Assembly (NCBI RefSeq): GCF_900106035.1
Contig: NZ_FNUC01000003.1
Location: forward strand, 806,001-870,000
Length of the DNA: 64,000 nt
Reading direction: 5' to 3'
DNA from: Jiangella alba
GTDB taxonomy: Bacteria > Actinomycetota > Actinomycetes > Jiangellales > Jiangellaceae
The stretch's first letter is position 1; each line of letters opens with the position of its first letter. This document shows, in pieces, positions 1 to 64,000 of this stretch. The translations under genes were made by a program, and so were the position numbers. The notes beneath the pieces are model-generated. The model had not been told where the DNA came from and ran no database searches. It worked only from the letters and a program-made list of their open reading frames with translations.

Positions 1-806
1 GCACGCGGACCGAGACGAAGAACGTCAACTCGCTGCGGTCGGTCGAGCGGGCCGTCACGTACGAGATCCGCCGGCAGGCTCTGGTGCTGTCGTCGGGCGG
101 GACGATCGTGCAGGAGACCCGGCACTGGCACGAGGACACCGGCGAGACCACGTCCGGGCGGGTCAAGGAGGAGGCCGAGGACTACCGGTACTTCCCCGAG
201 CCCGACCTCGTCCCCGTCGCGCCGTCCCGTGAGTGGGTCGAGTCGCTGCGAGGCACGCTGCCTGAGCCGCCGTCGGTGCGCCGGGCCCGGCTGCAGGCCG
301 AGTGGGGCTTCACCGACCTCGAGATGCGCGACGTCGTCAACGCCGGGGCCGTGGCCCTGGTGTCCGACACCGTGGCCGCGGGCGCGTCCGCGGCCGGCGC
401 GAAGAAGTGGTGGCTGGGCGAGGTCGCCCGGGTCGCCAACGAGCGCGGCGTGGCGTTGGAGGACGCGGGGATCGGCCCTGTCGAGGTCGCGCGGGTGGAG
501 GAGCTGATCGCTGCGGGCTCCTTGAACGACAAGCTGGCCCGCCAGGTGGTCGAGGGCGTGCTGGCCGGCGAGGGCGCCCCTGACGCCGTCGTCGCCGCCC
601 GCGGCCTCGCCGTCGTCTCCGACGACTCCGCCCTCGGCGCCGCCGTCGACGACGCCATCGCCGCCCAGCCCGACGTCGCCGACAAGATCCGCGGCGGCAA
701 CCTCGGCGCGGTGGGCGCGCTGATCGGCGCCATCATGAAGGCCACCAAGGGCCAGGCCGACGCCAAGCGGGCGCGCGAGCTCATCCTGGAGCGGCTGCAG
801 GGCTGA
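1..806 (+). CDS. gatB: Asp/Glu-tRNA amidotransferase subunit B, C-terminal part
   Basis: C-terminal end of GatB, the tRNA-binding subunit of the GatCAB amidotransferase, which converts Glu-tRNA(Gln) and Asp-tRNA(Asn) to the amidated forms. The frame is open from base 3, so the start lies outside the window. Visible are the conserved [16 protein letters not shown] segment, the [10 protein letters not shown] motif of the catalytic cradle, and then the helical and YqeY-like tail that holds the tRNA elbow (last ~150 residues, ending [18 protein letters not shown]). Housekeeping gene; gatC and gatA are expected just upstream. A strong hairpin follows the stop. Confidence 0.96.
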
Positions 807-823
807 CCGTCCGGCAAGGCTGC

Positions 824-857
824 CTCGCTTCTCCCGTCACAAGGCGGGAGAAGCGAG
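824..857. terminator. Hairpin terminator after gatB
   Basis: CTCGCTTCTCCCG (824-836) and its exact reverse complement (845-857) form a 13-bp stem with an 8-base loop, starting 17 bases after the gatB stop. A second pairing, GGCTGCCTC (818-826) with GAGGCAGCC (868-876), could form instead. There is no T-run, as is usual in high-GC actinobacteria. The rest of 858-1049 shows no gene or clear signal. Confidence 0.75.
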
Positions 858-1049
858 AGCAGGGAGAGAGGCAGCCGCGCCGAGGAGACCACAACGCTGT
901 CCACCCAACAACTCGCCGCCAGTCTCGTACCCGGATCTCCATCCGCTCGACATCGGCCTCGGTTCAGACGGCCCGTATGGGCAAGGGCGCGTCGAGTACG
1001 GTTCAGCTCCTCGAAGTAGTAGCGCACCCAGGCGGGCGCACGCCTCCCG

Positions 1050-2843
1050 TCAGCCGGTGGGGCGGCCGTCGGAGCCGATGTCGATGACGATCTGGTCGCC
1101 GTAGGTGCGCCGCTCGGTCCGCGTCACCGTCAGGTCGTCGTCGAGCACCGGGAAGACGTGCACCGGGGTGAGGGTGATGCGGGCGATCTCGTCGCCGCCG
1201 CGCAGCCGCTCGACGTCGATCTCGAGGTGGCCGTAGTGCTTGCCGCCCGCCTCCAGCCGCGGGACGCCGTCGCCGGCCACCCACCGCTCGGTCTCGCTCT
1301 GGTCGGCGGTCCACCGGCTGAACGGGTTGTAGCGCAGCGGCGCGGTGTCGAGCGTCGCGCCCTCACGGCGGACGCCGCGCAGGCCGTCGCCGGCCACGCC
1401 GACGTCGTAGTAGTGGACGCCGGTGCCGTCGCCGTCCTCGTCGACGAAGCTGCGCTCGAACATCTCGCTGTGCCCGGAGATGACCGCTGCGACGCCGTAC
1501 CGCTCGAACAGCGGGTGGTAGACCCGCATCGGGGTGCCGCCCTGGCCGGACGTCAGCGCGTGGTTCATCGGCAGCCCGTGCTCGCCGGAGCTGTACGGGA
1601 CATGATGGAACTGGACGACGACGATCTGCCCGGCCGCGCGTGCCTCGGCCAGCTGCCGTTCGGCCCACGTCCACTGGACGCTGCCGGGGCCGAAGTCGGA
1701 CAGGTCGGTGCCGCCGGCCGCCTCGTACTGCTCGCGGGTGAAGTTCTCCTGCGTGTCGGTGCCCGGCCCGGTGTACTCGCGGCCGGTCAGCTTCTCGTCC
1801 GCCGCGTAGTTCGCCGCGGCGTCGTCGGGCTGGCCGTTGTTGCTGTCCAGCGTCAGCACGGTGACCGGGCCGTAGTCGACCCGGTAGTAGTTGTCCTGGT
1901 GCGCCGGGGTGCCGTTCGCGGGCCCGTCGAAGTAGGCGTGGAACTTCGCCCGCGACCGCACCACCGGGCTGCGGTCGTCGGGCGTGCCGTAGCCGCCGTT
2001 GAGCGCGCCGAAGCTCTCCCAGTTGCCGAACGCGGGCAGGATCGGCACCGACGTCAGCAGGTCGCCGCCGGCGCCGGCCGTGCTGCGGAAGAACTCGTCC
2101 CAGCCCGGCTGGTAGCCGCCGCCCTGGACGAGGTCGCCGGTGAACAGGACGGCGTCGGGGGAGCGCTGCTCGATGACGGCGAGGTTGCGGCGCAGCCCCT
2201 CGTCCTCGGTCAGCGGATAGCGCAGCACCCGCGTGCCGGACAGCGTCGTCGTCCCGTGCACCTGGTCCCAGGCCGACCCCGCCGCGGCGGACGGACGGCC
2301 GTCGGCGCCCGCGCCGGGCGCCCACTCGCGCTTCTGCACCCGTCCCAGCGGCTCGGTCTCGGAGTCGGACAGCGCGATCAGCCGGATCTGCCGCCAGTCG
2401 TCCGCCGTCGGCGCCGTCTCGAACCGGCCGCGGAAGGTCGAGCCGTCCTGCTCGACGGTGTACGTGTAGCGGGTGCCCGGCCGCAGCCCGTCGATGAGCT
2501 CGGTGTGCTTGTAGTTGTCGGCGCCGAGCAGCCACGAACCCGGCTCCAGGCCGGGGATCTGCTGCGCCCGCTCGGCGTCGGTGTAGGCCAGCTCCGGCAG
2601 CAGCTCCCCGCCGACCTCGGTGGTCAGGCTGCCGCGGATGCCGGGGCCGCGGACGGTGAGCCGTCCGGGCTCGTCGGTCTCGGTGAACCAGGTGATCCGG
2701 ATGCCCTCGCTGCTCGGACTCTGCAGGTAGGGCAGGACGCGGAAGTCGTCGGCCGACCCCGCCCCGCCGGCCGGCGCCACGGCGCCGGCCAGCAGGATCA
2801 GGGTGGCGACGCCCGCGGCCGCGAGTCGTCCGCTCTGCCGCAT
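1050..2843 (-). CDS. Secreted purple-acid-phosphatase-like metallophosphoesterase
   Basis: 597 aa. The N-terminus is a Sec-type signal peptide (MRQSGRLAAAGVATLILLAG, cleavage near APAGGAGSA). It is followed by a fibronectin-like domain as in purple acid phosphatases and then a calcineurin-like metallophosphoesterase domain. Metal-site motifs are visible: LFTGDLVQGG, FGNWES, VVQFHHVPYS and AVISGHSEMFERS. It should hydrolyse phosphate esters outside the cell; the substrate is unknown. The ATG at 2843 is chosen for its AGAGGAG ribosome site; the same frame continues upstream without a good start. It lies 11 bases after a second secreted phosphoesterase, so the two are probably co-transcribed. 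Confidence 0.9.
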   Translation of the reverse strand: MRQSGRLAAAGVATLILLAGAVAPAGGAGSADDFRVLPYLQSPSSEGIRITWFTETDEPGRLTVRGPGIRGSLTTEVGGELLPELAYTDAERAQQIPGLEPGSWLLGADNYKHTELIDGLRPGTRYTYTVEQDGSTFRGRFETAPTADDWRQIRLIALSDSETEPLGRVQKREWAPGAGADGRPSAAAGSAWDQVHGTTTLSGTRVLRYPLTEDEGLRRNLAVIEQRSPDAVLFTGDLVQGGGYQPGWDEFFRSTAGAGGDLLTSVPILPAFGNWESFGALNGGYGTPDDRSPVVRSRAKFHAYFDGPANGTPAHQDNYYRVDYGPVTVLTLDSNNGQPDDAAANYAADEKLTGREYTGPGTDTQENFTREQYEAAGGTDLSDFGPGSVQWTWAERQLAEARAAGQIVVVQFHHVPYSSGEHGLPMNHALTSGQGGTPMRVYHPLFERYGVAAVISGHSEMFERSFVDEDGDGTGVHYYDVGVAGDGLRGVRREGATLDTAPLRYNPFSRWTADQSETERWVAGDGVPRLEAGGKHYGHLEIDVERLRGGDEIARITLTPVHVFPVLDDDLTVTRTERRTYGDQIVIDIGSDGRPTG

Positions 2844-2854
2844 GGTCGCTCCTC

Positions 2855-3964
2855 TCAGTGCACCAGGGTGACGTCGCCGACGACGATGCGGTGGTCGGAG
2901 AACGGCGTCGAGATCACTCGGCCGGACTCCGGGCCGACCACGAAGTGCCGGGTGTCGACGAAAATGTAGTCGATCTTCCGGTTGCTCTCGTACGGCTTGT
3001 CGTAGTTGTCGGGCAGCCCCTCCTTGCCCATCGTCCACTCGCCCTGCCGGTGCGGGCAGGCCTCGGTGCCGAGGTTGAACCGGCGGATCACCGGCCACCG
3101 CACGTCGCGCCCGTCGACCTCCTCGAAGACGCCGTTGCCGCCGCAGCGCCGGTAGAAGAAGTCCAGCGACGGCAGGAACGGCAGCTCGTTGAGGTCGCCC
3201 ATCAGCGCGACCGGCAGCTCCCGCGTCATCGGCGTGATCGCCTCGGCGATGACCTTCGCCTGCGCGTAGTTGATCGACCGCCCGTACAGCGGGTCCTCGG
3301 CGATGTCGGGGTCGTCCGGGAACGACGTCTCGTTGATCAGCGGCAGCGGCACCTCGGTGTGCGTGACGCAGGCGCGGACCGCGACGGCGCCCGGGATGGC
3401 GACGTCGCCGCAGACCAGCTTCCGGAACCGCTGCCGGTAGTGGTAGCCGAGGTCGAGGTACGGGGTGTCGCCGAACATGACCTGCTCGGACTCGTACTTG
3501 CTGAACAGGCCCATCACGTACCAGCCGCCGGGGTTGACGACCGGGTCGTAGCAGTTCGGGATGTTGTAGTTCGTGACGACGACGTGCTCGGTCAGGTTCT
3601 CGTAGCCGGGCTGCGCCTTCAGCTGGTCGCGCATCGCGACCCACTGCGTGTAACACATCTCGTTCAGCCCGACGATCTCCGCCTGCTGCTCGACGACCTT
3701 GTTCACCGCGTCGGTCACGGGCGCACCGGTGTCGCCGCCGTTGAACCCGTTGCCGGCGAAGTTGAAGTCGAGCAGGCGGACGTTGGTCTCCTGCCGCGCC
3801 GTCGTCGTTGCCGGCGTGGTGGTCGCGGGGGTGGTGGTCGCGGGGGTGGTGGCCGCGGGTGCGGCCGGCGTCTCCATTGCCGGCGTCTCCGCGGCGGTGG
3901 CCGCGAGCGGTGCGATCAGGGCTGCGCAGGCGGTTGCCGCCAGCGTTCCGAGCGTGATCCTCAC
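2855..3964 (-). CDS. Secreted endonuclease/exonuclease/phosphatase family protein
   Basis: 369 aa, GTG start at 3964 behind GGAGG. A signal peptide (residues 1-24) is followed by a low-complexity linker of TPATT repeats (about residues 30-55), then an EEP (DNase I/sphingomyelinase-like) domain. Family landmarks: the metal Glu in VGLNEMC, MGDLNELPF (the GDLN motif) and the terminal SDHRIVVGD (SDH motif). It may act on nucleic acid or phospholipid; the sequence does not decide. First gene of a two-gene phosphoesterase unit. Its promoter region shares a 12-mer with the GntR-controlled sugar promoter at 5498-5509. Confidence 0.88.
   Translation of the reverse strand: MRITLGTLAATACAALIAPLAATAAETPAMETPAAPAATTPATTTPATTTPATTTARQETNVRLLDFNFAGNGFNGGDTGAPVTDAVNKVVEQQAEIVGLNEMCYTQWVAMRDQLKAQPGYENLTEHVVVTNYNIPNCYDPVVNPGGWYVMGLFSKYESEQVMFGDTPYLDLGYHYRQRFRKLVCGDVAIPGAVAVRACVTHTEVPLPLINETSFPDDPDIAEDPLYGRSINYAQAKVIAEAITPMTRELPVALMGDLNELPFLPSLDFFYRRCGGNGVFEEVDGRDVRWPVIRRFNLGTEACPHRQGEWTMGKEGLPDNYDKPYESNRKIDYIFVDTRHFVVGPESGRVISTPFSDHRIVVGDVTLVH
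3811..3850. repeat. Short tandem repeat in linker of the EEP protein
   Basis: A 15-base unit (GTGGTGGTCGCGGGG) is repeated about three times with small changes and encodes the ATTTP repeats between signal peptide and catalytic domain. Length variation here would stay in frame. Confidence 0.6.
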
Positions 3965-3985
3965 TCCGCCTCCAGGGTCTGGATT

Positions 3986-4003
3986 CCTGTCTAGACCGGT
4001 ATT
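3986..4003 (-). promoter_or_regulatory. Probable GntR operator upstream of the phosphoesterase pair
   Basis: Contains TAGACCGGTATT at 3992-4003, identical over 12 bases to 5498-5509 in the promoter of the sugar-transport operon. The flanking GTCTAGAC resembles the palindromes bound by HutC-subfamily GntR regulators. It lies about 25-40 bases upstream of the GTG at 3964. Co-regulation by the GntR protein at 4642-5409 is inferred. Confidence 0.5.
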
Positions 4004-4280
4004 TTGGCGGGGAGCGTAACAGGGCGCGACCGAGTTGACCAGAGGGGTTGCGACGGGGTGAGACCGGCGGTCGCGGCGGCCTGGTCCGGGCCGGGAAGGC
4101 GCGGCTGGTGGACGGCGGCGGGCTGTCGTGGCAGGTCAGCGCGGGCGGCGGTGACGGCGCGATGGTGGTGTGGTGGTGCGTGGTGGCGGCGTGGCGCTGG
4201 CGGCGATGCGGGTGCGATGCCGCGGCGACGCGGCCGCGGTGTGGCCGGGGTGTGGCCGCGGTATGGCGGCCGTGTGGTGA

Positions 4281-4329
4281 CCGTGTCGTGGCGGCGGCTG
4301 TGATGGGGCGATGCCGACGTGCGCCGCTG
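4281..4329. repeat. 49-bp direct repeat, copy 1
   Basis: Identical over 49 bases to 4476-4524, 195 bases apart, beginning CCGTGTCGTGGCGGCGGC. Perfect identity in non-coding DNA suggests recent duplication or function. Confidence 0.85.
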
Positions 4330-4334
4330 TGGCC

Positions 4335-4365
4335 GTGGCCCACCCCTCCCGGCCGGGTGGGCCAC
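4335..4365. terminator. Perfect 11-bp hairpin
   Basis: GTGGCCCACCC (4335-4345) pairs exactly with GGGTGGGCCAC (4355-4365) around a 9-base loop. It sits between the two copies of the 49-bp repeat. It could terminate transcription leaving the GntR gene on the minus strand, though it is about 280 bases from that stop. Confidence 0.45.
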
Positions 4366-4400
4366 CTACTCTACGGGCGCGTACTGACAACGTCCGCGGA

Positions 4401-4460
4401 CGCGGCGGCGGAGTGGACCTCGGCCGCGGCTGCGGCGGCGGAGTGGATCTCGGTCGTGGC
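4401..4460. repeat. 30-bp imperfect tandem repeat
   Basis: Two adjacent 30-base units (4401-4430 and 4431-4460) differ at four positions, all C in the first and T in the second. A partial third copy is at about 4522-4550. Confidence 0.7.
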
Positions 4461-4475
4461 TCGCGGGACCGGTGG

Positions 4476-4524
4476 CCGTGTCGTGGCGGCGGCTGTGATG
4501 GGGCGATGCCGACGTGCGCCGCTG
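4476..4524. repeat. 49-bp direct repeat, copy 2
   Basis: Exact second copy of 4281-4329. Confidence 0.85.
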
Positions 4525-4641
4525 CGGCGGAGTGGGCTGCGGCCGTGGTGTGAGCCGCCCGGGGATGGCCGTCACTGTCCACCTTTTCGGTCGCCATAGC
4601 AGCCCAAAAGGTTGATGATCATGGTGGAGTGGCGGGTGCGC

Positions 4642-5409
4642 TCAGCCGCCGGCGGGGCGGCTGACGTGCATCTGGATGGCGTACCGGTCGCCGCGGTAGA
4701 GGGAGCGGCCGAACTCGACCACGTTGCCCATGTTGTCGACCGACCGGCGCTCGATGAGGAACGCCGGGTCGTAGCCGGGGACCTCGAGCCGCTTGGCCTC
4801 GGCCGGGCTGAGCCGCGCGATCGACACCGTCTGCTCGGCCGACTCCAGCCGCACGCTGAACACCCTGGCGAGCACGTCGTACAACGACTCGTCGCGGTTC
4901 ATGACGTCGAGCAGGCCGGCGAACCGCGCGGCCGACAGGTTGGTCCGCTCCAGCGCCATCGGCGTGCCGTCGGCGGTGCGGATGCGCTCGATGGAGTGCA
5001 CCGGCGCGCCGGTCTCGACGCCCAGGCGCTCGGCGATGTCACGGGTCGCCGGGCGGGTGCGGGCCCGGTAGCTGCGCGAGCCCGGCGTCATGCCGCGGTT
5101 GCGCATGTCCTGGCTGAACGACCGGAAGATCTCCGAGTGGGTGAGCGTCGGCCGCTGCACGAACGTCCCCCGCCCGGACACCCGCCGCACCAGCCCGCGC
5201 GACTCCAGCTCGTTGACGGCGCCCCGGACGGTCATGCGCGCCACCCCGAACCGCTCGGCCAGCACCCGCTCGGACGGCAGCAGCGCACCGTCGCGCGACC
5301 GCTGGACCAGCGATTCGAGCACGTCCTTGATGTGCGCGCCCTTCGCGCGGTCTCCGGTCGTGAACACGTCCGGCGCGACGTCGGTCGGCTCGTGTCGCGG
5401 CCTTGGCAC
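4642..5409 (-). CDS. GntR-family (HutC subfamily) transcriptional regulator
   Basis: 255 aa. N-terminal winged helix: LLPSERVLAERFGVARMTVRGAVNELESRGLV (about residues 43-75), ending RVSGRGTFVQRP. The C-terminal UTRA ligand domain carries the typical APVHSIERIRTADGTPMALE and GRSLYRGDRYAIQMHV segments. HutC-type regulators of this kind sense phosphorylated amino sugars or sugars. GTG start at 5409 with AGGGAG upstream; an ATG-led extension would run across the divergent promoter. It is divergent from the sugar transport operon and most likely represses it through the operator at 5492-5514. Confidence 0.92.
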   Translation of the reverse strand: MPRPRHEPTDVAPDVFTTGDRAKGAHIKDVLESLVQRSRDGALLPSERVLAERFGVARMTVRGAVNELESRGLVRRVSGRGTFVQRPTLTHSEIFRSFSQDMRNRGMTPGSRSYRARTRPATRDIAERLGVETGAPVHSIERIRTADGTPMALERTNLSAARFAGLLDVMNRDESLYDVLARVFSVRLESAEQTVSIARLSPAEAKRLEVPGYDPAFLIERRSVDNMGNVVEFGRSLYRGDRYAIQMHVSRPAGG

Positions 5410-5485
5410 GGTGCGGCTCCCTTGCTCGCCAGATTGACGCCATCCTACGTACCGCCCCGGACAGTGCAGGTAGACGCGCCGGGGA

Positions 5486-5514
5486 TTGACAGCGGTATAG
5501 ACCGGTATTACGGT
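5486..5514 (+). promoter_or_regulatory. Promoter with overlapping GntR operators for the sugar operon
   Basis: TTGACA (5486-5491), a 17-base spacer, then TACGGT (5509-5514). The spacer and -10 region hold two overlapping inverted repeats: CGGTATAGACCG (5493-5504) and AGACCG-N6-CGGTCT (5499-5516). A repressor bound here would block polymerase. The start codon is at 5554. Confidence 0.65.
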
Positions 5515-5553
5515 CTCCGTCTCACCAGTCCACCATCCGACCAGGAGTCCCAC

Positions 5554-6846
5554 ATGATCGGCAGACGAAGCGGCGCGCTCGCCCTCCTCGGCACGCTGAC
5601 GCTCGGCCTCGTGGCATGCAGTCCCAGCGCCTCGGAGGGCGACTCCGGCACCAGCGGCGACGGCGACGAGGTCACGCTGGAGGTCTGGGGCTGGCGGCAG
5701 GAGGACGTCGCCGCCTACGACAAGATCTTCCAGCTCTACGAGGACGCCAACCCGGGCGTGACCGTCGAGTACGTCCCCTACAAGGCCGACGAGTACGACA
5801 CCATCCTGCGCACCGGCCTGGGCGACGCCAGCGGGCCGGACGTCGCCCAGTTGCGGTCGTACGGGCTGCTCCAGCCGCTGGTCGCGTCCGAGAGCCTGGT
5901 CCCGCTGGACGACGAGGTCGAGGCGCTGGCCGACTTCCCGGAGGAGGTGATGGACGGCGCCCGCGGCGTCGCCGACGGCCAGGTGTACGGGGTGCCGTTC
6001 GCGCTGCAGACGCTGCACGTCATCTACAACAAGGCGCTGTTCGACGAGCACGGCCTCACGCCGCCGCAGACGTGGGACGACATGATCGCGGCGTTCACCG
6101 CCCTGCAGACCGCCGGGGTCACGCCGCTGGCGGCCACCATCGCGGACACCTGGATGCTGCCGATCCAGCACGAGATCTTCGGCGCCAGCACGTACGGCGG
6201 CTACGACTACCTCGACCAGATGCTCACCGGTCAAACCGATTTCACCGGTCAGCCGTGGGTCGATTCGATGACGACCTGGCAGGGCACCAGCGAGTTCTGG
6301 GCGCCGCAGTTCCAGGGCGTGACGTACGCCGACGCGCAGGCGCTGTTCACCTCCGGCCAGGCGGCGATGTTCCCCGGCGGCATCTGGGAGCTGGCCGTGT
6401 TCGCGCAGGCCAACCCCGACCTCGAGCTCGGGATCTTCAACGTGCCGCCGCCGCCCGGCGCCGCCGTCCAGGAGACGCTGGTGCCCGGCTACGTCGACGG
6501 CTCGTTCGGCGTCTCGGCGGCGTCGCCGGACCAGGAGGCCGCCCTCGACCTCGTCCGCTGGATGGCGTCGGAGGAGTTCGGCCAGGCGTTCACCGACGAG
6601 CTGCGCCAGATCAGCGCGGTGCCCGGCGTCGAGCCGGCCGACGAGCTGCTGGCCGAGGCGCTGGAGGCGCACCTGGCCAACCCGAGCCCGTACGTCACGT
6701 ACGCGTACTTCTCCAGCGACCAGCCGACGGCGTGGGACCTCGCCTCCGAGGCGCTGTCCGACTTCGTCCTCGGCGGGGCCACCGCCGAGGAGGCCGCCGG
6801 TCACATCCAGCAGGGCGTCGGCCAGTGGTTCGAACCGCAGTCGTGA
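5554..6846 (+). CDS. CUT1 sugar ABC transporter, substrate-binding lipoprotein
   Basis: 430 aa extracytoplasmic solute-binding protein (family 1). Lipoprotein signal with lipobox LVAC, Cys22, then a Ser/Gly-rich linker. The mature part begins EVTLEVWGWRQEDVAAYDKI and contains typical family-1 features (VYGVPFALQTLHVIYNKALFDE; AAMFPGGIWEL). ATG at 5554 is preceded by CAGGAG; the frame extends upstream to 4612 without support. First gene of a tightly overlapped operon running to 11774, headed by a GntR-controlled promoter. The substrate is probably a sugar handled by the kinase and SIS protein downstream. Confidence 0.93.
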   Translation: MIGRRSGALALLGTLTLGLVACSPSASEGDSGTSGDGDEVTLEVWGWRQEDVAAYDKIFQLYEDANPGVTVEYVPYKADEYDTILRTGLGDASGPDVAQLRSYGLLQPLVASESLVPLDDEVEALADFPEEVMDGARGVADGQVYGVPFALQTLHVIYNKALFDEHGLTPPQTWDDMIAAFTALQTAGVTPLAATIADTWMLPIQHEIFGASTYGGYDYLDQMLTGQTDFTGQPWVDSMTTWQGTSEFWAPQFQGVTYADAQALFTSGQAAMFPGGIWELAVFAQANPDLELGIFNVPPPPGAAVQETLVPGYVDGSFGVSAASPDQEAALDLVRWMASEEFGQAFTDELRQISAVPGVEPADELLAEALEAHLANPSPYVTYAYFSSDQPTAWDLASEALSDFVLGGATAEEAAGHIQQGVGQWFEPQS

Positions 6847-7778
6847 CGTCCGGGCCGCGGCGGCCGGCGCGGTATCGCGCCGGCCGCACCGGCCTGGGCT
6901 GGATCGCCGGGTTCACGCTGCCGGCGCTGCTGCTGTACGGCCTGCTCATCGTCGTGCCGCTGGTGACGGCGTTCTACTACGGGTTCTTCCACTGGGAGGG
7001 CACGCAGCGGGCCGGGTTCGCGGGCCTGGGCAACTACCAGGAGGTGCTGACCCGGTACCCGCTCGGCGACGAGATCCCGGTCGCGCTCTGGCACAACGTG
7101 CTGTTCTTCGTGGGCACGATGGCGATCCAGAACACCGTCGGCCTCGGTCTCGCGCTGCTGCTCTACCGCAACCCGCGGTGCAAGCGGTTCTTCCAGACGG
7201 TGTTCTCGCTGCCGTACCTGATCAGCCCGCTGATCGTCGGCTACCTGTGGTCGCTGCTGCTGAGCCCGTCGTTCGGGCCGGTCAACTACGTGCTGCAGTC
7301 GGTCGGGCTGGACTCGTGGGCGCGGCCGTGGCTGGGCGACCCGGACACCGCGCTTCCGGTGCTGATCCTCGTCAACGCGTGGCAGTGGATCGGCGGGCCG
7401 ATGCTGATCTTCCTCGCCGCGCTGGGCGGCATCCCGCGGGAGCTGGAGGAGGCGGCGGCGCTGGACGGCGCGTCGTCGGTGCGGGCGTTCTGGAGCGTGC
7501 GCTTCCCGCTGCTGATGCCGGCGGTCGGCGTCATCACCGTGCTCACGTTCATCGGCTGCTTCAACATCTTCGACCTGGTCTACGCGCTCGGCGGGTCCGA
7601 CGGCGGCCCCGGCGGCGCCATGGACGTGCTCGGGCTGCTCTACTACCGCACCGCGTTCGAGGGCGGCACCAACGCGATCGGGGAGTCGTCGGCGCTGGCC
7701 ATGATGATCTTCGTGCTGATCTTCGGCGTCGCGATCGTGCTCGAGCGGTTCCTGCGACGCCGGGAGGTGGCCTCGTGA
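6843..7778 (+). CDS. CUT1 sugar ABC transporter permease (MalF/UgpA type)
   Basis: 311 aa, six predicted membrane segments beginning ALLLYGLLIVVPLVTAFYYG. The EAA loop, which contacts the ATPase, reads ELEEAAALDGASSVRAFWSV near residue 200. GTG start at 6843 overlaps the previous TGA in the GTGA arrangement, implying translational coupling. No ATP-binding gene is present in this operon. Such transporters in actinobacteria commonly share one MsiK-type ATPase encoded elsewhere. Confidence 0.93.
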   Translation: MTSGPRRPARYRAGRTGLGWIAGFTLPALLLYGLLIVVPLVTAFYYGFFHWEGTQRAGFAGLGNYQEVLTRYPLGDEIPVALWHNVLFFVGTMAIQNTVGLGLALLLYRNPRCKRFFQTVFSLPYLISPLIVGYLWSLLLSPSFGPVNYVLQSVGLDSWARPWLGDPDTALPVLILVNAWQWIGGPMLIFLAALGGIPRELEEAAALDGASSVRAFWSVRFPLLMPAVGVITVLTFIGCFNIFDLVYALGGSDGGPGGAMDVLGLLYYRTAFEGGTNAIGESSALAMMIFVLIFGVAIVLERFLRRREVAS

Positions 7779-8668
7779 CGTCGACCCTGACTCCGCAGCG
7801 GCGCATGCGCCCGTCGCCGGCCTCGACGGGTCCGGCGGCGACGCGCTCCGGCACCGGCCTGCGCCGGGCCGGCGTGCAGTTGCTGCTGTGGCTCTACGCC
7901 GCGCTCGCGTTCGGCCCGCTGGTGCTGGTGCTGATCGGCTCGTTCCGCGACAACGCCGACATCCTGCGCCAGCCGGTCGGCCTGCCGACGTCGCTAGGCC
8001 TGGACAACTACCAGCGGGCGTGGGAGACGGCGTCGCTGGGCACGTATTTCATGAACTCGGTGGTCGTGACGGTGGCGTCGGTGACGCTGTGCGTGGCGGT
8101 GTCGGCGATGGCCGCGTACGCGTTGTCGCGCTGGCGGTTCCGCGGCCGGGCGCTGCTGGCCGCGCTGTTCATCAGCGGGCTGATGATCCCGGCGAAGCTG
8201 GGGCTGCTGCCGGTCTTCTACATGTACCAGTCGTTGGGGCTGATCGACAGCCGCCTCGGGCTGGTGCTGCTCTACGCGGCCAGCGGCATCCCGTTCTCGA
8301 TCTTCGTCATCATGGGCTTCATGCGGGGTCTCCCGACGGAGCTGGAGGAGGCGGCCAAGCTCGACGGCGCCCACGAGGGGCGGATGTTCGTCTCCGTCGT
8401 GCTGCCGCTCATGCGCCCGGCGCTGGCCGTCGTGACGGTATTCCAATTCGCTCCGACGTGGAACGATTTCTTCTACCCGCTGGTGCTGATGCGCAGCGAC
8501 GACAAGTACACCGTGCCGGTCGGGCTGACCCGGTTCTTCGGCGAGTTCGCGGCCGACCGCGCGACGCTGTTCGCCGGGCTGGTCATCGCGCTGGTGCCGC
8601 TGGCCATCGTGTTCGCGTTCGCGACGAAGCACATCATCAGCGGGCTGACGGCGGGGATGTCGCGGTGA
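7775..8668 (+). CDS. CUT1 sugar ABC transporter permease (MalG/UgpE type)
   Basis: 297 aa, six membrane segments after a basic, Pro-rich N-terminus. The EAA motif ELEEAAKLDGAHEGRMFVSV is near residue 190, and the WNDFFYPLVLM segment is typical of the MalG partner. GTG start overlaps the upstream TGA by 4 bases. It forms the membrane channel together with the preceding permease. Confidence 0.93.
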   Translation: MTSTLTPQRRMRPSPASTGPAATRSGTGLRRAGVQLLLWLYAALAFGPLVLVLIGSFRDNADILRQPVGLPTSLGLDNYQRAWETASLGTYFMNSVVVTVASVTLCVAVSAMAAYALSRWRFRGRALLAALFISGLMIPAKLGLLPVFYMYQSLGLIDSRLGLVLLYAASGIPFSIFVIMGFMRGLPTELEEAAKLDGAHEGRMFVSVVLPLMRPALAVVTVFQFAPTWNDFFYPLVLMRSDDKYTVPVGLTRFFGEFAADRATLFAGLVIALVPLAIVFAFATKHIISGLTAGMSR

Positions 8669-9600
8669 CGGACACCTTCATCAGCATCGACGGCGGCAAG
8701 TCGGCGCTGCGGCTGCTGGCGGTGACGGGCGAGCGCCGGCAGGTCGGCACCGGTCCGGGCATGAGCTACCGGCCGGGGGAGGACGGCGTCGAGCGGACGG
8801 TCGCGGCGGTGCGGGCGGCGGCCGCCGCGATCGAGCTGCCGGGCCGCGTGGCCGGCGTCATCGCCGGGCTGACGGCGCTGCCCGGCGAGCCAGGCGCGCG
8901 GCGCGAGCTGGCCCGGCGCATCGGCGCGGAGCTGGGCGGCCCGGCGCTGGTGACCGTGGACGTGCACCTCGCGCACGCCGGCGCGCTGGCCGGTCCCGGC
9001 ACGGTGCTGTGCCTCGGCACCGGCACGAATGTGCTGGCCATGGGTGCCGGCGGGGAGTACACGACGGTCGAGGGCTGGGGCCCGGCGCTCGGCGACCGCG
9101 GCAGCGGCTACGCCATCGGGCTGGCCGGGCTGCGCGCGGCCACCGCGGCGCTGGACGGCGTCGGCCCGGACACCGTGCTGACGGAGCGGTTCCCGGACGC
9201 CGTCGGCGGCTCCGGCCTCGCCGCACTGCAGCGGTTCTACCGCGACCCGGAGCTGGTGCCGCGGATCGCCGGGTTCGCGCCGGTGGTCGTCGAGGCGGCC
9301 GGGCAGGACGACGTCGCGCGGGCGATCTGCGCGGCGGCGGTCGACGACCTCGTCGCGCTGGCGGTGTCGGCCGCGCGGCGTCAGCCGGACGCCGGACCGC
9401 GGGTGTCGTGGTCCGGCCGGCTGCTCGACGCGGGCGGGCCGCTGCTGGGACGGCTCGGCGACGGGCTGCGCGAGCACGGGCTGGAACCGGCCGAACCGGC
9501 CGGGTCGTCGCTGGACGGCGGCCTGACGCTGCTGCGCGGCGCGGCGCCGTACACGCGCTTGCTGGCACGGCTACGGGAACAGGTGGGGGAGCACGGGTGA
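8665..9600 (+). CDS. BadF/BadG-type sugar kinase (GlcNAc kinase-like)
   Basis: 311 aa member of the BadF/BadG/BcrA/BcrD ATPase family, ASKHA fold. Phosphate-1 motif DGGKSALR at the N-terminus; phosphate-2 motif LCLGTGTNVLA; and GDRGSGYAIGLAGLRAA, characteristic of N-acetylglucosamine kinases of this family. It should phosphorylate the sugar brought in by the transporter. GTG start overlaps the previous TGA by 4 bases. Its last 33 bases resemble the tail of the tandem-repeat unit that follows (about 27 of 33 bases match), so the duplication spans this gene's end. Exact sugar unknown. Confidence 0.85.
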   Translation: MTDTFISIDGGKSALRLLAVTGERRQVGTGPGMSYRPGEDGVERTVAAVRAAAAAIELPGRVAGVIAGLTALPGEPGARRELARRIGAELGGPALVTVDVHLAHAGALAGPGTVLCLGTGTNVLAMGAGGEYTTVEGWGPALGDRGSGYAIGLAGLRAATAALDGVGPDTVLTERFPDAVGGSGLAALQRFYRDPELVPRIAGFAPVVVEAAGQDDVARAICAAAVDDLVALAVSAARRQPDAGPRVSWSGRLLDAGGPLLGRLGDGLREHGLEPAEPAGSSLDGGLTLLRGAAPYTRLLARLREQVGEHG

Positions 9601-9713
9601 GGATCGGGCACGGCGAGCAGTTGTTCGAGGTCAGGCCGGGCGAGCCGAGTGAGTTGCTGCGCGGCTACGCCGACCGGGCGTGGCTGCGAGCACGGGTGGG
9701 GGAGCGCGGGTGA
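9597..9713 (+). pseudogene. Truncated copy 1 of ceramidase-like gene start (38-codon micro-ORF)
   Basis: GTG overlaps the kinase TGA. It encodes 38 residues: VRIGHGEQLFEVRPGEP, matching the true start of the gene at 9823, then SELLRGYADRAW and a tail like the end of the kinase. The stop overlaps the next GTG (GTGA). First of three 113-bp tandem copies. Probably a by-product of duplication that is still translated as a coupling relay. Confidence 0.7.
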
Positions 9714-9826
9714 GGATCGGGCGCGGCGAGCAGTTGTTCGAGGTCAGGCCGGGCGAGCCGAGTGAGTTGCTGCGCGGCTACGCCGACCGGGCGTGGCTGG
9801 GAGCACGGGTGGGGGAGCGCGGGTGA
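9710..9826 (+). pseudogene. Truncated copy 2 of ceramidase-like gene start (38-codon micro-ORF)
   Basis: Second micro-ORF, nearly identical to the first (H5 to R and one R to G change). GTG start at 9710 overlaps the first copy's TGA, and its own TGA overlaps the GTG of the full gene at 9823. Compared with the full gene it carries three extra codons (SELLR where the gene has MG) before GYADRA. Confidence 0.7.
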
Positions 9827-11028
9827 GGATCGGGCACGGCGAGCAGTTGTTCGAGGTCAGGCCGGGAGAGCCGATGGGCGGCTACGCCGACCGGGCGCAG
9901 GGGGCCGGCGGCGTGCTGGACCCGCTGGAGGTGCACGTCGTGACGTTCGCGGCCGGCGGGCGCCGGTTCGCGCTGGTCGTGGCCGACCTCGTCTGCGTGA
10001 ACGCCGACGTCGCCGGGCAGGTGCGCGACGCCCTGCGGGAGCTGCGGATCGACGACTGCTGGGTCGCGGCCACGCACACGCACGCGAGCCCGGAGACGGG
10101 CTGCACGCCGGGCGGCAGCCCGACCCCGCCGGACGTCGGGCGGCGGCTGGTCGCGGCCGCGGTCAGCGCGGCGACGGCGGCCGTCGTCGACGAGCGTGAC
10201 GCGGCGCTGACCCGCGTCCGGACGGAGGTCGCGGGCCTGGCCGGGCGCCGGATCGCCGGCGCCGCCGAACGGCTGGACGTGCCGGTCGACGCGCTCGTCG
10301 TGTCGACCGAGGCGGGCGTCACCGGCGTCGTCACGGTCTCGCCGGTGCACCCGACGGTGCTGCCGGCCGGCAACAGCGACGTCTCCGCGGACCTCAACGG
10401 CGCGATCCGCCGTGCGCTCGAGGCACCCGGCCGCTGGGCGGTCGCCGCCACCGGCGCCGCCGGCGACATCAGCACCCGGCACACCCGCCGCGGCCGCAGC
10501 CCGGCCGAGCTGGCCCGGCTGGCGTCGCTGGTCGCCGCCGCGCTGCCGCTGACGCCGTCGCGCGAGCCCGGCGCTGACACCGTCCGCCTGCCGGTGTCGC
10601 GGCGGGTCCGGCTGGAGCCGAAGACCGCGGCCGAGGTGGCCGCCGCGACCCGGGCCACCGCCGCCGGCGCCGCCGACGCGCGCACCCGGCAGGTGTTCGA
10701 GCAGGGCCGGCGCATCGCTGGCGAGCTCGCGGACCGCGGCGAGCCGTACGACGTCGACGTGCAGGCGGTCCGGCTCGGCGGCGTGACGCTGGTGGCGATC
10801 CCCGGCGAGCTGTTCCTCGAGCTGGGCGAGGCGATCCGCGCGGCCGCCGGCCCCCGCGTCATCGTCGTCGGCTACGCCAACGGCTACCTCGGCTACCTGC
10901 CCAGCCGCAGCACGCCACCCACGTACGAGACGCTCGTCAGCCCGGTCCGGCCGGGCAGCGGCGAGCGGGTCGCCGACGTCGCCGTCCAGGTGGCGCGGAT
11001 CGTCGCAGCAGCGGAGGAGAGCACGTGA
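9823..11028 (+). CDS. Neutral-ceramidase-like (alkaline ceramidase fold) protein
   Basis: 401 aa, no signal peptide. The N-terminal fold and the AATHTHASPETG motif (zinc-binding His pair, about residues 86-97) match the neutral/alkaline non-lysosomal ceramidase family, as do VAIPGELFLELG and VVGYANGYLGYLPS near the C-terminus. Bacterial relatives in sugar operons are uncharacterised; an amidase acting on an N-acylated sugar is one possibility. The GTG at 9823 is preferred because PMGGYADR fits the family and it overlaps the preceding micro-ORF stop; two partial copies precede it. Confidence 0.8.
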   Translation: MRIGHGEQLFEVRPGEPMGGYADRAQGAGGVLDPLEVHVVTFAAGGRRFALVVADLVCVNADVAGQVRDALRELRIDDCWVAATHTHASPETGCTPGGSPTPPDVGRRLVAAAVSAATAAVVDERDAALTRVRTEVAGLAGRRIAGAAERLDVPVDALVVSTEAGVTGVVTVSPVHPTVLPAGNSDVSADLNGAIRRALEAPGRWAVAATGAAGDISTRHTRRGRSPAELARLASLVAAALPLTPSREPGADTVRLPVSRRVRLEPKTAAEVAAATRATAAGAADARTRQVFEQGRRIAGELADRGEPYDVDVQAVRLGGVTLVAIPGELFLELGEAIRAAAGPRVIVVGYANGYLGYLPSRSTPPTYETLVSPVRPGSGERVADVAVQVARIVAAAEEST

Positions 11029-11774
11029 TCGCATCCGAGTACGCCGCCCGGGCCGCCGGACTGGTCGAGCACGTCGTCGAGACGCAGTTGCCGGCCCTGC
11101 GGGAGGCCGCGGCCATGGTGGCCGGCTCGGTCGCGGCCGGCGGCGTGCTGCAGGCGTTCGGGACCGGGCACTCGCGCATCGTGACGCTGGAGCTGGCCGG
11201 TCGCGCGGGCGGGCTGGTCCCCGTCGGCATGCTCGCCGTGAAGGACCTGGTGATGTTCGGGGGCGAGGATCCCGCAGCGATCCTCGACCCGACGTACGAG
11301 CGCGAGTCCGGCCTGGCCGGACGCGTCTATGCGCTGGCCCGCCCGCGCCCGGAGGACGTGTTCCTCATCGTGTCGAACTCCGGCCTCAACGCGGCGGTCG
11401 TCGAGATGGCCCAGCTGGCGCGCGAGCGCGGGCACGGCCTGATCGCGATCACGTCGCTGGCGCACACCCGGTCGGCGGCGGCCCGGAGCGCGGACGGCCC
11501 GCGCCTGGCCGACCTCGCCGACGTCGTCATCGACAACGGCGCGCCGGAGGGCGACGCGGCGATCGAGCTGGCGCCCGGCGTGCGGATCGGCGCGGTGTCG
11601 TCGCTGACCGGGGTGCTGGCCGCGCAGATCCTCACCGAGCTGGTCTGCCGGGAGCTGCTGGAGCGCGGTGAGGAACCGCCGGTCTACATCTCGGCCAACC
11701 TGGCGGCGGGCGACGAGCACAACCGTAGGATCCTGGAGCGCTACCACGACCGGGTGCGCCCGATCGAGCCCTAG
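11025..11774 (+). CDS. SIS-domain protein (UPF0309-like sugar-phosphate isomerase family)
   Basis: 249 aa with one SIS fold. FGTGHSRIVTLELAGRAGGL provides the phosphate-binding loop near residue 45, and FLIVSNSGLNAAVVEMAQLARERG the second SIS motif near residue 117. SIS proteins of this type isomerise or sense phosphosugars. The GTG at 11025 overlaps the previous TGA. Last gene of the operon; with the kinase it suggests that the imported sugar is phosphorylated and then isomerised or cleaved, as for amino sugars. Confidence 0.85.
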   Translation: MIASEYAARAAGLVEHVVETQLPALREAAAMVAGSVAAGGVLQAFGTGHSRIVTLELAGRAGGLVPVGMLAVKDLVMFGGEDPAAILDPTYERESGLAGRVYALARPRPEDVFLIVSNSGLNAAVVEMAQLARERGHGLIAITSLAHTRSAAARSADGPRLADLADVVIDNGAPEGDAAIELAPGVRIGAVSSLTGVLAAQILTELVCRELLERGEEPPVYISANLAAGDEHNRRILERYHDRVRPIEP

Positions 11775-11782
11775 GAGAACAG

Positions 11783-13156
11783 GTGCAGGAGGCCCGCACC
11801 GTGCCGGTCGCGGCGCCCGGCGTCGCCCTGCGGGCAGGACGGCTGGTGCTGCTGGCGCTGGTCTGCCTCCTGCTGGCCGTGCCGCTGGGCGCGCTGACCG
11901 GGTGGGACCCCGGCGAGCTGTGGGACTCCGGTGCCCGGCCGCTGACGATCGCCGCGGCGGTGTCCGGGCTGGCGCTGGTGGTGCTGACGGCGCGGACGGT
12001 GCTCCGGCTGCCGGGCGCGACGAACCGGCGGGAACTGGTGGTCGGCGCCGAGGGGATGGACGTCGTCGAGCACCCGAAGTGGTGGCACCGGGGCGGCCGG
12101 GCCCGCGTCGGCTGGGACGACGTGCAGGTCGTCAACGCGCCCGGCCCCGGCGAGCTGCTCGAGCTGTACCTCACCCGCGACGTGCCCGGTCTGCCGGCGT
12201 TCGCCGCGGCCGAGGTCGCCGTCGAGGCCGACACTCTGATCGAGGGCGTCCGGATCCCGGCGCCGCGGCTGCGGCTGGGCGAGCCGGTCTCCCGCGACGT
12301 CGCCGAGGCGGTGGCGGCGTGGCGGCCGGACCTGTTCTACGCGGGCACCGGCGTGGACCAGTGGTTCACGCCGCCGCAGGCCGCCGGGCCGCGTCCCGTC
12401 GCGCTGCCGTCCGGCGCCGCCGGACCGGGGACGCCGGGGACGCCGGAGCCGCCGGAGGTGCCGCGCCCGGCCGGACCGGTCTGGCTGGACCACGGCGAGC
12501 CGTGGCCGCGGCTGCTGCTGGCGATCCTGGCGCAGGTCGCCGTCCTGGTGGGTGGCGTCGTCCTGATGACCGACCCGTTCGGCCTGCCGACGGTCGCGGC
12601 CGGGCTGATCGCGCTGGTGCTGCTGGTGCCGGTGCTGTTCTGCTGCCTGACGCTGCCGGTCACGCTGTGGCTGCTGCCGCGGGCCACGGCCGGCGTCGGC
12701 ATCCTGGTGTCGGCGGAAGGGCTGCAGATCGTCCGCAAGCGGCGGTGGCGGCCGCGGGCGCTGGAGCGCAGCACCGTCGGCTGGGACTGGGTGCAGGCCG
12801 TCGTCACGCGGCGCGCCTTCGACGCCGTCCCCTCTCGGACCGGTCGCCGCCGCGTCGTCGACCTCTACCTGCACGAGAACCCGCCGCTGCCGGTGCCGCT
12901 GCCCGGCGTCGGCGCCGACGCGGCGGCGTCCGAGCACGCCGGGCCGGACGCCGTCGGCACCGGCCGGCTGGTCCGGTACCCGGCGACCCGGCTGCGGCTG
13001 ACCTACCGGCACGACCTCGAACCGCGCGGCCGGGACGCGTGGCCCGGCGACGGGTCGCCGGTGCGGCTGCCGGCGCACCAGCTGCGGCCGGCGCTGCTGG
13101 CGTTCCGGCCGCAGCTCTGCCACGGCTTCGACGATCTCTGGGAGGGGACGGGTTAG
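11783..13156 (+). CDS. Membrane protein with internal duplication, function unknown
   Basis: 457 aa, GTG start behind GGAGAAC. It has two similar halves. Each has two membrane segments (about residues 20-70 and 245-305) followed by a PH-like cytoplasmic part with a W(D/W)xVQ-type strand: GWDDVQVVNAPGPGELLELYL in the first half and GWDWVQAVVTRRAF in the second. A Pro/Gly-rich linker (residues ~205-235) joins them. No catalytic motif is seen. It is 9 bases after the sugar operon and 10 bases before an M50 peptidase, so it may be read with either. Confidence 0.75.
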   Translation: MQEARTVPVAAPGVALRAGRLVLLALVCLLLAVPLGALTGWDPGELWDSGARPLTIAAAVSGLALVVLTARTVLRLPGATNRRELVVGAEGMDVVEHPKWWHRGGRARVGWDDVQVVNAPGPGELLELYLTRDVPGLPAFAAAEVAVEADTLIEGVRIPAPRLRLGEPVSRDVAEAVAAWRPDLFYAGTGVDQWFTPPQAAGPRPVALPSGAAGPGTPGTPEPPEVPRPAGPVWLDHGEPWPRLLLAILAQVAVLVGGVVLMTDPFGLPTVAAGLIALVLLVPVLFCCLTLPVTLWLLPRATAGVGILVSAEGLQIVRKRRWRPRALERSTVGWDWVQAVVTRRAFDAVPSRTGRRRVVDLYLHENPPLPVPLPGVGADAAASEHAGPDAVGTGRLVRYPATRLRLTYRHDLEPRGRDAWPGDGSPVRLPAHQLRPALLAFRPQLCHGFDDLWEGTG

Positions 13157-13165
13157 GGTCGGGCG

Positions 13166-13900
13166 GTGATGGCGGAGGCGACCGACGGTGTGCGTGGCTG
13201 GTTCGCGGACGTCCGGGTCGACGAGACGCTGGCGACCATGCCGCCGTCGGTCGTGCTGGGGTTCGCGCTGGCCGGCGTCGTGCTGGCGGTGTACGGGCCG
13301 GCCTGGCGGCTGGCCGGGTACCCGGTCACCATCGTGCACGAGCTGGGCCACGTCGTGGCGGCGCTGACGGCCGGGTTCCGGCTGCGCGGCGTGACGGTGC
13401 GCGGCGACCTCTCCGGCGCGACGAACTTCTGGTCGCACAGCACGCCCGGCACGCTCTGGACGATGTGGTGGGGCTACCCGGCGCCGGCCGTCGTCGGGTG
13501 GGCGCTGGTGTGGTCGGCCACGCACGGGTGGGCGCGGCTGGCGCTCGGGGTGCTGGTGGTCTGCCTCGCGCTGGTGTTCCTGCTGTCGCGCAGCTGGCTG
13601 ACGGTCGCCGTCGTGCTCACGACGGGGATCGGGTTCGGGCTGGTGGGCTGGTACGGGTCGGCGTGGCTGTGCACGGTGGTGGTGTACGCGTTCGCCTGGC
13701 TGCTGACGGTGGGCGCGGTGCGCGGCCTGTGGGCGGTCGTCCGGGCGCACACCAGCGGCCGCGGGGTACAGCAGTCCGACGCCTACCTCATGGGCCGCCG
13801 GACCGCCGTCCCCGGCGGCGTCTGGCTGTTCACGTTCGCGCTGGTCATCGGTGCGTGCGTCTGGTTCAACGTCGCCTCGGTGCTGACCGCCATCGACTAG
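13166..13900 (+). CDS. M50-family membrane zinc metallopeptidase
   Basis: 244 aa, GTG start followed directly by ATG. The HELGHVVAALTAG zinc motif is near residue 58, inside a hydrophobic environment, with at least five membrane segments. Site-2-protease-like M50B proteins of this compact type are common in actinobacteria and their substrates are mostly unknown. The closeness to the duplicated membrane protein suggests the two work together. It converges with the DUF4097 gene. Confidence 0.85.
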   Translation: MMAEATDGVRGWFADVRVDETLATMPPSVVLGFALAGVVLAVYGPAWRLAGYPVTIVHELGHVVAALTAGFRLRGVTVRGDLSGATNFWSHSTPGTLWTMWWGYPAPAVVGWALVWSATHGWARLALGVLVVCLALVFLLSRSWLTVAVVLTTGIGFGLVGWYGSAWLCTVVVYAFAWLLTVGAVRGLWAVVRAHTSGRGVQQSDAYLMGRRTAVPGGVWLFTFALVIGACVWFNVASVLTAID

Positions 13901-13913
13901 CGGACGCCTCGGA

Positions 13914-14576
13914 TCAGAGGCTGTGTGCGGTGATGTCGCCGGTGATCGTGGTGGCCCGGATGGCCAGGCCCGGCTCGCCGTCGTTCTTCAGCGAGTTCTC
14001 GATGCGCCCGACGGTGGTGCCGGCGTCGAGCGTGGCGGAGACGCCGGGGGCGGCGCCGATCGACAGGTCGCCGACCTTGGTGGTGAGCACGACGGTGCCC
14101 TGCGCGGCCTCGGCGACGGCGATGTCGCCCTTGGCGGTGCCGATCTCGGCGGAACCGGTCAGGTGCCCGACGGCGATGTCGCCGGCCTGGACGGTGAGGC
14201 GGACGGTGGCGGCCTCGTCGAGCTTGACGTCGCCGGCGGCGCCGTCGAACGTGACGTCGCCGAGCCGGCCGACGCCGCGGAAGTCGGCCGCGGCCGCCTT
14301 CGCCTCGACCCGGGAGCCGGCGGGCAGCTGCACCGTCACCTCGACGGAGCCGGAGCTGCCGAGGATCTGGCGCTTCACGGGCGCCTCGACCCGCAGCACG
14401 CCGTCGTCGTAGCCGACGGTGGTCTGCTCGGCCAGCTTGACGTCGCGGTTCTTCGCCGCGTCCATCGGCCGGACCTCGACCGTGGTGTCGGCGCGGTCGG
14501 CGGCGATGACCTGGAGGCGGCCCGCAGGGATGTCGAGGACGGCGGTGATCGGGGCGGGGGTGTCGAACGTGTGCAT
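13914..14576 (-). CDS. DUF4097 family beta-repeat protein
   Basis: 220 aa with no signal peptide or membrane segment. It is built of short beta-helix-like repeats (VGRLGDVTFDGAAGDVKLDEA; VGHLTGSAEIGTAKGDIAVAEA) as in DUF4097 (adhesin-like putative polysaccharide-binding) proteins. ATG at 14576 lies behind AGGAG. Expressed from a promoter with a palindrome over its start point, facing a regulator gene. Such pairs are frequent in Streptomyces relatives; role unknown. Confidence 0.85.
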   Translation of the reverse strand: MHTFDTPAPITAVLDIPAGRLQVIAADRADTTVEVRPMDAAKNRDVKLAEQTTVGYDDGVLRVEAPVKRQILGSSGSVEVTVQLPAGSRVEAKAAAADFRGVGRLGDVTFDGAAGDVKLDEAATVRLTVQAGDIAVGHLTGSAEIGTAKGDIAVAEAAQGTVVLTTKVGDLSIGAAPGVSATLDAGTTVGRIENSLKNDGEPGLAIRATTITGDITAHSL

Positions 14577-14594
14577 CGGTCTCAGCTCCTGTGC

Positions 14595-14617
14595 TCTCGT
14601 ATGTTTCTGATACGAGA
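14595..14617. promoter_or_regulatory. Inverted repeat operator upstream of the DUF4097 gene
   Basis: TCTCGTAT (14595-14602) and ATACGAGA (14610-14617) are perfect 8-bp arms with a 7-base spacer. They cover the predicted transcription start of the minus-strand promoter. A likely binding site for the divergent regulator or an outside repressor. Confidence 0.6.
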
Positions 14618-14618
14618 A

Positions 14619-14647
14619 ACGCTACGTTGCGTTCACGAATCTGGCAA
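14619..14647 (-). promoter_or_regulatory. Promoter of the DUF4097 gene
   Basis: On the minus strand TTGCCA (14647-14642), a 17-base spacer, TAGCGT (14624-14619). It is directly upstream of the TCTCGTAT inverted repeat. Confidence 0.6.
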
Positions 14648-14732
14648 CGCACTCGTGGCATGGAATCAACGTTAATACAGGTAGAGCGCTTGGAATCGTT
14701 GCAGTGGTAGGAATCTAACGCAACGAGAGCCG

Positions 14733-14761
14733 TTGCAATGACGTGGAGTGAACGCTATGCT
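14733..14761 (+). promoter_or_regulatory. Promoter of the HTH regulator gene
   Basis: TTGCAA (14733-14738), a 17-base spacer, TATGCT (14756-14761), giving a leader of about 23 bases with GAGGAGG before ATG 14791. Several CGTTGC/GCAACG boxes lie in 14625-14737 (for example 14625-14630, 14696-14701, 14718-14723, 14731-14736) and may be regulator sites shared by both promoters. Confidence 0.6.
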
Positions 14762-14790
14762 GACGGCACCGACGCACCGAGGAGGTCGCG

Positions 14791-15492
14791 ATGCCGGGAG
14801 GCAGGCTCACCCAGCGGGAACGCCAGCAGATCGCGCTGGGGCTGGCCGACGATCTCGCGTACGCCGAGATCGCCCGGCGCATCGGGCGCCCCACGTCCAC
14901 CGTCACCCGCGAGGTCATGCGCAACGGCGGGCCCACCGGCTACCGCGCCGATGCCGCCCGCCGCGCCACCGAGCGCCGCGCCCACCGGCGCACACCGGCT
15001 CCGTCGCCCGCGCCACCGGCGGCGCCGCCTGTGCGCGGCCGCGACGCCGAGGCCGTCCGCGCGTACGAAGAGGCGTTCGCCGCGCTGCTCATGCAGTCCG
15101 GGCTGCCGCGCATCGCGGCCCAGGTACTCACCGCCCTGCTCACCACAGACGCCGGCAGCCTCACCGCGGCCGAGCTGGCGCAGCGGCTGGGGGTCAGCCC
15201 GGCGTCGGTCTCGAAGGCCGTCACCTTCCTCGACCGCCAGGGCCTCGTCGTCCGCCGGCGCGACGACGGCCGGCGCGAGCGCTACGCCGCCGACAACGAC
15301 GTCTGGTACCAGTCCATGCTCGCCACCGCCCGGTCCAACGCCCAGCTGGCCGAGACCGCCCGCCAGGGCGTCGGGGTGCTCGGCCGCGGCACCCCGGCCG
15401 CCGTCCGGCTCGAGAACATCGCCCGCTTCATCGACTTCGTCAGCGAGAGCATCGCCCGGGCCGCCGAGCAGGCCCGCGAGGTCCTGCGCTAG
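14791..15492 (+). CDS. Transcriptional regulator: IS30-type HTH joined to GbsR/MarR-like HTH
   Basis: 233 aa. Residues ~5-50 (RLTQRERQQIALGLADDLAY, then EIARRIGRPTSTVTREV) match the helix-turn-helix found at the start of IS30-family transposases. After a Pro/Ala linker, residues ~80-190 form a MarR/GbsR-like winged helix (LTAAELAQRLGVSPASVSKA, then VTFLDRQGLVVRRRDDGRRE). There is no transposase catalytic domain. Divergent from the DUF4097 gene, which it probably controls. GAGGAGG precedes the ATG. Confidence 0.85.
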   Translation: MPGGRLTQRERQQIALGLADDLAYAEIARRIGRPTSTVTREVMRNGGPTGYRADAARRATERRAHRRTPAPSPAPPAAPPVRGRDAEAVRAYEEAFAALLMQSGLPRIAAQVLTALLTTDAGSLTAAELAQRLGVSPASVSKAVTFLDRQGLVVRRRDDGRRERYAADNDVWYQSMLATARSNAQLAETARQGVGVLGRGTPAAVRLENIARFIDFVSESIARAAEQAREVLR

Positions 15493-15510
15493 GCCTCGCA
15501 CTCCCGGCAT

Positions 15511-15560
15511 GATGGTCGGCGGTTTGCTGGTGCCAGAGCGCCAGTGAACCGCCAGCCATC
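15511..15560. terminator. Bidirectional terminator hairpin
   Basis: Nested exact complements GATGG/CCATC, GGCGGTT/AACCGCC and CTGG/CCAG, separated by 2-base wobble steps, form one long hairpin between the convergent stops at 15492 and 15587. Confidence 0.7.
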
Positions 15561-15586
15561 GCCGGGGCCGGCCGGGGCCGGCCGCG

Positions 15587-16726
15587 TCACCAGTTCGTGT
15601 ACGCGCCGTCCGGGGTGCGCAGGTGCGGCCGCTCGGCCGGTGTCGCCCGCAGCTTGCGGGCGGCCTCGCGGTCGATGTCGACGCCGAGGCCGGGCAGCTC
15701 GCTGCGCTCCACCCAGCCCGGGCGCACCGTCGGCCGGGCGGTGAACAGCGCGGCCGTCGCCGGCTCCGGCGCCACCTGGTGCTCCTGGACGCCGACGTTC
15801 GGGCAGGCCAGGTTGAGGTGCAGCGACGCCGCCGCCGTGACGGGGCCGAGCGGGTTGTGGGTGGCCAGCTTGACGTAGTGGGTCTCGGCCAGCGCGGCGA
15901 TCTTCTTCGCCTCGGTCAGCCCGGCCGCCACCGCGACGTCGACGCGCGCGTAGTCGATGAGGTCGCGCTCGATCAGCCGCTGGAACTCCCACTTCGAGCC
16001 GTACACCTCGCCGGTGGCCAGCGGCACGCCGGTGCGCAGCCGCAGCATCTCGTAGCTGTCCAGCGACTCCGACCGCAGCGGGTCCTCGACGAAGTACGGC
16101 CGGGCCGCCTCGATCTCGCGGCACAGCGTGACCGCCTCCGGCGGGTCCAGCCGGGTGTGCACGTCCAGGATCAGCTCGATCTCGTCGCCGAGCGCCTCGC
16201 GGGCCGCGTGCATCATCGCGATCGAGGCGCGCATGCTGGCCCGCTGGTCCAGCACGCCGTCGTCGTGCGGCGCGGCGAAGCGCAGGTGCCGCCAGCCGTC
16301 CTCGACCAGCTGCCGGCAGCGGTCCAGGAACGCCGGCAGCTCGCGGTACTGGTCGCCGACGTGGACGTAGCACGGCACCGCGTCGCGGACCTGGCCGCCG
16401 AGCAGGTCGTACACCGGCACGCCCAGCGCCTTGCCGCGGATGTCCCAGAGGGCGACGTCGATGGCGGCGATCGCGGCGGAGAGGAACCGGTCGGACGGGA
16501 AGAACCCGCGCCGGAACATGACCTGCCACAGGTGCTCGATGCGGGTGGGGTCCTCGCCGACGATCAGCTCGGCCAGGTGCTCGATGCCGCCGGCGACCGC
16601 GCGCTGCCGGGTCCGGATGCCGACCTCGCCCAGGCCGTGGATGCCCTCGTCGGTGTCGACCGCGACCAGCATCATGCTGTCGCCGTGGTCGGGGAGGGTG
16701 AGCACTTCGCACCCGGTGATCTTCAT
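15587..16726 (-). CDS. Enolase-superfamily sugar-acid dehydratase (galactonate dehydratase-like)
   Basis: 379 aa mandelate racemase/muconate lactonising enzyme family. Metal and acid/base residues are visible: LILDVHTRLDP (Asp plus DxH), FVEDPL (Glu), ATGEVYGSKW (Glu), KLATHNPLGP (His). The DxH and the THNPLGP His fit the galactonate/mannonate dehydratase group, which removes water from aldonic acids to give 2-keto-3-deoxy acids. ATG at 16726 gives the usual start MKITGCEVL; a GTG at 16789 would add 21 atypical residues. Divergent from the LacI gene, whose operon it probably serves. Confidence 0.88.
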   Translation of the reverse strand: MKITGCEVLTLPDHGDSMMLVAVDTDEGIHGLGEVGIRTRQRAVAGGIEHLAELIVGEDPTRIEHLWQVMFRRGFFPSDRFLSAAIAAIDVALWDIRGKALGVPVYDLLGGQVRDAVPCYVHVGDQYRELPAFLDRCRQLVEDGWRHLRFAAPHDDGVLDQRASMRASIAMMHAAREALGDEIELILDVHTRLDPPEAVTLCREIEAARPYFVEDPLRSESLDSYEMLRLRTGVPLATGEVYGSKWEFQRLIERDLIDYARVDVAVAAGLTEAKKIAALAETHYVKLATHNPLGPVTAAASLHLNLACPNVGVQEHQVAPEPATAALFTARPTVRPGWVERSELPGLGVDIDREAARKLRATPAERPHLRTPDGAYTNW

Positions 16727-16795
16727 GGGCTTCGGCGTCCCTTCGCAGTGAAAACGATCCCGCAAATCACTCATCGCGGCGGTCAGCACCGTACC

Positions 16796-16818
16796 CTATG
16801 CGTCAGTTCACTGCATAG
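16796..16818. promoter_or_regulatory. Inverted repeat in the divergent dehydratase/LacI promoter region
   Basis: CTATGC (16796-16801) and GCATAG (16813-16818), perfect arms with 11 bases between. It lies between the two divergent genes and is a candidate operator or minus-strand promoter element. Confidence 0.4.
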
Positions 16819-16825
16819 ACACCTC

Positions 16826-16855
16826 TTGACACACATCAGAAACGTTTGCAATGCT
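16826..16855 (+). promoter_or_regulatory. LacI gene promoter with LacI-type operator
   Basis: TTGACA at 16826-16831 is followed by a LacI-family style site with palindromic core AAACGTTT (16840-16847, central CG) and GTTTGCA half-site. A -10 like AATGCT is at 16850-16855 (18-base spacer). The operator between -35 and -10 suggests autoregulation and possibly control of the divergent dehydratase. Confidence 0.6.
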
Positions 16856-16897
16856 GCCGCCGCGTTACCAGTCCACCCAGCGTCGAGGAGGAGCCAC

Positions 16898-17890
16898 ATG
16901 GCCGTCACGATCGGCTCGGTCGCCAAGGCCGCCGGTGTCTCCGTCTCGACGGTGTCCCGCGCGCTCAACACGCCGGACCTCGTCAACGCCGCCACCCGGC
17001 AGCGGGTCGTGGCCGCCGCCGAGAAGCTCGGCTACACGCCCAACCAGGCGGCGCGGTCGCTGCGCGAGGGCCGCACGGAGTCGCTGGGGCTGCTGATCCC
17101 GGACATCACCAACCCGTTCTTCCCGCCGATCTTCAAGGCGATGCAGGAGCGGGCCAAGCGGTTGGGCTACACCCTGCTGGTGGCCGACAGCGACGAGCGC
17201 GAGGCCGACGAGCTCGAGACCATCGCCGCGGTGTCGAAGAAGGTCGACGGCCTGGTCCTCTGGGCGTCGATGCTGCCGGAGCACCGCCTCGCCGAGCTGG
17301 CCGAGCGGATGCCCGTCGTGCTGGTCAACCGCCAGGTGCCGGGGGTCAGCGAGGTGCACGTCTCGCTCACCGACGGCATGGCGCAGGCGGCCGAGCACCT
17401 CAAGGCGTACGGCCACCAGCGGTGCGTCTTCGTCGACGGCAACGGCAACCGGCCGGACCAGTCGCGGTCGAAGTCGATCCGGGCCGCGTTCGACGCGCAC
17501 GGCCTGTCGCTGATCGAGATCGGCCCGTACGAGCCCCGGTTCGAGACCGGGGTGCACGCCGCGCCGCTCGTCCTCGCCCACCAGGCGACCGCGGTGCTGG
17601 CGCACAACGACCTCGTCGCGATGGGCGTGCTGCACCAGCTCGCCGCGCTCGGCGCCTCGGTGCCGGGCGACGTCAGCGTGGTCGGCATCGACGACACGCT
17701 GCTGGCGTCGGTGTCCACACCGTCGCTGACGACCATCCGCATCGACCCGGACGAGATCGCCAGCCGGGCGGTCGACCTGCTCATCGGGCTGGTGCACGAG
17801 CGCCCGCCCGCCACGCCGGTGGTCCAGGTCGGGTCGCGGCTGATCCCGCGCGGCACGACCGGGCCGGTCCGGCGCGATCCGCAGCAGTAA
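16898..17890 (+). CDS. LacI-family transcriptional regulator
   Basis: 330 aa. N-terminal HTH: TIGSVAKAAGVSVSTVSRAL (residues 4-23) with the hinge YTPNQAARSLREGRT, then a periplasmic-binding-protein-like effector domain (LGLLIPDITNPFFPPIFKAM; AVLAHNDLVAMGVLHQLAAL; VPGDVSVVGIDDT). ATG at 16898 follows GAGGAGGA. First gene of a run of eight plus-strand genes to 28976. It most likely represses the transporter and hydrolase genes and responds to a breakdown product of their substrate. Confidence 0.94.
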   Translation: MAVTIGSVAKAAGVSVSTVSRALNTPDLVNAATRQRVVAAAEKLGYTPNQAARSLREGRTESLGLLIPDITNPFFPPIFKAMQERAKRLGYTLLVADSDEREADELETIAAVSKKVDGLVLWASMLPEHRLAELAERMPVVLVNRQVPGVSEVHVSLTDGMAQAAEHLKAYGHQRCVFVDGNGNRPDQSRSKSIRAAFDAHGLSLIEIGPYEPRFETGVHAAPLVLAHQATAVLAHNDLVAMGVLHQLAALGASVPGDVSVVGIDDTLLASVSTPSLTTIRIDPDEIASRAVDLLIGLVHERPPATPVVQVGSRLIPRGTTGPVRRDPQQ

Positions 17891-17951
17891 TCCGCCGGCG
17901 CACCGCCGGCACACCCCTTCTCCAGGTACGAGGAAGTCCTTGGGAGCGCAC

Positions 17952-19343
17952 ATGACATCCATGGCCACACCACGCCCACTTCGCCTCGGCGCGCTGCTGC
18001 TGAGCGGCATCGCCCTGCTCGCCGCATGTGGAGGTGACGACAACGCCGGCGGGAGCGGCGGCGACGGCGGCACCGTCACCATCCGCGTCCAGGGTCTGCC
18101 GCCGGGCACCGACCAGGCCGGGCAGGACCAGTTCAACGCGAAGATCGCCGAGTTCGAGGAGCAGAACCCCGACATCGAGATCGAGGCGTCGACCAACGAG
18201 TACGACCCGCAGACGTTCTCCGCGCTGCTGGCCGGCGGTGGCGTCGAGGACGTCATCCGGGTGCCGCTGACCGAGCCGCAGGGCCTGATCCAGCGCGGCC
18301 AGGTGCAGCCGATCACGCAGTACCTCGACGAGTGGGAGCACGCCGAGGAGATCAACCCGCAGGTGCTGGAGCCCATCTCCGACGCCGAGGGCGACGTCTA
18401 CGGCATCCCGCGCTCGCCGTTCGCGCTGGGCCTGGTCTACAACCGGGCGCTGTTCGAGCAGGCCGGCCTCGACCCCGACACCCCGCCGGCGACCTGGGAC
18501 GACGTCCGCACCGCCGCGCAGGCGATCAGCGCCGCCACCGGCGTGGCCGGCTTCGTGCACGAGTCCAAGGACGGCCAGGGCGGCTGGCAGCTGACGATGA
18601 TGGCGTACGCGCACGGCGGTGAGCTGGAGAAGGCCGACGGCGACACCTACGTCGCGGACTTCCAGAACGACGCCGTCCGCGACTCGCTCGGCCTGCTGCG
18701 CGAGATGCGCTGGACCGACCAGTCGATGGGCGAGACGCAGCTGCTCAACCAGGACGACGTCATCCGCCAGTTCGCGGCCGGGCAGGTCGGCATGTTCATG
18801 GGCACGCCGGGCACCTACCGGCTGGCGAAGCAGAACTTCGGCATGGAGGACACCGCGAACTACGGCGTCACGTCGATGCCGCAGGCCGGCGGCGACGCCA
18901 CCATGAGCGGCGGCGAGATCTTCATGGTGCCGGCGTCGGTGCCGGAGGACCGCGCCGCGGCCGCCGTCGAGTGGATGGTCTTCTACTACGCCGAGCCGCA
19001 GTACGACCCGGAGACCGCGGCCGCCGAGGCCGAGGCGCTGGCGCAGGACCCGGCCGCCGCGGTCGGCGTCCCGGTGCTGCCGATGTTCGACGACGCGCAG
19101 CAGCAGCTGATCAACGAGGCGGTCGCGCCGTTCGTCAACGTCGAGCTGGAGAACTTCCAGCCGTACCTCACCGGCACGCCGGAGCTCGAGCTCAAGCCGG
19201 AGCCGCCGCTCAACGCGCAGGGGCTCTACCAGGTGCTCGACCCGGTCGTGCAGGCCGTGCTGACCGACCCCGACGCCGACGTCGACGCGCTGCTCGCCGC
19301 GGCCGAGGACGAGGCCAACCGGCAGCTCGAAGCCGCCCAGTAG
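17952..19343 (+). CDS. CUT1 sugar ABC transporter, substrate-binding lipoprotein
   Basis: 463 aa family-1 solute-binding protein. Lipobox LLAAC near residue 20, then an Asp/Gly-rich linker and VTIRVQGLPPGTDQAGQDQF. Typical ligand-lobe segments are GIPRSPFALGLVYNRALFEQ and AAGQVGMFMGTPGTY. ATG at 17952 with GGGAG is preferred; an in-frame TTG at 17940 is an alternative. Feeds the permeases directly downstream. It is longer than many family members, suggesting an oligosaccharide ligand (inference). Confidence 0.92.
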   Translation: MTSMATPRPLRLGALLLSGIALLAACGGDDNAGGSGGDGGTVTIRVQGLPPGTDQAGQDQFNAKIAEFEEQNPDIEIEASTNEYDPQTFSALLAGGGVEDVIRVPLTEPQGLIQRGQVQPITQYLDEWEHAEEINPQVLEPISDAEGDVYGIPRSPFALGLVYNRALFEQAGLDPDTPPATWDDVRTAAQAISAATGVAGFVHESKDGQGGWQLTMMAYAHGGELEKADGDTYVADFQNDAVRDSLGLLREMRWTDQSMGETQLLNQDDVIRQFAAGQVGMFMGTPGTYRLAKQNFGMEDTANYGVTSMPQAGGDATMSGGEIFMVPASVPEDRAAAAVEWMVFYYAEPQYDPETAAAEAEALAQDPAAAVGVPVLPMFDDAQQQLINEAVAPFVNVELENFQPYLTGTPELELKPEPPLNAQGLYQVLDPVVQAVLTDPDADVDALLAAAEDEANRQLEAAQ

Positions 19344-19362
19344 TAGCCGGAGGACATCGACA

Positions 19363-20310
19363 GTGACGACGGCGACGGTCACCCGTCCGGACGAGGAGCA
19401 GGCGGACCGGCAGGTCCGGGCCGCCCGCTCCCGCCGGTGGCGGGCCGGCGGGCGCAGGGAGCTCACCGGGCTGCTGTTCCTGCTCCCCGCGATCGCGATC
19501 TTCGGCCTGTTCGCGTGGTGGCCGATCGTCCGCGGGCTGATCATCAGCTTCCAGCGGACCGACCTGATGGGCAGCAGCGAGTGGGTCGGCCTGGACAACT
19601 TCCAGGCGCTGTTCGCCGACCCGCTGCTGGGCACGGCGGTGCAGAACACGCTGCTGTTCGTCGGGCTGGGTGTGCTGATCGGGTTCCCGGCGCCGCTGAT
19701 CCTGGCGTCGGTGCTGTCGACGGTGCGCCGGCTCGGCGGGGTGTACCGGTTCCTCGTCTACCTGCCGGTGGTGATCCCGCCGGTGGTGTCGGTGCTGCTG
19801 TGGAAGTGGTTCTACGATCCGGGCGCCGGCCTGTTCAACGAACTGCTCGGCAAGGTCGGGCTGGGTCCGTACCCGTGGCTGGAGTCGCCGGACACCGCGA
19901 TGCTCAGCCTGGTGCTGGAGTCGACCTGGGCCGGCATGGGCGGCACCGTCCTCATCTACCTGGCCGCGATGGTGGGCATCCCGCAGGAGCTGTACGAGGC
20001 GGCCGAGATCGACGGCGCCAACCTGTGGCAGCGCATCTGGCACGTCATGCTGCCGCAGCTGCGCACGGTGATCGCGCTGCTGCTGCTGTGGCAGCTGATC
20101 AACACCGTGCAGGTGTTCACCGAGCCGTACGTGTTCACCGGCGGCGGGCCGCAGAACTCCACGACCACCGTCCTCCTGCTGATCTTCCGCTACGGGTTCC
20201 AGCAGGGCAACTACGGGCAGGCCGCGGCGCTGGCCTTCCTGCTCGCCCTCGCGCTCGCCCTGATGTCGGCGGTGTACCTGCGGGCCACCCGGAGCTGGAG
20301 CAAGTCATGA
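19363..20310 (+). CDS. CUT1 sugar ABC transporter permease (MalF type)
   Basis: 315 aa, GTG start behind CGGAGGA. Six membrane segments, first LLFLLPAIAIFGLFAWWPIV. EAA loop ELYEAAEIDGANLWQRIWHV near residue 210. Overlaps the next permease by ATGA. As in the first transporter operon, no ATPase is encoded nearby. Confidence 0.93.
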   Translation: MTTATVTRPDEEQADRQVRAARSRRWRAGGRRELTGLLFLLPAIAIFGLFAWWPIVRGLIISFQRTDLMGSSEWVGLDNFQALFADPLLGTAVQNTLLFVGLGVLIGFPAPLILASVLSTVRRLGGVYRFLVYLPVVIPPVVSVLLWKWFYDPGAGLFNELLGKVGLGPYPWLESPDTAMLSLVLESTWAGMGGTVLIYLAAMVGIPQELYEAAEIDGANLWQRIWHVMLPQLRTVIALLLLWQLINTVQVFTEPYVFTGGGPQNSTTTVLLLIFRYGFQQGNYGQAAALAFLLALALALMSAVYLRATRSWSKS

Positions 20311-21176
20311 GCGGATTCGTCTCCGAGACCAGCCGGCGCCGGCCGGGCACCCGCCGCGCGCTGTTCACCGTCCACGGCCTCACCCTGATCGCCCTGGTGC
20401 TGATCGGGCTCGGGCCGCTGTACTGGGCGGCCAAGGGTGCGGTCTCGTCGCCGACCGAACTGGTGACGAACCCGCTCGCGCTGTGGCCGGCCGACGCGCG
20501 CTGGGCCAACTTCTCGCTGGCGTGGGACGACCTCGAGGTCGGCCGGTACGTGCTGAACAGCTTCTGGATCGTGCTCGGCTCGTGGGCCGTGCAGCTGTTC
20601 GTGGCGGCGACGGCGGGGTTCGCGCTGTCGGTGCTGCGGCCGAGGATCGGCCCGTACGTGTACGGCGCGATCCTGGCCACGATGTTCGTGCCGTACACGG
20701 TGTCGATGGTCAGCCTGTTCCTCACCATCATCGACCTGCCGATCCTGGGCATCAACATCGCCAACTCCTACTGGGCGATCTGGTTGCCGGCCGGCGCCAA
20801 CGCGTTCAACGTGCTGCTGGCGAAGGGGTTCTTCGACGCGCTGCCGAAGGAGCTGTTCGACGCGGCGAAGGTCGACGGCGCGGGCACCTGGCGGCTGCTG
20901 TGGAGCATCGTGCTGCCGATGAGCCGGCCGATCCTCGCCGTCATCAGCCTGCTCGCCGTCATGCATTCGTGGAAGGACTTCATCTGGCCGCTGGTCGCGA
21001 TCGCCGACCCGCAGAAGCAGCCGATCGCCGTCGCGCTGACGGTGCTGGCCGGCCAGGCGCCACAGGACCAGCTGATCGCCGCGATGGTGCTCGCGCTGGT
21101 CCCGCCGGTGCTCGTCTTCCTGGCCTTCCAGCGCCAGATCGTCGCCGGCCTCGGTTTCACGGGGGTGAAGGGCTAG
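20307..21176 (+). CDS. CUT1 sugar ABC transporter permease (MalG type)
   Basis: 289 aa, six membrane segments, EAA motif ELFDAAKVDGAGTWRLLWSI near residue 190, then WKDFIWPLVA. ATG overlaps the previous TGA. Completes the membrane part of the transporter. Confidence 0.93.
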   Translation: MSGFVSETSRRRPGTRRALFTVHGLTLIALVLIGLGPLYWAAKGAVSSPTELVTNPLALWPADARWANFSLAWDDLEVGRYVLNSFWIVLGSWAVQLFVAATAGFALSVLRPRIGPYVYGAILATMFVPYTVSMVSLFLTIIDLPILGINIANSYWAIWLPAGANAFNVLLAKGFFDALPKELFDAAKVDGAGTWRLLWSIVLPMSRPILAVISLLAVMHSWKDFIWPLVAIADPQKQPIAVALTVLAGQAPQDQLIAAMVLALVPPVLVFLAFQRQIVAGLGFTGVKG

Positions 21177-21254
21177 CGGCGCCGCCAGACAGCGCTGATT
21201 CAGCCCGTGCTCTGACGCACGTTCCGCACTTCGACGAAGAAGGAGGGACGCACC

Positions 21255-23567
21255 ATGCCCGAATTGTCCAGACGTACCTTCGTCCGCGGCTCGCTCGCGG
21301 CCGGCGGCACCGGCCTGCTGGCCACGACGCTGCCGGGAGCGGCACATGCCGCGGAGCTCACCGCCGCCGACCCGGGTGGCACCGTCCGGCTGGCCGTCGA
21401 CGAGACCAGCGGCCAGATCCGCGTGCTCGACGCCGGCGGCGTGCACCGGCTGACGATCACGCACTTCAAGTACTCCGGCAGCGCCCGCACGTTCGGCGCG
21501 TCGCGGGTGACCCAGCCCAGCGCGACCGAGATCGAGATCGAGTACGTCACCCAGCACCCGGACGTGACGGTGAAGGCGGTGATCGTCGCCGGACTGCGCA
21601 AGGCGCGCATCCGCTGGGAGGTGTCCGGGCCCGCCGCGACGCCGGACGACTTCGCCATCGGCCGGGTGGTGGTGAACGGCACCGAGACCTACCGGCCGGT
21701 CGCGCTGTGGAACCGCGAGACCGGCGGCGGGATCCCGTACGAGACCTCGCACGGCGCCGGCTACGCGTGCACGTACGCCGACAACCGGCTGCTGCTGCGG
21801 CTGCGCGACAGCACGCTGCGCTTCGGCGACGCCACCTGGATGCACGCGCCGGGCGTGGCGTCCGGCACCGGCTACGTCACCGAGGCGGTGCTGGTGCCCG
21901 GCCTCATGCGCCCGCACGCGGCCGGCGTCATCGCCCGCGACGTCGTCACGCCGCTGGGCGTCGAGCTGTGGGCCGACCAGCCGTTCCACGTGTGGCCGAC
22001 CGGCGGCGCGAAGACGGTGCACGCCCAGGTGGTGAACTCGCTGACGACGGCCCGGCAGGTGCGCCTCGCCTGGACCGCCCGCACCTGGTCCGGCGCGGTG
22101 CAGAGCGGGTCGGCCGGCCCCGTGACGGTGTCGCCGCGGACGGTGTGGAACCCGTCGTTCGACGTCACGCTGGGCGGCCGCGACATCGCGTTCGTCGAGG
22201 CCGTGGTCACCGACGACGCCGACCCGGCCGTCACGGCGTTCTCGCGGACCAACCTCGCCGTGCTGTCGGCGTACACCTACCAGGACGGCGCCGCCAGCAG
22301 GTTCGGCGTCTCGAACTACCCGTGGCTGCTCAGCGGGCCGGGGCCGGACGAGACCGCCGCGCTGATGAAGCTGATCGGCATGAAGTGGGTCCGCACCGCC
22401 TACGACGGCGCGCCCGGCATCGCGCCCGCCGACCTCGACCGCCACGGCCTGCTGCACAACGTCCAGCTCGGCGGCATCCCGTACGGCAAGACCGCCACTG
22501 AGCAGCGCGCCTGGGCCGACGCCATGGTCGCCCGCTGCGTCACCGCCGGCGCCCGCTACTACGAGTGCGGCAACGAGCTGAACATCATCGAGACCGAGCG
22601 CACCCCGGCCGAGTACGTCAACGCCGGGCTGCGTCCGCTGCGGGCCGCCATGGCGGCCCGGCCGGACGCCACCTTCAAGGTGATGACCTGCGGTCTCGCC
22701 GGGCTGGACTCGGTCTGGCTGGACGGGTTCGGCGCGGCGGGCGGGTGGAGCGAGGTGGACGTGCTCGCGTACCACCCGGGCCGCGGCAACTACGTCGCCG
22801 ACTACTCCCCGCCGGAGCCGTGGCTGGAGCCCAGCGGCAAGCGCAAGCCGGTGTTCTGGAACTTCATCGGCTCGCTGCGCAAGGCGCACGAGGCGCGCAC
22901 GGTCAACGGCGGCAAGGAGCTGTGGCTGACCGAGGCGTACGCGTCGACGCTGCCGAACCGCTGGTGGACCGACACCTACCGGCACGCCGCCGAGAACGTG
23001 CTGCTGCAGCTGATGTTCGCCAGGGCGCACGACGTCCGGTGCGTCACCTGGTACACCCTCGACGACGGCATCGAGCAGCAGCCGCGCGAGGCGAACGCCG
23101 CTGACATCGAGTACCACTTCGGCCTGCTGGTCCGCGACCGCAGCCCGAAGCCGTCGCTGCTGGCCTTCGCCACCGCGGCCCGCTTCCTCGACCAGGCCGA
23201 CTACCTCGGCCGGGTCACGTTCTCCGACCCCGAGGTCAAGGGCCTGCTGTTCGACACCCCCACCGGCCGGTTCTCGGTGCTGTGGACCCGCCACGACGGC
23301 TACGTCCTCAACAACGACCCGGCCCGCCGCGACCCCGCCAACCCGGACTACTACCGGACGCCGGAGCCGTGGCTGGACCCGTGGCCGACGAAGACGCCGG
23401 TGTCGCTGCCCACCCCGGCCGCGACCACCACCGTCCGGGAGCTGAACAGCATCGGCCAGGAGACCCTGCACACCGCCGCCGGCAGCCGCGTCGCCGTCAC
23501 CCTCGACGGCGCGCCGCGCATCTTCGTCGGCCTCGATCTGACCACCACCGCCACGTACCCCGTTTGA
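21255..23567 (+). CDS. Tat-exported glycoside-hydrolase-like protein, paralogue 1
   Basis: 770 aa. Twin-arginine signal SRRTFVRGSLAAGGTGLLAT, cleavage near AHAAE. An N-terminal beta-rich domain (to ~residue 345) is followed by a TIM-barrel-like domain. YYECGNELNII (Asn-Glu, position of the acid/base in clan GH-A) and KELWLTEAYAS (Glu, position of the nucleophile) are the probable catalytic pair, about 125 residues apart. HPGRGNY and WYTLDD lie between or after. The closest recognisable type is GH39/GH-A, but I do not assign a family. GAAGGAGGG precedes the ATG. About 37-45% identical by eye to the next gene. Confidence 0.8.
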   Translation: MPELSRRTFVRGSLAAGGTGLLATTLPGAAHAAELTAADPGGTVRLAVDETSGQIRVLDAGGVHRLTITHFKYSGSARTFGASRVTQPSATEIEIEYVTQHPDVTVKAVIVAGLRKARIRWEVSGPAATPDDFAIGRVVVNGTETYRPVALWNRETGGGIPYETSHGAGYACTYADNRLLLRLRDSTLRFGDATWMHAPGVASGTGYVTEAVLVPGLMRPHAAGVIARDVVTPLGVELWADQPFHVWPTGGAKTVHAQVVNSLTTARQVRLAWTARTWSGAVQSGSAGPVTVSPRTVWNPSFDVTLGGRDIAFVEAVVTDDADPAVTAFSRTNLAVLSAYTYQDGAASRFGVSNYPWLLSGPGPDETAALMKLIGMKWVRTAYDGAPGIAPADLDRHGLLHNVQLGGIPYGKTATEQRAWADAMVARCVTAGARYYECGNELNIIETERTPAEYVNAGLRPLRAAMAARPDATFKVMTCGLAGLDSVWLDGFGAAGGWSEVDVLAYHPGRGNYVADYSPPEPWLEPSGKRKPVFWNFIGSLRKAHEARTVNGGKELWLTEAYASTLPNRWWTDTYRHAAENVLLQLMFARAHDVRCVTWYTLDDGIEQQPREANAADIEYHFGLLVRDRSPKPSLLAFATAARFLDQADYLGRVTFSDPEVKGLLFDTPTGRFSVLWTRHDGYVLNNDPARRDPANPDYYRTPEPWLDPWPTKTPVSLPTPAATTTVRELNSIGQETLHTAAGSRVAVTLDGAPRIFVGLDLTTTATYPV

Positions 23568-23578
23568 GAGGACCTGAC

Positions 23579-25897
23579 ATGGGAGAACTCCACCTGACCC
23601 GGCGCACGTTCGTCGGCGCCGCGGGATCGGTGGCCGTCGGCGCCGGGCTGCTGCCGGGGGTGGTCGCGCAGGCGGCCGCCGCCGAGCCCGTCACCATCGG
23701 CGCGGACGGCATCGTCGTCACCGCGGGGACCGACGGCGCGGTGACGGTCGCCGACGGCGCGGGCGTGCAGCGGCTGAAGCTGGCGCACTTCATGGTCAAG
23801 GACACCGTGCTCGGGCAGCAGCGCACCTACAGCGGCACGCCGTCCGCGATCACGCTGCCGGACGGGCGCCCGGCCATCCGGGTCGACTACCGCATGGGCA
23901 GCACCGGCGTAGGCATCACCGTCCGCGGCACGTTCGACGTCACCGCGCACCGCCTGCACGTGCGCTGGGAGGCCACCAGCGGCAACCAGATGTACCTGAA
24001 CTCGCAGTTCCACCGGGTGGCCGTCGGCGACGCCGGCCCGGAGAGCACCAAGGCGCTGACCCGCTGGAACCGCGACAGCGGCGGCGGCGTGCCGTTCGAG
24101 ACCAACGACGGCGTCATCTACGCGCGCAGCTGGCCCGACACCGCCGGGTTCCTGCGCATCGCCGACAGCAACCCTGCCTGGAGCGCCGGCGAGTGGGTGC
24201 ACGTCGCCGGGAAGTACGAGGGCGACGTGCTGGTGCACGACGTCGACGTCGTGATCGGCGACCTGCGCCCGGCCGCGGCGAACGCGCTGGCCCAGGCCCG
24301 CCCGCTGGGCATCGACATCTGGACCGACCAGCCGTTCAACCTGTGGGACGGCCCCGGCCACGCGATGGCCGTGCACGCGCAGGCCGTCAACGGCGGAGCC
24401 GCCGCGCGCGACGTCGAGCTGAGCTGGTGGGGCCGCGACTTCGACGGCGTCGTCGTCGCCAGCGGGCAGCAGACGCTGCGGCTGTCCGCCGGCGGGGTGG
24501 ACCAGCGCACCGTCGAGTTCCCGTCGCCGGAGCAGGGCATCGTGTTCGTCGAGGTGCGGGTCGCCGCCGGCGACGACGAGGCGTTCGCGCGCACCACGCT
24601 GGCGTCGCTGCGTCCGCACCAGTACCAGGCGGGCGGCAAGGTCGGCATCGCCAACTACCCGTGGCTGCTGCAGCCGAGCAAGGACGACGTCGCCGCGCTG
24701 CTGAAGCGGATCGGCGTCGCGTCGGTGCGCATCGCCTACAACGGCGCGCCCGGCATCGCGCCGGCCGAGCTGGAGGCCATGGGCATCATGCCGAACATCC
24801 AGCACGGCGACGTCGTGTTCGACGCGCCGCCGGAGGAGGTCAAGGCCTGGGCGGCGGAGCTGGTGGACGTCGTCGTCGACGCCGGCGCGCACTACTTCGA
24901 GGTCGACAACGAGCGCAACCAGCCGTGGATGTCCGGCCAGTTCACCGAGGAGTACATCCGCGACGGCCTGCGCCCGGTGGTCGAGCGGCTGGCCGAGGTC
25001 GGCTCCGACGTCAAGGTGATGAACACCGGCCTCGGCGGCATGGACGTCAACTGGCTGGACAACTTCCACGCCAACGGCGGCTGGGACCTCATCGACGTGT
25101 TCGCGTTCCACCCCGGCCGCGGCAACTTCACCCCGGACTACGCGCCGACGCCGGACGAGTGGGAGCAGGGCAGCAACGGCAGCTACTGGAACTTCCTCGG
25201 CGGCCTGCGCGAGGCCCGCCGGCGCGTCGACGAGTACGGTGGCGACAAGGAGCTGTGGCTGACCGAGGCGTACTCGTGCACCCGGCCGAACCACTGGTGG
25301 AACGACACCATGCGCCAGTCGGCCGAGAACGTCCTGCTCACGCTCGCGCTGTGCATGTCAGAGGGGGTCGACGGCGTCAACTGGTACCAGCTACACGACA
25401 GCATCATCCACCAGCCGCAGAAGGCGAACCCCACCAACCCGGAGTACCACTTCGGGCTGATGAACCGCGACACCAGCGCGAAGCCGTCGCTGCTCGCGTA
25501 CGCCACCGCGACCCGGCTGCTGGAGGGCGCGGAGTTCGTCCGCTGGCTGTCGTTCGACGACCCCGAGGTCAAGGGCTTGCAGTTCGAGACGCCGGACGGG
25601 CCGATGTCGATCCTGTGGACCCGCAAGGACGGCTACTTCCTCAACGCCGAGCACGGCGCCGAGGCGTACTACCCGCACCCGGAGGCGTGGGAGGACGACT
25701 GGCCCACCAAGACCGACGTCGCGTTCCGCGGCGCGCGGCTGCGCGAGGTCGACGTGCTCGGCCGCGAGCGGACCGTCACCGGGTCGCGCGGCGCCGTCGG
25801 CGTCGTCCTGGACGGCACCCCGCGGGTCTACTTCGGCCTCGGCGACCAGCCGGAGCGCCGGGTCTCGTCGATCACGCACCGTCCGGTGGAGGGCTGA
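23579..25897 (+). CDS. Tat-exported glycoside-hydrolase-like protein, paralogue 2
   Basis: 772 aa, same architecture as the preceding gene: Tat signal TRRTFVGAAGSVAVGAGLLP, beta-rich N-terminal domain with the shared RWNRDSGGGVPFETN-type segment and the shared ELWADQPF/IDIWTDQPFNLW motif. The barrel has YFEVDNERNQP where paralogue 1 has YYECGNELNII, and KELWLTEAYSC. The presumed acid/base Asn-Glu is kept (DNER). The two probably attack different linkages or chain ends of one polymer outside the cell. Only 11 bases separate them; GAGAGGA precedes the ATG. Confidence 0.8.
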   Translation: MGELHLTRRTFVGAAGSVAVGAGLLPGVVAQAAAAEPVTIGADGIVVTAGTDGAVTVADGAGVQRLKLAHFMVKDTVLGQQRTYSGTPSAITLPDGRPAIRVDYRMGSTGVGITVRGTFDVTAHRLHVRWEATSGNQMYLNSQFHRVAVGDAGPESTKALTRWNRDSGGGVPFETNDGVIYARSWPDTAGFLRIADSNPAWSAGEWVHVAGKYEGDVLVHDVDVVIGDLRPAAANALAQARPLGIDIWTDQPFNLWDGPGHAMAVHAQAVNGGAAARDVELSWWGRDFDGVVVASGQQTLRLSAGGVDQRTVEFPSPEQGIVFVEVRVAAGDDEAFARTTLASLRPHQYQAGGKVGIANYPWLLQPSKDDVAALLKRIGVASVRIAYNGAPGIAPAELEAMGIMPNIQHGDVVFDAPPEEVKAWAAELVDVVVDAGAHYFEVDNERNQPWMSGQFTEEYIRDGLRPVVERLAEVGSDVKVMNTGLGGMDVNWLDNFHANGGWDLIDVFAFHPGRGNFTPDYAPTPDEWEQGSNGSYWNFLGGLREARRRVDEYGGDKELWLTEAYSCTRPNHWWNDTMRQSAENVLLTLALCMSEGVDGVNWYQLHDSIIHQPQKANPTNPEYHFGLMNRDTSAKPSLLAYATATRLLEGAEFVRWLSFDDPEVKGLQFETPDGPMSILWTRKDGYFLNAEHGAEAYYPHPEAWEDDWPTKTDVAFRGARLREVDVLGRERTVTGSRGAVGVVLDGTPRVYFGLGDQPERRVSSITHRPVEG

Positions 25898-25902
25898 GCT
25901 TC

Positions 25903-28116
25903 ATGCGGGAACAGCAGGTCCGGCACGACGTGACCGTGGTGGGCGGCGGTCTGGCGGGCGTATGCGCCGCCATCGCCGCCGCCCGCCTCGGGCGCTCCGT
26001 CGCGCTGATCAACAACCGCCCCGTGCTGGGCGGCAACTCGTCCAGCGAGATCCGGGTGTGGGTGGTCGGCGCGACGGCGCACGGCCGCAACCACCACGCC
26101 CGCGAGACCGGCATCATGGGCGAGCTGTTCGTCGAGAACCAGTACCGCAACCCCGAGGGCAACCCGTACTACTGGGACGCGGTGGTGCTCGACGCCGTCC
26201 GGGCCGAGCCGAACATCTCGCTGTACCTCAACACCGACGTGCGGGAGGTGGCCGCGGCCGGCCCGCCCGACGCGCGGCGGGTGGAGTCGGTGACCGGCTG
26301 GACCATGGGGTCGGAACTGCTGACGACGTTCACCGGGCCGGTGTTCCTCGACTGCACCGGCGACGGCCTGGTCGGCTTCCTGGCCGGCGCGCAGTTCCGG
26401 CTGGGGCGCGAGGCGCGGTCGGAGTACGACGAGCCGTGGGCGCCGGACGTGGCCGACGAGATCACGCTGGGCAGCACGCTGCTGTTCCACTCGAAGGACG
26501 CCGGCGAGCCGGTGCGGTTCGTGCCGCCGGACTTCACCAAGGACATCACCGCCACGACCATCCCGTCGCGGCGGGTCATCCGCGCCTCGGACAACGGGTG
26601 CGCGTACTGGTGGATCGAGTTCGGCGGCGAGCTGGACACCGTCCACGACAACGAGGCGATCCGCGACGAGCTGTGGGCCGTCGTCTACGGGATCTGGGAC
26701 CACATCAAGAACTCCGGCTCGTTCCCGGACGTCGAGAACCTGACGCTGGAGTGGGTCGGGTCCGTGCCGGGGAAGCGGGAGTACCGGCGCTTCGTCGGCG
26801 ACTATGTGCTCACCCAGCACGACGTGCTCGGGCAGGTCGAGTTCGACGACCGCGTCGCGTTCGGCGGCTGGTCGATCGACCTGCACCCGCCCGGCGGCAT
26901 GTACGCGCAGGAGGAGGGCGCGAAGCAGCGCTACGCCGACGGGATCTACCACATCCCGTACCGCATCCTGTACTCCAAGAACGTCACGAACCTGCTGCTC
27001 GCGGGCCGCAACGTGTCCGCGTCGCACGTCGCGTTCGGCACCACCCGGGTGCAGGCCACCACCGCCGTCATGGGCGAGGCGGCCGGCACGGCGGCCGCGC
27101 TGGCCGTGGCCGCGGACGTCCCGCCGCGGGCCGTCGACGTCGGGGAGCTGCAGCGGACGCTGCTGCGCAACGACGCGGCGGTCGTGGGGCTGCCGCTGGC
27201 CGATCCCGCGGACCTCGCCGGGTCGGCCGAGGTGACGGCGTCGGGGGCGTCGTCGTCGCTGGCGGTGGAGGACGGGTCGTCGGCGTGGCCGCTCGACGCC
27301 GACGCCGGGCTGGTGCTGCCGGTGGACCCGTCGCTGCCGGTGCTGGAGCTGCTGGTCGACGCCGCCGCCGACACGTCGCTGACCGTCGAGCTGCACGACC
27401 CGGGGCCGGGGCAGAACTACGTGCCGCGGACGCTGGTGTCGACGACCACCGTGCCGGTGCAGGCCGGGTCGAAGCAGTGGGTCCGGTTCGACCTGTCGTG
27501 GGCGCCGTCGTCGCCGCGGAACGCGTTCCTGCTGGTGAAGGCCGCTGCCGGGGTGTCGCTGTACGTGGCCGACCGGCCGGCGCCGGGCGTGCTCAGCTTC
27601 ACCCGGCGGCCGCTGCGGCCGCAGGACGAGCGGCCGCAGCCGCTGCGCGAGTGGACGAACCGCGAGCTGCTGCGGCGGACGTTCTGCTTCCGTGCGGGCT
27701 CGACCGCCGCGTTCGCCCCCGATCGCGCCGTCGACGGGTACCTGCGGCCGTTCGCCGGGCCGCACACCTGGGTGTCGTCGGGGCTCCCGGCCTGGCTGCG
27801 GCTGACGTGGGACGCGCCGGTGACGATCGGCCGGGTCGAGCTGATCGGCGACGACGACGTCGACGAGGACCTCATCAACCTGCACCGGCACCGCACGCCG
27901 TTCCCGGTGCCGCCGCCGCTGGTGCGCGACTACGTGGTCGAGGCGCTGGTCGGCGGCGCGTGGGTGTCCGTCGCCGCCGTCACCGAGAACCGGAGGCGGC
28001 GGCGGGTGCACGAGCTGGCCGCGCCGGTGACGTGCACCGCGCTGCGGGTGGTCGTGACGGCGACCAACGGCGCGCCCGACGCGCACGTCGTCGCGCTGCG
28101 GGCGTACGCGCCGTGA
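25903..28116 (+). CDS. FAD-dependent oxidoreductase with C-terminal carbohydrate-binding-like domain
   Basis: 737 aa. Rossmann FAD-binding start VTVVGGGLAGVCAAIAAARL, then GGNSSSEIRVWVVGATAHG, typical of FAD_oxidored (PF12831-type) proteins. FLDCTGDGLVGFLAG and NLLLAGRNVSASHVAFGTTR are further FAD contacts. Residues ~430-737 are two beta-rich parts, the last resembling an F5/8 type C discoidin fold (FAPDRAVDGYLRPFAGPHTW; RVVVTATNGA). No signal peptide, so it is probably cytoplasmic. It may oxidise a sugar or remove a sulphate/halogen-free substituent; substrate unknown. 5 bases after the hydrolase pair. Confidence 0.82.
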   Translation: MREQQVRHDVTVVGGGLAGVCAAIAAARLGRSVALINNRPVLGGNSSSEIRVWVVGATAHGRNHHARETGIMGELFVENQYRNPEGNPYYWDAVVLDAVRAEPNISLYLNTDVREVAAAGPPDARRVESVTGWTMGSELLTTFTGPVFLDCTGDGLVGFLAGAQFRLGREARSEYDEPWAPDVADEITLGSTLLFHSKDAGEPVRFVPPDFTKDITATTIPSRRVIRASDNGCAYWWIEFGGELDTVHDNEAIRDELWAVVYGIWDHIKNSGSFPDVENLTLEWVGSVPGKREYRRFVGDYVLTQHDVLGQVEFDDRVAFGGWSIDLHPPGGMYAQEEGAKQRYADGIYHIPYRILYSKNVTNLLLAGRNVSASHVAFGTTRVQATTAVMGEAAGTAAALAVAADVPPRAVDVGELQRTLLRNDAAVVGLPLADPADLAGSAEVTASGASSSLAVEDGSSAWPLDADAGLVLPVDPSLPVLELLVDAAADTSLTVELHDPGPGQNYVPRTLVSTTTVPVQAGSKQWVRFDLSWAPSSPRNAFLLVKAAAGVSLYVADRPAPGVLSFTRRPLRPQDERPQPLREWTNRELLRRTFCFRAGSTAAFAPDRAVDGYLRPFAGPHTWVSSGLPAWLRLTWDAPVTIGRVELIGDDDVDEDLINLHRHRTPFPVPPPLVRDYVVEALVGGAWVSVAAVTENRRRRRVHELAAPVTCTALRVVVTATNGAPDAHVVALRAYAP

Positions 28117-28976
28117 GGCACGTGCTGGTGACCGGCGCGGCCGGGCGCATCGGGCGGGCGGTGCTGTCGCTGCTGGCGTCTCGTGACATCGCCGCCACCG
28201 CGCTGGTGCTGGACGACCCGGGCGACCTGGTGGCGGCGCGGGTCGTCGCCGGGTCGGCGGGCGATCCGGTCGTCGTCGCCGACGCGCTGGCCGGCGTCGA
28301 CGCCGTCGTTCACCTGGCCGCCCGCCCGGCGCCGACCAGCGGCACCCCGTTCGAGGTGTTCGCCGAGAACACCCGGGCGACCTTCACCGTGCTCGAGTGC
28401 GCCGGCGCGGCCGGGGTGCGGCGGGCCGTGATCGCCAGCTCGTACGGCGCCAACGGGCTGCCGTGGGCGCGGACGTTCTCGCCGCCCGCGTACCTGCCGG
28501 TCGACGAGGCGCTGCCGAGCCCGGTCGAGGACCCGTACGGCCTGTCCAAGCAGGCCGACGAGCTGACCGCCGCGATGATGGCGCGGCGGCACGGGCTCAC
28601 CGTCGTCGCCGTCCGGTACCCGTTCGTCGGCGGGGTGGAGGAGCGGCTGGCGGCACACGCCCGGACGCTGACGGAGGACCCCGCGCGCGGCGTGCGGGAG
28701 CTGTGGTCGTACCTCGACGTGCGCGACGCGGCGCTGGTCGCCCTGTCGGCGCTGGGCGTCGACGACGGCCGCGCACACGTCGTGCAGGTGGCGGCGCCGT
28801 CGACGCTGGTGCCGGTGCCGACCGCCGAGCTGCTGCGGCGCTACCTGCCGGACGTCCCGGTGCGGCGGCCGCTGCCCGGGCGGGCGGTGCCCGTGGACAC
28901 GTCGGCGGCGCAGCGGCTGTTCGGCTTCGCCGCGCAGTACCCCTTCGAGGATGGTTCCGGGCCCGCCGCTGGTTGA
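28113..28976 (+). CDS. NAD(P)-dependent epimerase/dehydratase (extended SDR)
   Basis: 287 aa. Glycine motif VTGAAGRIGRAVLSLL at the N-terminus, VHLAARPAP, and the active-site YGLSKQADELTAAM (YxxxK) near residue 145. Related to uronate dehydrogenases and other sugar-acid SDRs. GTG start overlaps the previous TGA (GTGA). Last gene of the LacI operon; oxidation of a sugar to its lactone would supply the acid that the dehydratase at 15587 could use (inference). Confidence 0.85.
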   Translation: MRHVLVTGAAGRIGRAVLSLLASRDIAATALVLDDPGDLVAARVVAGSAGDPVVVADALAGVDAVVHLAARPAPTSGTPFEVFAENTRATFTVLECAGAAGVRRAVIASSYGANGLPWARTFSPPAYLPVDEALPSPVEDPYGLSKQADELTAAMMARRHGLTVVAVRYPFVGGVEERLAAHARTLTEDPARGVRELWSYLDVRDAALVALSALGVDDGRAHVVQVAAPSTLVPVPTAELLRRYLPDVPVRRPLPGRAVPVDTSAAQRLFGFAAQYPFEDGSGPAAG

Positions 28977-30048
28977 TGCTGTCGTGGACGTGGTGGTGAT
29001 CGGGGCCGGCCAGGCCGGGCTGTCGACGGCGTACCACCTGCGCCGGCTGGGGCTGTCGTTCGTCGTGCTCGACGGCTCGCCGGTGGCGGGCGGTGCGTGG
29101 GCGTCGCGGCCGCCGACGCTGACCATGGCCAAGGTGCACGGGGTGTTCGACCTGCCCGGCGCGCATCGTCTGCTTGGTTCCGGTGAGTCGTCGTTGCCCG
29201 CGTCCGAGGTGGTGGGGCGGTACTACGCCGACTACGAACGGCGGTTCGCGCTGCCCGTCCTGCGGCCGGTGCGGGTGACGTCGGTGTCGTCGCTGCCGGA
29301 CGGTCTGTTGTCGGTCGTCGCCGTGGACGGACGATCGTGGACGGCGCGGGCCGTCGCGAACGCGACCGGCACCTGGACCCGTCCGCACTGGCCGTTCTAC
29401 CCGGGCGCCTCCGAGTTTCAGGGCCGGCAGCTGCACTCGTCGCAGTACCGCGGGCCCGCGTCCTTCGCCGGTCAGCGGGTGGTCGTGGTCGGCGGCGGGC
29501 ATTCCGCGGCGCACGTCCTCTCCGAGGTCGCCGACGTCGCCGCGTCCGTCACCTGGGTGACGCGGCGCCCGCCGGAGTTCCGCGGCGGCGACTTCACGCA
29601 GGCCGACGGCCGCGCCGTCATCGCCGACGTCGACGCCCGGGTCCGGGCCGGCCTCCCGCCGCTGAGCGTCGTCGCCGTCACCGGGCTCGGCTACACGTCC
29701 GTCGTCCGCGAGGCCATGGAGAAGGGCGTGCTGAAACCGCGCCCGATGTTCACCCGGCTGGTCCCCTCGGGCGTCGAGTTCGCCGACGGCACGGTGCAGG
29801 ATGCCGACGTCATCATCTGGGCGACCGGCTTCCGCGCCGCGCTCGGCCACCTCGCCCCGCTCCACCTGCGCGAGCCCGGTGGCGGCGTGCGCATGTCCGG
29901 CACCCGGGTGGCGCGTGATCCGAGGGTGCACCTCGTCGGTTACGGCCCCTCCGCCAGCACCGTCGGCGCCAACCGCGCCGGCCGCGACGCGGCCCTGGAG
30001 ATCAAGGACCTCCTGGAGCACTCGCCATCGGACGTCACGGCTGCTTGA
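28951..30048 (+). CDS. Flavin-containing NAD(P)H monooxygenase-like protein
   Basis: 365 aa from ATG 28951. FAD Rossmann VVVIGAGQAGLSTAYHLRRL near the N-terminus and a second NAD(P)H Rossmann QRVVVVGGGHSAAHVLSEV near residue 170; FAD-binding VIIWATGFR near residue 285. Similar to YpdA/CzcO-type flavoproteins. The chosen ATG overlaps the previous gene by 26 bases; GTG codons at 28984 and 28990 are alternatives, and no start has a good ribosome site. Substrate unknown. Confidence 0.85.
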   Translation: MVPGPPLVDAVVDVVVIGAGQAGLSTAYHLRRLGLSFVVLDGSPVAGGAWASRPPTLTMAKVHGVFDLPGAHRLLGSGESSLPASEVVGRYYADYERRFALPVLRPVRVTSVSSLPDGLLSVVAVDGRSWTARAVANATGTWTRPHWPFYPGASEFQGRQLHSSQYRGPASFAGQRVVVVGGGHSAAHVLSEVADVAASVTWVTRRPPEFRGGDFTQADGRAVIADVDARVRAGLPPLSVVAVTGLGYTSVVREAMEKGVLKPRPMFTRLVPSGVEFADGTVQDADVIIWATGFRAALGHLAPLHLREPGGGVRMSGTRVARDPRVHLVGYGPSASTVGANRAGRDAALEIKDLLEHSPSDVTAA

Positions 30049-30056
30049 CTGGCGCG

Positions 30057-30896
30057 GTGCGCTACGGACTGAAGCTGAGCCAGCAGGCCCCCATCGACGA
30101 GTACCGCGCGGTGTGGCGGGTCGCCGACGACGCGGGCTTCGACCACGTGTGGAACATGGACCACTTCGCCACCATCGGCGACGACGTCGACGGCGACATC
30201 TTCGACGCGTGGGCGCTGCTGGCCGCCATGGCCGCCACGACGTCGCGGGTGCGTATCGGCTGCATGGTCACCGGCAACACGTACCGCCACCCCGGTGTGC
30301 TGGCCAAGCTCGCCGTCACCGTCGACCACCTGTCCGGCGGGCGGCTGGAGTTCGGCCTCGGCGCGGCGTGGGCCGAGTACGAGCACACCATGTTCGGCCT
30401 GGAGTTCGGCACCGCGGGGGAGCGGCTGGACCGCCTCGAGGAGGCCTGCCAGATCATCCGCTCGCTGTGGACGCAGCCGCGCACCACCTTCGCCGGCCGG
30501 CACTACCGCATCGACGACGCCGTCGCCGAGCCGAAGCCGGTGCAGTCGCCGTACCCGCCGATCTGGATCGGCGGCACCGGGCGCAAGCGGACGCTGCGCA
30601 TCGCCGCGCAGTACGCCGACGCCTGGAACGCGAGCGCCGACGTCGACCCCGAGAGGTTCGCCGACCTCTCCGGCGTGCTCGACGCCCACTGCGCCGACGT
30701 CGGGCGCGACCCCGGGCAGATCCGGCGGACGGTCCAGCGCCCGCTCGGCGACTCACCCGACGACGTCCTCGCGCAGGTCGAGGCGTACGCCCGGGCCGGC
30801 GCCGACGACGTCGTCCTCATCACGCAGGCGGGCACCGCCGAGGCGCAGGCCACGGCGGCGGCCGAGCTGTTGCCGCGGCTGCGGTCGATCGGCTGA
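30057..30896 (+). CDS. LLM-class (luciferase-like) F420-type oxidoreductase
   Basis: 279 aa beta/alpha barrel of the luciferase-like monooxygenase class. WNMDHFATIG, RIGCMVTGNTYRHPGVLAKL and GRLEFGLGAAWAEYEH are diagnostic. Actinobacterial members of this clade mostly use coenzyme F420. The GTG at 30057 gives the common start MRYGLKLSQQ; a TTG at 30045 overlapping the previous stop is an alternative. Probably co-transcribed with the monooxygenase. Confidence 0.88.
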   Translation: MRYGLKLSQQAPIDEYRAVWRVADDAGFDHVWNMDHFATIGDDVDGDIFDAWALLAAMAATTSRVRIGCMVTGNTYRHPGVLAKLAVTVDHLSGGRLEFGLGAAWAEYEHTMFGLEFGTAGERLDRLEEACQIIRSLWTQPRTTFAGRHYRIDDAVAEPKPVQSPYPPIWIGGTGRKRTLRIAAQYADAWNASADVDPERFADLSGVLDAHCADVGRDPGQIRRTVQRPLGDSPDDVLAQVEAYARAGADDVVLITQAGTAEAQATAAAELLPRLRSIG

Positions 30897-30935
30897 CGTC
30901 CGGGAGTAGGCTCCCGTTCGTAGGAGGTGAGCGCC

Positions 30936-31322
30936 ATGAGCGCCTTCACCATCGAGTTCCAGAACCATCCCGGGCGGCTCGCCGACCTCTGCGAGGTGAT
31001 GGCCGCGCGCGACGTCAACCTGGTGATCTGCGGGCTGGCGCACGGCGACTCCGGCACCGTGGCGTTCATCGCCGACGACGAGTCCGCGGCGCGGTCGGCA
31101 CTGCGCGACGCGGGGCTCGATGCGACCGAGCGCGACGCGTTGACGGTGCGGCTGAAGAACGCTCCCGGCGCCGGCGCCGCGACGTTCCGCAAGCTCGCCG
31201 ACGCCGGGGTGAACGTCGAGGTGTTCCTGCCCGTGCGCGTCTCCGACTCGCAGTTCGTCGCCGTCCTGTGCGTCGACGACCACGACGCCGCCGCCGCGGT
31301 GCTCGGCAACGCCGTCGCCTGA
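30936..31322 (+). CDS. ACT-domain protein
   Basis: 128 aa containing two ACT-like repeats: FTIEFQNHPGRLADLCEVMA (ligand-loop HPGRLA) and VRLKNAPGAGAATFRKLADA. Small stand-alone ACT proteins bind amino acids or other small ligands. AGGAGG sits 8 bases before ATG 30936; the GTG at 30927 lies inside that ribosome site. Role unknown. Confidence 0.85.
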   Translation: MSAFTIEFQNHPGRLADLCEVMAARDVNLVICGLAHGDSGTVAFIADDESAARSALRDAGLDATERDALTVRLKNAPGAGAATFRKLADAGVNVEVFLPVRVSDSQFVAVLCVDDHDAAAAVLGNAVA

Positions 31323-31475
31323 CGCGGCCTGCTCTGGCCGGTTCGGCCTGCCGGGTCGGGCCGAGCGCAGCCTCGCCCGGATCTCATCGCCGTGCGACGG
31401 CTCCTTCGCAGGCAGCGCCTGCATGGCTTCCTGCTGCGTCGGACGTCCGTATGACCGTTCGCCATGTGCGACCAA

Positions 31476-31505
31476 GGGGTGGTGCCGCAGCGGCGGCACC
31501 ACCCC
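31476..31505. terminator. Perfect 13-bp terminator hairpin
   Basis: GGGGTGGTGCCGC (31476-31488) pairs exactly with GCGGCACCACCCC (31493-31505) around AGCG. It is 12 bases beyond the Ro60 stop and about 150 bases after the ACT gene, so it can serve both strands. The remainder of 31323-31475 holds nothing recognisable. Confidence 0.8.
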
Positions 31506-31517
31506 ATGATCGTCGTG

Positions 31518-33083
31518 CTAGAACGGCCAGCCGGCCGAGCGGCCGTCCTCGAGCAGGCCGATCAGCGTGAACGTGGCGTCGTTGAGACCGCCGAACTCGT
31601 GCCGGTTCGCCCGGCCCGCCGCCAGCACCGTCGGCCGGTAGCCGCCGAGGTTGACGCCGTAGACAGGCACCCTCGCCGGCACGCTGCCCACCGCGTCGTA
31701 GCCGCCCGGCCCGGGGAACGTCTGCATGTCGGTCACGATCACCACGCGGTCGTGCCGCCGGTACGTCGCCCGCACCGCCTCGGCGAGGCGCGTGCCGTGG
31801 CCCGCCTCGCCCACTCGCCCGACCAGCCGCTGGACCTCCGTCAGCAGCGACGCCGCGGGCGCGACCGGGTGCCTGAACACGCCGTCGGCGAATCCGCGCA
31901 GGTCGACGTCGTTGCCGCGCTTCGCCAGCGCGATGCCGAACACCGCCGCGGCTTCGATGGCCGAGATCGACGACCGTGCCGCGACCGGCTGCCGCATCGA
32001 CGCCGAGGTGTCGACGAGCACGAGCGTGCGGCCCTCGAGCGCCGGCACGTTCGCCGTCGCCGCCTCGATGGCGCGGTCGAGCGCGTACGCCCACCGCAGA
32101 GACTGCGCGCTACGGAACGCGGCGACGTACCGGAACGGGAACTGCCGCGAGCGGCGCACCTCGCCGGGGTCGGCCAGCTTCGCCGCCACCCGTTCGGCGA
32201 CGGCGTCGCCCACTCCGGCCCGGTCGAAGTTGCGCAGGTTGCGCAGCAGCGCCATGGAGCCCATCGACGGGATGACGGCCTCCCACGCCGCGCGGTCGAG
32301 GGGCCCGCCGAGCCAGCCGGCCAGCGACTCCCACGTCACGCCCGCGGCGGCGAGCGTGTCGCCGTCGAGGTGCCGGCGCCGTTCGCCGGGCGGGACGGCC
32401 TGCAGGGCCGCGTGCGCCGCGATGACCGGCAGCGCGGACGGTGGCGTGGTCGCGCGCCCGTGCCTGCGGTCGAGCAGCCACCGGAACAGCGCCGACTGCG
32501 CCTCGTCGCGCGGCCGCACGTGGCACAGTTCGATGACGTCGGCCATGCGCCAGGCCCGCGAGACGCCGTCGTACTTGAGCGCCGCCCGCTCGGTGTACAG
32601 CCGCCGTGCGGCGTCGGCGACGCCCCGCTTGATCGGCTGCGGCAGCGCGCGCCCGTACCGCGCCGTGAAGTAGGCCAGCACCTCGGCCGGCTCGTCGGCC
32701 CGCCGCAACGCCCCGTCGACGACCCGGCGGCCGTGCGGCCCGCCGGCGCGCACGTACTCCACCGCCGCGACGACCGGCGCCGACCGCAGGTTCGCGGTGT
32801 CGCGCAGCCACGGCACGAAGCGGGCAACCCACTCGGCGTCCTCGCTGGTCGCGGCGTGGACGAGCGTGCGGAACCGCTCGTCGCGGTCGTCGGCGCTCTC
32901 GTAGAACGTCTCCTCGCCGACGAGGTTGGTGACGGCCAGCAGGAACAGCTCGCTCTTGACGTCGCGGACGTAGGCGGGCGCGCCCTCGTGCGTGCGGGTG
33001 CGCGCCGTTCGCAGCGCCCGGATGGGGCTGGTCAGCATGGCGGTGACACCGGCGGCCTTGCTGATGCGGTCGAACTTGCTCAT
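31518..33083 (-). CDS. rsr: Ro60/TROVE-domain RNA-binding protein (Rsr orthologue)
   Basis: 521 aa. An N-terminal TROVE domain of HEAT-like helices (about residues 1-355; start MSKFDRISKAAGVTAM) forms a ring that binds Y RNA and structured RNA ends. A C-terminal von Willebrand A domain begins RTLVLVDTSASMRQPVA (MIDAS DxSxS) and continues VVIVTDMQTFPGP. In bacteria Ro60 orthologues take part in rRNA and RNA decay with nucleases such as PNPase, tethered by Y RNA. ATG at 33083 follows AAGGAGGGC. A Y RNA is encoded immediately upstream on the same strand. No RtcB or PNPase gene is seen nearby. Confidence 0.95.
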   Translation of the reverse strand: MSKFDRISKAAGVTAMLTSPIRALRTARTRTHEGAPAYVRDVKSELFLLAVTNLVGEETFYESADDRDERFRTLVHAATSEDAEWVARFVPWLRDTANLRSAPVVAAVEYVRAGGPHGRRVVDGALRRADEPAEVLAYFTARYGRALPQPIKRGVADAARRLYTERAALKYDGVSRAWRMADVIELCHVRPRDEAQSALFRWLLDRRHGRATTPPSALPVIAAHAALQAVPPGERRRHLDGDTLAAAGVTWESLAGWLGGPLDRAAWEAVIPSMGSMALLRNLRNFDRAGVGDAVAERVAAKLADPGEVRRSRQFPFRYVAAFRSAQSLRWAYALDRAIEAATANVPALEGRTLVLVDTSASMRQPVAARSSISAIEAAAVFGIALAKRGNDVDLRGFADGVFRHPVAPAASLLTEVQRLVGRVGEAGHGTRLAEAVRATYRRHDRVVIVTDMQTFPGPGGYDAVGSVPARVPVYGVNLGGYRPTVLAAGRANRHEFGGLNDATFTLIGLLEDGRSAGWPF

Positions 33084-33113
33084 GGGAGTGCCCTCCTTCC
33101 GGGCGTTGTTTCT

Positions 33114-33190
33114 CTGGGTCGCTGCCGAGAACTCGAGTGAGCAGGGGTCGTTGGCCTGTCGGCCGCTTCTACCCGAAAGAAGTAACCCAG
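33114..33190 (-). ncRNA. Possible second structured RNA element in the Ro60 leader
   Basis: On the minus strand CTGGGT (33190-33185) pairs with ACCCAG (33119-33114). Inside are three small hairpins: CTTCT/AGAAG (33182-33178 with 33170-33166), GGCC/GGCC and CTGC/GCAG. It lies between the Y RNA and the Ro60 start. It could be a second Y RNA, as many species have two, or simply the folded leader of the Ro60 mRNA. Confidence 0.3.
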
Positions 33191-33214
33191 CTCGTCGCAT
33201 CGGCGAACGTGGGA

Positions 33215-33341
33215 CCAGGGCGAGAACAGTGCGGCGAAGGCGATTGCCGCTCTGCCGAATTGAGCTACAGTCCGCAGACCGCCGGGATTCGAACCCGGAA
33301 CACGCAATTCCGAAGTAGCCCTCGCCTGCGCATCGCCCTGG
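33215..33341 (-). ncRNA. yrlA: YrlA-type bacterial Y RNA with circularly permuted tRNA-like domain
   Basis: Read 33341 to 33215. Terminal stem CCAGGGCGA (33341-33333)/TCGCCCTGG (33223-33215), then TGCG/CGCA with a 6-base 3' bulge. Inside, in order: ATTGC (33308-33304), later pairing GCAAT (33247-33243), equals an anticodon stem; 5-base variable loop; T arm CCGGG-TTCGAAT-CCCGG (33298-33282); a 5-bp acceptor-like stem closed by a TGCG tetraloop (33281-33268); TA (tRNA positions 8-9); D arm GCTC-AATTCGGCA-GAGC (33265-33249). T arm precedes D arm, so it is not a tRNA gene. Y RNAs with tRNA-like domains are known beside Ro60 genes; the Ro60 ATG is 131 bases downstream. Exact ends are not known. 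Confidence 0.85.
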
Positions 33342-33363
33342 CGTTCAGGGGCAGCCGCATCGA

Positions 33364-33380
33364 CGGGCGTTGACCGCCCG
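33364..33380. promoter_or_regulatory. 6-bp hairpin upstream of the Y RNA
   Basis: CGGGCG (33364-33369)/CGCCCG (33375-33380), 5-base loop. It may insulate the Y RNA from transcription of the toxin operon. No clear -10/-35 pair for the Y RNA was found in 33342-33440. Confidence 0.35.
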
Positions 33381-33442
33381 GTTCCCTCGTGGGATCGATG
33401 ATGTGCTGCATGACGACAATGCTGCCGGTGTCGCAGCCGGGC

Positions 33443-33459
33443 CGCAATGGACTATTGCG
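33443..33459 (-). terminator. Hairpin after the MazF-like toxin gene
   Basis: CGCAAT (33443-33448)/ATTGCG (33454-33459) with a 5-base loop, 10 bases beyond the toxin stop on the minus strand. On the plus strand it is followed by a short T-rich run. Confidence 0.45.
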
Positions 33460-33468
33460 CCGCTGTTT

Positions 33469-33753
33469 TCAGTCGTCGTGCAGCAGGAAGGTCAAGTGCC
33501 TCCGGGCGTCGGCCAACTGCCGCCCCGTCAGCGTCGCGACGTGCTGGGTGAGCCAGTGCCGCGGGTGCATCGCCAGCCGGTCGGCGAACACCGTCCCCGC
33601 GTCCGTGCCGACGGCGAACGGCTCGAACTGCTCCGGCGGCGGCCCGACGACGGCCGTGATGACCTGGTTCAGCTGGCTGGAGTTGTAGATCGCGTTGCTC
33701 AGCACGATCCGCAGCGACCCGTCCTCGAGCCGCCAGATCTCGCCCGGGTTCAC
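33469..33753 (-). CDS. MazF/PemK-like toxin of a type II toxin-antitoxin pair
   Basis: 94 aa. The start VNPGEIWRLEDGSLRIVLSN corresponds to the conserved GEIW strand of MazF/PemK/CcdB-fold toxins, and the fold is followed by VITAVVGPPPEQFEPF. MazF toxins cleave mRNA or other RNA; activity here is inferred. GTG at 33753 overlaps the antitoxin TGA (GTGA); another GTG at 33771 would add six residues. Its place next to Ro60 and a Y RNA is notable, though toxin-antitoxin pairs move easily. Confidence 0.72.
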   Translation of the reverse strand: MNPGEIWRLEDGSLRIVLSNAIYNSSQLNQVITAVVGPPPEQFEPFAVGTDAGTVFADRLAMHPRHWLTQHVATLTGRQLADARRHLTFLLHDD

Positions 33754-33974
33754 GACGGGTTCTGCTGCCACACGAGCAGATCACGCAGCCGCTGCTCGTC
33801 GCGGTGCTCCATCGGCTCCGGCGCCCGGACCTGCTCGAGGAGGCGGCGGTAGTGCTCGCGCCGCAGCGCCCGCTCGACGAACTCCGACCGGTTCAACCCC
33901 GCCTGCCGCGCATCGGCGTCGATGTCGGCCAGCGTCGATGGGTCGAGGGTGACGGTCATCTTCTCCTTCGCCAT
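33750..33974 (-). CDS. Ribbon-helix-helix antitoxin
   Basis: 74 aa. The N-terminal ribbon-helix-helix DNA-binding part KMTVTLDPSTLADIDADARQ (strand, then helix) and GLNRSEFVERALRREHY are typical of CopG/MazE-like antitoxins. The C-terminal acidic tail probably binds the toxin. It lies upstream of and overlaps the toxin gene. The promoter region has two direct repeats, indicating autoregulation. Confidence 0.82.
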   Translation of the reverse strand: MAKEKMTVTLDPSTLADIDADARQAGLNRSEFVERALRREHYRRLLEQVRAPEPMEHRDEQRLRDLLVWQQNPS

Positions 33975-33976
33975 AC

Positions 33977-33998
33977 CAGCATCTTATCCATCGTCTTA
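33977..33998 (-). promoter_or_regulatory. Antitoxin operator and -10 of a probably leaderless mRNA
   Basis: Direct repeats CAGCATCTTA (33977-33986) and CATCGTCTTA (33989-33998), 12 bases apart, fit a ribbon-helix-helix operator. On the minus strand TAAGAT (33986-33981) lies 6 bases before the antitoxin ATG, which would start transcription at or beside the start codon. No good -35 was seen. Confidence 0.5.
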
Positions 33999-34118
33999 CG
34001 GTTTGTGCCAGGGTGGCTGTCACGTTCGGGCTTCGGAAAGCACCTATAGATGACAGGACGGCGTGCTCGGTGTCGCCGTAAGATCATCGGCCCGGCCGCG
34101 GTCACGAGGAGTGCCCGA

Positions 34119-34739
34119 ATGTTCGCAACACAACGCCTGACAGCGGTGGCGGCGGTCGTGCTGCTCGCCTCCGCCTGCACCGACGGCGACGGCGCCTCCC
34201 CGTCGTCCTCTCCCGGGACGACGGACCCGGCCATCACGGCGCCGCCGACGCCCACGCCGGAGGAACAAGCCGCGGCCGACATCCAGGCGACCTTCGAGGA
34301 GTTGATCGCCGACCGGGACGCGTACTACTCCAACGCTGGCGACTATCCGCTCGAGGACGTCATGACGAACTCACCGGCCACGGAGTGGAACGTAACTGGC
34401 CAAGCGGAGCTGGAGATGTCGAATTGGACCGTGCTGTGGCGCCAGGGCGAGATCAATCAAGTGGGAAGCGTCGAGATCTTGTCGCATGACGTCGGTACAT
34501 TGCGACTGCCTGATAGTCGAAACATCGGCCAGGCTAGCTCCTCCGCCTGCTTGGACCTCAGTTCCCTGGCGTATGAGACTTATGAGGGCTCGGCTGCTGA
34601 GCTTCCGTACGTTCCCGATTGGGCGCAGACGTGGAAGCTGACCTGGGTGCACCATGGGGAGGCGTCTCCGGACGCAGGCATCGCAAGCCCGGGTTGGTAC
34701 GTGGAGACCGTAAACCTCGCTCGCAACGAGCCATGCTGA
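34119..34739 (+). CDS. Putative lipoprotein, function unknown
   Basis: 206 aa. Signal peptide with lipobox LASAC near residue 18, then a Ser/Thr/Pro-rich linker and a globular domain (EELIADRDAYYSNAGDYPLE; LSSLAYETYEGSAAELPYVP). No family recognised. ATG at 34119 follows GAGGAG; the frame also runs upstream from 34050 but without a signal-like start. Base composition is less GC-rich here (for example 34430-34620) than in neighbours, hinting at acquired DNA. It overlaps the next gene by 7 bases, so the two are translated together. Confidence 0.75.
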   Translation: MFATQRLTAVAAVVLLASACTDGDGASPSSSPGTTDPAITAPPTPTPEEQAAADIQATFEELIADRDAYYSNAGDYPLEDVMTNSPATEWNVTGQAELEMSNWTVLWRQGEINQVGSVEILSHDVGTLRLPDSRNIGQASSSACLDLSSLAYETYEGSAAELPYVPDWAQTWKLTWVHHGEASPDAGIASPGWYVETVNLARNEPC

Positions 34740-35686
34740 GTTGGGTCGTCAGTGGCGTTCTCGCCGCAACGCTGCAAACGACAGATGAGCACGTCGATCC
34801 CGCTATGGGCGACTGCCCTCCAGCCACGTACTTCGACGGTGCAGGCTGTGTTCCGGAAGAAACGCCTGGAGATGACGGCGACCCGGTCCTCACCGAATGT
34901 ACTCAGCAGGACCCTTTCGTGTTCCCGGCACCGTGTGAGAAGGACGGCTACGAGTACGTGGCCACGTTGGACCGCTTTCTACGACCGATGAGCGCGGACA
35001 AGAACGAGCTTTATCGGCCGCCGGACGGGGCACTGAGCCACCTCGGCTACTGGACTGGTGATCCGTCGGAGGGCTGGATCTACGAGTGGCGCAAGCTCGC
35101 AGGTGTGGCCGGTGGCGTGCACTGGGGCGACTACGGATACATCTGGCTCGCCGACGCGCCGGGAGAGCCGCCGGTGGTGGTGGATCCGGAGGCCGTCGCG
35201 CAGGGGGTGCTCGAGGGCATGACCTTCGAGGCGCCTGAGCTGGGGCTCGCGCCGCGGCCGTTGGAAGAGGCGCCCGGCAGCATCGGGCTGGTCGGCGCGC
35301 CCGTGTGGATGTGGGTGGCGAACGCCGGGCCGACGACGTGGGGGCCGGTGGAGGAATCGCGCACGGTTGGCGGGGTGACGGTGACGGTGGTGGCCGAGGT
35401 GGAGAGCGTCACCTGGGACATGGGCGACGGGCGGCGGGTGAGGTGCGGGTCGGCCGGAGAGGTGTACACGCCGCGGCTCGGGGTCCGGGCCTCGCCGAGT
35501 TGCGGGCACGTCTACACGCAGACCAGCGGCGACCAGCCGGACACGGCGTACGCGGTCACCGCCACGGCGAACTGGACAGCGACGTGGTCGGCGTCCACCG
35601 GGGCGGCGGGGACGCTCGAATCACCGCGACTGGCGGCGACCGCGCACGTGCGCATCGGCGAGCGGCAGGTGATCGAGACCGGCTGA
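34733..35686 (+). CDS. Secreted PKD-like domain protein, function unknown
   Basis: 317 aa. A weak signal peptide (MLSWVVSGVLAATLQT), then a Cys-containing N-terminal part (TECTQQDPFVFPAPCEK). The C-terminal half has WMWVANAGPTTWGP and VTWDMGDGRRVRCGSAGEVY ... SCGHVY, which resembles a PKD/immunoglobulin-like sandwich with a disulphide. Proteins of this type are often found next to membrane or export genes in Streptomyces relatives, without known role. Starts inside the preceding gene. Confidence 0.75.
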   Translation: MLSWVVSGVLAATLQTTDEHVDPAMGDCPPATYFDGAGCVPEETPGDDGDPVLTECTQQDPFVFPAPCEKDGYEYVATLDRFLRPMSADKNELYRPPDGALSHLGYWTGDPSEGWIYEWRKLAGVAGGVHWGDYGYIWLADAPGEPPVVVDPEAVAQGVLEGMTFEAPELGLAPRPLEEAPGSIGLVGAPVWMWVANAGPTTWGPVEESRTVGGVTVTVVAEVESVTWDMGDGRRVRCGSAGEVYTPRLGVRASPSCGHVYTQTSGDQPDTAYAVTATANWTATWSASTGAAGTLESPRLAATAHVRIGERQVIETG

Positions 35687-36008
35687 CCCGGACATGGAAC
35701 GGCCGGCGCGGCGACGGCCGGGGCGACCCGGCGGGACGGCTGCGGGCGGCCGAGGCGACCCGGCGGGACGGCTGCGGGCGGCCGAGGCGACCCGGCGGGA
35801 CGGCTGCGGGCGGCCGAGGCGAGCTTAACGGGCACGACCTCGACGAGGCAACGGGCCATGGCGAGCGTCAGGGGCGGCCGGGGCCGACCCCGAGGGGACG
35901 ACCACGGCGGCTGAGGCGACCTCCTCGCCGGCGCCGTGGGCGACGCCGAACGGGCGAGCGCGACGGGGGCAATAGGCATCGACGGGACAAACGGGCCACG
36001 GGCGAGGG
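35687..36008. other. Gene-free stretch with tandem repeat
   Basis: Between convergent stops at 35686 and 36009. Apart from the 32-bp tandem repeat nothing was recognised; open frames here are Arg/Gly-rich shadows. Confidence 0.6.
35723..35818. repeat. 32-bp tandem repeat, three copies
   Basis: Exact units start at 35723, 35755 and 35787 (unit begins GCGACCCGGCGGGACGGC). Non-coding, after the PKD-like gene. There are no spacers, so it is not a CRISPR array. Likely variable between strains. Confidence 0.9.
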
Positions 36009-36839
36009 TCAGGGCCGGCCGGTGACCTCGACGGCGCCGGCGCTGGAGAAGGCGCGCACTTCATGGCGGGCACCCGGCACCGCATCGACCGTGACGACCT
36101 CGCGCCCCACCGCGGAGTCGGTCTCGACGTCGTAGGGGGCGTCGCCAGGCAGGGAGACGAGCACGGAGCCGGCGCTGGACTCCGCGTCCAGCGACCGCGG
36201 CGGCGACACCGCCGAGATCTCCACGTCGCCCGCACTCGACGTCGCCTTGACGACGTCGGCGTCGAGGCCGGTGACGCGGACGGAGCCGGCGGCGGAGTGG
36301 ACGGTCAGCGGGCCACGCTGGTCCGACACGTCGATCGAGCCGGCGTCGGAGTTCAGCGACGTCTCGCCGGACAGCCCCGACACCACCAGCGTCCCGGCGG
36401 ACGCGTCGGCCGTGACGGACGCCGACGCCGGGACGGTGATCGTGACGTCGGACTCGCACCAGATGCCGGGGAACACCCCCGAGTCGCACCCGCCGGTCAC
36501 CCGCAGCACGCCGCCGGACACGGAGTGGTCGATGCCGCCGTCGCGGCTCCACCCCGACTTGACCGAGAAGTCCAGCCGCGTCTCACCCGACGGCGACCCG
36601 ACGATCTCGACGTGGCCGGACGAGACGTCGATCTCGACGCGGTCGACCCGCTCGTCGACGGTGACGGAGTCCTGCGAGTGGGTGATCCACGAGATCGCGG
36701 TCAGCCCGGCGAACGCGACGGCGGCGATGCCGGCGAACGACAACCCCCGCCGCATCGGCCGGCGACGAACCCCGGCCGGCGGGCTCGCAGCGTCGGTAGG
36801 CGCCGGCCCGCTCACCGCCGGCCTGGTCTCGTTGGCCAT
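36009..36839 (-). CDS. DUF4097 family membrane-anchored beta-repeat protein
   Basis: 276 aa. A short cytoplasmic N-terminus (residues 1-30) is followed by one membrane segment LSFAGIAAVAFAGLTAISWI, then a beta-helix-like repeat domain: VDRVEIDVSSGHVEIVGSP, ASVTADASAGTLVVSGLSGE and AAGSVRVTGLDADVVKATSS. The domain probably faces outward. Unlike the DUF4097 gene at 13914, this one has a membrane anchor. GGGGG precedes the ATG. Neighbour of a secreted sugar dehydrogenase; function unknown. Confidence 0.82.
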   Translation of the reverse strand: MANETRPAVSGPAPTDAASPPAGVRRRPMRRGLSFAGIAAVAFAGLTAISWITHSQDSVTVDERVDRVEIDVSSGHVEIVGSPSGETRLDFSVKSGWSRDGGIDHSVSGGVLRVTGGCDSGVFPGIWCESDVTITVPASASVTADASAGTLVVSGLSGETSLNSDAGSIDVSDQRGPLTVHSAAGSVRVTGLDADVVKATSSAGDVEISAVSPPRSLDAESSAGSVLVSLPGDAPYDVETDSAVGREVVTVDAVPGARHEVRAFSSAGAVEVTGRP

Positions 36840-36965
36840 GCCCCCACGCTAGAACCGAATCGATCTCCCGCGGCTCCGACTCGGTGACGATCGTCCCCTG
36901 ATTCCGGCACCGGGGACCACCCTGACCACCATCGCCCGAAACGTCCCCCGACCAGCCCGAAGAAT

Positions 36966-38105
36966 CTAGGGCGCCAGCGTCAGCCGCAGAATCCGGTCGT
37001 CGCCGGGCTGGGCGTCGCCGCGGCCGTCGGTGTTGTTGGTCAGCACCCACAGGGTGCCGTCGGGGGCGACGACGGCGTCGCGCAGGCGCCCGTGGTCGGT
37101 GACGAACGCCGCGGGCTCTCCCGCGGTCCCGCCGGGAACCGGCACCTGCCACAGCCGCTCACCCCGCAGCGCCGCCACGAACAGCGTGTCGCGCACGTAC
37201 GCGAGCCCGCTCGGCGACGCCTCGGAGGTGGGCCGCCACTCGACGACGGGGTCGACGTAGTCGGGTGCGCCGCCGATGCCCTCGACGTACGGCCAGCCAT
37301 AGTTCTGACCGGGCGAGATGAAGTTCAGCTCGTCCGCCGACCGGTCGCCGAACTCCGACGCCCACAGCCGGCCGGCGTCGTCGAACGCGAGGCCCTCGAT
37401 GTTGCGGTGGCCGTACGACCAGACCGGCGACCCGTCGAACGGGTTGTCGTCCGGCACGTCACCGGACGGCGTGATGCGCAGGATCTTCCCGCCCAGGCTG
37501 CCGACGTCCTGCGCGTCGTCCGGCACCCCGCTCTCGCCGGTCGAGATGTAAAGCATGCCGTCCGGCCCGAACACGAGCCGCCCGCCGTCGTGCCGCGTCC
37601 CCGCCGGAATGCCGTCCAGCACCAGCGAGAACGGCCCCAGCACACCGTCCGCGTACGTCGTCCGCTGCACCACGTTCTGCGACCCCATGGTCGCGTAGAC
37701 GTAGAGGTCCGACGGCGACGCGGGGTCGAACGCGAGCCCCAGCAGGCCGCCCTCGCCGCTGCCGTCGACCCCGGGCACCGGCCCGACCGGCGTCACCGTC
37801 CCGGCCGCGTCGACCAGCACGATGGTGCCCTCGTCGCGCTGCGACACCAGGGCCTGCCCGTCGCCGCCGGGGACGAACGCGATGCTCCACGGCGCGGCCA
37901 GGCCGGTCACGATCTCCTCCACCGCGGACGGCGTGACGGGCCCTGGCTGCGCGGCGGGCGTCGCCGGGGTGGGCGTGACGGGAGTCAGGGAGGCCGACGG
38001 CGACGGCGACGGCGACGCGGATGGAGCCGGCGACGACGATCCGGAGCAGGACGCGCCCGCCACGGCCAGCGCCGCCACGGCCACGATCATCCGCCGGATG
38101 GACAC
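36966..38105 (-). CDS. PQQ-dependent sugar dehydrogenase (glucose/sorbosone type), lipoprotein
   Basis: 379 aa six-bladed beta-propeller of the GSDH family, which oxidises aldose sugars with PQQ as cofactor outside the membrane. Lipobox AGASC near residue 20, a Ser/Pro repeat linker, then IVTGLAAPWSIAFVPGG, TRHDGGRLVFGPDGMLYIST, and WSYGHRNIEGLAFDDAGRLW (His residues near the cofactor). GTG start at 38105 with GGGGCG upstream. Length is typical. Could supply sugar acids for the neighbouring catabolic genes (inference). Confidence 0.9.
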   Translation of the reverse strand: MSIRRMIVAVAALAVAGASCSGSSSPAPSASPSPSPSASLTPVTPTPATPAAQPGPVTPSAVEEIVTGLAAPWSIAFVPGGDGQALVSQRDEGTIVLVDAAGTVTPVGPVPGVDGSGEGGLLGLAFDPASPSDLYVYATMGSQNVVQRTTYADGVLGPFSLVLDGIPAGTRHDGGRLVFGPDGMLYISTGESGVPDDAQDVGSLGGKILRITPSGDVPDDNPFDGSPVWSYGHRNIEGLAFDDAGRLWASEFGDRSADELNFISPGQNYGWPYVEGIGGAPDYVDPVVEWRPTSEASPSGLAYVRDTLFVAALRGERLWQVPVPGGTAGEPAAFVTDHGRLRDAVVAPDGTLWVLTNNTDGRGDAQPGDDRILRLTLAP

Positions 38106-38146
38106 CGCCCCATCGTGTCACGCGGGGAGCGGTAGGTTCGAGAACC

Positions 38147-39106
38147 ATGGTGGACGTCCTGATCCCGTTCCGCGCCGACTCGTTGACGCCGCCGCCCGGG
38201 CTCGACGTGCACGTCTGGGCCGGCGAGCCGACGGTGACGACCGGGCCCGACATGCTGACCAGCGCCGACACCTCGGACATCCCGGGGCAGGACGTGCTGG
38301 ACCGGGTCGAGTACTACGTCATGCCGTACGGCTTCCCGTCGGCGTCGGTGAACCTCATCGAGCGGATGCCGAAGCTGCGCGCCGTCCAGACGCTGACCGC
38401 CGGCTACGAGCACGTCGTCCCGTACCTGCGCGACGGCCTCACGCTGTGCAACGCGCGCGGCGTGCACGACGCCAGCACCGCCGAGCTCGCGGTGACGCTG
38501 ACGTTGTCGACGCTGCGCGGCATCCCGGCGTTCGTCCGGGCCGCGCCCGAGGGCGAGTGGCTGCAGGGCTGGTACGACTCCCTGGCCGATCGCACGGTGC
38601 TGATCGTCGGGTACGGCGCCATCGGCCGGGCGATCGAGGCGCGGCTGCTGCCGTTCGAGTGCGACGTGCTCAAGGTCGCCCGCACGGCGCGCGAGGGCGT
38701 CGCCGGGTTCGACGCGCTGCCCGAACTGCTCGGCCGGGCCGACGTCGTCATGCTCATCCTGCCGCTGACGGACGAGACACGCGGCATGGTCGACGCGCGG
38801 TTCCTGAGCCGCATGCGCGACGGCGCGGTGCTGGTCAACGTCGCGCGGGGGCCGATCGTCGACACCGACGCGCTGGTCGCCGAGGTCGGGTCGGGCCGCC
38901 TGCGCGCCGCCATGGACGTCACCGACCCCGAGCCGCTGCCGCCCGGCCACCCGCTGTGGACGCTGCCCGGCGCGCTGATCTCACCGCACGTCGGCGGCCT
39001 GTCGTCGGCGTTCCTGCCGCGGGCCCGGCGGCTCGTGCAGTCGCAACTGACGCGGCTCGCGGCCGGCGAGCCGCTGGCGAACGTCGTCGTGGGCCCGGGA
39101 GCCTGA
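38147..39106 (+). CDS. D-isomer-specific 2-hydroxyacid dehydrogenase
   Basis: 319 aa. NAD-binding motif VLIVGYGAIGRAIEARLLPF near residue 150; the catalytic set appears as VNVARGPIVDTDALV (Arg), DVTDPEPLPPGHPLW (Glu) and ISPHVGG (His). Reduces 2-keto acids such as glyoxylate or hydroxypyruvate to D-2-hydroxy acids, or the reverse. ATG at 38147, 41 bases from the divergent dehydrogenase start. Length is typical of the family. Confidence 0.92.
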   Translation: MVDVLIPFRADSLTPPPGLDVHVWAGEPTVTTGPDMLTSADTSDIPGQDVLDRVEYYVMPYGFPSASVNLIERMPKLRAVQTLTAGYEHVVPYLRDGLTLCNARGVHDASTAELAVTLTLSTLRGIPAFVRAAPEGEWLQGWYDSLADRTVLIVGYGAIGRAIEARLLPFECDVLKVARTAREGVAGFDALPELLGRADVVMLILPLTDETRGMVDARFLSRMRDGAVLVNVARGPIVDTDALVAEVGSGRLRAAMDVTDPEPLPPGHPLWTLPGALISPHVGGLSSAFLPRARRLVQSQLTRLAAGEPLANVVVGPGA

Positions 39107-39145
39107 GCCGAACCGGCGTAACGTGGGACGCCGGGAGGCGATCGC

Positions 39146-40237
39146 ATGAACGACGTCCTGCTCGCCGTCGGCACGAAGAAGGGGCTGTGGCTGCTGCGCA
39201 GCGCCGACCGCCGCACGTGGTCGGTCGACGGCCCGCACTTCCTGATGAACGCGGTCGCCGCGTGCGCCATCGACACCCGCGGCGGACGCACCCGGCTGCT
39301 GGTCGGCGCCAGCAGCTCGCACTGGGGTCCGGGCGTCTCGTGGTCCGATGACCTCGGCGCCACGTGGACCGAGGCGGCCGACGGCAGCGGCATCCGGTTC
39401 CCGGCCGACGCAGGCGCCTCGGTCGAGGCGGTCTGGCAGCTGCGGCCCGACACCGAGGCCAGGCCGGGCGTCGTCTGGGCCGGGTCGCAGCCGTCGGCGC
39501 TGTGGCGCTCCGACGACGGCGGCGAGACGTTCGCGCTGGTCGAGTCGCTGTGGAACCATCCGCACCGGCCGACGTGGGCGCCCGGGTTCGGCGGCCAGGC
39601 CATCCACACCGTCCTGCCGCACCCGTCCGACGACCGGCGCGTGCTGGTCGCGATGTCGACCGGCGGGGTCTACGTCACCGACGACGGCGCCGCCAGCTGG
39701 ACGCCGTCGAACACCGGCATCCGCGCCGACTTCCTGCCCGGCGAGCCGCCCGAGTACGGGCAGTGCGTGCACAAGGTCTCGCGCGACGCCACCGACCCGG
39801 ACCGGCTGTACGCGCAGAACCACGGCGGCGTGTACCGCTCCGCCGACGGCGGCACGTCGTGGCAGCCGATCGACGGCGGGCTGCCGGCCGACTTCGGCTT
39901 CCCGGTCGTCGCGCACCCGCATCGTCCCGCGACCGCCTGGGTCGCGCCGCTGGTCGCCGACGGCGAGCGCACGCCGCCGGGGCGCCAGCTGCAGGTCTGG
40001 CGCACCGACGACGCCGGCGCGACGTGGGAGCGGTCGGCCGACGGGCTGCCCGGCGGGTTCTTCGGGGTGGTGCTGCGCGACGCGATGTGCGCCGACGACG
40101 CCGACGACGCGGCGGGCGTGTACGTCGGCACGCGGGACGGTTCGGTGTACGCGAGCGCCGACGAGGGCGCCACCTGGACCGAACTGGTCCGGCACCTGCC
40201 TGACGTGCTCTGCGTCCGCGCCGCCACCGTCGGCTGA
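39146..40237 (+). CDS. Asp-box (BNR/sialidase-like) beta-propeller protein
   Basis: 363 aa with no signal peptide. Six Asp-box motifs (S-x-D-x-G-x-T-W type) are spaced through the chain: SWSDDLGATW, LWRSDDGGETF, VYVTDDGAASW, VYRSADGGTSW, VWRTDDAGATW and VYASADEGATW. The fold is that of sialidases and exo-glycosidases, but the sialidase Arg triad cannot be confirmed. Start MNDVLLAVGTKKGLWLL behind GGGAGG. Possibly glycan-related given the GH gene that converges on it. Confidence 0.85.
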   Translation: MNDVLLAVGTKKGLWLLRSADRRTWSVDGPHFLMNAVAACAIDTRGGRTRLLVGASSSHWGPGVSWSDDLGATWTEAADGSGIRFPADAGASVEAVWQLRPDTEARPGVVWAGSQPSALWRSDDGGETFALVESLWNHPHRPTWAPGFGGQAIHTVLPHPSDDRRVLVAMSTGGVYVTDDGAASWTPSNTGIRADFLPGEPPEYGQCVHKVSRDATDPDRLYAQNHGGVYRSADGGTSWQPIDGGLPADFGFPVVAHPHRPATAWVAPLVADGERTPPGRQLQVWRTDDAGATWERSADGLPGGFFGVVLRDAMCADDADDAAGVYVGTRDGSVYASADEGATWTELVRHLPDVLCVRAATVG

Positions 40238-40252
40238 CCGCCCGGTTCGGCG

Positions 40253-42688
40253 TCAGGTCAGTGCGACGGTGAGCGGGGCGAGCCCCGGAGCCACGGCGGC
40301 CTCGACGCCGTCGAGCGAGACCCGCAGCCCCCTCTGGGCGTCGAACGCGATGTCGACGGTGTGGCCGGCGACCCGCACCCCGCGCAACTCGAACCACGTC
40401 AGCCCGATGTCGAGGGGGTCGACGGTGACGGCGCCGGGCCCGGCCTCCAGCCCCGCGACATAGCGGACCAGGAGGTCGATGACGAAGGAGTGCAGGTAGT
40501 CGACCTCGTCGCTGATCGCCTCGCCGGTCTCACTGTTGTAGTGCTCGACGAGGTACGGGGTGCGGCCGTCGCGCTGCTGGAAGTGCAGCAGGGCGTACGA
40601 GCGCAGCAGCCGGCCGAACGCGGCGTCGTAGCGGTGGCCGAACCGCCGGCTGGTCGCGCCGACACCGTCGATGACGACGCTGTTGGTATAGGGCCAGGTC
40701 GGGCCGTTCCAGGAGCAGCCGTTGCGGCCCTTGACGAACACGCCGCGCCAGTCGCCGGTGGCGCTGTAGACGGGGGAGTCGGGTGCAGTGGACGGCAGCG
40801 GCGCACCGGTGCCGAACAGCCGCAACGCCGCCTCGAAGCCGGGCAGGTGGTCGGCGCCGACGATGCCGGCCCAGTACGGATAGAACCCGACGACGTTGCG
40901 GACCATCGCCTTCTCGTCGGTGCGATGGTGCAGGTCGTAGAAGAACCCGGGGGCGCCGTCCCACTGCTTCGCCAGCACGTCGGCCGCGACGGCGTCGGCG
41001 AGCGCGTCGAACTCGGCGGCGGGGCCGTCGCCGCCGGTGTCGCCGCTGGTGTCGCCGCCGAGCAGCCGGGTCAGGCCGGCGACCCCGCGGGCGTTGAGGT
41101 AGTGGTAGATCGCGCGGTCGACCCGTTTCAGCGGCGTGTATCCGGACCGGTCGCGCGGGTCGGCGGGGTAGTCGTGGAAGGCCCAGTAGCTGGGCTGGTA
41201 CTCCTTGCCGGTGAGGATGTGCTCGGTCTCGATCGGCAGTTCGTCGCCGCCGGTCGCGAGCTTCGCGCGTTCGCCGCGCACCTGCGCCGCCAGGGAGTCG
41301 CGCATGGCCGCCGCCCCGTCGGCGTCGCGGTGCACGAGGGCGTACTGGTAGCTCGCCCAGCCGAGGAAGTTCGCGTACGCGTGGAACTCGCCGGCCACCG
41401 TGCGGCTGCGATACAGCCCGTCGTCGCCCTGGGCGGCTCGCAGCGTGCGCCACAGGCCGGTGCCGAGGGACGGGTCGGGATGCCAGCGCGCCTCGAGCAG
41501 GTGCATCGGGCTGGACAGCGGGATCAACTTGCTGAACTCCCAGCCGGCCGGATGCCACGGCGTCTTCGTCATCTTGTGCGCGCGCCCCTCGTAGAACAGG
41601 GCGTCGGGCAGCCCGCCGATGCCCGGGACGGCGAGGTTGTGCCGCAGCAGGAACCAGCGGTAGGCCCACGTGCGGGTGAGGAGTGCGTCGCTGCAGCTGA
41701 ACGACGGGACGGGGTCGAACCAGCGCTGGTAGGACTGCTCCTGCCGATGGATGACGGGGTGCGACGACACCGGCGCTGGGCTGCGGCCGGCTGCCGCCGC
41801 ACGACCGTCGCCGCCGGCTGCCGGGTCGGCCGGGTCACCTGCCGGCCGGGTGGCGGTGCCGTTCGTGGGCACGGTCGTGCCGTCGGCGGGGGCGGCGGCA
41901 GGGGTTGCGGGCGCGGCTGCGCCGTGGGCTGGGGTGGTTGCGCCGTAGGCGAGGGCGGCGTCGTGGTTGGCCGGGATGGTTGCGCCGTTCGCGGGCGCGG
42001 TCGTGTCGTGGGCTGGGATGGTTGCGCCGTCGGCGGGGGCGGCGGCAGGGGTTGCGGGCGCGGCCTCGTGGTCGGCCGGGATGGTGGCGCCGTTCGCGGG
42101 GACGGCGAGCACGCCGTCGAGCCGGCCGGCGAGGTCGTCGCGGGTGTCCGTCTCGGCGAGCCCCAACGCCGCCGCGACGACGACGTCCAGCTGGGCGCCG
42201 GGCTGGATCGTCAGGCCGTCCCACAGCGCCGGCTCGGACGAGCGCACGAGCGCGACGACCGTGAAGCCGTGCCGTTCGACCGGCCGCGAGCCGAAGCCGT
42301 CGGCGCCGATCCAGGAGCGGTCGACGTCGAGGCGCAGCGCCACCGGATCGGCGCCCCGGTTGGTCCACAGCTGTCGCGACACCGCGCAGTCGTCCCAGGT
42401 GACGAACTTGTCTTCGACCAGTTCGACGCCGCCGGGGGAGACCGCGGACACCGTCAGCCGGCTCGGGCGCCAGCGCGCGTCCCACGGCGCCGGCAGCTCC
42501 ACACCGGACACGGTGAACAGCAGCGGGATGTTGAGCTTGTGCACGAGATCGATCGCGCCGGCGAAACCGGGCCGCTCGTCGAGGTAGTCGGCCCAGAGCC
42601 GGGCGCCGGTGGGTCCGAGCAGAAGCGTGCCGGGCCGGGTGCGCAACCCGCGGCGCCCGGTGACCAGCGCGTCGTCGATCGATCTCAT
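40253..42688 (-). CDS. GH63/MGH1-like glycoside hydrolase with repeat insertion
   Basis: 811 aa. An N-terminal beta domain (to ~190) and a C-terminal (alpha/alpha)6 barrel (about 310-811) like mannosylglycerate hydrolase/glucosidases: GIGGLPDALFYEGRAHKMTK, YANFLGWASYQYALVHRDAD, NGCSWNGPTWPYTNSVVIDG and YLVEHYNSETGEAISDEVDY. Between them, residues ~196-302 are an Ala/Pro/Thr-rich stretch of GATIPA-type repeats encoded by tandem repeats, unusual for this family. No signal peptide, so it acts on imported sugar. ATG at 42688, 8 bases after the aldolase gene. Confidence 0.85.
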   Translation of the reverse strand: MRSIDDALVTGRRGLRTRPGTLLLGPTGARLWADYLDERPGFAGAIDLVHKLNIPLLFTVSGVELPAPWDARWRPSRLTVSAVSPGGVELVEDKFVTWDDCAVSRQLWTNRGADPVALRLDVDRSWIGADGFGSRPVERHGFTVVALVRSSEPALWDGLTIQPGAQLDVVVAAALGLAETDTRDDLAGRLDGVLAVPANGATIPADHEAAPATPAAAPADGATIPAHDTTAPANGATIPANHDAALAYGATTPAHGAAAPATPAAAPADGTTVPTNGTATRPAGDPADPAAGGDGRAAAAGRSPAPVSSHPVIHRQEQSYQRWFDPVPSFSCSDALLTRTWAYRWFLLRHNLAVPGIGGLPDALFYEGRAHKMTKTPWHPAGWEFSKLIPLSSPMHLLEARWHPDPSLGTGLWRTLRAAQGDDGLYRSRTVAGEFHAYANFLGWASYQYALVHRDADGAAAMRDSLAAQVRGERAKLATGGDELPIETEHILTGKEYQPSYWAFHDYPADPRDRSGYTPLKRVDRAIYHYLNARGVAGLTRLLGGDTSGDTGGDGPAAEFDALADAVAADVLAKQWDGAPGFFYDLHHRTDEKAMVRNVVGFYPYWAGIVGADHLPGFEAALRLFGTGAPLPSTAPDSPVYSATGDWRGVFVKGRNGCSWNGPTWPYTNSVVIDGVGATSRRFGHRYDAAFGRLLRSYALLHFQQRDGRTPYLVEHYNSETGEAISDEVDYLHSFVIDLLVRYVAGLEAGPGAVTVDPLDIGLTWFELRGVRVAGHTVDIAFDAQRGLRVSLDGVEAAVAPGLAPLTVALT
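41879..42064. repeat. Tandem-repeat array inside the GH63-like gene
   Basis: A 39-base segment at 41879-41917 recurs exactly at 42026-42064 (147 bases apart, 49 codons), embedded in further GGTTGCGCCG-type repeats from about 41860 to 42110. All repeats stay in frame. Confidence 0.8.
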
Positions 42689-42696
42689 GGCAGGCC

Positions 42697-43467
42697 TCAG
42701 TTCCGCGCCGCCGCCAGGTGTGCGGCCGCCGCCTGCTCGAGGTGCACGAGGTCGGAGCTGACCGTCGCGAACGTGAATCCCTGCGCCAGCCGGCGGTGTG
42801 CCGTGGCGCCGTCGGGGCAGTGGATGCCCGCCGCGATGCCGCGCGCCGACGCCGCGGCGGCGACCCGGCCGGCCGCCGTGTCGAGCTGGTCGGCCACCGC
42901 CGGATCGGTGGACGACGCGCCGCCGAGCGCCAGGGTGAGGTCGGACGGCCCGACGTAGACGCCGTCGAGGCCGGGCGTCGCCGCGATGGCCTCGACGTTC
43001 TCGAGCGCGGTCAGCGTCTCGATCATCACCGCGCAGAACACGTGCGCGTTGGCCTCGGCCGGCGCCGGGCCGATGCGCAGACCCGCCCGCATGGGCCCGT
43101 AGCTGCGGCCGCCTTCGGGCGGGTAGCGGCAGGCCCGGACGGCGGCCGCGGCCTGCTCGGCGCTGTCGACCAGCGGGACGATGACGCCGTGGGCGCCGGC
43201 GTCGAGTGCCTGCCCGATGAAGGTGAGGTCGTTGGCCGGCACCCGGACCAGGCCCGCGCTGCGACCGCCGGCCTCGATCGCCAGCAGCGCGGCCAGCCAG
43301 CCCCGGTAGTCGAGCAGGCCGTGCTGCGCGTCGATGCCGACGTAGTCGTAGCCGAGCCGGGCGATGCGCTCGGTGCCGACCGGGTTGTCGGTGGCGATCC
43401 AGTAGCCGACGGAGCGCTCGCGGCGGCGCAGGCGCCCGACGGCGTCGAAAGCGGCGGAGGTGGTCAC
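42697..43467 (-). CDS. HpcH/HpaI-family class II aldolase
   Basis: 256 aa. Metal-dependent pyruvate aldolase fold: RLGYDYVGIDAQHGLLDY (catalytic His region), GAHGVIVPLVDSAEQA, VMIETLTALENVEAI (metal Glu), and GLDGVYVGPSDLTLALG (metal Asp). These enzymes split 2-keto-3-deoxy sugar acids or related 4-hydroxy-2-keto acids into pyruvate and an aldehyde. GTG start at 43467. It lies between GH63-like and aldo/keto reductase genes on the same strand, consistent with a sugar-acid pathway. Confidence 0.9.
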   Translation of the reverse strand: MTTSAAFDAVGRLRRRERSVGYWIATDNPVGTERIARLGYDYVGIDAQHGLLDYRGWLAALLAIEAGGRSAGLVRVPANDLTFIGQALDAGAHGVIVPLVDSAEQAAAAVRACRYPPEGGRSYGPMRAGLRIGPAPAEANAHVFCAVMIETLTALENVEAIAATPGLDGVYVGPSDLTLALGGASSTDPAVADQLDTAAGRVAAAASARGIAAGIHCPDGATAHRRLAQGFTFATVSSDLVHLEQAAAAHLAAARN

Positions 43468-43485
43468 GGGCAGGACTCCAGACTC

Positions 43486-44433
43486 TCAGCGGTTGTAGGC
43501 GGGCATCGGGCCGCGCAGCCGGTGGCCAACATCGTCGCAGCGGTCCACGACGTCGGCGGGCAACGGCCCGTGCCCCAGCGCCGTCAGGTTCGCCGTCAGG
43601 TGCGCCGGCTTCGACGCGCCCAGCAGCACCGACGCGACCACCGGTCGCGATGCCAGCCAGCGCAACGCCAGCTCCGGCAACGACACTCCGGCGTCGGCCG
43701 CGATGTCCGACAGCGCGCCCACCGCCTCGAACATGCGGGGGTCCCAATAACGCTCGCGGTACATCGGCGACAGCCGGGAGGTCGCGAACCGGCCCTCGCC
43801 GGGCGCCGTCTCGAAGCTGTACCGGCCGGACAGCAGGCCTCCGCCCAGCGGGTTGTACACCATGGTCTCGATGCCGCTGGACCGGGCGAACCCGGCGTAC
43901 TCGTCGTCGATGCGACGGGCGACGAGGTTGTAGAGCTGCTGCGCGACGACCGGACCCGGCAGCCCGGCCGCGGCGAACAGCTGGCGTAGTTCGGTGATCT
44001 GCCAGGCGGCGAAGTTGGACACTCCGACGCGGCCGATGAGTCCCTCGTGCGCCAGCGCGGCGACCTCGGCGACGGTCTCGGCCGGCGGCGTCGCGGGATC
44101 GGGCTGGTGCAAGTAGAACAGGTCGACGTGGTCGAGCCGGAGCCGGCGCAGGCTGCCCTCGAGGCAGGCCCGGACCGCCCGCGGCGACAGCGGGGGCGCG
44201 TCGCCGGCGTCGGGGTGCGCGATGCCGGCCTTCGTCGCGACACTGAACCGGCCCGGACGCCGGGCCAGGAGGTCGCCGAGCATCTCCTCGGTGGCGCCGC
44301 CGGCGTAGGCGTTAGCGGTGTCGATCTCGGTGACGCCGGCGTCGTGGGCGAGGTCGAGCAGGCCGGCCGCGGTGTCGTGGTCGACGGTGTCGCCGAACGT
44401 CATGGTGCCGAGTACGGCGCGGGGCATGCTCAC
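43486..44433 (-). CDS. Aldo/keto reductase
   Basis: 315 aa TIM-barrel NADPH oxidoreductase. Active-site residues: Asp in EIDTANAYAGGATEEMLG (DTANAY with Tyr), Lys in VATKAG, His in LFYLHQPDP; cofactor loop VVASVLLGASKPAHL. Similar to plant-type AKR7/AKR11 members. GTG start at 44433 overlaps the TGA of the ATPase gene upstream (GTGA), so it is translated with the transporter operon. Confidence 0.91.
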   Translation of the reverse strand: MSMPRAVLGTMTFGDTVDHDTAAGLLDLAHDAGVTEIDTANAYAGGATEEMLGDLLARRPGRFSVATKAGIAHPDAGDAPPLSPRAVRACLEGSLRRLRLDHVDLFYLHQPDPATPPAETVAEVAALAHEGLIGRVGVSNFAAWQITELRQLFAAAGLPGPVVAQQLYNLVARRIDDEYAGFARSSGIETMVYNPLGGGLLSGRYSFETAPGEGRFATSRLSPMYRERYWDPRMFEAVGALSDIAADAGVSLPELALRWLASRPVVASVLLGASKPAHLTANLTALGHGPLPADVVDRCDDVGHRLRGPMPAYNR

Positions 44434-45269
44434 GAGATGGCTCCTGCACTGGTCGCGGGGGCGAACAGCCGCGGCTTGCGGCCGGTGATGAGGGCCGGGT
44501 CGAGCGCGGCGCGGCGCAGCCGCCGGGTGTAGTCGTGTTGCGGCCGGGTCAGCACCTCCTCGGTGGGGCCGTGCTCGACGAACCGCCCTTCCGACATGAC
44601 GGCGATTTCCTGGCTGATCTCGCGGACCACACCGAGGTTGTGCGAGATGAACAGGTACGCGATGCCTTCCTGCTGCTGCAGCTCGCGCAGGAGATCGAGC
44701 ACCTGAGCCTGCACCGAGACGTCCAGTGCGCTGGTGGCTTCGTCGCAGATGAGGACCTTCGGCCGGCTGGCCAGCGCTCGCGCGATGCCGATGCGTTGTC
44801 GCTGGCCGCCGGAGAACTCGGGCGGCCGCCGGTCGGCGTGTTCGCGCTTCAGGCCGACCCGTTCCAGCAGCTCGACGGCCTGCCGGCGGCGCTCGGCGCG
44901 GTCGCCGACGCCGCGCAGCCGGAGCGGCTCGGCGACGATGCCGGCCGCCGTGAGGTGTGGGTCGAGCGAACCGTAAGGGTCCTGGAAGATCATCTGGATG
45001 TCGCCGCGGAGCGGCCGCAGCTCCTTCTCCGTGAGGGTGGCGAGATCGCGCCCGGCGTACCGGATCGATCCCGCGGCCGGAGTCTCGAGCCGCACCAGCG
45101 TGCGAGCCAGTGTCGACTTCCCGCAGCCGGACTCGCCGACGACGGCCAGTGTGCGGCCGGCCGCGAGGTCGAAGCCGACGCCGTCGACGACGCGGTGTCG
45201 ACGGCCGTGGGTGGTGAACTCGACGGCGAGGTCGCGCACGAAGAGCAAGGGGTCGTTCCCGCTGTTCAT
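44430..45269 (-). CDS. Dipeptide-type ABC transporter ATP-binding protein (DppF type)
   Basis: 279 aa. Walker A GESGCGKSTLAR, Q-loop MIFQDPYGSLDP, signature FSGGQRQRIGIARAL, Walker B VLICDEATSALD, and H-loop FISHNLG. The C-terminus HDYTRRL is the oligopeptide-transporter extension. AAGGAG precedes the ATG at 45269. Works with the DppD-type partner encoded one base upstream. Confidence 0.94.
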   Translation of the reverse strand: MNSGNDPLLFVRDLAVEFTTHGRRHRVVDGVGFDLAAGRTLAVVGESGCGKSTLARTLVRLETPAAGSIRYAGRDLATLTEKELRPLRGDIQMIFQDPYGSLDPHLTAAGIVAEPLRLRGVGDRAERRRQAVELLERVGLKREHADRRPPEFSGGQRQRIGIARALASRPKVLICDEATSALDVSVQAQVLDLLRELQQQEGIAYLFISHNLGVVREISQEIAVMSEGRFVEHGPTEEVLTRPQHDYTRRLRRAALDPALITGRKPRLFAPATSAGAIS

Positions 45270-45270
45270 C

Positions 45271-46071
45271 TCAGGCTCCTTCCCAGGCGCCCAGCCGCGG
45301 CACGGCGTCGAGCAGCCGGCGGGTGTAGTGCTGCTCAGGCGCGCCGACGACCGCCTCGACCTCGCCGCTCTCGACGAACCGGCCGTCGCGCATGACATGG
45401 ACGCGGTCGCTGACCAGCCGGGCCACACCGATGTCGTGGGTGATCATCAGGATGCCGGCCGACGTACGGTCCTGGAGGTCCATCAGGAGGTCGAGGATGC
45501 CGGCCTGAACGGTGACGTCGAGCGCGCTGGTGGGCTCGTCGGCGACCAGCAGGTGGGGGTCGATGGCCAGGGCCATCGCGATGAGCACCCGCTGCAGCAT
45601 GCCGCCGGACAACTGGTGCGGGTAGGCGTCGAGGCGGCGCCGCGGATCGGTGATGCGCACGGAGCCGAGTAGGTCGGCGGCGTGCTCGCGGCGGGCCGTC
45701 CTGGACAGCGACGAATCGTTGCGGGCGAGTACCTCGCCGAGCTGGCGGCCGACGGTCGCCACCGGACTGAGCGCGGTCATGGGGTCCTGCGGGATCATCG
45801 CGACGGTGCGTCCGCGCAGCTTCGCGGCCGCGGCCGGCCGCGCGACCACGTCGACGCCGTCGATGAGGCAGCGCCCGGACACCACGGCGAGATTGCGCGG
45901 CAGCAGCGCCTGGACCGCCATGGCGGTGGTCGACTTGCCGCTGCCGGACTCGCCGATCAGCGTGACGGTCTCGGACCGGCCGACGGTGAACGAGACGCCG
46001 TCGACCGCGCGGATCACGCCGCCGGGAGTCATCAGTTCGACCTGCAGATCCTGGACGTCGAGCAGCGTCAT
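45271..46071 (-). CDS. Dipeptide-type ABC transporter ATP-binding protein (DppD type)
   Basis: 266 aa. Walker [14 protein letters not shown]-loop [11 protein letters not shown], signature [15 protein letters not shown], Walker [13 protein letters not shown] and H-loop MITHDIG; C-terminal [14 protein letters not shown] overlaps the permease stop (ATGA). The pair of ATPases energises import by the two permeases and the binding protein encoded upstream. Confidence 0.94.
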
Positions 46072-46976
46072 CGCGACTCTCCCTTCGCCGCACGCGACCG
46101 GGACACGCGGTCGCGCAGCCCGTCGCCGAGCAGGTTCACCCCGACCACCAGGAGCACGATGACCATGCCGGTCAGCGTGACCAGCCACCATGAGGTGGTG
46201 ATGTAGCCCTGGCCGTCGGAGATGATGCGCCCCCACGTGGGGTGTGGCCGCTCGACCCCGGCGCCGAGGAAGCTCAGCGCGCTCTCGAGCAGCACCGCCT
46301 GCGCCAGGAGCAGCAGCATGACCACGACGACCTGGTTGATGATGTTCGGCACGACATGACGCACGAGCACCGCCGCCCGGCGCAGGCCGAGCACCCGCGC
46401 CGCGGCGACGTACGGCTTCTCCCGCTCGACCAGCACCATCGCCCGGGTCAGCCGGGCCGGTTCGGGCCACTGCGCGAACGCGATGACCAGCGTGATGACG
46501 GTGATGGACGGGCCGAATAGTGCCACCACGAGCAGCAGCAGGAGCAGCAGCGGCACCGACATCTGGGCTTCGAGCAGGCGCGACACGACCGCGTCGACCC
46601 GGCCGCCGTAATAGCCCGCCGCGGCGCCGGCGATGACGCCGACCACGCCGGACACCAGAACCGCCAGGACGCCGATGGTGAGCGACACCTGGCCGCCGTG
46701 CAGGATGCGCGACAGCAGGTCGCGGCCGAGCTGATCGGTGCCGAACAGGTGACCGTCGGTGAACGGCGGCAGCCGGCGCTGGGAGAGGTCCTGCTCCAGG
46801 GGGTCGGGCAGCGGCAGCACGTTGGCCAGCAGGATCGGCACGACGACGACGCCGGCCAACACCGCGCCGAGGACGATCTTGAGCCGGCTGGCCCGCCGGC
46901 GCAGCGCCGCCGCCGAGGCCTTGAGCCGGTCGGCTGTGACGGCGCTCGGCCGGGCGGCCTGCGTGTGCGTCGTCAT
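46068..46976 (-). CDS. Dipeptide-type ABC transporter permease (DppC type)
   Basis: 302 aa, about six membrane segments. The N-terminal LPDPLEQDLSQRRLPPFTDG and HLFGTDQLGRDLLSRILHGG are the DppC hallmark, and VAAARVLGLRRAAVLVRHVV is the EAA loop near residue 200. ATG overlaps the previous stop. Confidence 0.94.
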   Translation of the reverse strand: MTTHTQAARPSAVTADRLKASAAALRRRASRLKIVLGAVLAGVVVVPILLANVLPLPDPLEQDLSQRRLPPFTDGHLFGTDQLGRDLLSRILHGGQVSLTIGVLAVLVSGVVGVIAGAAAGYYGGRVDAVVSRLLEAQMSVPLLLLLLLVVALFGPSITVITLVIAFAQWPEPARLTRAMVLVEREKPYVAAARVLGLRRAAVLVRHVVPNIINQVVVVMLLLLAQAVLLESALSFLGAGVERPHPTWGRIISDGQGYITTSWWLVTLTGMVIVLLVVGVNLLGDGLRDRVSRSRAAKGESR

Positions 46977-47908
46977 CGCGACACCGCCTTTCCGACGCGC
47001 ACCCGCGGATCGAACAGCGGGTACAGGAGGTCGACGAGCAACTGGACGCCGATGGCGAGCAGGCTGGTGACCAGCACCGTCGCCTGGATCAGTGGGTAGT
47101 CGCGGGTCTCCAGCGCCCGCACCACCAGCGAGCCGATGCCGGGCCAGGCGAACACCACCTCGACCACGACGACCCCGTTGAGCATGGCCGCGAACCTGGT
47201 GCCGAGCGCCGTCACCACCGGGATGGAGGAGTTGGCGAACGCGTAACGCCAGGTCAGCGCCCGCTCCGCGACGCCGCGCGACCGTGCCACCGTCACGTAG
47301 GGAGCCGAGAGGTTACCGGCCATCTCGCGGTGCACCAGCCGGGAGATCAGTGCGATCTGCAGCAGTGCGATGGTGACCGCCGGCAGCACCAGCGCGGACC
47401 ACGACGTGAACCCGGACGCAGGGAAGATCGGCACCACCACGGAGAGCAGCGTGAGCAGCATGATGCCGGTCCAGAACTCCGGCATCGACTGCCCGGCGAT
47501 GGTGCCGATGTTGGCGCCGACGTCCCAGCCGCTGTTCGCCCGGCGGGCGGTGAAGATGCCCAGCGGGATGGCGATGAGCGCCGTCAGCAGGATGGCGGCG
47601 CCGGCCAGCGTGATGGTGTACGGCAGGCGGTCGAGGACGACGTCGAGCGCCGGCTGGCGGAACGAGTAGGACAGGCCGAGATCGCCCTGGACCAGGCCGG
47701 TGACGAAGTGCCAGTACTGCTGCGGGACGGACCCGACCAGGCCGAGCTCCTCGCGGATGGCCTGCAGGTCCTCCGTCGTGGCCGTCGGCCCGCCGATGGC
47801 GGCGGCTGGATCGCCCGGCGCCAGCCGGACCAGCACGAACACCGTCGAGACGATGAGGAACACCGTGAGCAGGCTCTGCGCGACCCGCAAGGCCAGATAG
47901 CGCGCCAT
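46973..47908 (-). CDS. Dipeptide-type ABC transporter permease (DppB type)
   Basis: 311 aa. First membrane segment LALRVAQSLLTVFLIVSTVF, then VRLAPGDPA (DppB motif) and YVTVARSRGVAERALTWRYA (EAA loop). ATG at 47908 follows GAGGAGGGG. The same frame stays open upstream through the binding-protein region but that reading is antisense-like shadow. Confidence 0.94.
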   Translation of the reverse strand: MARYLALRVAQSLLTVFLIVSTVFVLVRLAPGDPAAAIGGPTATTEDLQAIREELGLVGSVPQQYWHFVTGLVQGDLGLSYSFRQPALDVVLDRLPYTITLAGAAILLTALIAIPLGIFTARRANSGWDVGANIGTIAGQSMPEFWTGIMLLTLLSVVVPIFPASGFTSWSALVLPAVTIALLQIALISRLVHREMAGNLSAPYVTVARSRGVAERALTWRYAFANSSIPVVTALGTRFAAMLNGVVVVEVVFAWPGIGSLVVRALETRDYPLIQATVLVTSLLAIGVQLLVDLLYPLFDPRVRVGKAVSR

Positions 47909-47910
47909 GA

Positions 47911-49494
47911 TCACCCCTCCTCGAGCCGCACGGCGGCGAGGTCGTAGGAGTTGATGGGCAGCAGGTCGAGGCCGCTCACGGTGTCGCGATGGGCGAGCAG
48001 GACGTCCTGCGTGAACGCCCACATGGTCGGCCAGAGGTCCCAGATCGACTGCTGGACGTCGCTGAGCAGGGTGGATCGGCGCTGGTCGTCGGTCTCGGCG
48101 GCGGCCGCGCCGATGCCGCCGGCGATGTCGTCGTAGACGAAGCCCATGAACGCGTCGCCGGTCTGCTCCATCTCGGGCGTGCCGCCGAACAGACCCTTGA
48201 GGCTGGTCAGCGCCAGGCCGGTCTGGTTGCCGTAGCCGTTGCCGATGATGTCGAAGTCGCCGCCGCGGCCCTGCCGCCAGGTGGGGAGATCGCCGCCCGG
48301 CTCGAACTGGCGCAGGTGCACCCGGACCCCGATGTCGCCGAGCATCTGTGCGATCGCCTCCATGACGTAGGCGTCGGACGCGAACTCGCCGGACTCCCAG
48401 ATGACCGTCAGCTCGAGGTCGTCGACGCCCTCGGCGTCGAGCATCTGCCTGGCCTTGCGGGGGTCGAACTCGAACCGGCCGACCTCGACCGCGCCGTCCA
48501 GGCTCAGCGGCACGACACCGTTCGTCGGCGTGACGCTGTCGAGCAGGACGTCGCGCACGAGACTCTCGCCGTCGACGGCCAGGCTCAACGCCTGCCGCAC
48601 CGACGCCTTCGACAACGGGTGCTCCGGAGGTTTGCGGAAGTTGTAGAAGAGCTGCACGAGCCGGGTGCCCTGAGCCTGTAGCAGGCTGATGCCGGGCAGG
48701 CCGTCGAGTTGCTCGGCGGAGTCGGGTGAGATGGAGTCGATGACGTCGACCTCGCCGCTGCGCAGCGCCAGCACCCGGCTGGTCTCCTCGGGCAGGAACC
48801 GGATGCGCACCTGTTCCACGCCGGGCGCCGGGCCCCAGTAGTCGGGGTTCGCCGCCAGCGTGTAGTCGCCGGTGCCACGGTTGGCCTGCGTGACCACGTA
48901 CGGCCCGCTGCCGACGCCGTCGGCCAGTTCCTCGGGCAGATTGGCGGCCGCCGGGGTGATGAGGATGTTGCTCATGAGGGAGTCGAGCCCGACCAGCGGC
49001 CGCTGCGTGACGAGGTCGAACGTACGGTCGTCGACCTGCTGCACCGTCGGCCACTCCGGGAACTGGTTGCCGACGAACGACGCCTCGACCTGCTGGTACA
49101 TCTGCAACGCCGCGCTGACGTCGGCCACCGCGACCGGTGTGCCGTCGGAGTACACCGCCTCGGGGCGCAGCCGCACGCGCCAAGCCGTCGGCGAGGCGAG
49201 TTCGAAGCTCTCGGCCAGCACCGGTTCGGCGCGCAGGCCGTCGCCGATGCGGGTGAGTGCCTGCCGCACGGCCCGCTGGACCGTGACGTGCGCGTCGAAC
49301 TGGTTGAGCTTGTTGTCCAGGCTGACCAGCGATCGGTTCAGCGCCAGCGTCAGGGTGCCGGCGCCGGACGTGCCGGTGGGGCCGGCACAGGCCGCGAGCG
49401 CCGGGCCGAGCGCGATGCCGGCGCCGGCCGCGAAGCCGGCCCGCAGCAGCTCGCGGCGGCTGAGGCCGCGGCGCTGCCGTGCGTTGCCGTTCAT
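47911..49494 (-). CDS. Dipeptide-type ABC transporter substrate-binding lipoprotein (family 5)
   Basis: 527 aa. Signal with both a Tat motif (LSRRELLRAGFAAGAG) and lipobox LAAC near residue 36. Family-5 features: YSDGTPVAVADVSAAL, ADGVGSGPYVVTQANRGTGD, YFN-type NFRKPPEHPLSKASVRQALS. Despite the name, family-5 proteins also bind oligosaccharides and sugar acids; the facing kinase/PdxA2 genes suggest a sugar-acid ligand here (inference). ATG at 49494 behind CGGAGGTG. First gene of a seven-gene minus-strand unit. Confidence 0.92.
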   Translation of the reverse strand: MNGNARQRRGLSRRELLRAGFAAGAGIALGPALAACAGPTGTSGAGTLTLALNRSLVSLDNKLNQFDAHVTVQRAVRQALTRIGDGLRAEPVLAESFELASPTAWRVRLRPEAVYSDGTPVAVADVSAALQMYQQVEASFVGNQFPEWPTVQQVDDRTFDLVTQRPLVGLDSLMSNILITPAAANLPEELADGVGSGPYVVTQANRGTGDYTLAANPDYWGPAPGVEQVRIRFLPEETSRVLALRSGEVDVIDSISPDSAEQLDGLPGISLLQAQGTRLVQLFYNFRKPPEHPLSKASVRQALSLAVDGESLVRDVLLDSVTPTNGVVPLSLDGAVEVGRFEFDPRKARQMLDAEGVDDLELTVIWESGEFASDAYVMEAIAQMLGDIGVRVHLRQFEPGGDLPTWRQGRGGDFDIIGNGYGNQTGLALTSLKGLFGGTPEMEQTGDAFMGFVYDDIAGGIGAAAAETDDQRRSTLLSDVQQSIWDLWPTMWAFTQDVLLAHRDTVSGLDLLPINSYDLAAVRLEEG

Positions 49495-49532
49495 CGTCAC
49501 CTCCGAGGTGTCCGCGAAGTTGTGCGGATCAC

Positions 49533-49571
49533 ACTTGCACCTTTGCGCGAAACGCGCAAGTAACGTAGCGT
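49533..49571 (+). promoter_or_regulatory. OtnK-operon promoter with DeoR-type operator
   Basis: Perfect palindrome TTGCGCG-AAA-CGCGCAA at 49543-49559, flanked by ACTTGC (49533-49538) and GCAAGT (49556-49561). It overlaps a plus-strand promoter TTGCGC (49543-49548), 17 bases, TAGCGT (49566-49571). It sits between divergent operons, so one repressor, probably the DeoR protein at 52282, could control both. Confidence 0.65.
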
Positions 49572-49579
49572 TCATTCTT

Positions 49580-49600
49580 GCCGGGAAGAGTCGTCCCGGC
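49580..49600 (+). promoter_or_regulatory. 5'-leader hairpin of the OtnK operon
   Basis: GCCGGGA (49580-49586)/TCCCGGC (49594-49600), 7-bp stem and 7-base loop, just after the predicted transcription start. Function unknown. Confidence 0.4.
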
Positions 49601-49651
49601 GCAGGGCTCTGATCGGGCGCTGCCGTATCGACGCAGGAAAGGAGCGTGCTC

Positions 49652-51277
49652 ATGGGAGAACCAGTGGTCTTGATCGCCGACGACCTGACCGGTGCGGCGG
49701 AATCCGCCGCCGCCTTCGCCCTGCGCGCTCCGCGCATCGTCGGCCTCGATACATGGCGTTCCCTGCGCGCATCGCACACGTCCGGCGTGGTCGCCGTGGA
49801 CACCGACTCACGTTATGTCAGCCCAGAGCTGGCCGCCGAACGGTGCCGCGCGGTGCTCGCCCTGCTGCCGCCCGGCGGCGTTGTGGTCAAGAAGATCGAC
49901 TCGACGCTGCGCGGGCCGCTGGCGGCCGAGGTGGCGGCGCTGCGCGAGCTGGGCGGGCTCCTCGTGGTCTCGCCCGCGCTGCCCGCGCTCGGGCGCACGG
50001 TCGTCGGGGGCGTGGTGCTGGTCGACGGCGTGCCGCTCGAGCGGTCCGCGGCGTGGGCGGCCGAGCCGCGGCCGGCGCCCACCTCGGTGGCCGAGGCGCT
50101 GGCGCCGCTGCCGGTGGTGGTGGTCTCGCTTGCCGCGGTGCGCGGCGGCGCGGACACTCTGGCGACGGCGCTGCGCGTGGCGGCGGACGGCCACCAGGTC
50201 GCGGTCTGCGACGCCGAGACCGACGACGACCTGGACCGCATCGTCGCGGCTGCGCCGGCGGCTGCCGGTGACCTGCCGGTCCGCTGGGCCGGGTCGGCCG
50301 GGCTGGCGCATGCGCTGGCCCGCGCGCAGGTGGCGGCCGACGCCCGTCTGCCGGGGCGACCACCTGGTGTGGCCGGGTCGGCTGGCGGGTGGCCGGGCGG
50401 GTCGTCGGGTGGAACGCCGGGTGGGGTGGCGGCGGCCGGCGGGCCGCCGGGGTCGCCGCCGGGTGTGGCGGCTGGCGGGCGTGGTCAGCTTGGGTCGCCG
50501 CCGGGTGTGGCGGCTGGCGCGGGCGGTCGGCCGGGGCCGCTGTCGGCCGGGCCGATCCTGTTCGTCGTCGGGACGGCCGCAGCGGCGGCGCGCGCCCAGC
50601 TCGCGGCGCTGGCCGAGCACGTCGAGACGGTGGTGGAGCTCGATCCCGACGAGCTCACTGGCCTCGCCGATCCCCCCGATCCCGCTGATCCCGCCGCGCC
50701 TGCTGGGCGCGCCGCACCTGCCGATCCCGCCGCGCCTGCTGGGCGCGCTGAGCCTGCCGCGCCCGCTGGTCCCGTTGGGCGCGCCGCGCCCGCTGGTCCC
50801 GTTGGGCGCGCCGCGCCCGCTGATCCCGTTGGGCGCGCCGCGCCCGCCGGGCCCGCTGATCCCGCCGAGCCTGCTGGTCCCGCCGGCATGGCCGGAATCG
50901 CGCACGACCTCGCCGGCCGCACCGCCGGGCGCACGGCCGTCGTCCATCTTGCGGACGCCGCCGGGGCGGCACGGTCGCCGGCGGCGGTCGAGGCGCTGGC
51001 GCGGGTGATCGCGCCGGCCGCCCGCGAGCATCCGGCGCTCGTGCTCACCGGCGGCGAAACCGCGCGTGCCGTCCTCGTCGCCCTCGGGGCCGTCGAGCTG
51101 CACGTCCGCGAAGCGTGGGACGACGGCGTCGTCGTCAGCGCCACGCCTGACGGCCGGATCGTCGTCACCAAACCCGGCGCGTTCGGCGATCCGCACGCGC
51201 TCGTGCGCATCGCCGAACGCCTCACCGGAACCCGGCAGTCGCACGTCGAGCACAGCCCGCACGAGGAGGACACATGA
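49652..51277 (+). CDS. Four-carbon acid sugar kinase (OtnK/DtnK, DUF1537) with repeat insertions
   Basis: 541 aa. N-terminal sugar-binding domain: VLIADDLTGAAESAAAFAL and VVKKIDSTLRGPLAAEV (both DUF1537 hallmarks); C-terminal nucleotide-binding domain: ALVLTGGETARAVLVALGAV and VVTKPGAFGDPHALV. Enzymes of this family phosphorylate D-threonate or 3-oxo-tetronates. Two low-complexity segments are inserted: residues ~236-293 (GSPPGVAAG repeats) and ~336-413 (GPVGRAAPA repeats), making it about 110 residues longer than usual. ATG at 49652 follows AAAGGAG; a GTG lies at 49646. Confidence 0.88.
   Translation: MGEPVVLIADDLTGAAESAAAFALRAPRIVGLDTWRSLRASHTSGVVAVDTDSRYVSPELAAERCRAVLALLPPGGVVVKKIDSTLRGPLAAEVAALRELGGLLVVSPALPALGRTVVGGVVLVDGVPLERSAAWAAEPRPAPTSVAEALAPLPVVVVSLAAVRGGADTLATALRVAADGHQVAVCDAETDDDLDRIVAAAPAAAGDLPVRWAGSAGLAHALARAQVAADARLPGRPPGVAGSAGGWPGGSSGGTPGGVAAAGGPPGSPPGVAAGGRGQLGSPPGVAAGAGGRPGPLSAGPILFVVGTAAAAARAQLAALAEHVETVVELDPDELTGLADPPDPADPAAPAGRAAPADPAAPAGRAEPAAPAGPVGRAAPAGPVGRAAPADPVGRAAPAGPADPAEPAGPAGMAGIAHDLAGRTAGRTAVVHLADAAGAARSPAAVEALARVIAPAAREHPALVLTGGETARAVLVALGAVELHVREAWDDGVVVSATPDGRIVVTKPGAFGDPHALVRIAERLTGTRQSHVEHSPHEEDT
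50768..50848. repeat. 27-bp tandem repeat inside the OtnK-like gene
   Basis: Units start at 50768, 50795 and 50822 (GGTCCCGTTGGGCGCGCC...), encoding GPVGRAAPA-type 9-residue repeats, with more degenerate copies from about 50660 to 50890. In frame throughout. Confidence 0.85.
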
Positions 51278-52266
51278 AGACACCACTGGTCGCCGTCACC
51301 ATGGGCGACGGCGCCGGCGTCGGCCCCGAGGTCGTCGTACGGGCGCTGGCCGACCCAGAGGTGCGGTCGCTGTGCCGGCCGGTGGTCGTCGGCGATCTCC
51401 GGCGGCTACGCGACGCCGCCCGCATCACCGGGGTCGAGGTCGAGGCGCGGGCCATCGACGGGCCCGAGGACGCCGCGTTCGAGCCGGGCACCATCGACGT
51501 CGTCGACCTCGGGCTGCTGCCGGCCGATCTGCCGTACGGCGAGCTGTCGGCGGTCGCGGGCGACGCGGCGTACCAGTACGTGAAGGTGGCCAGCGAACTG
51601 GCCGTCGCCGGGCGGGTGCAGGCCATCTGCACGGCACCGCTCAACAAGGAGGCGCTGCACGCCGGCGGTCACCCGTACCCCGGGCACACCGAGTTGCTGG
51701 CCGAGCTGTGTGGTGTCGACGAAGTGTCGATGATGCTGTCGACGCCCACGGTGAAGGTCATCCACGTCACCACCCACATCGGGCTGGTCGACGCCATCGA
51801 GCGGATCGACGACGCGCTGGTCGAGCGGACCATCCGGCGCGGCGACGCCACTCTGCGCGACGCCGGCCTGGCCAGGCCGCGGCTCGGCGTGTGCGGCATC
51901 AACCCGCACGCCGGCGAGAACGGGCTGTTCGGCCGCGGCGAGGAGGCCGAGAAGATCGTCCCGGCGGTGGAACGGTGCCGTGCCGACGGCCTCGACGTGC
52001 ACGGCCCGCTGCCCGCCGACACCGCGTTCTTCCTGGCCGGCCGCGGCGACTACGACCTGATCGTGGCGATGTACCACGACCAGGGGCACGGCCCGGTGAA
52101 GGTGCTCGGGCTCGAAGCGGGCGTGAACATCAGCGTCGGGCTGCCGGTCATCCGCACATCCGTCGACCACGGCACGGCGTTCGACATCGCCGGCACCGGC
52201 CGCGCCGACGCCGGTAGCATGATCGAGGCTCTGCGCCAGGCGGCCGCGCTCGCGCCGAGCCCGTAG
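51274..52266 (+). CDS. PdxA2-type 4-phosphoerythronate/threonate dehydrogenase
   Basis: 330 aa of the PdxA family. VTMGDGAGVGPEVVVRAL at the N-terminus, TAPLNKEALHAGGHPYPGHT (substrate and metal site), VCGINPHAGENGLFG and MYHDQGHGPVKVLG (metal His residues). Next to a DUF1537 kinase the likely role is PdxA2: oxidation and decarboxylation of 4-phospho-D-threonate or erythronate to DHAP, not pyridoxine synthesis. ATG overlaps the kinase stop (ATGA). Confidence 0.9.
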   Translation: MKTPLVAVTMGDGAGVGPEVVVRALADPEVRSLCRPVVVGDLRRLRDAARITGVEVEARAIDGPEDAAFEPGTIDVVDLGLLPADLPYGELSAVAGDAAYQYVKVASELAVAGRVQAICTAPLNKEALHAGGHPYPGHTELLAELCGVDEVSMMLSTPTVKVIHVTTHIGLVDAIERIDDALVERTIRRGDATLRDAGLARPRLGVCGINPHAGENGLFGRGEEAEKIVPAVERCRADGLDVHGPLPADTAFFLAGRGDYDLIVAMYHDQGHGPVKVLGLEAGVNISVGLPVIRTSVDHGTAFDIAGTGRADAGSMIEALRQAAALAPSP

Positions 52267-52281
52267 CGAGCGAGGTGGGGG

Positions 52282-53070
52282 ATGAACGACCGGCTGACCG
52301 CACGCGACCGGCGACGCGCCATCGTCGACATGGCGTGGACCGACGGGCGGGCCGGGGTCGGCCAGCTGGCGGCGCACTTCGGCGTCACCGAGTCGACCAT
52401 CCGCCGCGACCTCGCGCTGCTCACGTCGCAGGGCCAGCTCGCCCGCACGTACGGCGGAGCCATGGCGCACGGCCTCGTCTACGAGGCCTCGCTGGGCCAG
52501 CGAGCACGGGAAGGGTTCCGGCAGAAGCAGGCCATCGCCGCCTGGGCGGCCGAGCAGATCGGCCCCGGCGAGACCGTCCTCCTCGATGCCGGCACCACCA
52601 CCGGGCAACTCGCTCGTGAGCTGCGCGAACGCGAGCAGCTCACGGTCGTCACCATCGGGCTCACGGTGCTCAACGAGCTGGCCGACGCCGACGGCGTCGA
52701 CGTGCTGTGCCTGGGCGGGCGGCTGCGGCACATCAGCCAGGGCCTGGTCGGGCCGTTCGCCGAGGCGGCGCTCGAACGCGTCACGGCCGACCGCGCCTTC
52801 CTCGGCGCCGACGCCGTCACCGTCGAGAACGGGATCTGCGAGGCCAACCTCGAACAGACCCGCCTCAAGGAGATGATGATGACGCGCGCCGAGCAGGTGT
52901 ACGTGCTGGCCGACGCCAGCAAGCTCGGACAACGTCCGTTCCACGCGTGGGCGCGTATGCCCGCGACGTGGACACTGGTCACTGACGACGGCGCGCCACC
53001 CGCCGAGGTGGAGCGGTTCCGCGCGGCGGGCGTCGAGGTGATCGTCACCGGCACCAAGGCCGCGACCTGA
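52282..53070 (+). CDS. DeoR-family transcriptional regulator
   Basis: 262 aa. N-terminal HTH: VGQLAAHFGVTESTIRRDLA (residues ~26-45). The DeoR C-terminal domain has LLDAGTTTGQLARELRER, VTIGLTVLNELA, LGGRLRHISQGLVG and VYVLADASKLGQRPF. DeoR regulators sense phosphorylated sugars or sugar acids; the effector is probably a tetronate phosphate. 15 bases after PdxA2. Likely site: the palindrome at 49543-49559. Confidence 0.93.
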   Translation: MNDRLTARDRRRAIVDMAWTDGRAGVGQLAAHFGVTESTIRRDLALLTSQGQLARTYGGAMAHGLVYEASLGQRAREGFRQKQAIAAWAAEQIGPGETVLLDAGTTTGQLARELREREQLTVVTIGLTVLNELADADGVDVLCLGGRLRHISQGLVGPFAEAALERVTADRAFLGADAVTVENGICEANLEQTRLKEMMMTRAEQVYVLADASKLGQRPFHAWARMPATWTLVTDDGAPPAEVERFRAAGVEVIVTGTKAAT

Positions 53071-53085
53071 CCGACGGGAGGCCCC

Positions 53086-53463
53086 ATGACCGGCACACAC
53101 GCGCACCGGCGCCGTTTCCCCGGTGGCGCAGTGGGTAATGCGGACGACATGACGTTGCTGACGATCGGCGCCGGGCAGCTCGACGAAGCTCGGCTCTCGT
53201 CCGCCGGACGGGCGTCGCGGACCCTGCACAGCGGCGCCCGGTTGCGCCAGACGCTCATCGCGCTCACCGCCGGCACACGCATGAACGAACACCAGAGCCC
53301 CGGCGACGCGACCGTGCACTGCCTGCAGGGGCACGTCACGTTGCGCACGCGCGACCGTGCCATCGCCGTCGGCGCCGGTCAGCTTGTCGACGCGCCGCCG
53401 GAACGGCACGACCTCCTCGCCGACGAGGACTCCCTGATCATCCTCACCGTCGGCGTCGTCTGA
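53086..53463 (+). CDS. Cupin-domain protein
   Basis: 125 aa. Single cupin fold: TRMNEHQSPGDATVHCLQGH (first motif) and GQLVDAPPERHDLLADEDSL (second motif). Small cupins in sugar loci act as isomerases or ligand sensors. GGGAGG precedes the ATG. Last gene of the OtnK/PdxA2/DeoR unit. Confidence 0.82.
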   Translation: MTGTHAHRRRFPGGAVGNADDMTLLTIGAGQLDEARLSSAGRASRTLHSGARLRQTLIALTAGTRMNEHQSPGDATVHCLQGHVTLRTRDRAIAVGAGQLVDAPPERHDLLADEDSLIILTVGVV

Positions 53464-53513
53464 CCCGTCGGCGTCGTCCGGCCCGTCTGCGTCGTTCGGC
53501 TCCAGGCGCGCCG

Positions 53514-54632
53514 TCAGCCGCGGCGCGGCCGGGCCGCCCGGCCCCAGGCGTCGAGCAGCCGCGCGGCCGACCCGCCGACCGGGCCGACGACGTCCTCGAG
53601 ATCCTCCGGCAGCGTCGCCGACTCGACCGCGGCCAGCGCCTGTGCGGCGTCGTCGATCAGCGACGAGCACACCGCCAGCAGGTACTCGGGCACGACGAGG
53701 CGCGGGTCGACGCAGCCGACGACGGGCACGCCGGCCGCCGCGATCAGCGGGAACACCGTCCCCGGGATGCCGATGGCGACTTCCGCCCGCGCCGACGCCT
53801 GCAGCGACGGGACCGCGCTGATCTCGTAGCGGCTCCACAGCGCCGGGTTCTCCCGCGGGTGCAAGCCGACGAGGACGTGCTTGCCGGCCGCCTCGAGCGC
53901 CGCCGCGGCGTCGAGCAGCAGCTGCGTGCCGGGCGCGGCGCCGCCGGTCTGGTCGGGGTACGTGACGCTGGTGAGGACGAGGACGGTGCCCGGCTCAGGC
54001 GCCGACGTCGGCAGCGTGTCGGTCTGCGGCGAGCCGACGACGCGGACCCGGCGGCGGGTGCCGAGGTGCCCGGCGAACGAGCGGCCCTCCGCCGCCGACG
54101 AGGACGTGACCAGCCGCAGCCGCCGCTCGAACTCGTGCGCCCGGGCCGCCTCGGTGGCGTTGAGGTACGCCAGCGACGACGCGGCCAGCGGCATGTGCCG
54201 GCCGGCCGCCGCGGCGCAGTCGGCGGGCCAGTCGGACGCGCCGGTGACGACGAGCAGGTCGGCGGCCGGCTCGTCGTCGGGCGTGACGATGGGGACGGTC
54301 TCGCCGGGCGCGATCTGCGACAGGTCCGGGACCAGCTGCCGGACGTCCCAGCCGCGGCGCGCGATCTCGGCCAGCAGCGGCCGCACGTGGTAGGTGCCCC
54401 ACGGCTCGTTCGTGGCGACGAGGATCCGCGGCCGCCGGACGGCGGCGGACGCCGCGCGCCCACCGGCGGACGCCGCGCGCCCACCGGCGGCCGCAGCGGG
54501 CCCACCGGCGGCAGGCGCCGCCGCACCGGCGGCGGACGCGGGGAGCGCGGCCGCGCCGCCGATACCGGCGAGGCCGGCCAGGCCGAGACCGGCGACGAAG
54601 GAACGACGGGACGGGCGGGACGAAACGGTCAT
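53514..54632 (-). CDS. Tat-exported GT-B-like protein, function unknown
   Basis: 372 aa. Tat signal SRRSFVAGLGLAGLAGIGGA, then an Ala/Gly-rich stretch of AGGRAASA repeats (residues ~40-65). The rest looks like two Rossmann-type halves: RILVATNEPWGTYHVRPLLA and GTVLVLTSVTYPDQTGG with VLVGLHPRENPALWSRYEI and AIGIPGTVFPLIAAAGVPVV, reminiscent of CDP-glycerol or GT-B transferases. A transferase outside the membrane would be unusual, so a binding role is possible. No family assigned. Converges with the cupin gene. Confidence 0.7.
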   Translation of the reverse strand: MTVSSRPSRRSFVAGLGLAGLAGIGGAAALPASAAGAAAPAAGGPAAAAGGRAASAGGRAASAAVRRPRILVATNEPWGTYHVRPLLAEIARRGWDVRQLVPDLSQIAPGETVPIVTPDDEPAADLLVVTGASDWPADCAAAAGRHMPLAASSLAYLNATEAARAHEFERRLRLVTSSSAAEGRSFAGHLGTRRRVRVVGSPQTDTLPTSAPEPGTVLVLTSVTYPDQTGGAAPGTQLLLDAAAALEAAGKHVLVGLHPRENPALWSRYEISAVPSLQASARAEVAIGIPGTVFPLIAAAGVPVVGCVDPRLVVPEYLLAVCSSLIDDAAQALAAVESATLPEDLEDVVGPVGGSAARLLDAWGRAARPRRG

Positions 54633-54660
54633 GCGGCGCACCGTACCCACGCCGCCCGGC

Positions 54661-54678
54661 CCGGACGTGAACGTCCGG
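54661..54678. promoter_or_regulatory. 18-bp palindrome upstream of the Tat-exported protein
   Basis: CCGGACGT (54661-54668), GA, ACGTCCGG (54671-54678): perfect 8-bp arms, 29 bases upstream of the ATG at 54632. Candidate operator. The rest of 54679-54819 shows nothing recognisable. Confidence 0.45.
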
Positions 54679-54819
54679 TGAACCAGCCCGCCCAGGCGCG
54701 GTCGATCATGGAGGAATCGGGGTTCCCGGCGATGCGGAAGCCCGCTTTCTCGATACGTCAATGCGGTCGCGCGTCAACCGTCGCCCAGCGCGGCGCCAGG
54801 GCGGCCGGCGGGAACGCGT

Positions 54820-55518
54820 CTACCAGGGGACGGGACGGCCGTCGCGGAAGAAGCCGCCCGTCGGGCCGTCGTCGGGCAGGGTCGCCGCCCACACGATGCC
54901 GGCCGCGCCGTCCTCGACCGGCCGCCCGCCCGGCCCGCCCATGTCCGTCGCGACCCAGCCGGGGCAGACCGAGTTGACCAGGATCCGGTCGCGCCGCAGC
55001 TCGTCGGCCAGCATCCGCGTCACCGCGTTGAGCGCCGCCTTCGTCATGCTGTAGGCGGGCGTGCCGCCGCCCATGCTCGCCAGCGACCCGCCCTCGCTGG
55101 ACACGTTGACGATGCGCGGGTGGGTGCTCGCGCGCAGCAGCGGGAGCAGAGTCATCGCCAGCCGCCAGGGTCCGTAGACGTTGGTCTCGGCGGCCGCGCG
55201 GACGACGTCGAGCTCGGCGGAGGCGGCGCGCTGCCAGGTGTCGTAGTGGATGGCGGCGTTGTTGACGAGGGCGTCGACGCGGCCGAACCGCTCGGCGAGG
55301 ACGGCGGCGAGGTGGTCCGCGTCGCCGGGGACGGTGACGTCCAGGCGGAACGGGACGACGGCGCCCGGCAGCGCGGCAGCGGCGGCCCGGGCCGCCGCGA
55401 GGTCGCGCGCCGTCAGCACGACGGTGTGCCCGTGCGCGGCCAGCTGCCGGCACACCTCCAGCCCGATGCCGCGGTTGCCGCCGGTGACGACGGCGACGAC
55501 GGCGGCCGGGTCGCTCAC
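54820..55518 (-). CDS. Short-chain dehydrogenase/reductase
   Basis: 232 aa classical SDR. Cofactor motif VVTGGNRGIGLEVCRQL, NNAAIHYD, catalytic Ser in VNVSSEGG and YSMTKAAL (YxxxK), then CPGWVATDMGG. GTG at 55518 overlaps the NTF2-like gene stop (GTGA). Similar to carbonyl reductase-like SDRs. Third gene of an AraC/NTF2/SDR operon. Confidence 0.9.
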   Translation of the reverse strand: MSDPAAVVAVVTGGNRGIGLEVCRQLAAHGHTVVLTARDLAAARAAAAALPGAVVPFRLDVTVPGDADHLAAVLAERFGRVDALVNNAAIHYDTWQRAASAELDVVRAAAETNVYGPWRLAMTLLPLLRASTHPRIVNVSSEGGSLASMGGGTPAYSMTKAALNAVTRMLADELRRDRILVNSVCPGWVATDMGGPGGRPVEDGAAGIVWAATLPDDGPTGGFFRDGRPVPW

Positions 55519-55949
55519 GCGGCGACGCGGCCGCCGGCGCCGGCCGCGCACCGCGCCGTCGCGGCCTCGGTCAGGGCGCGGTCGCCCTCCTCGTACGTGG
55601 CGTGCAGCGTGATGGCGGCGACGCGGCCGCCGGCGACCCGGATGTCGTACCAGCCGGCCACCATCCAGGTGGAGCGGCGCTCGCCGTCGACGAGGTGGTG
55701 GTAGCCGCGCACGGTGGTGGTGCGGCGGTCGCCGTCGGCGAGGACGGGGCCGGTCAGGTGCTGCGTCGCGTCGAAGCCGGGCAGCAGCGCACGCCAGCGC
55801 GCCACCACCTCGGGGCCGGGCACGGTCTCGGCCGAGCCGCCCCACAACGAGGTGTAGTCGAGCCGCACCTCGTCGGCAAGGACGGACAGGACGCGGTCCC
55901 AGTCCAGGGTGTCGATGGCGTGTAGCAGGGAGGTCACCGAGTTGGTCAT
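55515..55949 (-). CDS. SnoaL/NTF2-like protein
   Basis: 144 aa, cone-shaped NTF2 fold. Opens SVTSLLHAIDTLDWDRVLSV, then DEVRLDYTSLWGG and STWMVAGWYDIRVAGGRVAA. Members are isomerases, hydroxylases or dehydratases acting on small hydrophobic molecules, or have no catalysis. ATG overlaps the AraC stop (ATGA). Confidence 0.87.
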   Translation of the reverse strand: MTNSVTSLLHAIDTLDWDRVLSVLADEVRLDYTSLWGGSAETVPGPEVVARWRALLPGFDATQHLTGPVLADGDRRTTTVRGYHHLVDGERRSTWMVAGWYDIRVAGGRVAAITLHATYEEGDRALTEAATARCAAGAGGRVAA

Positions 55950-56845
55950 GACGCCGAGCCTGCCAAACGCCCGGGCGGCGGCGGAGGGTCCGATCCTGCG
56001 GTTCGCAGCTGCGACGGCAGCAGGCCGGTGTGCCGGCGGAACACCCGGCGGAAGTGGCTGACGTTGCTGAGGCCGACGGCGTAGGCGACCTCCGGCACGC
56101 TCAGCCGGCTGCCGAGCAGCAGCGACTTGGCCCGCTCCATGCGCCGCGACGTGACGTACTCGTGCGGCGCGAGGCCGGTGGACGCCTTGAAGGCGCGGGC
56201 GAAGTGGAACGGGCTGAGCGTGGCGGCGGCGGCGAGGTCCTCGACGGTGAGGGTGTCGCCCAGGCGCGCCTCGACGACGTCGGCGACGCGGCCCAGCAGC
56301 ACGCGGTCCAGCCGCCCGGCGGCGGCCCGCCCGGCGGCGGCCCGCCCGGTGGCCGCCCGCCCGGACGGCGCGAGGCCCGCGTAGTGCCCGACGACGTGCT
56401 CGGCCAGCCGGTGCGCGAGCACCCCGGCCCGCACGTCGTCGACGAAGGTGAGCCCGAGGTGGGCCCGCTTGAGGATGGACGCGGTCGCGAGCACGACGGC
56501 GTCGCGCACGCCACGCAGCGGCTCGATCTCCGGCGTCCGCGACGACCCCGCCGCGGCCCGCAGCAGCGCGTCGTCGGGGTAGATCTCGACCAGCTCGTCG
56601 GTGCGGGTGACCTCGCTCCAGTACACCCGCGACCGCCCGTTCGCGAACACGTCGCCGGGCCGGATGTCGAACCGGTCGCGCCGTCCGTCCGACTCGGTGA
56701 CGACGCCGTGGTGCTCGGCGAACGAGACGCCGATCTGCTGTTCGGCGCTGACGGTGACGACGCCGCTGGGCGGGTGCCAGCAGTACACCGACCGCAGCCC
56801 CGGCCAGCGCAGCTCCGAGCGCCGGGCGCGCGGTCCTGGATCCAT
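55946..56845 (-). CDS. AraC-family transcriptional regulator
   Basis: 299 aa. N-terminal cupin-like sensor (WHPPSGVVTVSAEQQIGVSF; IRPGDVFANGRSRVYWSEVT) and C-terminal double HTH: LTVEDLAAAATLSPFHFARA, FKASTGLAPHEYVTSRRMER, LSVPEVAYAVGLSNVSHFRR. A GRAAAGRAAAGR-type repeat (15-bp DNA units near 56320-56370) lies in the linker. Transcribed with the NTF2 and SDR genes, which it probably controls. Confidence 0.9.
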   Translation of the reverse strand: MDPGPRARRSELRWPGLRSVYCWHPPSGVVTVSAEQQIGVSFAEHHGVVTESDGRRDRFDIRPGDVFANGRSRVYWSEVTRTDELVEIYPDDALLRAAAGSSRTPEIEPLRGVRDAVVLATASILKRAHLGLTFVDDVRAGVLAHRLAEHVVGHYAGLAPSGRAATGRAAAGRAAAGRLDRVLLGRVADVVEARLGDTLTVEDLAAAATLSPFHFARAFKASTGLAPHEYVTSRRMERAKSLLLGSRLSVPEVAYAVGLSNVSHFRRVFRRHTGLLPSQLRTAGSDPPPPPGRLAGSAS

Positions 56846-56917
56846 GCCCCCAGTATCGGACGTCCCGGATTCCGGACCCACGTCTCTCCAGCCGGACGAC
56901 GGTACTAGCGTGGCTCC

Positions 56918-58609
56918 ATGACCGTGACACCCTCGAAGCCCGACCTGAAGCCACACTCCCGGGCGGTCACCGACGGTCTCGAACGCGCCGCCGCCCGCGG
57001 GATGCTGCGCGCCGTCGGCATGGGCGATGACGACTGGGAGAAGCCGCAGATCGGGGTCGCCTCGTCCTGGAACGAGATCACGCCCTGCAACCTGTCCCTC
57101 GACCGCCTCGCGAAGGCGTCGAAGGAAGGGGTACACGCCGGCGGCGGCTTCCCGCTCGAGTTCGGCACCATCTCGGTGTCCGACGGCATCTCCATGGGCC
57201 ACGAGGGCATGCACTACTCGCTGGTGTCGCGCGAGGTCATCGCCGACTCCGTCGAGACGGTCTTCGGCGCCGAGCGGCTCGACGGCGCGGTGCTGCTGGC
57301 CGGCTGCGACAAATCGGCCCCGGCCATGCTGATGGCGGCCGCGCGGCTCGACGTCGCGGCCACGTTCCTGTACGCGGGGTCCATCCTGCCGGGCAGGGTC
57401 GGCGACCGTGACGTCACCATCATCGACGCGTTCGAGGCGGTCGGCGCATGCGCCCGCGGGCTCATCACCCGCGAGGAGGTCGACGAGATCGAGCGGGCCA
57501 TCTGTCCGGGCGAGGGCGCCTGCGGCGGCATGTACACCGCCAACACCATGGCCAGCGCCGCCGAGGCGCTCGGCATGTCGCTGCCGGGCAGCGCCGCGCC
57601 GCCCGCCGTCGACCGCCGCCGAGACGGCTACGCGCGCAAGTCCGGCGAGGCCGTCGTCGAGCTGCTGCGCCGCGGCATCACCACGCGCGACATCCTGACG
57701 AAGGAGGCGTTCGAGAACGCCATCGCCGTCGTCATGGCGGTCGGCGGGTCCACCAACGCCGTCCTGCACCTCATGGCCATCGCCTACGAGGCCGGGGTGA
57801 AGCTCGAGCTCGACGACTTCAACCGCATCGGCGACCGCGTGCCGCACCTCGCCGACGTCAAGCCGTTCGGCCGCTACGTCATGACCGACGTCGACCGCGT
57901 CGGCGGCGTGCCGGTCATCATGAAGGCGCTGCTCGACGCCGGGCTCATGCACGGCGACGCGCTCACCGTCACCGGGAAGACGCTGGCCGAGAACCTCGCC
58001 GACATCGCGCCGCCCGACGTCGACGGCAAGATCATCCACGCCATGGGCGACCCCATCCACCAGACCGGCGGGCTGACCGTCCTGCGCGGCTCGCTCGCGC
58101 CCGACGGCGCCGTCGTCAAGTCGGCCGGGTTCGACACCGCCGTCTTCGAGGGCACCGCCAAGGTGTTCGACGGCGAGCGCGGCGCCATGGACGCCGTCGA
58201 GAACGACACGCTGGAGAAGGGTGACGTCATCGTCATCCGCTACGAGGGCCCGAAGGGCGGCCCCGGCATGCGCGAGATGCTCGCCGTCACCGGCGCCATC
58301 AAGGGCGCCGGCCTGGGCAAGGACGTCCTGCTGGTCACCGACGGCAGGTTCTCCGGCGGCACCACCGGCCCGTGCATCGGCCACGTCGCGCCCGAGGCCG
58401 TCGACGGCGGGCCCATCGCGTTCGTCCAGAACGGCGACCGCATCCGGCTCGACCTCGCCGCCCGCACCCTCGAGCTGCTGGTCGACGACGACGAGCTGGC
58501 CCGCCGCCGGGCCGCCTGGACGCCGCCGGCGCCGAAGCACGAGCGCGGCGTGCTGGCGAAGTACGCGAAGCTGGTCGGCTCGGCCGCCAACGGCGCCGTC
58601 TGCGACTAA
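56918..58609 (+). CDS. ilvD: Dihydroxy-acid dehydratase
   Basis: 563 aa IlvD/Edd family. Iron-sulfur Cys residues in [17 protein letters not shown] and [17 protein letters not shown], and the catalytic Ser loop [19 protein letters not shown]. Dehydrates 2,3-dihydroxy-isovalerate in valine/isoleucine synthesis. Some relatives are sugar-acid dehydratases, but the start ([20 protein letters not shown]) and length are those of IlvD. No other ilv genes are nearby. Overlaps the convergent TetR gene by 4 bases. Confidence 0.93.
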
Positions 58610-59259
58610 GCCGTAGCGCCCTGGTCCTCGTCGGGCCGCAACCCGTCGAGGATCAGGGCGAGACCGAACCCGAACTCGTCGCCGTAGTCGTAGCCGGGCT
58701 CCAGCACGTGCGTCGTCATCAGCTCCATGAGGTGTGGATACGCGCCCTCCGGCAGGCCGGCCCTGATGCCGTCGGTCACCTCGCCGATGTCGCCGTCGCC
58801 GGTGAACGGCAGGCTCAGCTCCTGCAGCACGAACCCGTAGAGATAACTGTCGATGACGGAGACGGCGTGCGCGGCCAGCACGACGGAGAAGCCGCCGGCC
58901 CGCAGCGCGCCGAGCACGGCGTCGTGATGGCGCAGCGTCGCCGGTCCGGGGTGGCCGCGGGAGTCCATCAGCCCGACCGCCCACGGGTGCCGCTTCAGCG
59001 CCGCCCGGGCTGAGGCCGCGCGGTCGCGCATGGCGGCCCGCCACTCGGCGCCGTCCTCGGGGAGCGCGATCTCCGCGAACACCGCGTCGACCATGCCGTC
59101 GAGGAGGTCGTCGCGCCCGGCGACGTGGTTGTAGAGCGACATCGCCTCGACCCCGAGCCGGCCGGCGATGGCCCGCATGCTGGCCCCGGCCTGCCCCTTC
59201 TCGTCGGCCAGCGCGACGGCCGCCGCGACGACGCGGTCGCGGGTGAGCGGCGCTCGCAC
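58606..59259 (-). CDS. TetR-family transcriptional regulator
   Basis: 217 aa. [33 protein letters not shown] (residues ~25-54). The C-terminal helical ligand domain (TetR_C type) has [15 protein letters not shown] and [23 protein letters not shown] start at 59259. Divergent from an NAD(P)-binding gene across two matched CTTAC-N3-GTAAG sites, so autorepression with control of that gene is likely. Confidence 0.92.
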
Positions 59260-59277
59260 GGTGTCGTCTCCTCGCCC

Positions 59278-59321
59278 TTGACGTACTTACGGTGTAAGCC
59301 TAGCGTTACTTACAGCGTAAG
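59278..59321 (+). promoter_or_regulatory. Promoter with two TetR operators
   Basis: TTGACG (59278-59283), 17 bases, TAGCGT (59301-59306). CTTAC-GGT-GTAAG (59286-59298) lies in the spacer and CTTAC-AGC-GTAAG (59309-59321) just after the -10. Both have perfect arms and are 23 bases (about two turns) apart. Confidence 0.75.
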
Positions 59322-59338
59322 TTCGAAGGGAGCCGGAC

Positions 59339-60022
59339 ATGAAGGTGTGCGTCGTCGGGGCGTCGGGGAAGCTGGGGCAGTACCTCGTGCGCCATGCGCT
59401 GGACCGCGGCTACGAGGTGGTGGGCGTGTGCCGTGAGAAGAGCGTGCCGAAGCTGGCCGCCGTCGCCGATCGCATCACGATCGTGCCGGGGCCGACGAAC
59501 GACCGCGAGGTCATCGGCGCGGCCGTCGCCGGGTGCGACGGCGTGCTGAGCGTGCTCGTCCCGTGGGGCGTCCAGCAGTACTCGTCCGGCACGGCGCAGG
59601 CGGTGCTCGACCTCGCCGAGCCGGACGCGCGGCTGGTCTTCTCCTGCGGCTGGCACATCTCGCGCGACGGCCAGGACCGGTACTCGTGGCGGTTCCGGAC
59701 GGCGCTGCGGGTCGCGGCCCGCGTGGGGAAGCTGCTGCGCGCCGTCGAGATCGACGACCAGGACGAGGCGTGCCGGCGCATCTTCGCCAGCGACCGCCGC
59801 TGGACCGTCGTCCGCGGCAGCGACCTCGAGGAGGGCGACAGCCAGGGCCTGCCGGTGTGGAGCTGGCACGTCGGCGACCCGGTGCTGGAGAGCAACCTCA
59901 CCCGGCGCACCGACTTCGCGCTGTTCATGATCGAGGCGCTGACGGACGACTCGCTGGTGCGCGAGGCGCCGGCCATCGTCGGCCGGACGACGCCCAGCGC
60001 GCGGGCGCACGCGGCGGCGTAG
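59339..60022 (+). CDS. NAD(P)-binding atypical SDR (NmrA-like)
   Basis: 227 aa. N-terminal MKVCVVGASGKLGQYLVRHA Rossmann motif (GxxGxxG), then RITIVPGPTNDREVIGAAVA and VLSVLVPWGV. No clear catalytic Tyr/Lys pair, as in NmrA-like sensors or atypical reductases. Controlled by the TetR gene opposite, so probably induced by a toxic small molecule. GGGAG precedes the ATG. Confidence 0.85.
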   Translation: MKVCVVGASGKLGQYLVRHALDRGYEVVGVCREKSVPKLAAVADRITIVPGPTNDREVIGAAVAGCDGVLSVLVPWGVQQYSSGTAQAVLDLAEPDARLVFSCGWHISRDGQDRYSWRFRTALRVAARVGKLLRAVEIDDQDEACRRIFASDRRWTVVRGSDLEEGDSQGLPVWSWHVGDPVLESNLTRRTDFALFMIEALTDDSLVREAPAIVGRTTPSARAHAAA

Positions 60023-60025
60023 GCC

Positions 60026-60676
60026 TCAGCCGAGGACGAACGGCAGCCGCTCGGCGACGTCGCCGAGCGCGGCGGTCTCGGCGGCCGTGGGCGGGCGGCG
60101 GCCGGTGCCGACGAGCAGCGCGTCGGTGTCGGAGAGCGAGGCAGGGAAGGTGACCCCGGCGATGCGCTCGAGCGCGGCCCGGCCGGCGGCCAGGGTGTCG
60201 GCCGGCGGACCGGGCGGCCCGGACAGCAGGTGGGCGACGAGGTCCAGGTGGTGCAGCGTCCACTCGAGCACGTACGCGGACAGGTAGTCGCCCGCCGTCA
60301 GCACCAGGTCCTTGGTCGCGACGACGGCGGCGGGGTCGGCCAGCGCGGCCGCCCGGCCGGCCGCCGCGCCGAGGTCGTCGAGGTGGAACTTCAGCAGCGC
60401 GGGGTCGCCGTAGGCGGCGGCCAGGCGGGGGATCAGCGCGTCCAGCGGGTCGTCGCCGGTGGGTGGGTCGACCAGCAGCCAGTACCCGTCCGCGTCCGCC
60501 GTCGGCTCCGCGTCGGACGGCGTGACCAGCGTGATCAGCACGTCCTGCGCGTCGATGACCAGGTGGCAGACGAGGTCGCGGACCAGCCAGCCGGCGCACC
60601 CGGACGGCCGGGCGAAGTCGTCGTCGGGCAGGGCTGCGACGGCGCCGAGCAGCGCCGTCCACGAGCGCGCGAACAT
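60026..60676 (-). CDS. Maleylpyruvate isomerase-like (DinB-fold, mycothiol-dependent) protein
   Basis: 216 aa four-helix DinB-type fold. DDDFARPSGCAGWLVRDLVC, HLVIDAQDVLITLV and LEWTLHHLDLVAHLL give the metal-binding His pattern. Family members use mycothiol, the actinobacterial thiol, as cofactor; substrate here unknown. ATG at 60676. Converges with the NmrA-like gene, 3 bases apart. Confidence 0.83.
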   Translation of the reverse strand: MFARSWTALLGAVAALPDDDFARPSGCAGWLVRDLVCHLVIDAQDVLITLVTPSDAEPTADADGYWLLVDPPTGDDPLDALIPRLAAAYGDPALLKFHLDDLGAAAGRAAALADPAAVVATKDLVLTAGDYLSAYVLEWTLHHLDLVAHLLSGPPGPPADTLAAGRAALERIAGVTFPASLSDTDALLVGTGRRPPTAAETAALGDVAERLPFVLG

Positions 60677-60755
60677 CCCAGCACCGTAGCCGACGCCGTC
60701 TCGGCCTGTGACCGGCGTCGCTGCCCGATTGCGGCCGCGTCGGTAGGGTGCGACC

Positions 60756-61313
60756 GTGGGCAAGGTGCACGAATCGATCACTGGCCGGCTCCGCGCGTTC
60801 ATCGAGGCGCAGCACGTGTTCTTCGTCGCGACGGCGCCGGCCGGCCCCGGCGGCCACGTCAACCTGTCGCCGAAGGGCATCGGCGGCTCGTTCGTCGTGC
60901 TCGACGAACACACCGTCGCCTACCTCGACTACACCGCCAGCGGCGCCGAGACCATCGCGCACCTGCGCGAGAACGGCCGCATCACGCTGATGTTCTGCGC
61001 GTTCACCGGCCCGCCGAACGTCGTCCGGCTGCACGGCACCGGCCGCTTCGTCACCCTCTACTCGGAGGAGTTCGCCGAGTTGGTCCGGTTGTTCCCCGAC
61101 CGCCGCGGCGCTCGTGCCGTCATCGTCGTCGACGTGCACCGGGTGTCCGACTCCTGCGGCTACGGCGTCCCGTTGATGGACTACGCCGGCGAACGCGACC
61201 TGCTGCAGCCGCACATGGAGCGCAAGGGCGAGGACGGCCGGGCCGACTACCGGCGCCGCAAGAACGCCACCAGCCTCGACGGCCTCCCCGCGTTCGACTA
61301 CGACCCGGCCTAG
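60756..61313 (+). CDS. Pyridoxamine 5'-phosphate oxidase-like flavoprotein
   Basis: 185 aa split-barrel flavin-binding fold. Start GKVHESITGRLRAFIEAQHV, then FFVATAPAGPGGHVNLSPKG, and AYLDYTASGAETIAHLRENG. Typical of stand-alone PNPOx-like proteins that bind FMN or F420; substrate unknown. GTG start at 60756. Confidence 0.87.
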   Translation: MGKVHESITGRLRAFIEAQHVFFVATAPAGPGGHVNLSPKGIGGSFVVLDEHTVAYLDYTASGAETIAHLRENGRITLMFCAFTGPPNVVRLHGTGRFVTLYSEEFAELVRLFPDRRGARAVIVVDVHRVSDSCGYGVPLMDYAGERDLLQPHMERKGEDGRADYRRRKNATSLDGLPAFDYDPA

Positions 61314-61329
61314 CCCTAGCGCGGCGCTG

Positions 61330-61767
61330 ATGAACGGCGGGCGGCTCGGGGTGGGCGGGGCGCTCGCCGGGCTGGCCGGCTCGTACGTGGGGCTGGTGGT
61401 GGCGGTCCTCACCATGAGCCTGAACCCGCTGCTGCCGACCGCGGTCGCCGCCGCGACGCCGGTCTGGCTGGCCGCGGTCGTGGTCCTCGGGCTGCCGGCG
61501 GCGGGCTGGATCGAGCGCCGGCTGCCGCCCGATCCGCCGGTCGCCCGCCGCTACGGCGCCTACGCCGTCGCCGGTCTGGCGTGCGGCGGGCTGATCGCGC
61601 TGCTGGTGGCACTGGTGTTCAGGTCGCCGGACCTCTCGCGCTGGCTGGCGCCGGTACGCGCTGGTCCGCGCGGCGCGGTCTACTCGCGGCCGGTGAACGA
61701 CGCGGGGATGTCTCGCTTCGTGTGGAGAACTCGCCAGACGTCGACGTGGTCGTCGCGCTCGACGTAG
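61330..61767 (+). CDS. Small membrane protein, probably with run-on C-terminus
   Basis: 145 aa frame. Three hydrophobic segments (about residues 8-30, 35-58 and 78-98) with no recognised family. The last ~45 residues (from LSRWLAPVRAGPRG) are not membrane-like, and the final 88 bases lie antisense to the ParE toxin gene, so the original stop may have been lost. Expression is uncertain; no strong ribosome site. Confidence 0.45.
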   Translation: MNGGRLGVGGALAGLAGSYVGLVVAVLTMSLNPLLPTAVAAATPVWLAAVVVLGLPAAGWIERRLPPDPPVARRYGAYAVAGLACGGLIALLVALVFRSPDLSRWLAPVRAGPRGAVYSRPVNDAGMSRFVWRTRQTSTWSSRST

Positions 61768-62003
61768 ATCCCGAGGTACGGGAAGCCGTCCACCGGAACC
61801 GTGCGGAGGCCGCGGAGGTCCAACTCGTGGCCGTAACGCGTGGATCCCACCTCTGGGTGGCGGCCGACGAGGCCGTACGCGCCCTCGAGCGCGTCGATGA
61901 AGTCGGCGGCCGCGCGCTGGGCGTGCTCCTTCAGGAAGAAGGAGATCGCGTCGTCGACGTCCTGCGTGACCCGTTCGCGCAGGAGCACGGGCTTGCCGCT
62001 CAC
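61680..62003 (-). CDS. parE: RelE/ParE-family toxin
   Basis: 107 aa. RERVTQDVDDAISFFLKEHA at the N-terminus, FIDALEGAYGLVGRHPEVGS, and the C-terminal strand pair VDGFPYLGIYVERDDHVDVW with RVLHTKRDIP, typical of ParE. ParE toxins poison DNA gyrase; RelE relatives cleave mRNA, so the target is inferred. GTG at 62003 overlaps the antitoxin stop (GTGA). Confidence 0.88.
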   Translation of the reverse strand: MSGKPVLLRERVTQDVDDAISFFLKEHAQRAAADFIDALEGAYGLVGRHPEVGSTRYGHELDLRGLRTVPVDGFPYLGIYVERDDHVDVWRVLHTKRDIPASFTGRE

Positions 62004-62239
62004 TCCTCGACCGGCGACCCGATGCGGGCGCGGAGCCCGTCGAAGTAGGCGGCGTCGGCGACACCGGCCGGCGCGGAAGCGGCGCCGTCGAGGACGAGCG
62101 CCCGGAGCCGCTGCTGGTCCTGGTCGCGGCGGATCAGCTCTCGCACGTACTCGCTGCTCGTGCCGTAACCGCGCTCCGCGACCTGCTGCTCGACGAACGT
62201 CTTGAGCGCTTCGGGGAGCGAGATGTTCATGGTGCTCAC
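62000..62239 (-). CDS. parD: ParD-family antitoxin
   Basis: 79 aa. Ribbon-helix-helix start MSTMNISLPEALKTFVEQQV, then GYGTSSEYVRELIRRDQDQQ, the common ParD signature. The GTG at 62239 gives the usual family start; ATG at 62230 is an alternative. The C-terminal half binds ParE. A perfect palindrome lies over its promoter. Confidence 0.92.
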   Translation of the reverse strand: MSTMNISLPEALKTFVEQQVAERGYGTSSEYVRELIRRDQDQQRLRALVLDGAASAPAGVADAAYFDGLRARIGSPVEE

Positions 62240-62245
62240 GAAGGC

Positions 62246-62276
62246 AGGATAGCCCGCCGATGGCAAGAATTGCCAT
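62246..62276 (-). promoter_or_regulatory. parDE promoter and ParD operator
   Basis: ATGGCAA-GAA-TTGCCAT at 62260-62276 is a perfect palindrome. On the minus strand TGGCAA (62275-62270), 18 bases, TATCCT (62251-62246) form a plausible promoter, so ParD bound to the palindrome would repress its own operon. Confidence 0.65.
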
Positions 62277-62287
62277 GCCGCGCGGAG

Positions 62288-62752
62288 TCAGGCGGGCCGC
62301 TCGTCCACGTCGCCGATGTGGACGTCGATGCGGGCGGCGGGAAGCGGCGGTGCGTCCGCGCCGAGGACGGAGCGGACCGTCTCGTACGCCGCCCGCCGGA
62401 CGGACTCGGCGAGCGGGTGGACCGGTTCGGGGTAGCGGACGGCGACGGTGACCAGCAGTGACGTGAGGAGGTCGCCGTCGAGGTCGAGCCGGACGTGGGT
62501 GGCCTGCACGCCGTCGACGGCGTCGACGGCGGCCTGGAGGTGACTGGTGACCACCTGGTCGCTGACGTGGAAGACGCCGGCGCCGTCGTGGGCGCGCACG
62601 GGCCGGGACCGGCGGGTGGCGGCGAGGACGGACTGCAGGATCCGCTGCGACGACGCCGTCCAGCCGTGGTCGGTGTAGCCGCGCAGTGCGGACGCGGCGC
62701 GGTCGACCACGGCGGTGCCGGGATCGTCGCCGGAGCCGGGGGTCAGCGCCAT
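62288..62752 (-). CDS. Asp23/Gls24-family envelope stress protein
   Basis: 154 aa. VFHVSDQVVTSHLQAAVDAV and VRLDLDGDLLTSLLVTVAVR with a C-terminal RIDVHIGDV strand match the Asp23/Gls24 fold. Members associate with the membrane under envelope or alkaline stress. Its ATG lies 10 bases inside the end of the sigma factor gene, so the two are co-translated. Part of a small cluster with a second Asp23 gene at 63544. Confidence 0.82.
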   Translation of the reverse strand: MALTPGSGDDPGTAVVDRAASALRGYTDHGWTASSQRILQSVLAATRRSRPVRAHDGAGVFHVSDQVVTSHLQAAVDAVDGVQATHVRLDLDGDLLTSLLVTVAVRYPEPVHPLAESVRRAAYETVRSVLGADAPPLPAARIDVHIGDVDERPA

Positions 62753-63306
62753 GCGGCCAGCCTCTCCGCGAGCCGCCGCCGGGCCCGGTGCAGCAGTCCG
62801 CGGACGACGTCGCGGGAGGTGTGCATGATCTCGGCGATCTCCTCGTAGCTGAGCTCGTCGACCTCGCGCAGCAGCCAGGCCACCCGCTGCGGCTCGGGCA
62901 GGCCGGCCAGCGCGTCGTCGAGCGCGGCCACCAGCTCGTTCTCGATGATGCCGTGCGCGGGGTCGCCGCCGGGGTCGGCCGGCGCCGGGTGCTCGCCGGC
63001 CTCCAGCGGGACGGGGCGGCGCTTGCGCCGCACGTTGTGCGCCTTGTTGAGGGTCAGCCGCAGCAGCCAGCTGCGCAGCGCCGCCGCGCCGCGGAAGTCG
63101 GCCAGGTGCCGCCACGCCGCCAGCAGCGCGTCCTGCACCGCCTCCTCGGCGTCACCGTCGTCGAGGAGGACCCGGCGGGCGAGCCGGTACATGACCGGGC
63201 CGTGCCGCCGCGCGATGACGCCGAAGGCCACCCGGTCGCCGAGTCCCGCGCGGCGGGCCAGGACCAGGTCGTCCAGCTGCTCCGGCAGCCCGGACCCGTC
63301 GCTCAC
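62743..63306 (-). CDS. ECF-type RNA polymerase sigma factor
   Basis: 187 aa. Region 2: YRLARRVLLDDGDAEEAVQD then ALLAAWRHLADFRG; region 4: LAGLPEPQRVAWLLREVDEL, then SYEEIAEIMHTSRDVVRGLL. GTG start at 63306. No anti-sigma gene adjoins; the overlapping Asp23 gene is downstream, suggesting that this sigma factor directs an envelope-stress response (inference). Confidence 0.92.
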   Translation of the reverse strand: MSDGSGLPEQLDDLVLARRAGLGDRVAFGVIARRHGPVMYRLARRVLLDDGDAEEAVQDALLAAWRHLADFRGAAALRSWLLRLTLNKAHNVRRKRRPVPLEAGEHPAPADPGGDPAHGIIENELVAALDDALAGLPEPQRVAWLLREVDELSYEEIAEIMHTSRDVVRGLLHRARRRLAERLAAWR

Positions 63307-63415
63307 ACCGATCCCATGACCGGAATGTCGGAAAACATGCGTGACGTCCGTCCGGGATCGCGTGTCTAACGACTGACAGCCGCGCGAGCGGTCAGCGACC
63401 AGGGGGAGGTCAGCG

Positions 63416-63547
63416 ATGACCACGGACGGACCGACCATGCCGTCGACGGCGAGCAGTGGGGGACGAGCGGGGCGAGCGGGACGACGAGCGGGGCGTCCGC
63501 CGCGACCCGCGAGCAGCAGCGGGAGCCGGCGCAGGGGCCGCTGGTGA
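63416..63547 (+). pseudogene. 43-codon frame before the Asp23 gene, possible out-of-frame N-terminus
   Basis: ATG at 63416 behind GGGGGAGG, the best ribosome site in the region. It encodes MTTDGPTMPSTASSGG and then Arg-rich sequence to a TGA overlapping GTG 63544. In the frame of the Asp23 gene the upstream DNA reads sensibly (REQQREPAQGPLVTEMG), so a one-base slip in the G-run near 63456-63463 would join the two into one protein. Confidence 0.5.
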
Positions 63548-63933
63548 CGGAGATGGGCCGGACCACCATCGCCGACAGCGTCGTGTCGAAGATCGCCGGG
63601 ATCTCCGCGCGCGAGGTCTCCGGCGTGCACGACCTCGGTGGCGGGGCCGCCCGGATGGTCGGGGCCATCCGGGAACGGATCCCCGGCTCGCGCACGAACC
63701 TCCAGCAGGGCGTCTCGGTCGAGGTGGGAGAGCGCCAGGCGGCCGTCGACATCGACATCGTCGCCGAGTACGGGGTGTCCGTCGTGGACCTCTCGACCGG
63801 CATCCGGCGCAACGTGATCGCCGCGGTGGAGCGGATGACCGGGCTCGAGGTCACCGAGGTGAACGTCACCGTCAACGACGTCTACCTCGAGGGCGAGGAC
63901 GACGGGGACCAGCGCGAGAGCCGGGTCGAATGA
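63544..63933 (+). CDS. Asp23/Gls24-family protein
   Basis: 129 aa from GTG 63544. GRTTIADSVVSKIAGISARE, VSGVHDLGGGAARMVGAIRE and AAVDIDIVAEYGVSVVDLST are diagnostic of actinobacterial Asp23 proteins. Relatives usually have a longer Ser/Thr/Ala N-terminal extension, which here is out of frame (see 63416-63547). ATG of the next gene overlaps the stop. Divergent from the sigma factor. Confidence 0.9.
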   Translation: MTEMGRTTIADSVVSKIAGISAREVSGVHDLGGGAARMVGAIRERIPGSRTNLQQGVSVEVGERQAAVDIDIVAEYGVSVVDLSTGIRRNVIAAVERMTGLEVTEVNVTVNDVYLEGEDDGDQRESRVE

Positions 63934-64000
63934 TCTCGATGGAGCGGCTGACGGCGGACGCCGACCCGGCCGAGATCGTCGCGGCGGCCGTGGGCGCGGT
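63930..64000 (+). CDS. Start of an unidentified protein of the Asp23 cluster
   Basis: Begins MISMERLTADADPAEIVAAA and leaves the window after 23 codons. The ATGA overlap with the Asp23 gene shows it belongs to the same operon. Too short to identify. Confidence 0.7.
   Translation, partial: MISMERLTADADPAEIVAAAVGA

What the first reader, a model, noticed from the sequence alone, without database searches (positions are those of the whole stretch)
33084..33350. A Y RNA built as a circularly permuted tRNA beside the Ro60 gene
Seen: minus-strand 33341-33215 folds with a 9-bp closing stem around, in order, a 5-bp anticodon-like stem strand, a 5-base variable loop, a canonical T arm (loop TTCGAAT), a 5-bp acceptor-like stem capped by a C(TGCG)G tetraloop, the TA of tRNA positions 8-9, a D arm with 4-bp stem and GG-bearing loop, and the second anticodon-stem strand. 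Every tRNA element is present but the chain is cut at the anticodon, from which the Ro60-binding-type stem extends. Known: tRNA-mimicking Y RNAs (YrlA) occur next to bacterial Ro60 genes and can tether nucleases such as PNPase. Inference: this is this organism's Y RNA and would be missed by ordinary gene and tRNA finders.
Basis: partly seen in the sequence, partly recalled or inferred. Interest (0 to 1): 0.9.

Follow-up and report, generated by a model that had tools for sequence, protein, structure and literature searches.

The report
tRNA-mimicking Y RNA beside Ro60
Next to a bacterial gene for the RNA-binding protein Ro60 lies the gene of a small non-coding RNA that folds like a tRNA opened at its anticodon, followed by a second, shorter partner RNA; the first belongs to a known family (YrlA) that standard annotation misses here, so the finding is sound but mostly expected.

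Summary
Every named element is present on the minus strand (33341-33215), and the RNA matches Rfam YrlA over the whole model (47.9 bits, E 1.3e-9), below the curated cut-off of 69; ARAGORN and Rfam at cut-off find nothing. Comparison is strong: 22 of 37 pairs show compensatory changes over 20 chosen sequences; the tRNA pair 15-48 is G-C or A-U in 78 of 79 related modules. In 246 genomes of the class the RNA occurs in 27 of 29 with Ro60 and 0 of 217 without. It is a new member of a known kind: the circular permutation of YrlA is already in print (PMC11472068). Both RNAs and Ro60 form a block of about 2.1 kb absent from a sister genome. The most novel observation lies in relatives: of 57 modules with a longer spacer, 48 have a fully paired anticodon-like hairpin (U33 in 53, A38 in 54 of the 57), so there the tRNA is opened inside the anticodon stem. 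Against: energy folding does not give the tRNA head. Transcription, Ro60 binding and effector are untested.

The parts
33215..33341 (-). YrlA-type Y RNA with a circularly permuted tRNA-like head (ends are structural, not mapped)
   Evidence: Rfam RF02553 at 33214-33339, 47.9 bits, E 1.3e-9; own covariance model R1 129.6 bits (the window is one of its training rows)
33333..33341 (-). 5' strand of the 9-bp closing stem (Ro60-binding-type)
   Evidence: helix 1: 98.9% of cells paired, 6 of 9 pairs with compensatory change
33215..33223 (-). 3' strand of the closing stem
33318..33326 (-).
   Evidence: helix 2: 86% of cells paired, 5 of 9 pairs with compensatory change; two of its nine positions are unpaired in 12 of 20 sequences each
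33233..33241 (-). 3' strand of the second helix
33312..33317 (-). conserved UACUUC between second helix and tRNA head
   Evidence: alignments A2 and A6; also in the short Y RNAs
33304..33308 (-). anticodon-like stem, strand of tRNA positions 39-43
   Evidence: helix 3: 90% of cells paired, 5 of 5 pairs with compensatory change
33243..33247 (-). anticodon-like stem, strand of tRNA positions 27-31
33282..33298 (-). T arm (CCGGG-UUCGAAU-CCCGG)
33268..33281 (-). acceptor-like 5-bp stem capped C(UGCG)G; 7 bp in the 51 hairpin-type rows of relatives
33249..33265 (-). D arm with GG in the loop; A15 matches U48 (Levitt pair)
33110..33212 (-). second, short Y RNA without tRNA head (model match; ends not mapped)
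   Evidence: model R2, built without genus members, 29.4 bits, E 9.8e-6; next best in the window 14 bits; also in the three other genus members with the locus, 25 to 30 bits
31518..33083 (-). Ro60 (Rsr) gene, 521 aa, TROVE domain; weak vWA match
   Evidence: Pfam PF05731 E 3.8e-13, vWA below its cut-off; PDB TROVE protein 9kop_A matched over residues 27-515, E 1.1e-42
33091..33098 (-). likely ribosome-binding site of Ro60 (AAGGAGGG)
   Evidence: read from sequence; kept in the genus, with one base changed in G008

Best explanation
The locus encodes a Ro60 ribonucleoprotein: Ro60 plus two Y RNAs, on the same strand just upstream. The longer RNA is a YrlA-type Y RNA. Its basal stem, with the conserved internal loop, is held by Ro60. 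Its head folds as an L-shaped tRNA whose chain enters and leaves at the anticodon, so the Ro60-bound stem takes the place of the anticodon loop. Most likely the head docks an effector, by analogy with Deinococcus the exoribonuclease PNPase, and so directs structured or Ro60-bound RNA to degradation under stress. The short RNA keeps only the Ro60-binding module and probably occupies or gates Ro60 without recruiting the effector. Shown here: anatomy, covariation, tertiary covariation, co-occurrence with Ro60. Inferred: transcription, binding, effector, role of the short RNA.
For: Rfam YrlA over the full model. Compensatory change in 22 of 37 pairs, 6 to 11 with partners slid. Levitt pair 15-48 G-C or A-U in 78 of 79 modules, none crossed. 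R1 matches at E 1e-6 or better in 77 of 80 Ro60 loci (the 80 are the best of a capped list, 15 of them gave training rows, and in some loci the match is a Y RNA without a tRNA head); a tRNA-like module by sequence pattern in 64 of the 80, none on the opposite strand. R1 in 27 and TROVE in 29 of 246 class genomes, the 27 all among the 29. In the genus both occur in the same 4 of 12 genomes. Second Y RNA found by a model without genus members. Block absent from sister genome G010. PNPase gene present.
Against: Score below the Rfam cut-off, though 0 of 15 relatives' loci reach it either. The energy model prefers another head fold. The anticodon-like stem has one mismatch each in G007 and G008. 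The short RNA has no unusual folding energy, z -0.45. No sigma-70-type promoter and no minus-strand terminator match was found in 33050-33500. R1 gives no match at E 0.1 in L041 and L103 and only weak ones in L071. PNPase is near-universal, so its presence says little.
Confidence: 0.88

Rival explanations
1. The tRNA-like head is a decoy or sensor for tRNA-acting enzymes (anticodon nucleases, modification or repair enzymes) rather than a docking site for PNPase.
For: In Salmonella YrlA fragments were not seen when tRNAs are cut after DNA damage, and YrlA was proposed as a possible competitive inhibitor of that nuclease (PMC7790460, passages). Relatives keep an anticodon-like loop. tRNA gene arrays lie upstream of the locus in 5 of 22 loci scanned and around it in a phage.
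Against: The window's own RNA has no anticodon loop. No such nuclease was identified here.
Confidence: 0.25
2. The RNAs are a structured 5' leader that controls translation or stability of the Ro60 message in cis.
For: Same strand; the first RNA ends 131 nt and the second RNA's model match 26 nt before the Ro60 start.
Against: Relatives carry tandem copies at varying distance, and the tRNA-like copy in G034 lies about 1.9 kb upstream of Ro60. Described Y RNAs act in trans. Does not explain a tRNA fold. Not exclusive with the best explanation.
Confidence: 0.08
3. It is a decayed or rearranged tRNA gene without function.
For: T and D arms resemble ordinary tRNA sequences; ARAGORN places tRNAs inside Y RNAs of relatives in 9 of 22 loci scanned.
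Against: Compensatory changes, closing stem 98.9% paired, strict coupling to Ro60, Levitt covariation.
Confidence: 0.01

Closest known systems
YrlA RNAs (Rfam RF02553; Salmonella YrlA structure PDB 6CU1)
   Same: Next to Ro60; closing stem; T arm, capped acceptor-like hairpin, UA and D arm in the same permuted order; full-length model match.
   Different: Scores 47.9 against a cut-off of 69; GC-rich 9-bp second helix; 5-bp acceptor-like stem.
Deinococcus Ro60 (Rsr)-Y RNA-PNPase complex (RYPER; PMC8394870, passages)
   Same: Ro60 homologue, Y RNA and PNPase gene in one genome.
   Different: The complex was not tested here.
Salmonella rsr-yrlBA-rtcBA operon (PMC7790460, passages)
   Same: Ro60 with two Y RNAs beside it.
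   Different: Here both RNAs lie upstream of Ro60; RtcB lies on another contig (C4) and was not found in the other three Ro60-bearing genus members.
Hairpin-type Y RNAs of other actinobacteria (57 modules in 55 of 80 loci)
   Same: Same basal module, T arm, acceptor hairpin, D arm, Levitt pair.
   Different: 48 of the 57 have a 3-bp hairpin with a 7-nt anticodon-like loop, and the 51 aligned rows have a 7-bp acceptor stem; the window RNA lacks the loop.

Membership tests
YrlA Y RNA | Gene near Ro60 | tested here: met
   131 nt upstream, same strand; R1 in 27 of 29 Ro60 genomes and 0 of 217 others in the class sample
YrlA Y RNA | 5' and 3' ends pair into a basal stem | tested here: met
   9 bp, 6 of 9 pairs covary
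YrlA Y RNA | tRNA-like domain with T, acceptor-like and D arms in permuted order | tested here: met
   order as in the Rfam consensus; permutation published for 6CU1 (PMC11472068, passages)
YrlA Y RNA | Length about 90-150 nt (PMC8394870, passages) | tested here: met
   127 nt by structure; ends not mapped
YrlA Y RNA | Significant match to the Rfam covariance model | tested here: met
   E 1.3e-9 for 701 bases, 3.5e-9 for the genome
YrlA Y RNA | Reaches the Rfam gathering score (69 bits); a curation threshold, not a biological trait | tested here: not met
   47.9 bits; 0 of 15 relatives' loci and 0 of 60 relatives' genomes reach it
YrlA Y RNA | Binds Ro60 | not testable with these tools
   only the conserved stem and internal loop are seen
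YrlA Y RNA | Dihydrouridine and pseudouridine in D and T loops | not testable with these tools
   loop sequences permit it
RYPER-type complex | Y RNA tethers PNPase | not testable with these tools
   PNPase gene present
tRNA | Linear cloverleaf order, recognised by a tRNA finder | tested here: not met
   ARAGORN 0 genes in the window
Short Y RNA (no tRNA head) | Two stacked stems with GAUGCG, UACUUC and UUCUCGG-type motifs beside Ro60 | tested here: met
   R2 29.4 bits, E 9.8e-6; stems of the training set covary in 9 of 16 pairs

The most novel reading that the evidence does not exclude
In actinobacteria the permuted tRNA of the Y RNA exists with two opening points. In the window type the chain is opened at the anticodon loop. 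In the type that is commoner among the loci collected, the anticodon loop is kept as a hairpin (C32 U33 N N U36 A37 A38 as the commonest form, 34 and 35 variable) and the chain is opened inside the anticodon stem, so the Y RNA displays a complete tRNA, anticodon included. It could then be read by anticodon-recognising proteins, act as bait for anticodon nucleases, or carry t6A-type modification (that U36-A37-A38 favours t6A is recalled). Both types stand together in 10 of the 64 loci with a module.
Probability: 0.5. Interest if true: 0.65.

Novelty: new member of a known kind. Interest (0 to 1): 0.42.

Why it matters
It gives a clean case in which an RNA that ordinary annotation misses can be recognised by structure, and suggests that the Rfam cut-off hides such RNAs in actinobacterial Ro60 loci (0 of 15 loci tested reach it). 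The covariation of positions 15 and 48 across a permuted chain (78 of 79) is sequence evidence that the head folds as a true tRNA. If the anticodon-like hairpin of the relatives is real, Y RNAs could be tied to anticodon damage and tRNA quality control, which is directly testable.

Tried and rejected
Rejected: chance similarity and decayed tRNA (covariation, Ro60 coupling). Minimum-energy folding as proof of the cloverleaf was rejected: it does not give it. Multi-copy pattern hits in L032, L044, L057 and L064 first looked like Y RNA arrays; apart from the Y RNAs themselves they fall in tRNA arrays in which one T arm precedes the next D arm. Weak Rfam YrlA hits near E 1e-4 were not used, since the same search rings in 7 of 14 control genomes. 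A weak R2 match (16.6 bits) beside the Ro60 fragments of G006 was not interpreted. The scan for promoters found none; its three terminator-like sites are on the plus strand. The 100-aa upstream ORF has no Pfam or NCBIfam match, and Ro60 itself has no NCBIfam match. Paper searches: 'Y RNA' with 'circularly permuted tRNA' gave 0 papers, although the permutation is in print in other words; 'Ro60' with 'Streptomyces' gave 3 papers, unrelated by title; 'tRNA array' with 'Ro60' gave 0; Rsr, Y RNA and actinobacteria gave 4 papers, 3 listed, unrelated by title or not read; Y RNA, anticodon, Ro60 and bacteria gave 13, of which passages of two were read and showed no anticodon-like hairpin in a Y RNA. 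The primary papers on YrlA were not held, so I cannot say that they do not describe it.

Full report
Observation. ARAGORN finds no tRNA in the window and Rfam at its cut-offs finds no RNA. With a relaxed threshold Rfam YrlA (RF02553) matches 33339-33214 over the whole model, 47.9 bits against a cut-off of 69, E 1.3e-9. In the whole genome it is the only match at E 0.001 or better.

Neighbour. The ORF 31518-33083 on the same strand is a Ro60 homologue: Pfam TROVE E 3.8e-13, and a solved TROVE protein, 9kop_A, matches residues 27-515. The RNA ends 131 nt before its start codon.

Structure by comparison. On 20 sequences chosen by eye as the window type (4 of the genus, 16 others) 92.3% of cells pair and 22 of 37 pairs show a change on both sides; with partners slid by 1 to 3 columns the values fall to 34-51% and 6-11 pairs. 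The closing stem is 98.9% paired, and all five anticodon-like pairs covary. Between the window and G001 three of these five pairs differ on both sides; G007 and G008 each have one mismatch in that stem. The D stem never varies and so says nothing. The energy model prefers another fold of the head, -61.3 against -55.2 kcal/mol, so the head rests on comparison.

Tertiary test. In tRNA, nucleotides 15 and 48 form the Levitt pair (recalled). In the permuted chain 48 precedes the T arm and 15 follows in the D arm. Of 79 modules (the window's and 78 from 64 of the 80 loci) found by a sequence pattern that constrains neither base, 46 are G-C, 32 A-U, one G-G and none crossed (the Fisher value there ignores relatedness). 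The window has A15-U48.

Co-occurrence. A covariance model of the 20 sequences (R1; its E-values are rough) matches at E 1e-6 or better in 77 of the 80 loci, and each of the 179 matches listed lies on the Ro60 strand. Fifteen of the 80 loci gave training rows; in some loci the match is a Y RNA without a tRNA head; some matches in L032, L044 and L057 are true tRNAs. L041 and L103 have no match at E 0.1, L071 only weak ones. In 246 genomes of the class R1 occurs in 27 and TROVE in 29 at E 1e-8; the 27 are all among the 29. The two exceptions are G031, whose Ro60 locus does hold a shorter Y RNA match, and G180, not examined further. In the genus the same 4 of 12 genomes have both; G006 has only Ro60 fragments.

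A second Y RNA. Region 33212-33110, between the first RNA and Ro60, carries the same motifs (GAUGCG, UUACUUC, UUCUCGG). A model built from 21 short Y RNAs of the collected loci, none of the genus, finds it at 29.4 bits, E 9.8e-6; the next best place in the window has 14 bits, E 0.14. The three other genus members with the locus have it as well. Its folding energy is not unusual, so this part is less certain than the first.

Block. In sister genome G010 the flanks that correspond to window positions up to 31329 and from 33469 lie 95 bases apart, so both RNAs and Ro60 are missing as one block; G004 lacks a larger block. The flanking 100-aa gene has a relative in 12 of 12 genus genomes.

Relatives. 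Of the 79 modules 57 have a longer spacer (21-23 nt) and 22 a shorter one. Of the 22 shorter, 15 have all five anticodon-stem pairs and 5 have four. Of the 57 longer, 48 have three bases before a 7-nt loop that pair fully with positions 39-41; shifts by 1 to 3 leave 0 or 1, except +3, which leaves 18. C32 is kept in 47, U33 in 53, U36 in 41, A37 in 41, A38 in 54 of 57, while 34 and 35 vary. On the 51 rows with exactly 22 nt the hairpin is 95.4% paired with 19 compensatory cells, in two of its three pairs; the count of pairs and of pair types is not above shuffles, as three pairs are few. The whole module is 98.4% paired. ARAGORN, run on 22 of the loci, places tRNAs inside Y RNAs in 9; in 7 of these its anticodon is the one expected from the loop, in L084 the register differs and the L045 copy is not among the 79. 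Energy folding of one such RNA, L033, does not give the hairpin either. The window RNA does not have this loop.

What is known. YrlA RNAs, their Ro60 stem, tRNA-like domain and the PNPase tether are described in PMC8394870 (passages). The circular permutation relative to tRNA is stated in PMC11472068 (passages). In Salmonella two Y RNAs stand in an operon with Ro60 and RNA repair genes (PMC7790460, passages). YrlA has been predicted in some mycobacteria (PMC9569102, passages) and one Mycolicibacterium prophage (PMC8190616, passage). Three primary papers were not held; that they report Y RNAs near Ro60 in many bacteria and phages is recalled.

Verdict. Function in this organism is inferred.

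Noticed in passing
window 33110-33212 (-): Second, short Y RNA without tRNA head between the YrlA-type RNA and Ro60.
   Followed up: yes
57 modules in 55 loci among L030-L109, e.g. L033:3774-3924, L089:3559-3711: Relatives' Y RNAs with a longer spacer; 48 of 57 have a fully paired anticodon-like hairpin with a 7-nt loop; ARAGORN places tRNAs inside Y RNAs in 9 of 22 loci scanned.
   Followed up: partly
L032, L044, L056, L057, L064; phage locus L122: tRNA gene arrays lie upstream of the Y RNAs and Ro60 (from about 5 to 30 tRNAs); in Streptomyces phage pSt2308 annotated tRNAs lie on both sides of Ro60, with R1 matches between.
   Followed up: partly
L030, L033, L036, L037, L042, L044, L048, L057, L067, L075, L080, L089, L090, L095, L104: Rfam at its cut-off finds no YrlA in any of these 15 loci although R1 matches are strong.
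   Followed up: yes
phage collection: 51 phage records encode a Ro60 relative, 45 over at least 80% of its length.
   Followed up: partly
window 33469-33974 (-): A ribbon-helix-helix protein (PF01402) and a 100-aa ORF of no known family, a toxin-antitoxin-like pair by layout (inference), flank the block.
   Followed up: partly
window 31330-33468: The Y RNA-Ro60 block is absent as a unit in sister genome G010 (95 bases in its place).
   Followed up: yes
window 33364-33381 (-): Short hairpin just upstream of the Y RNA, with a compensatory change in G001.
   Followed up: no
G007 C1:519727-520605 (L110): A second Ro60 paralogue in one genus member, with no R1 or R2 match in the stretch held.
   Followed up: partly
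G006 C22:58107-58453: Fragments of a Ro60 gene in a genus member without an R1 match.
   Followed up: no
G000 C4:468396-469490: RtcB ligase is present in this genome and in G010 (which lacks Ro60), with no match in the other 10 genus genomes.
   Followed up: no
window 31365-31464: 100-bp similarity to the start of a regulator-like gene in G009 (read by eye), possibly a remnant beside the block.
   Followed up: no
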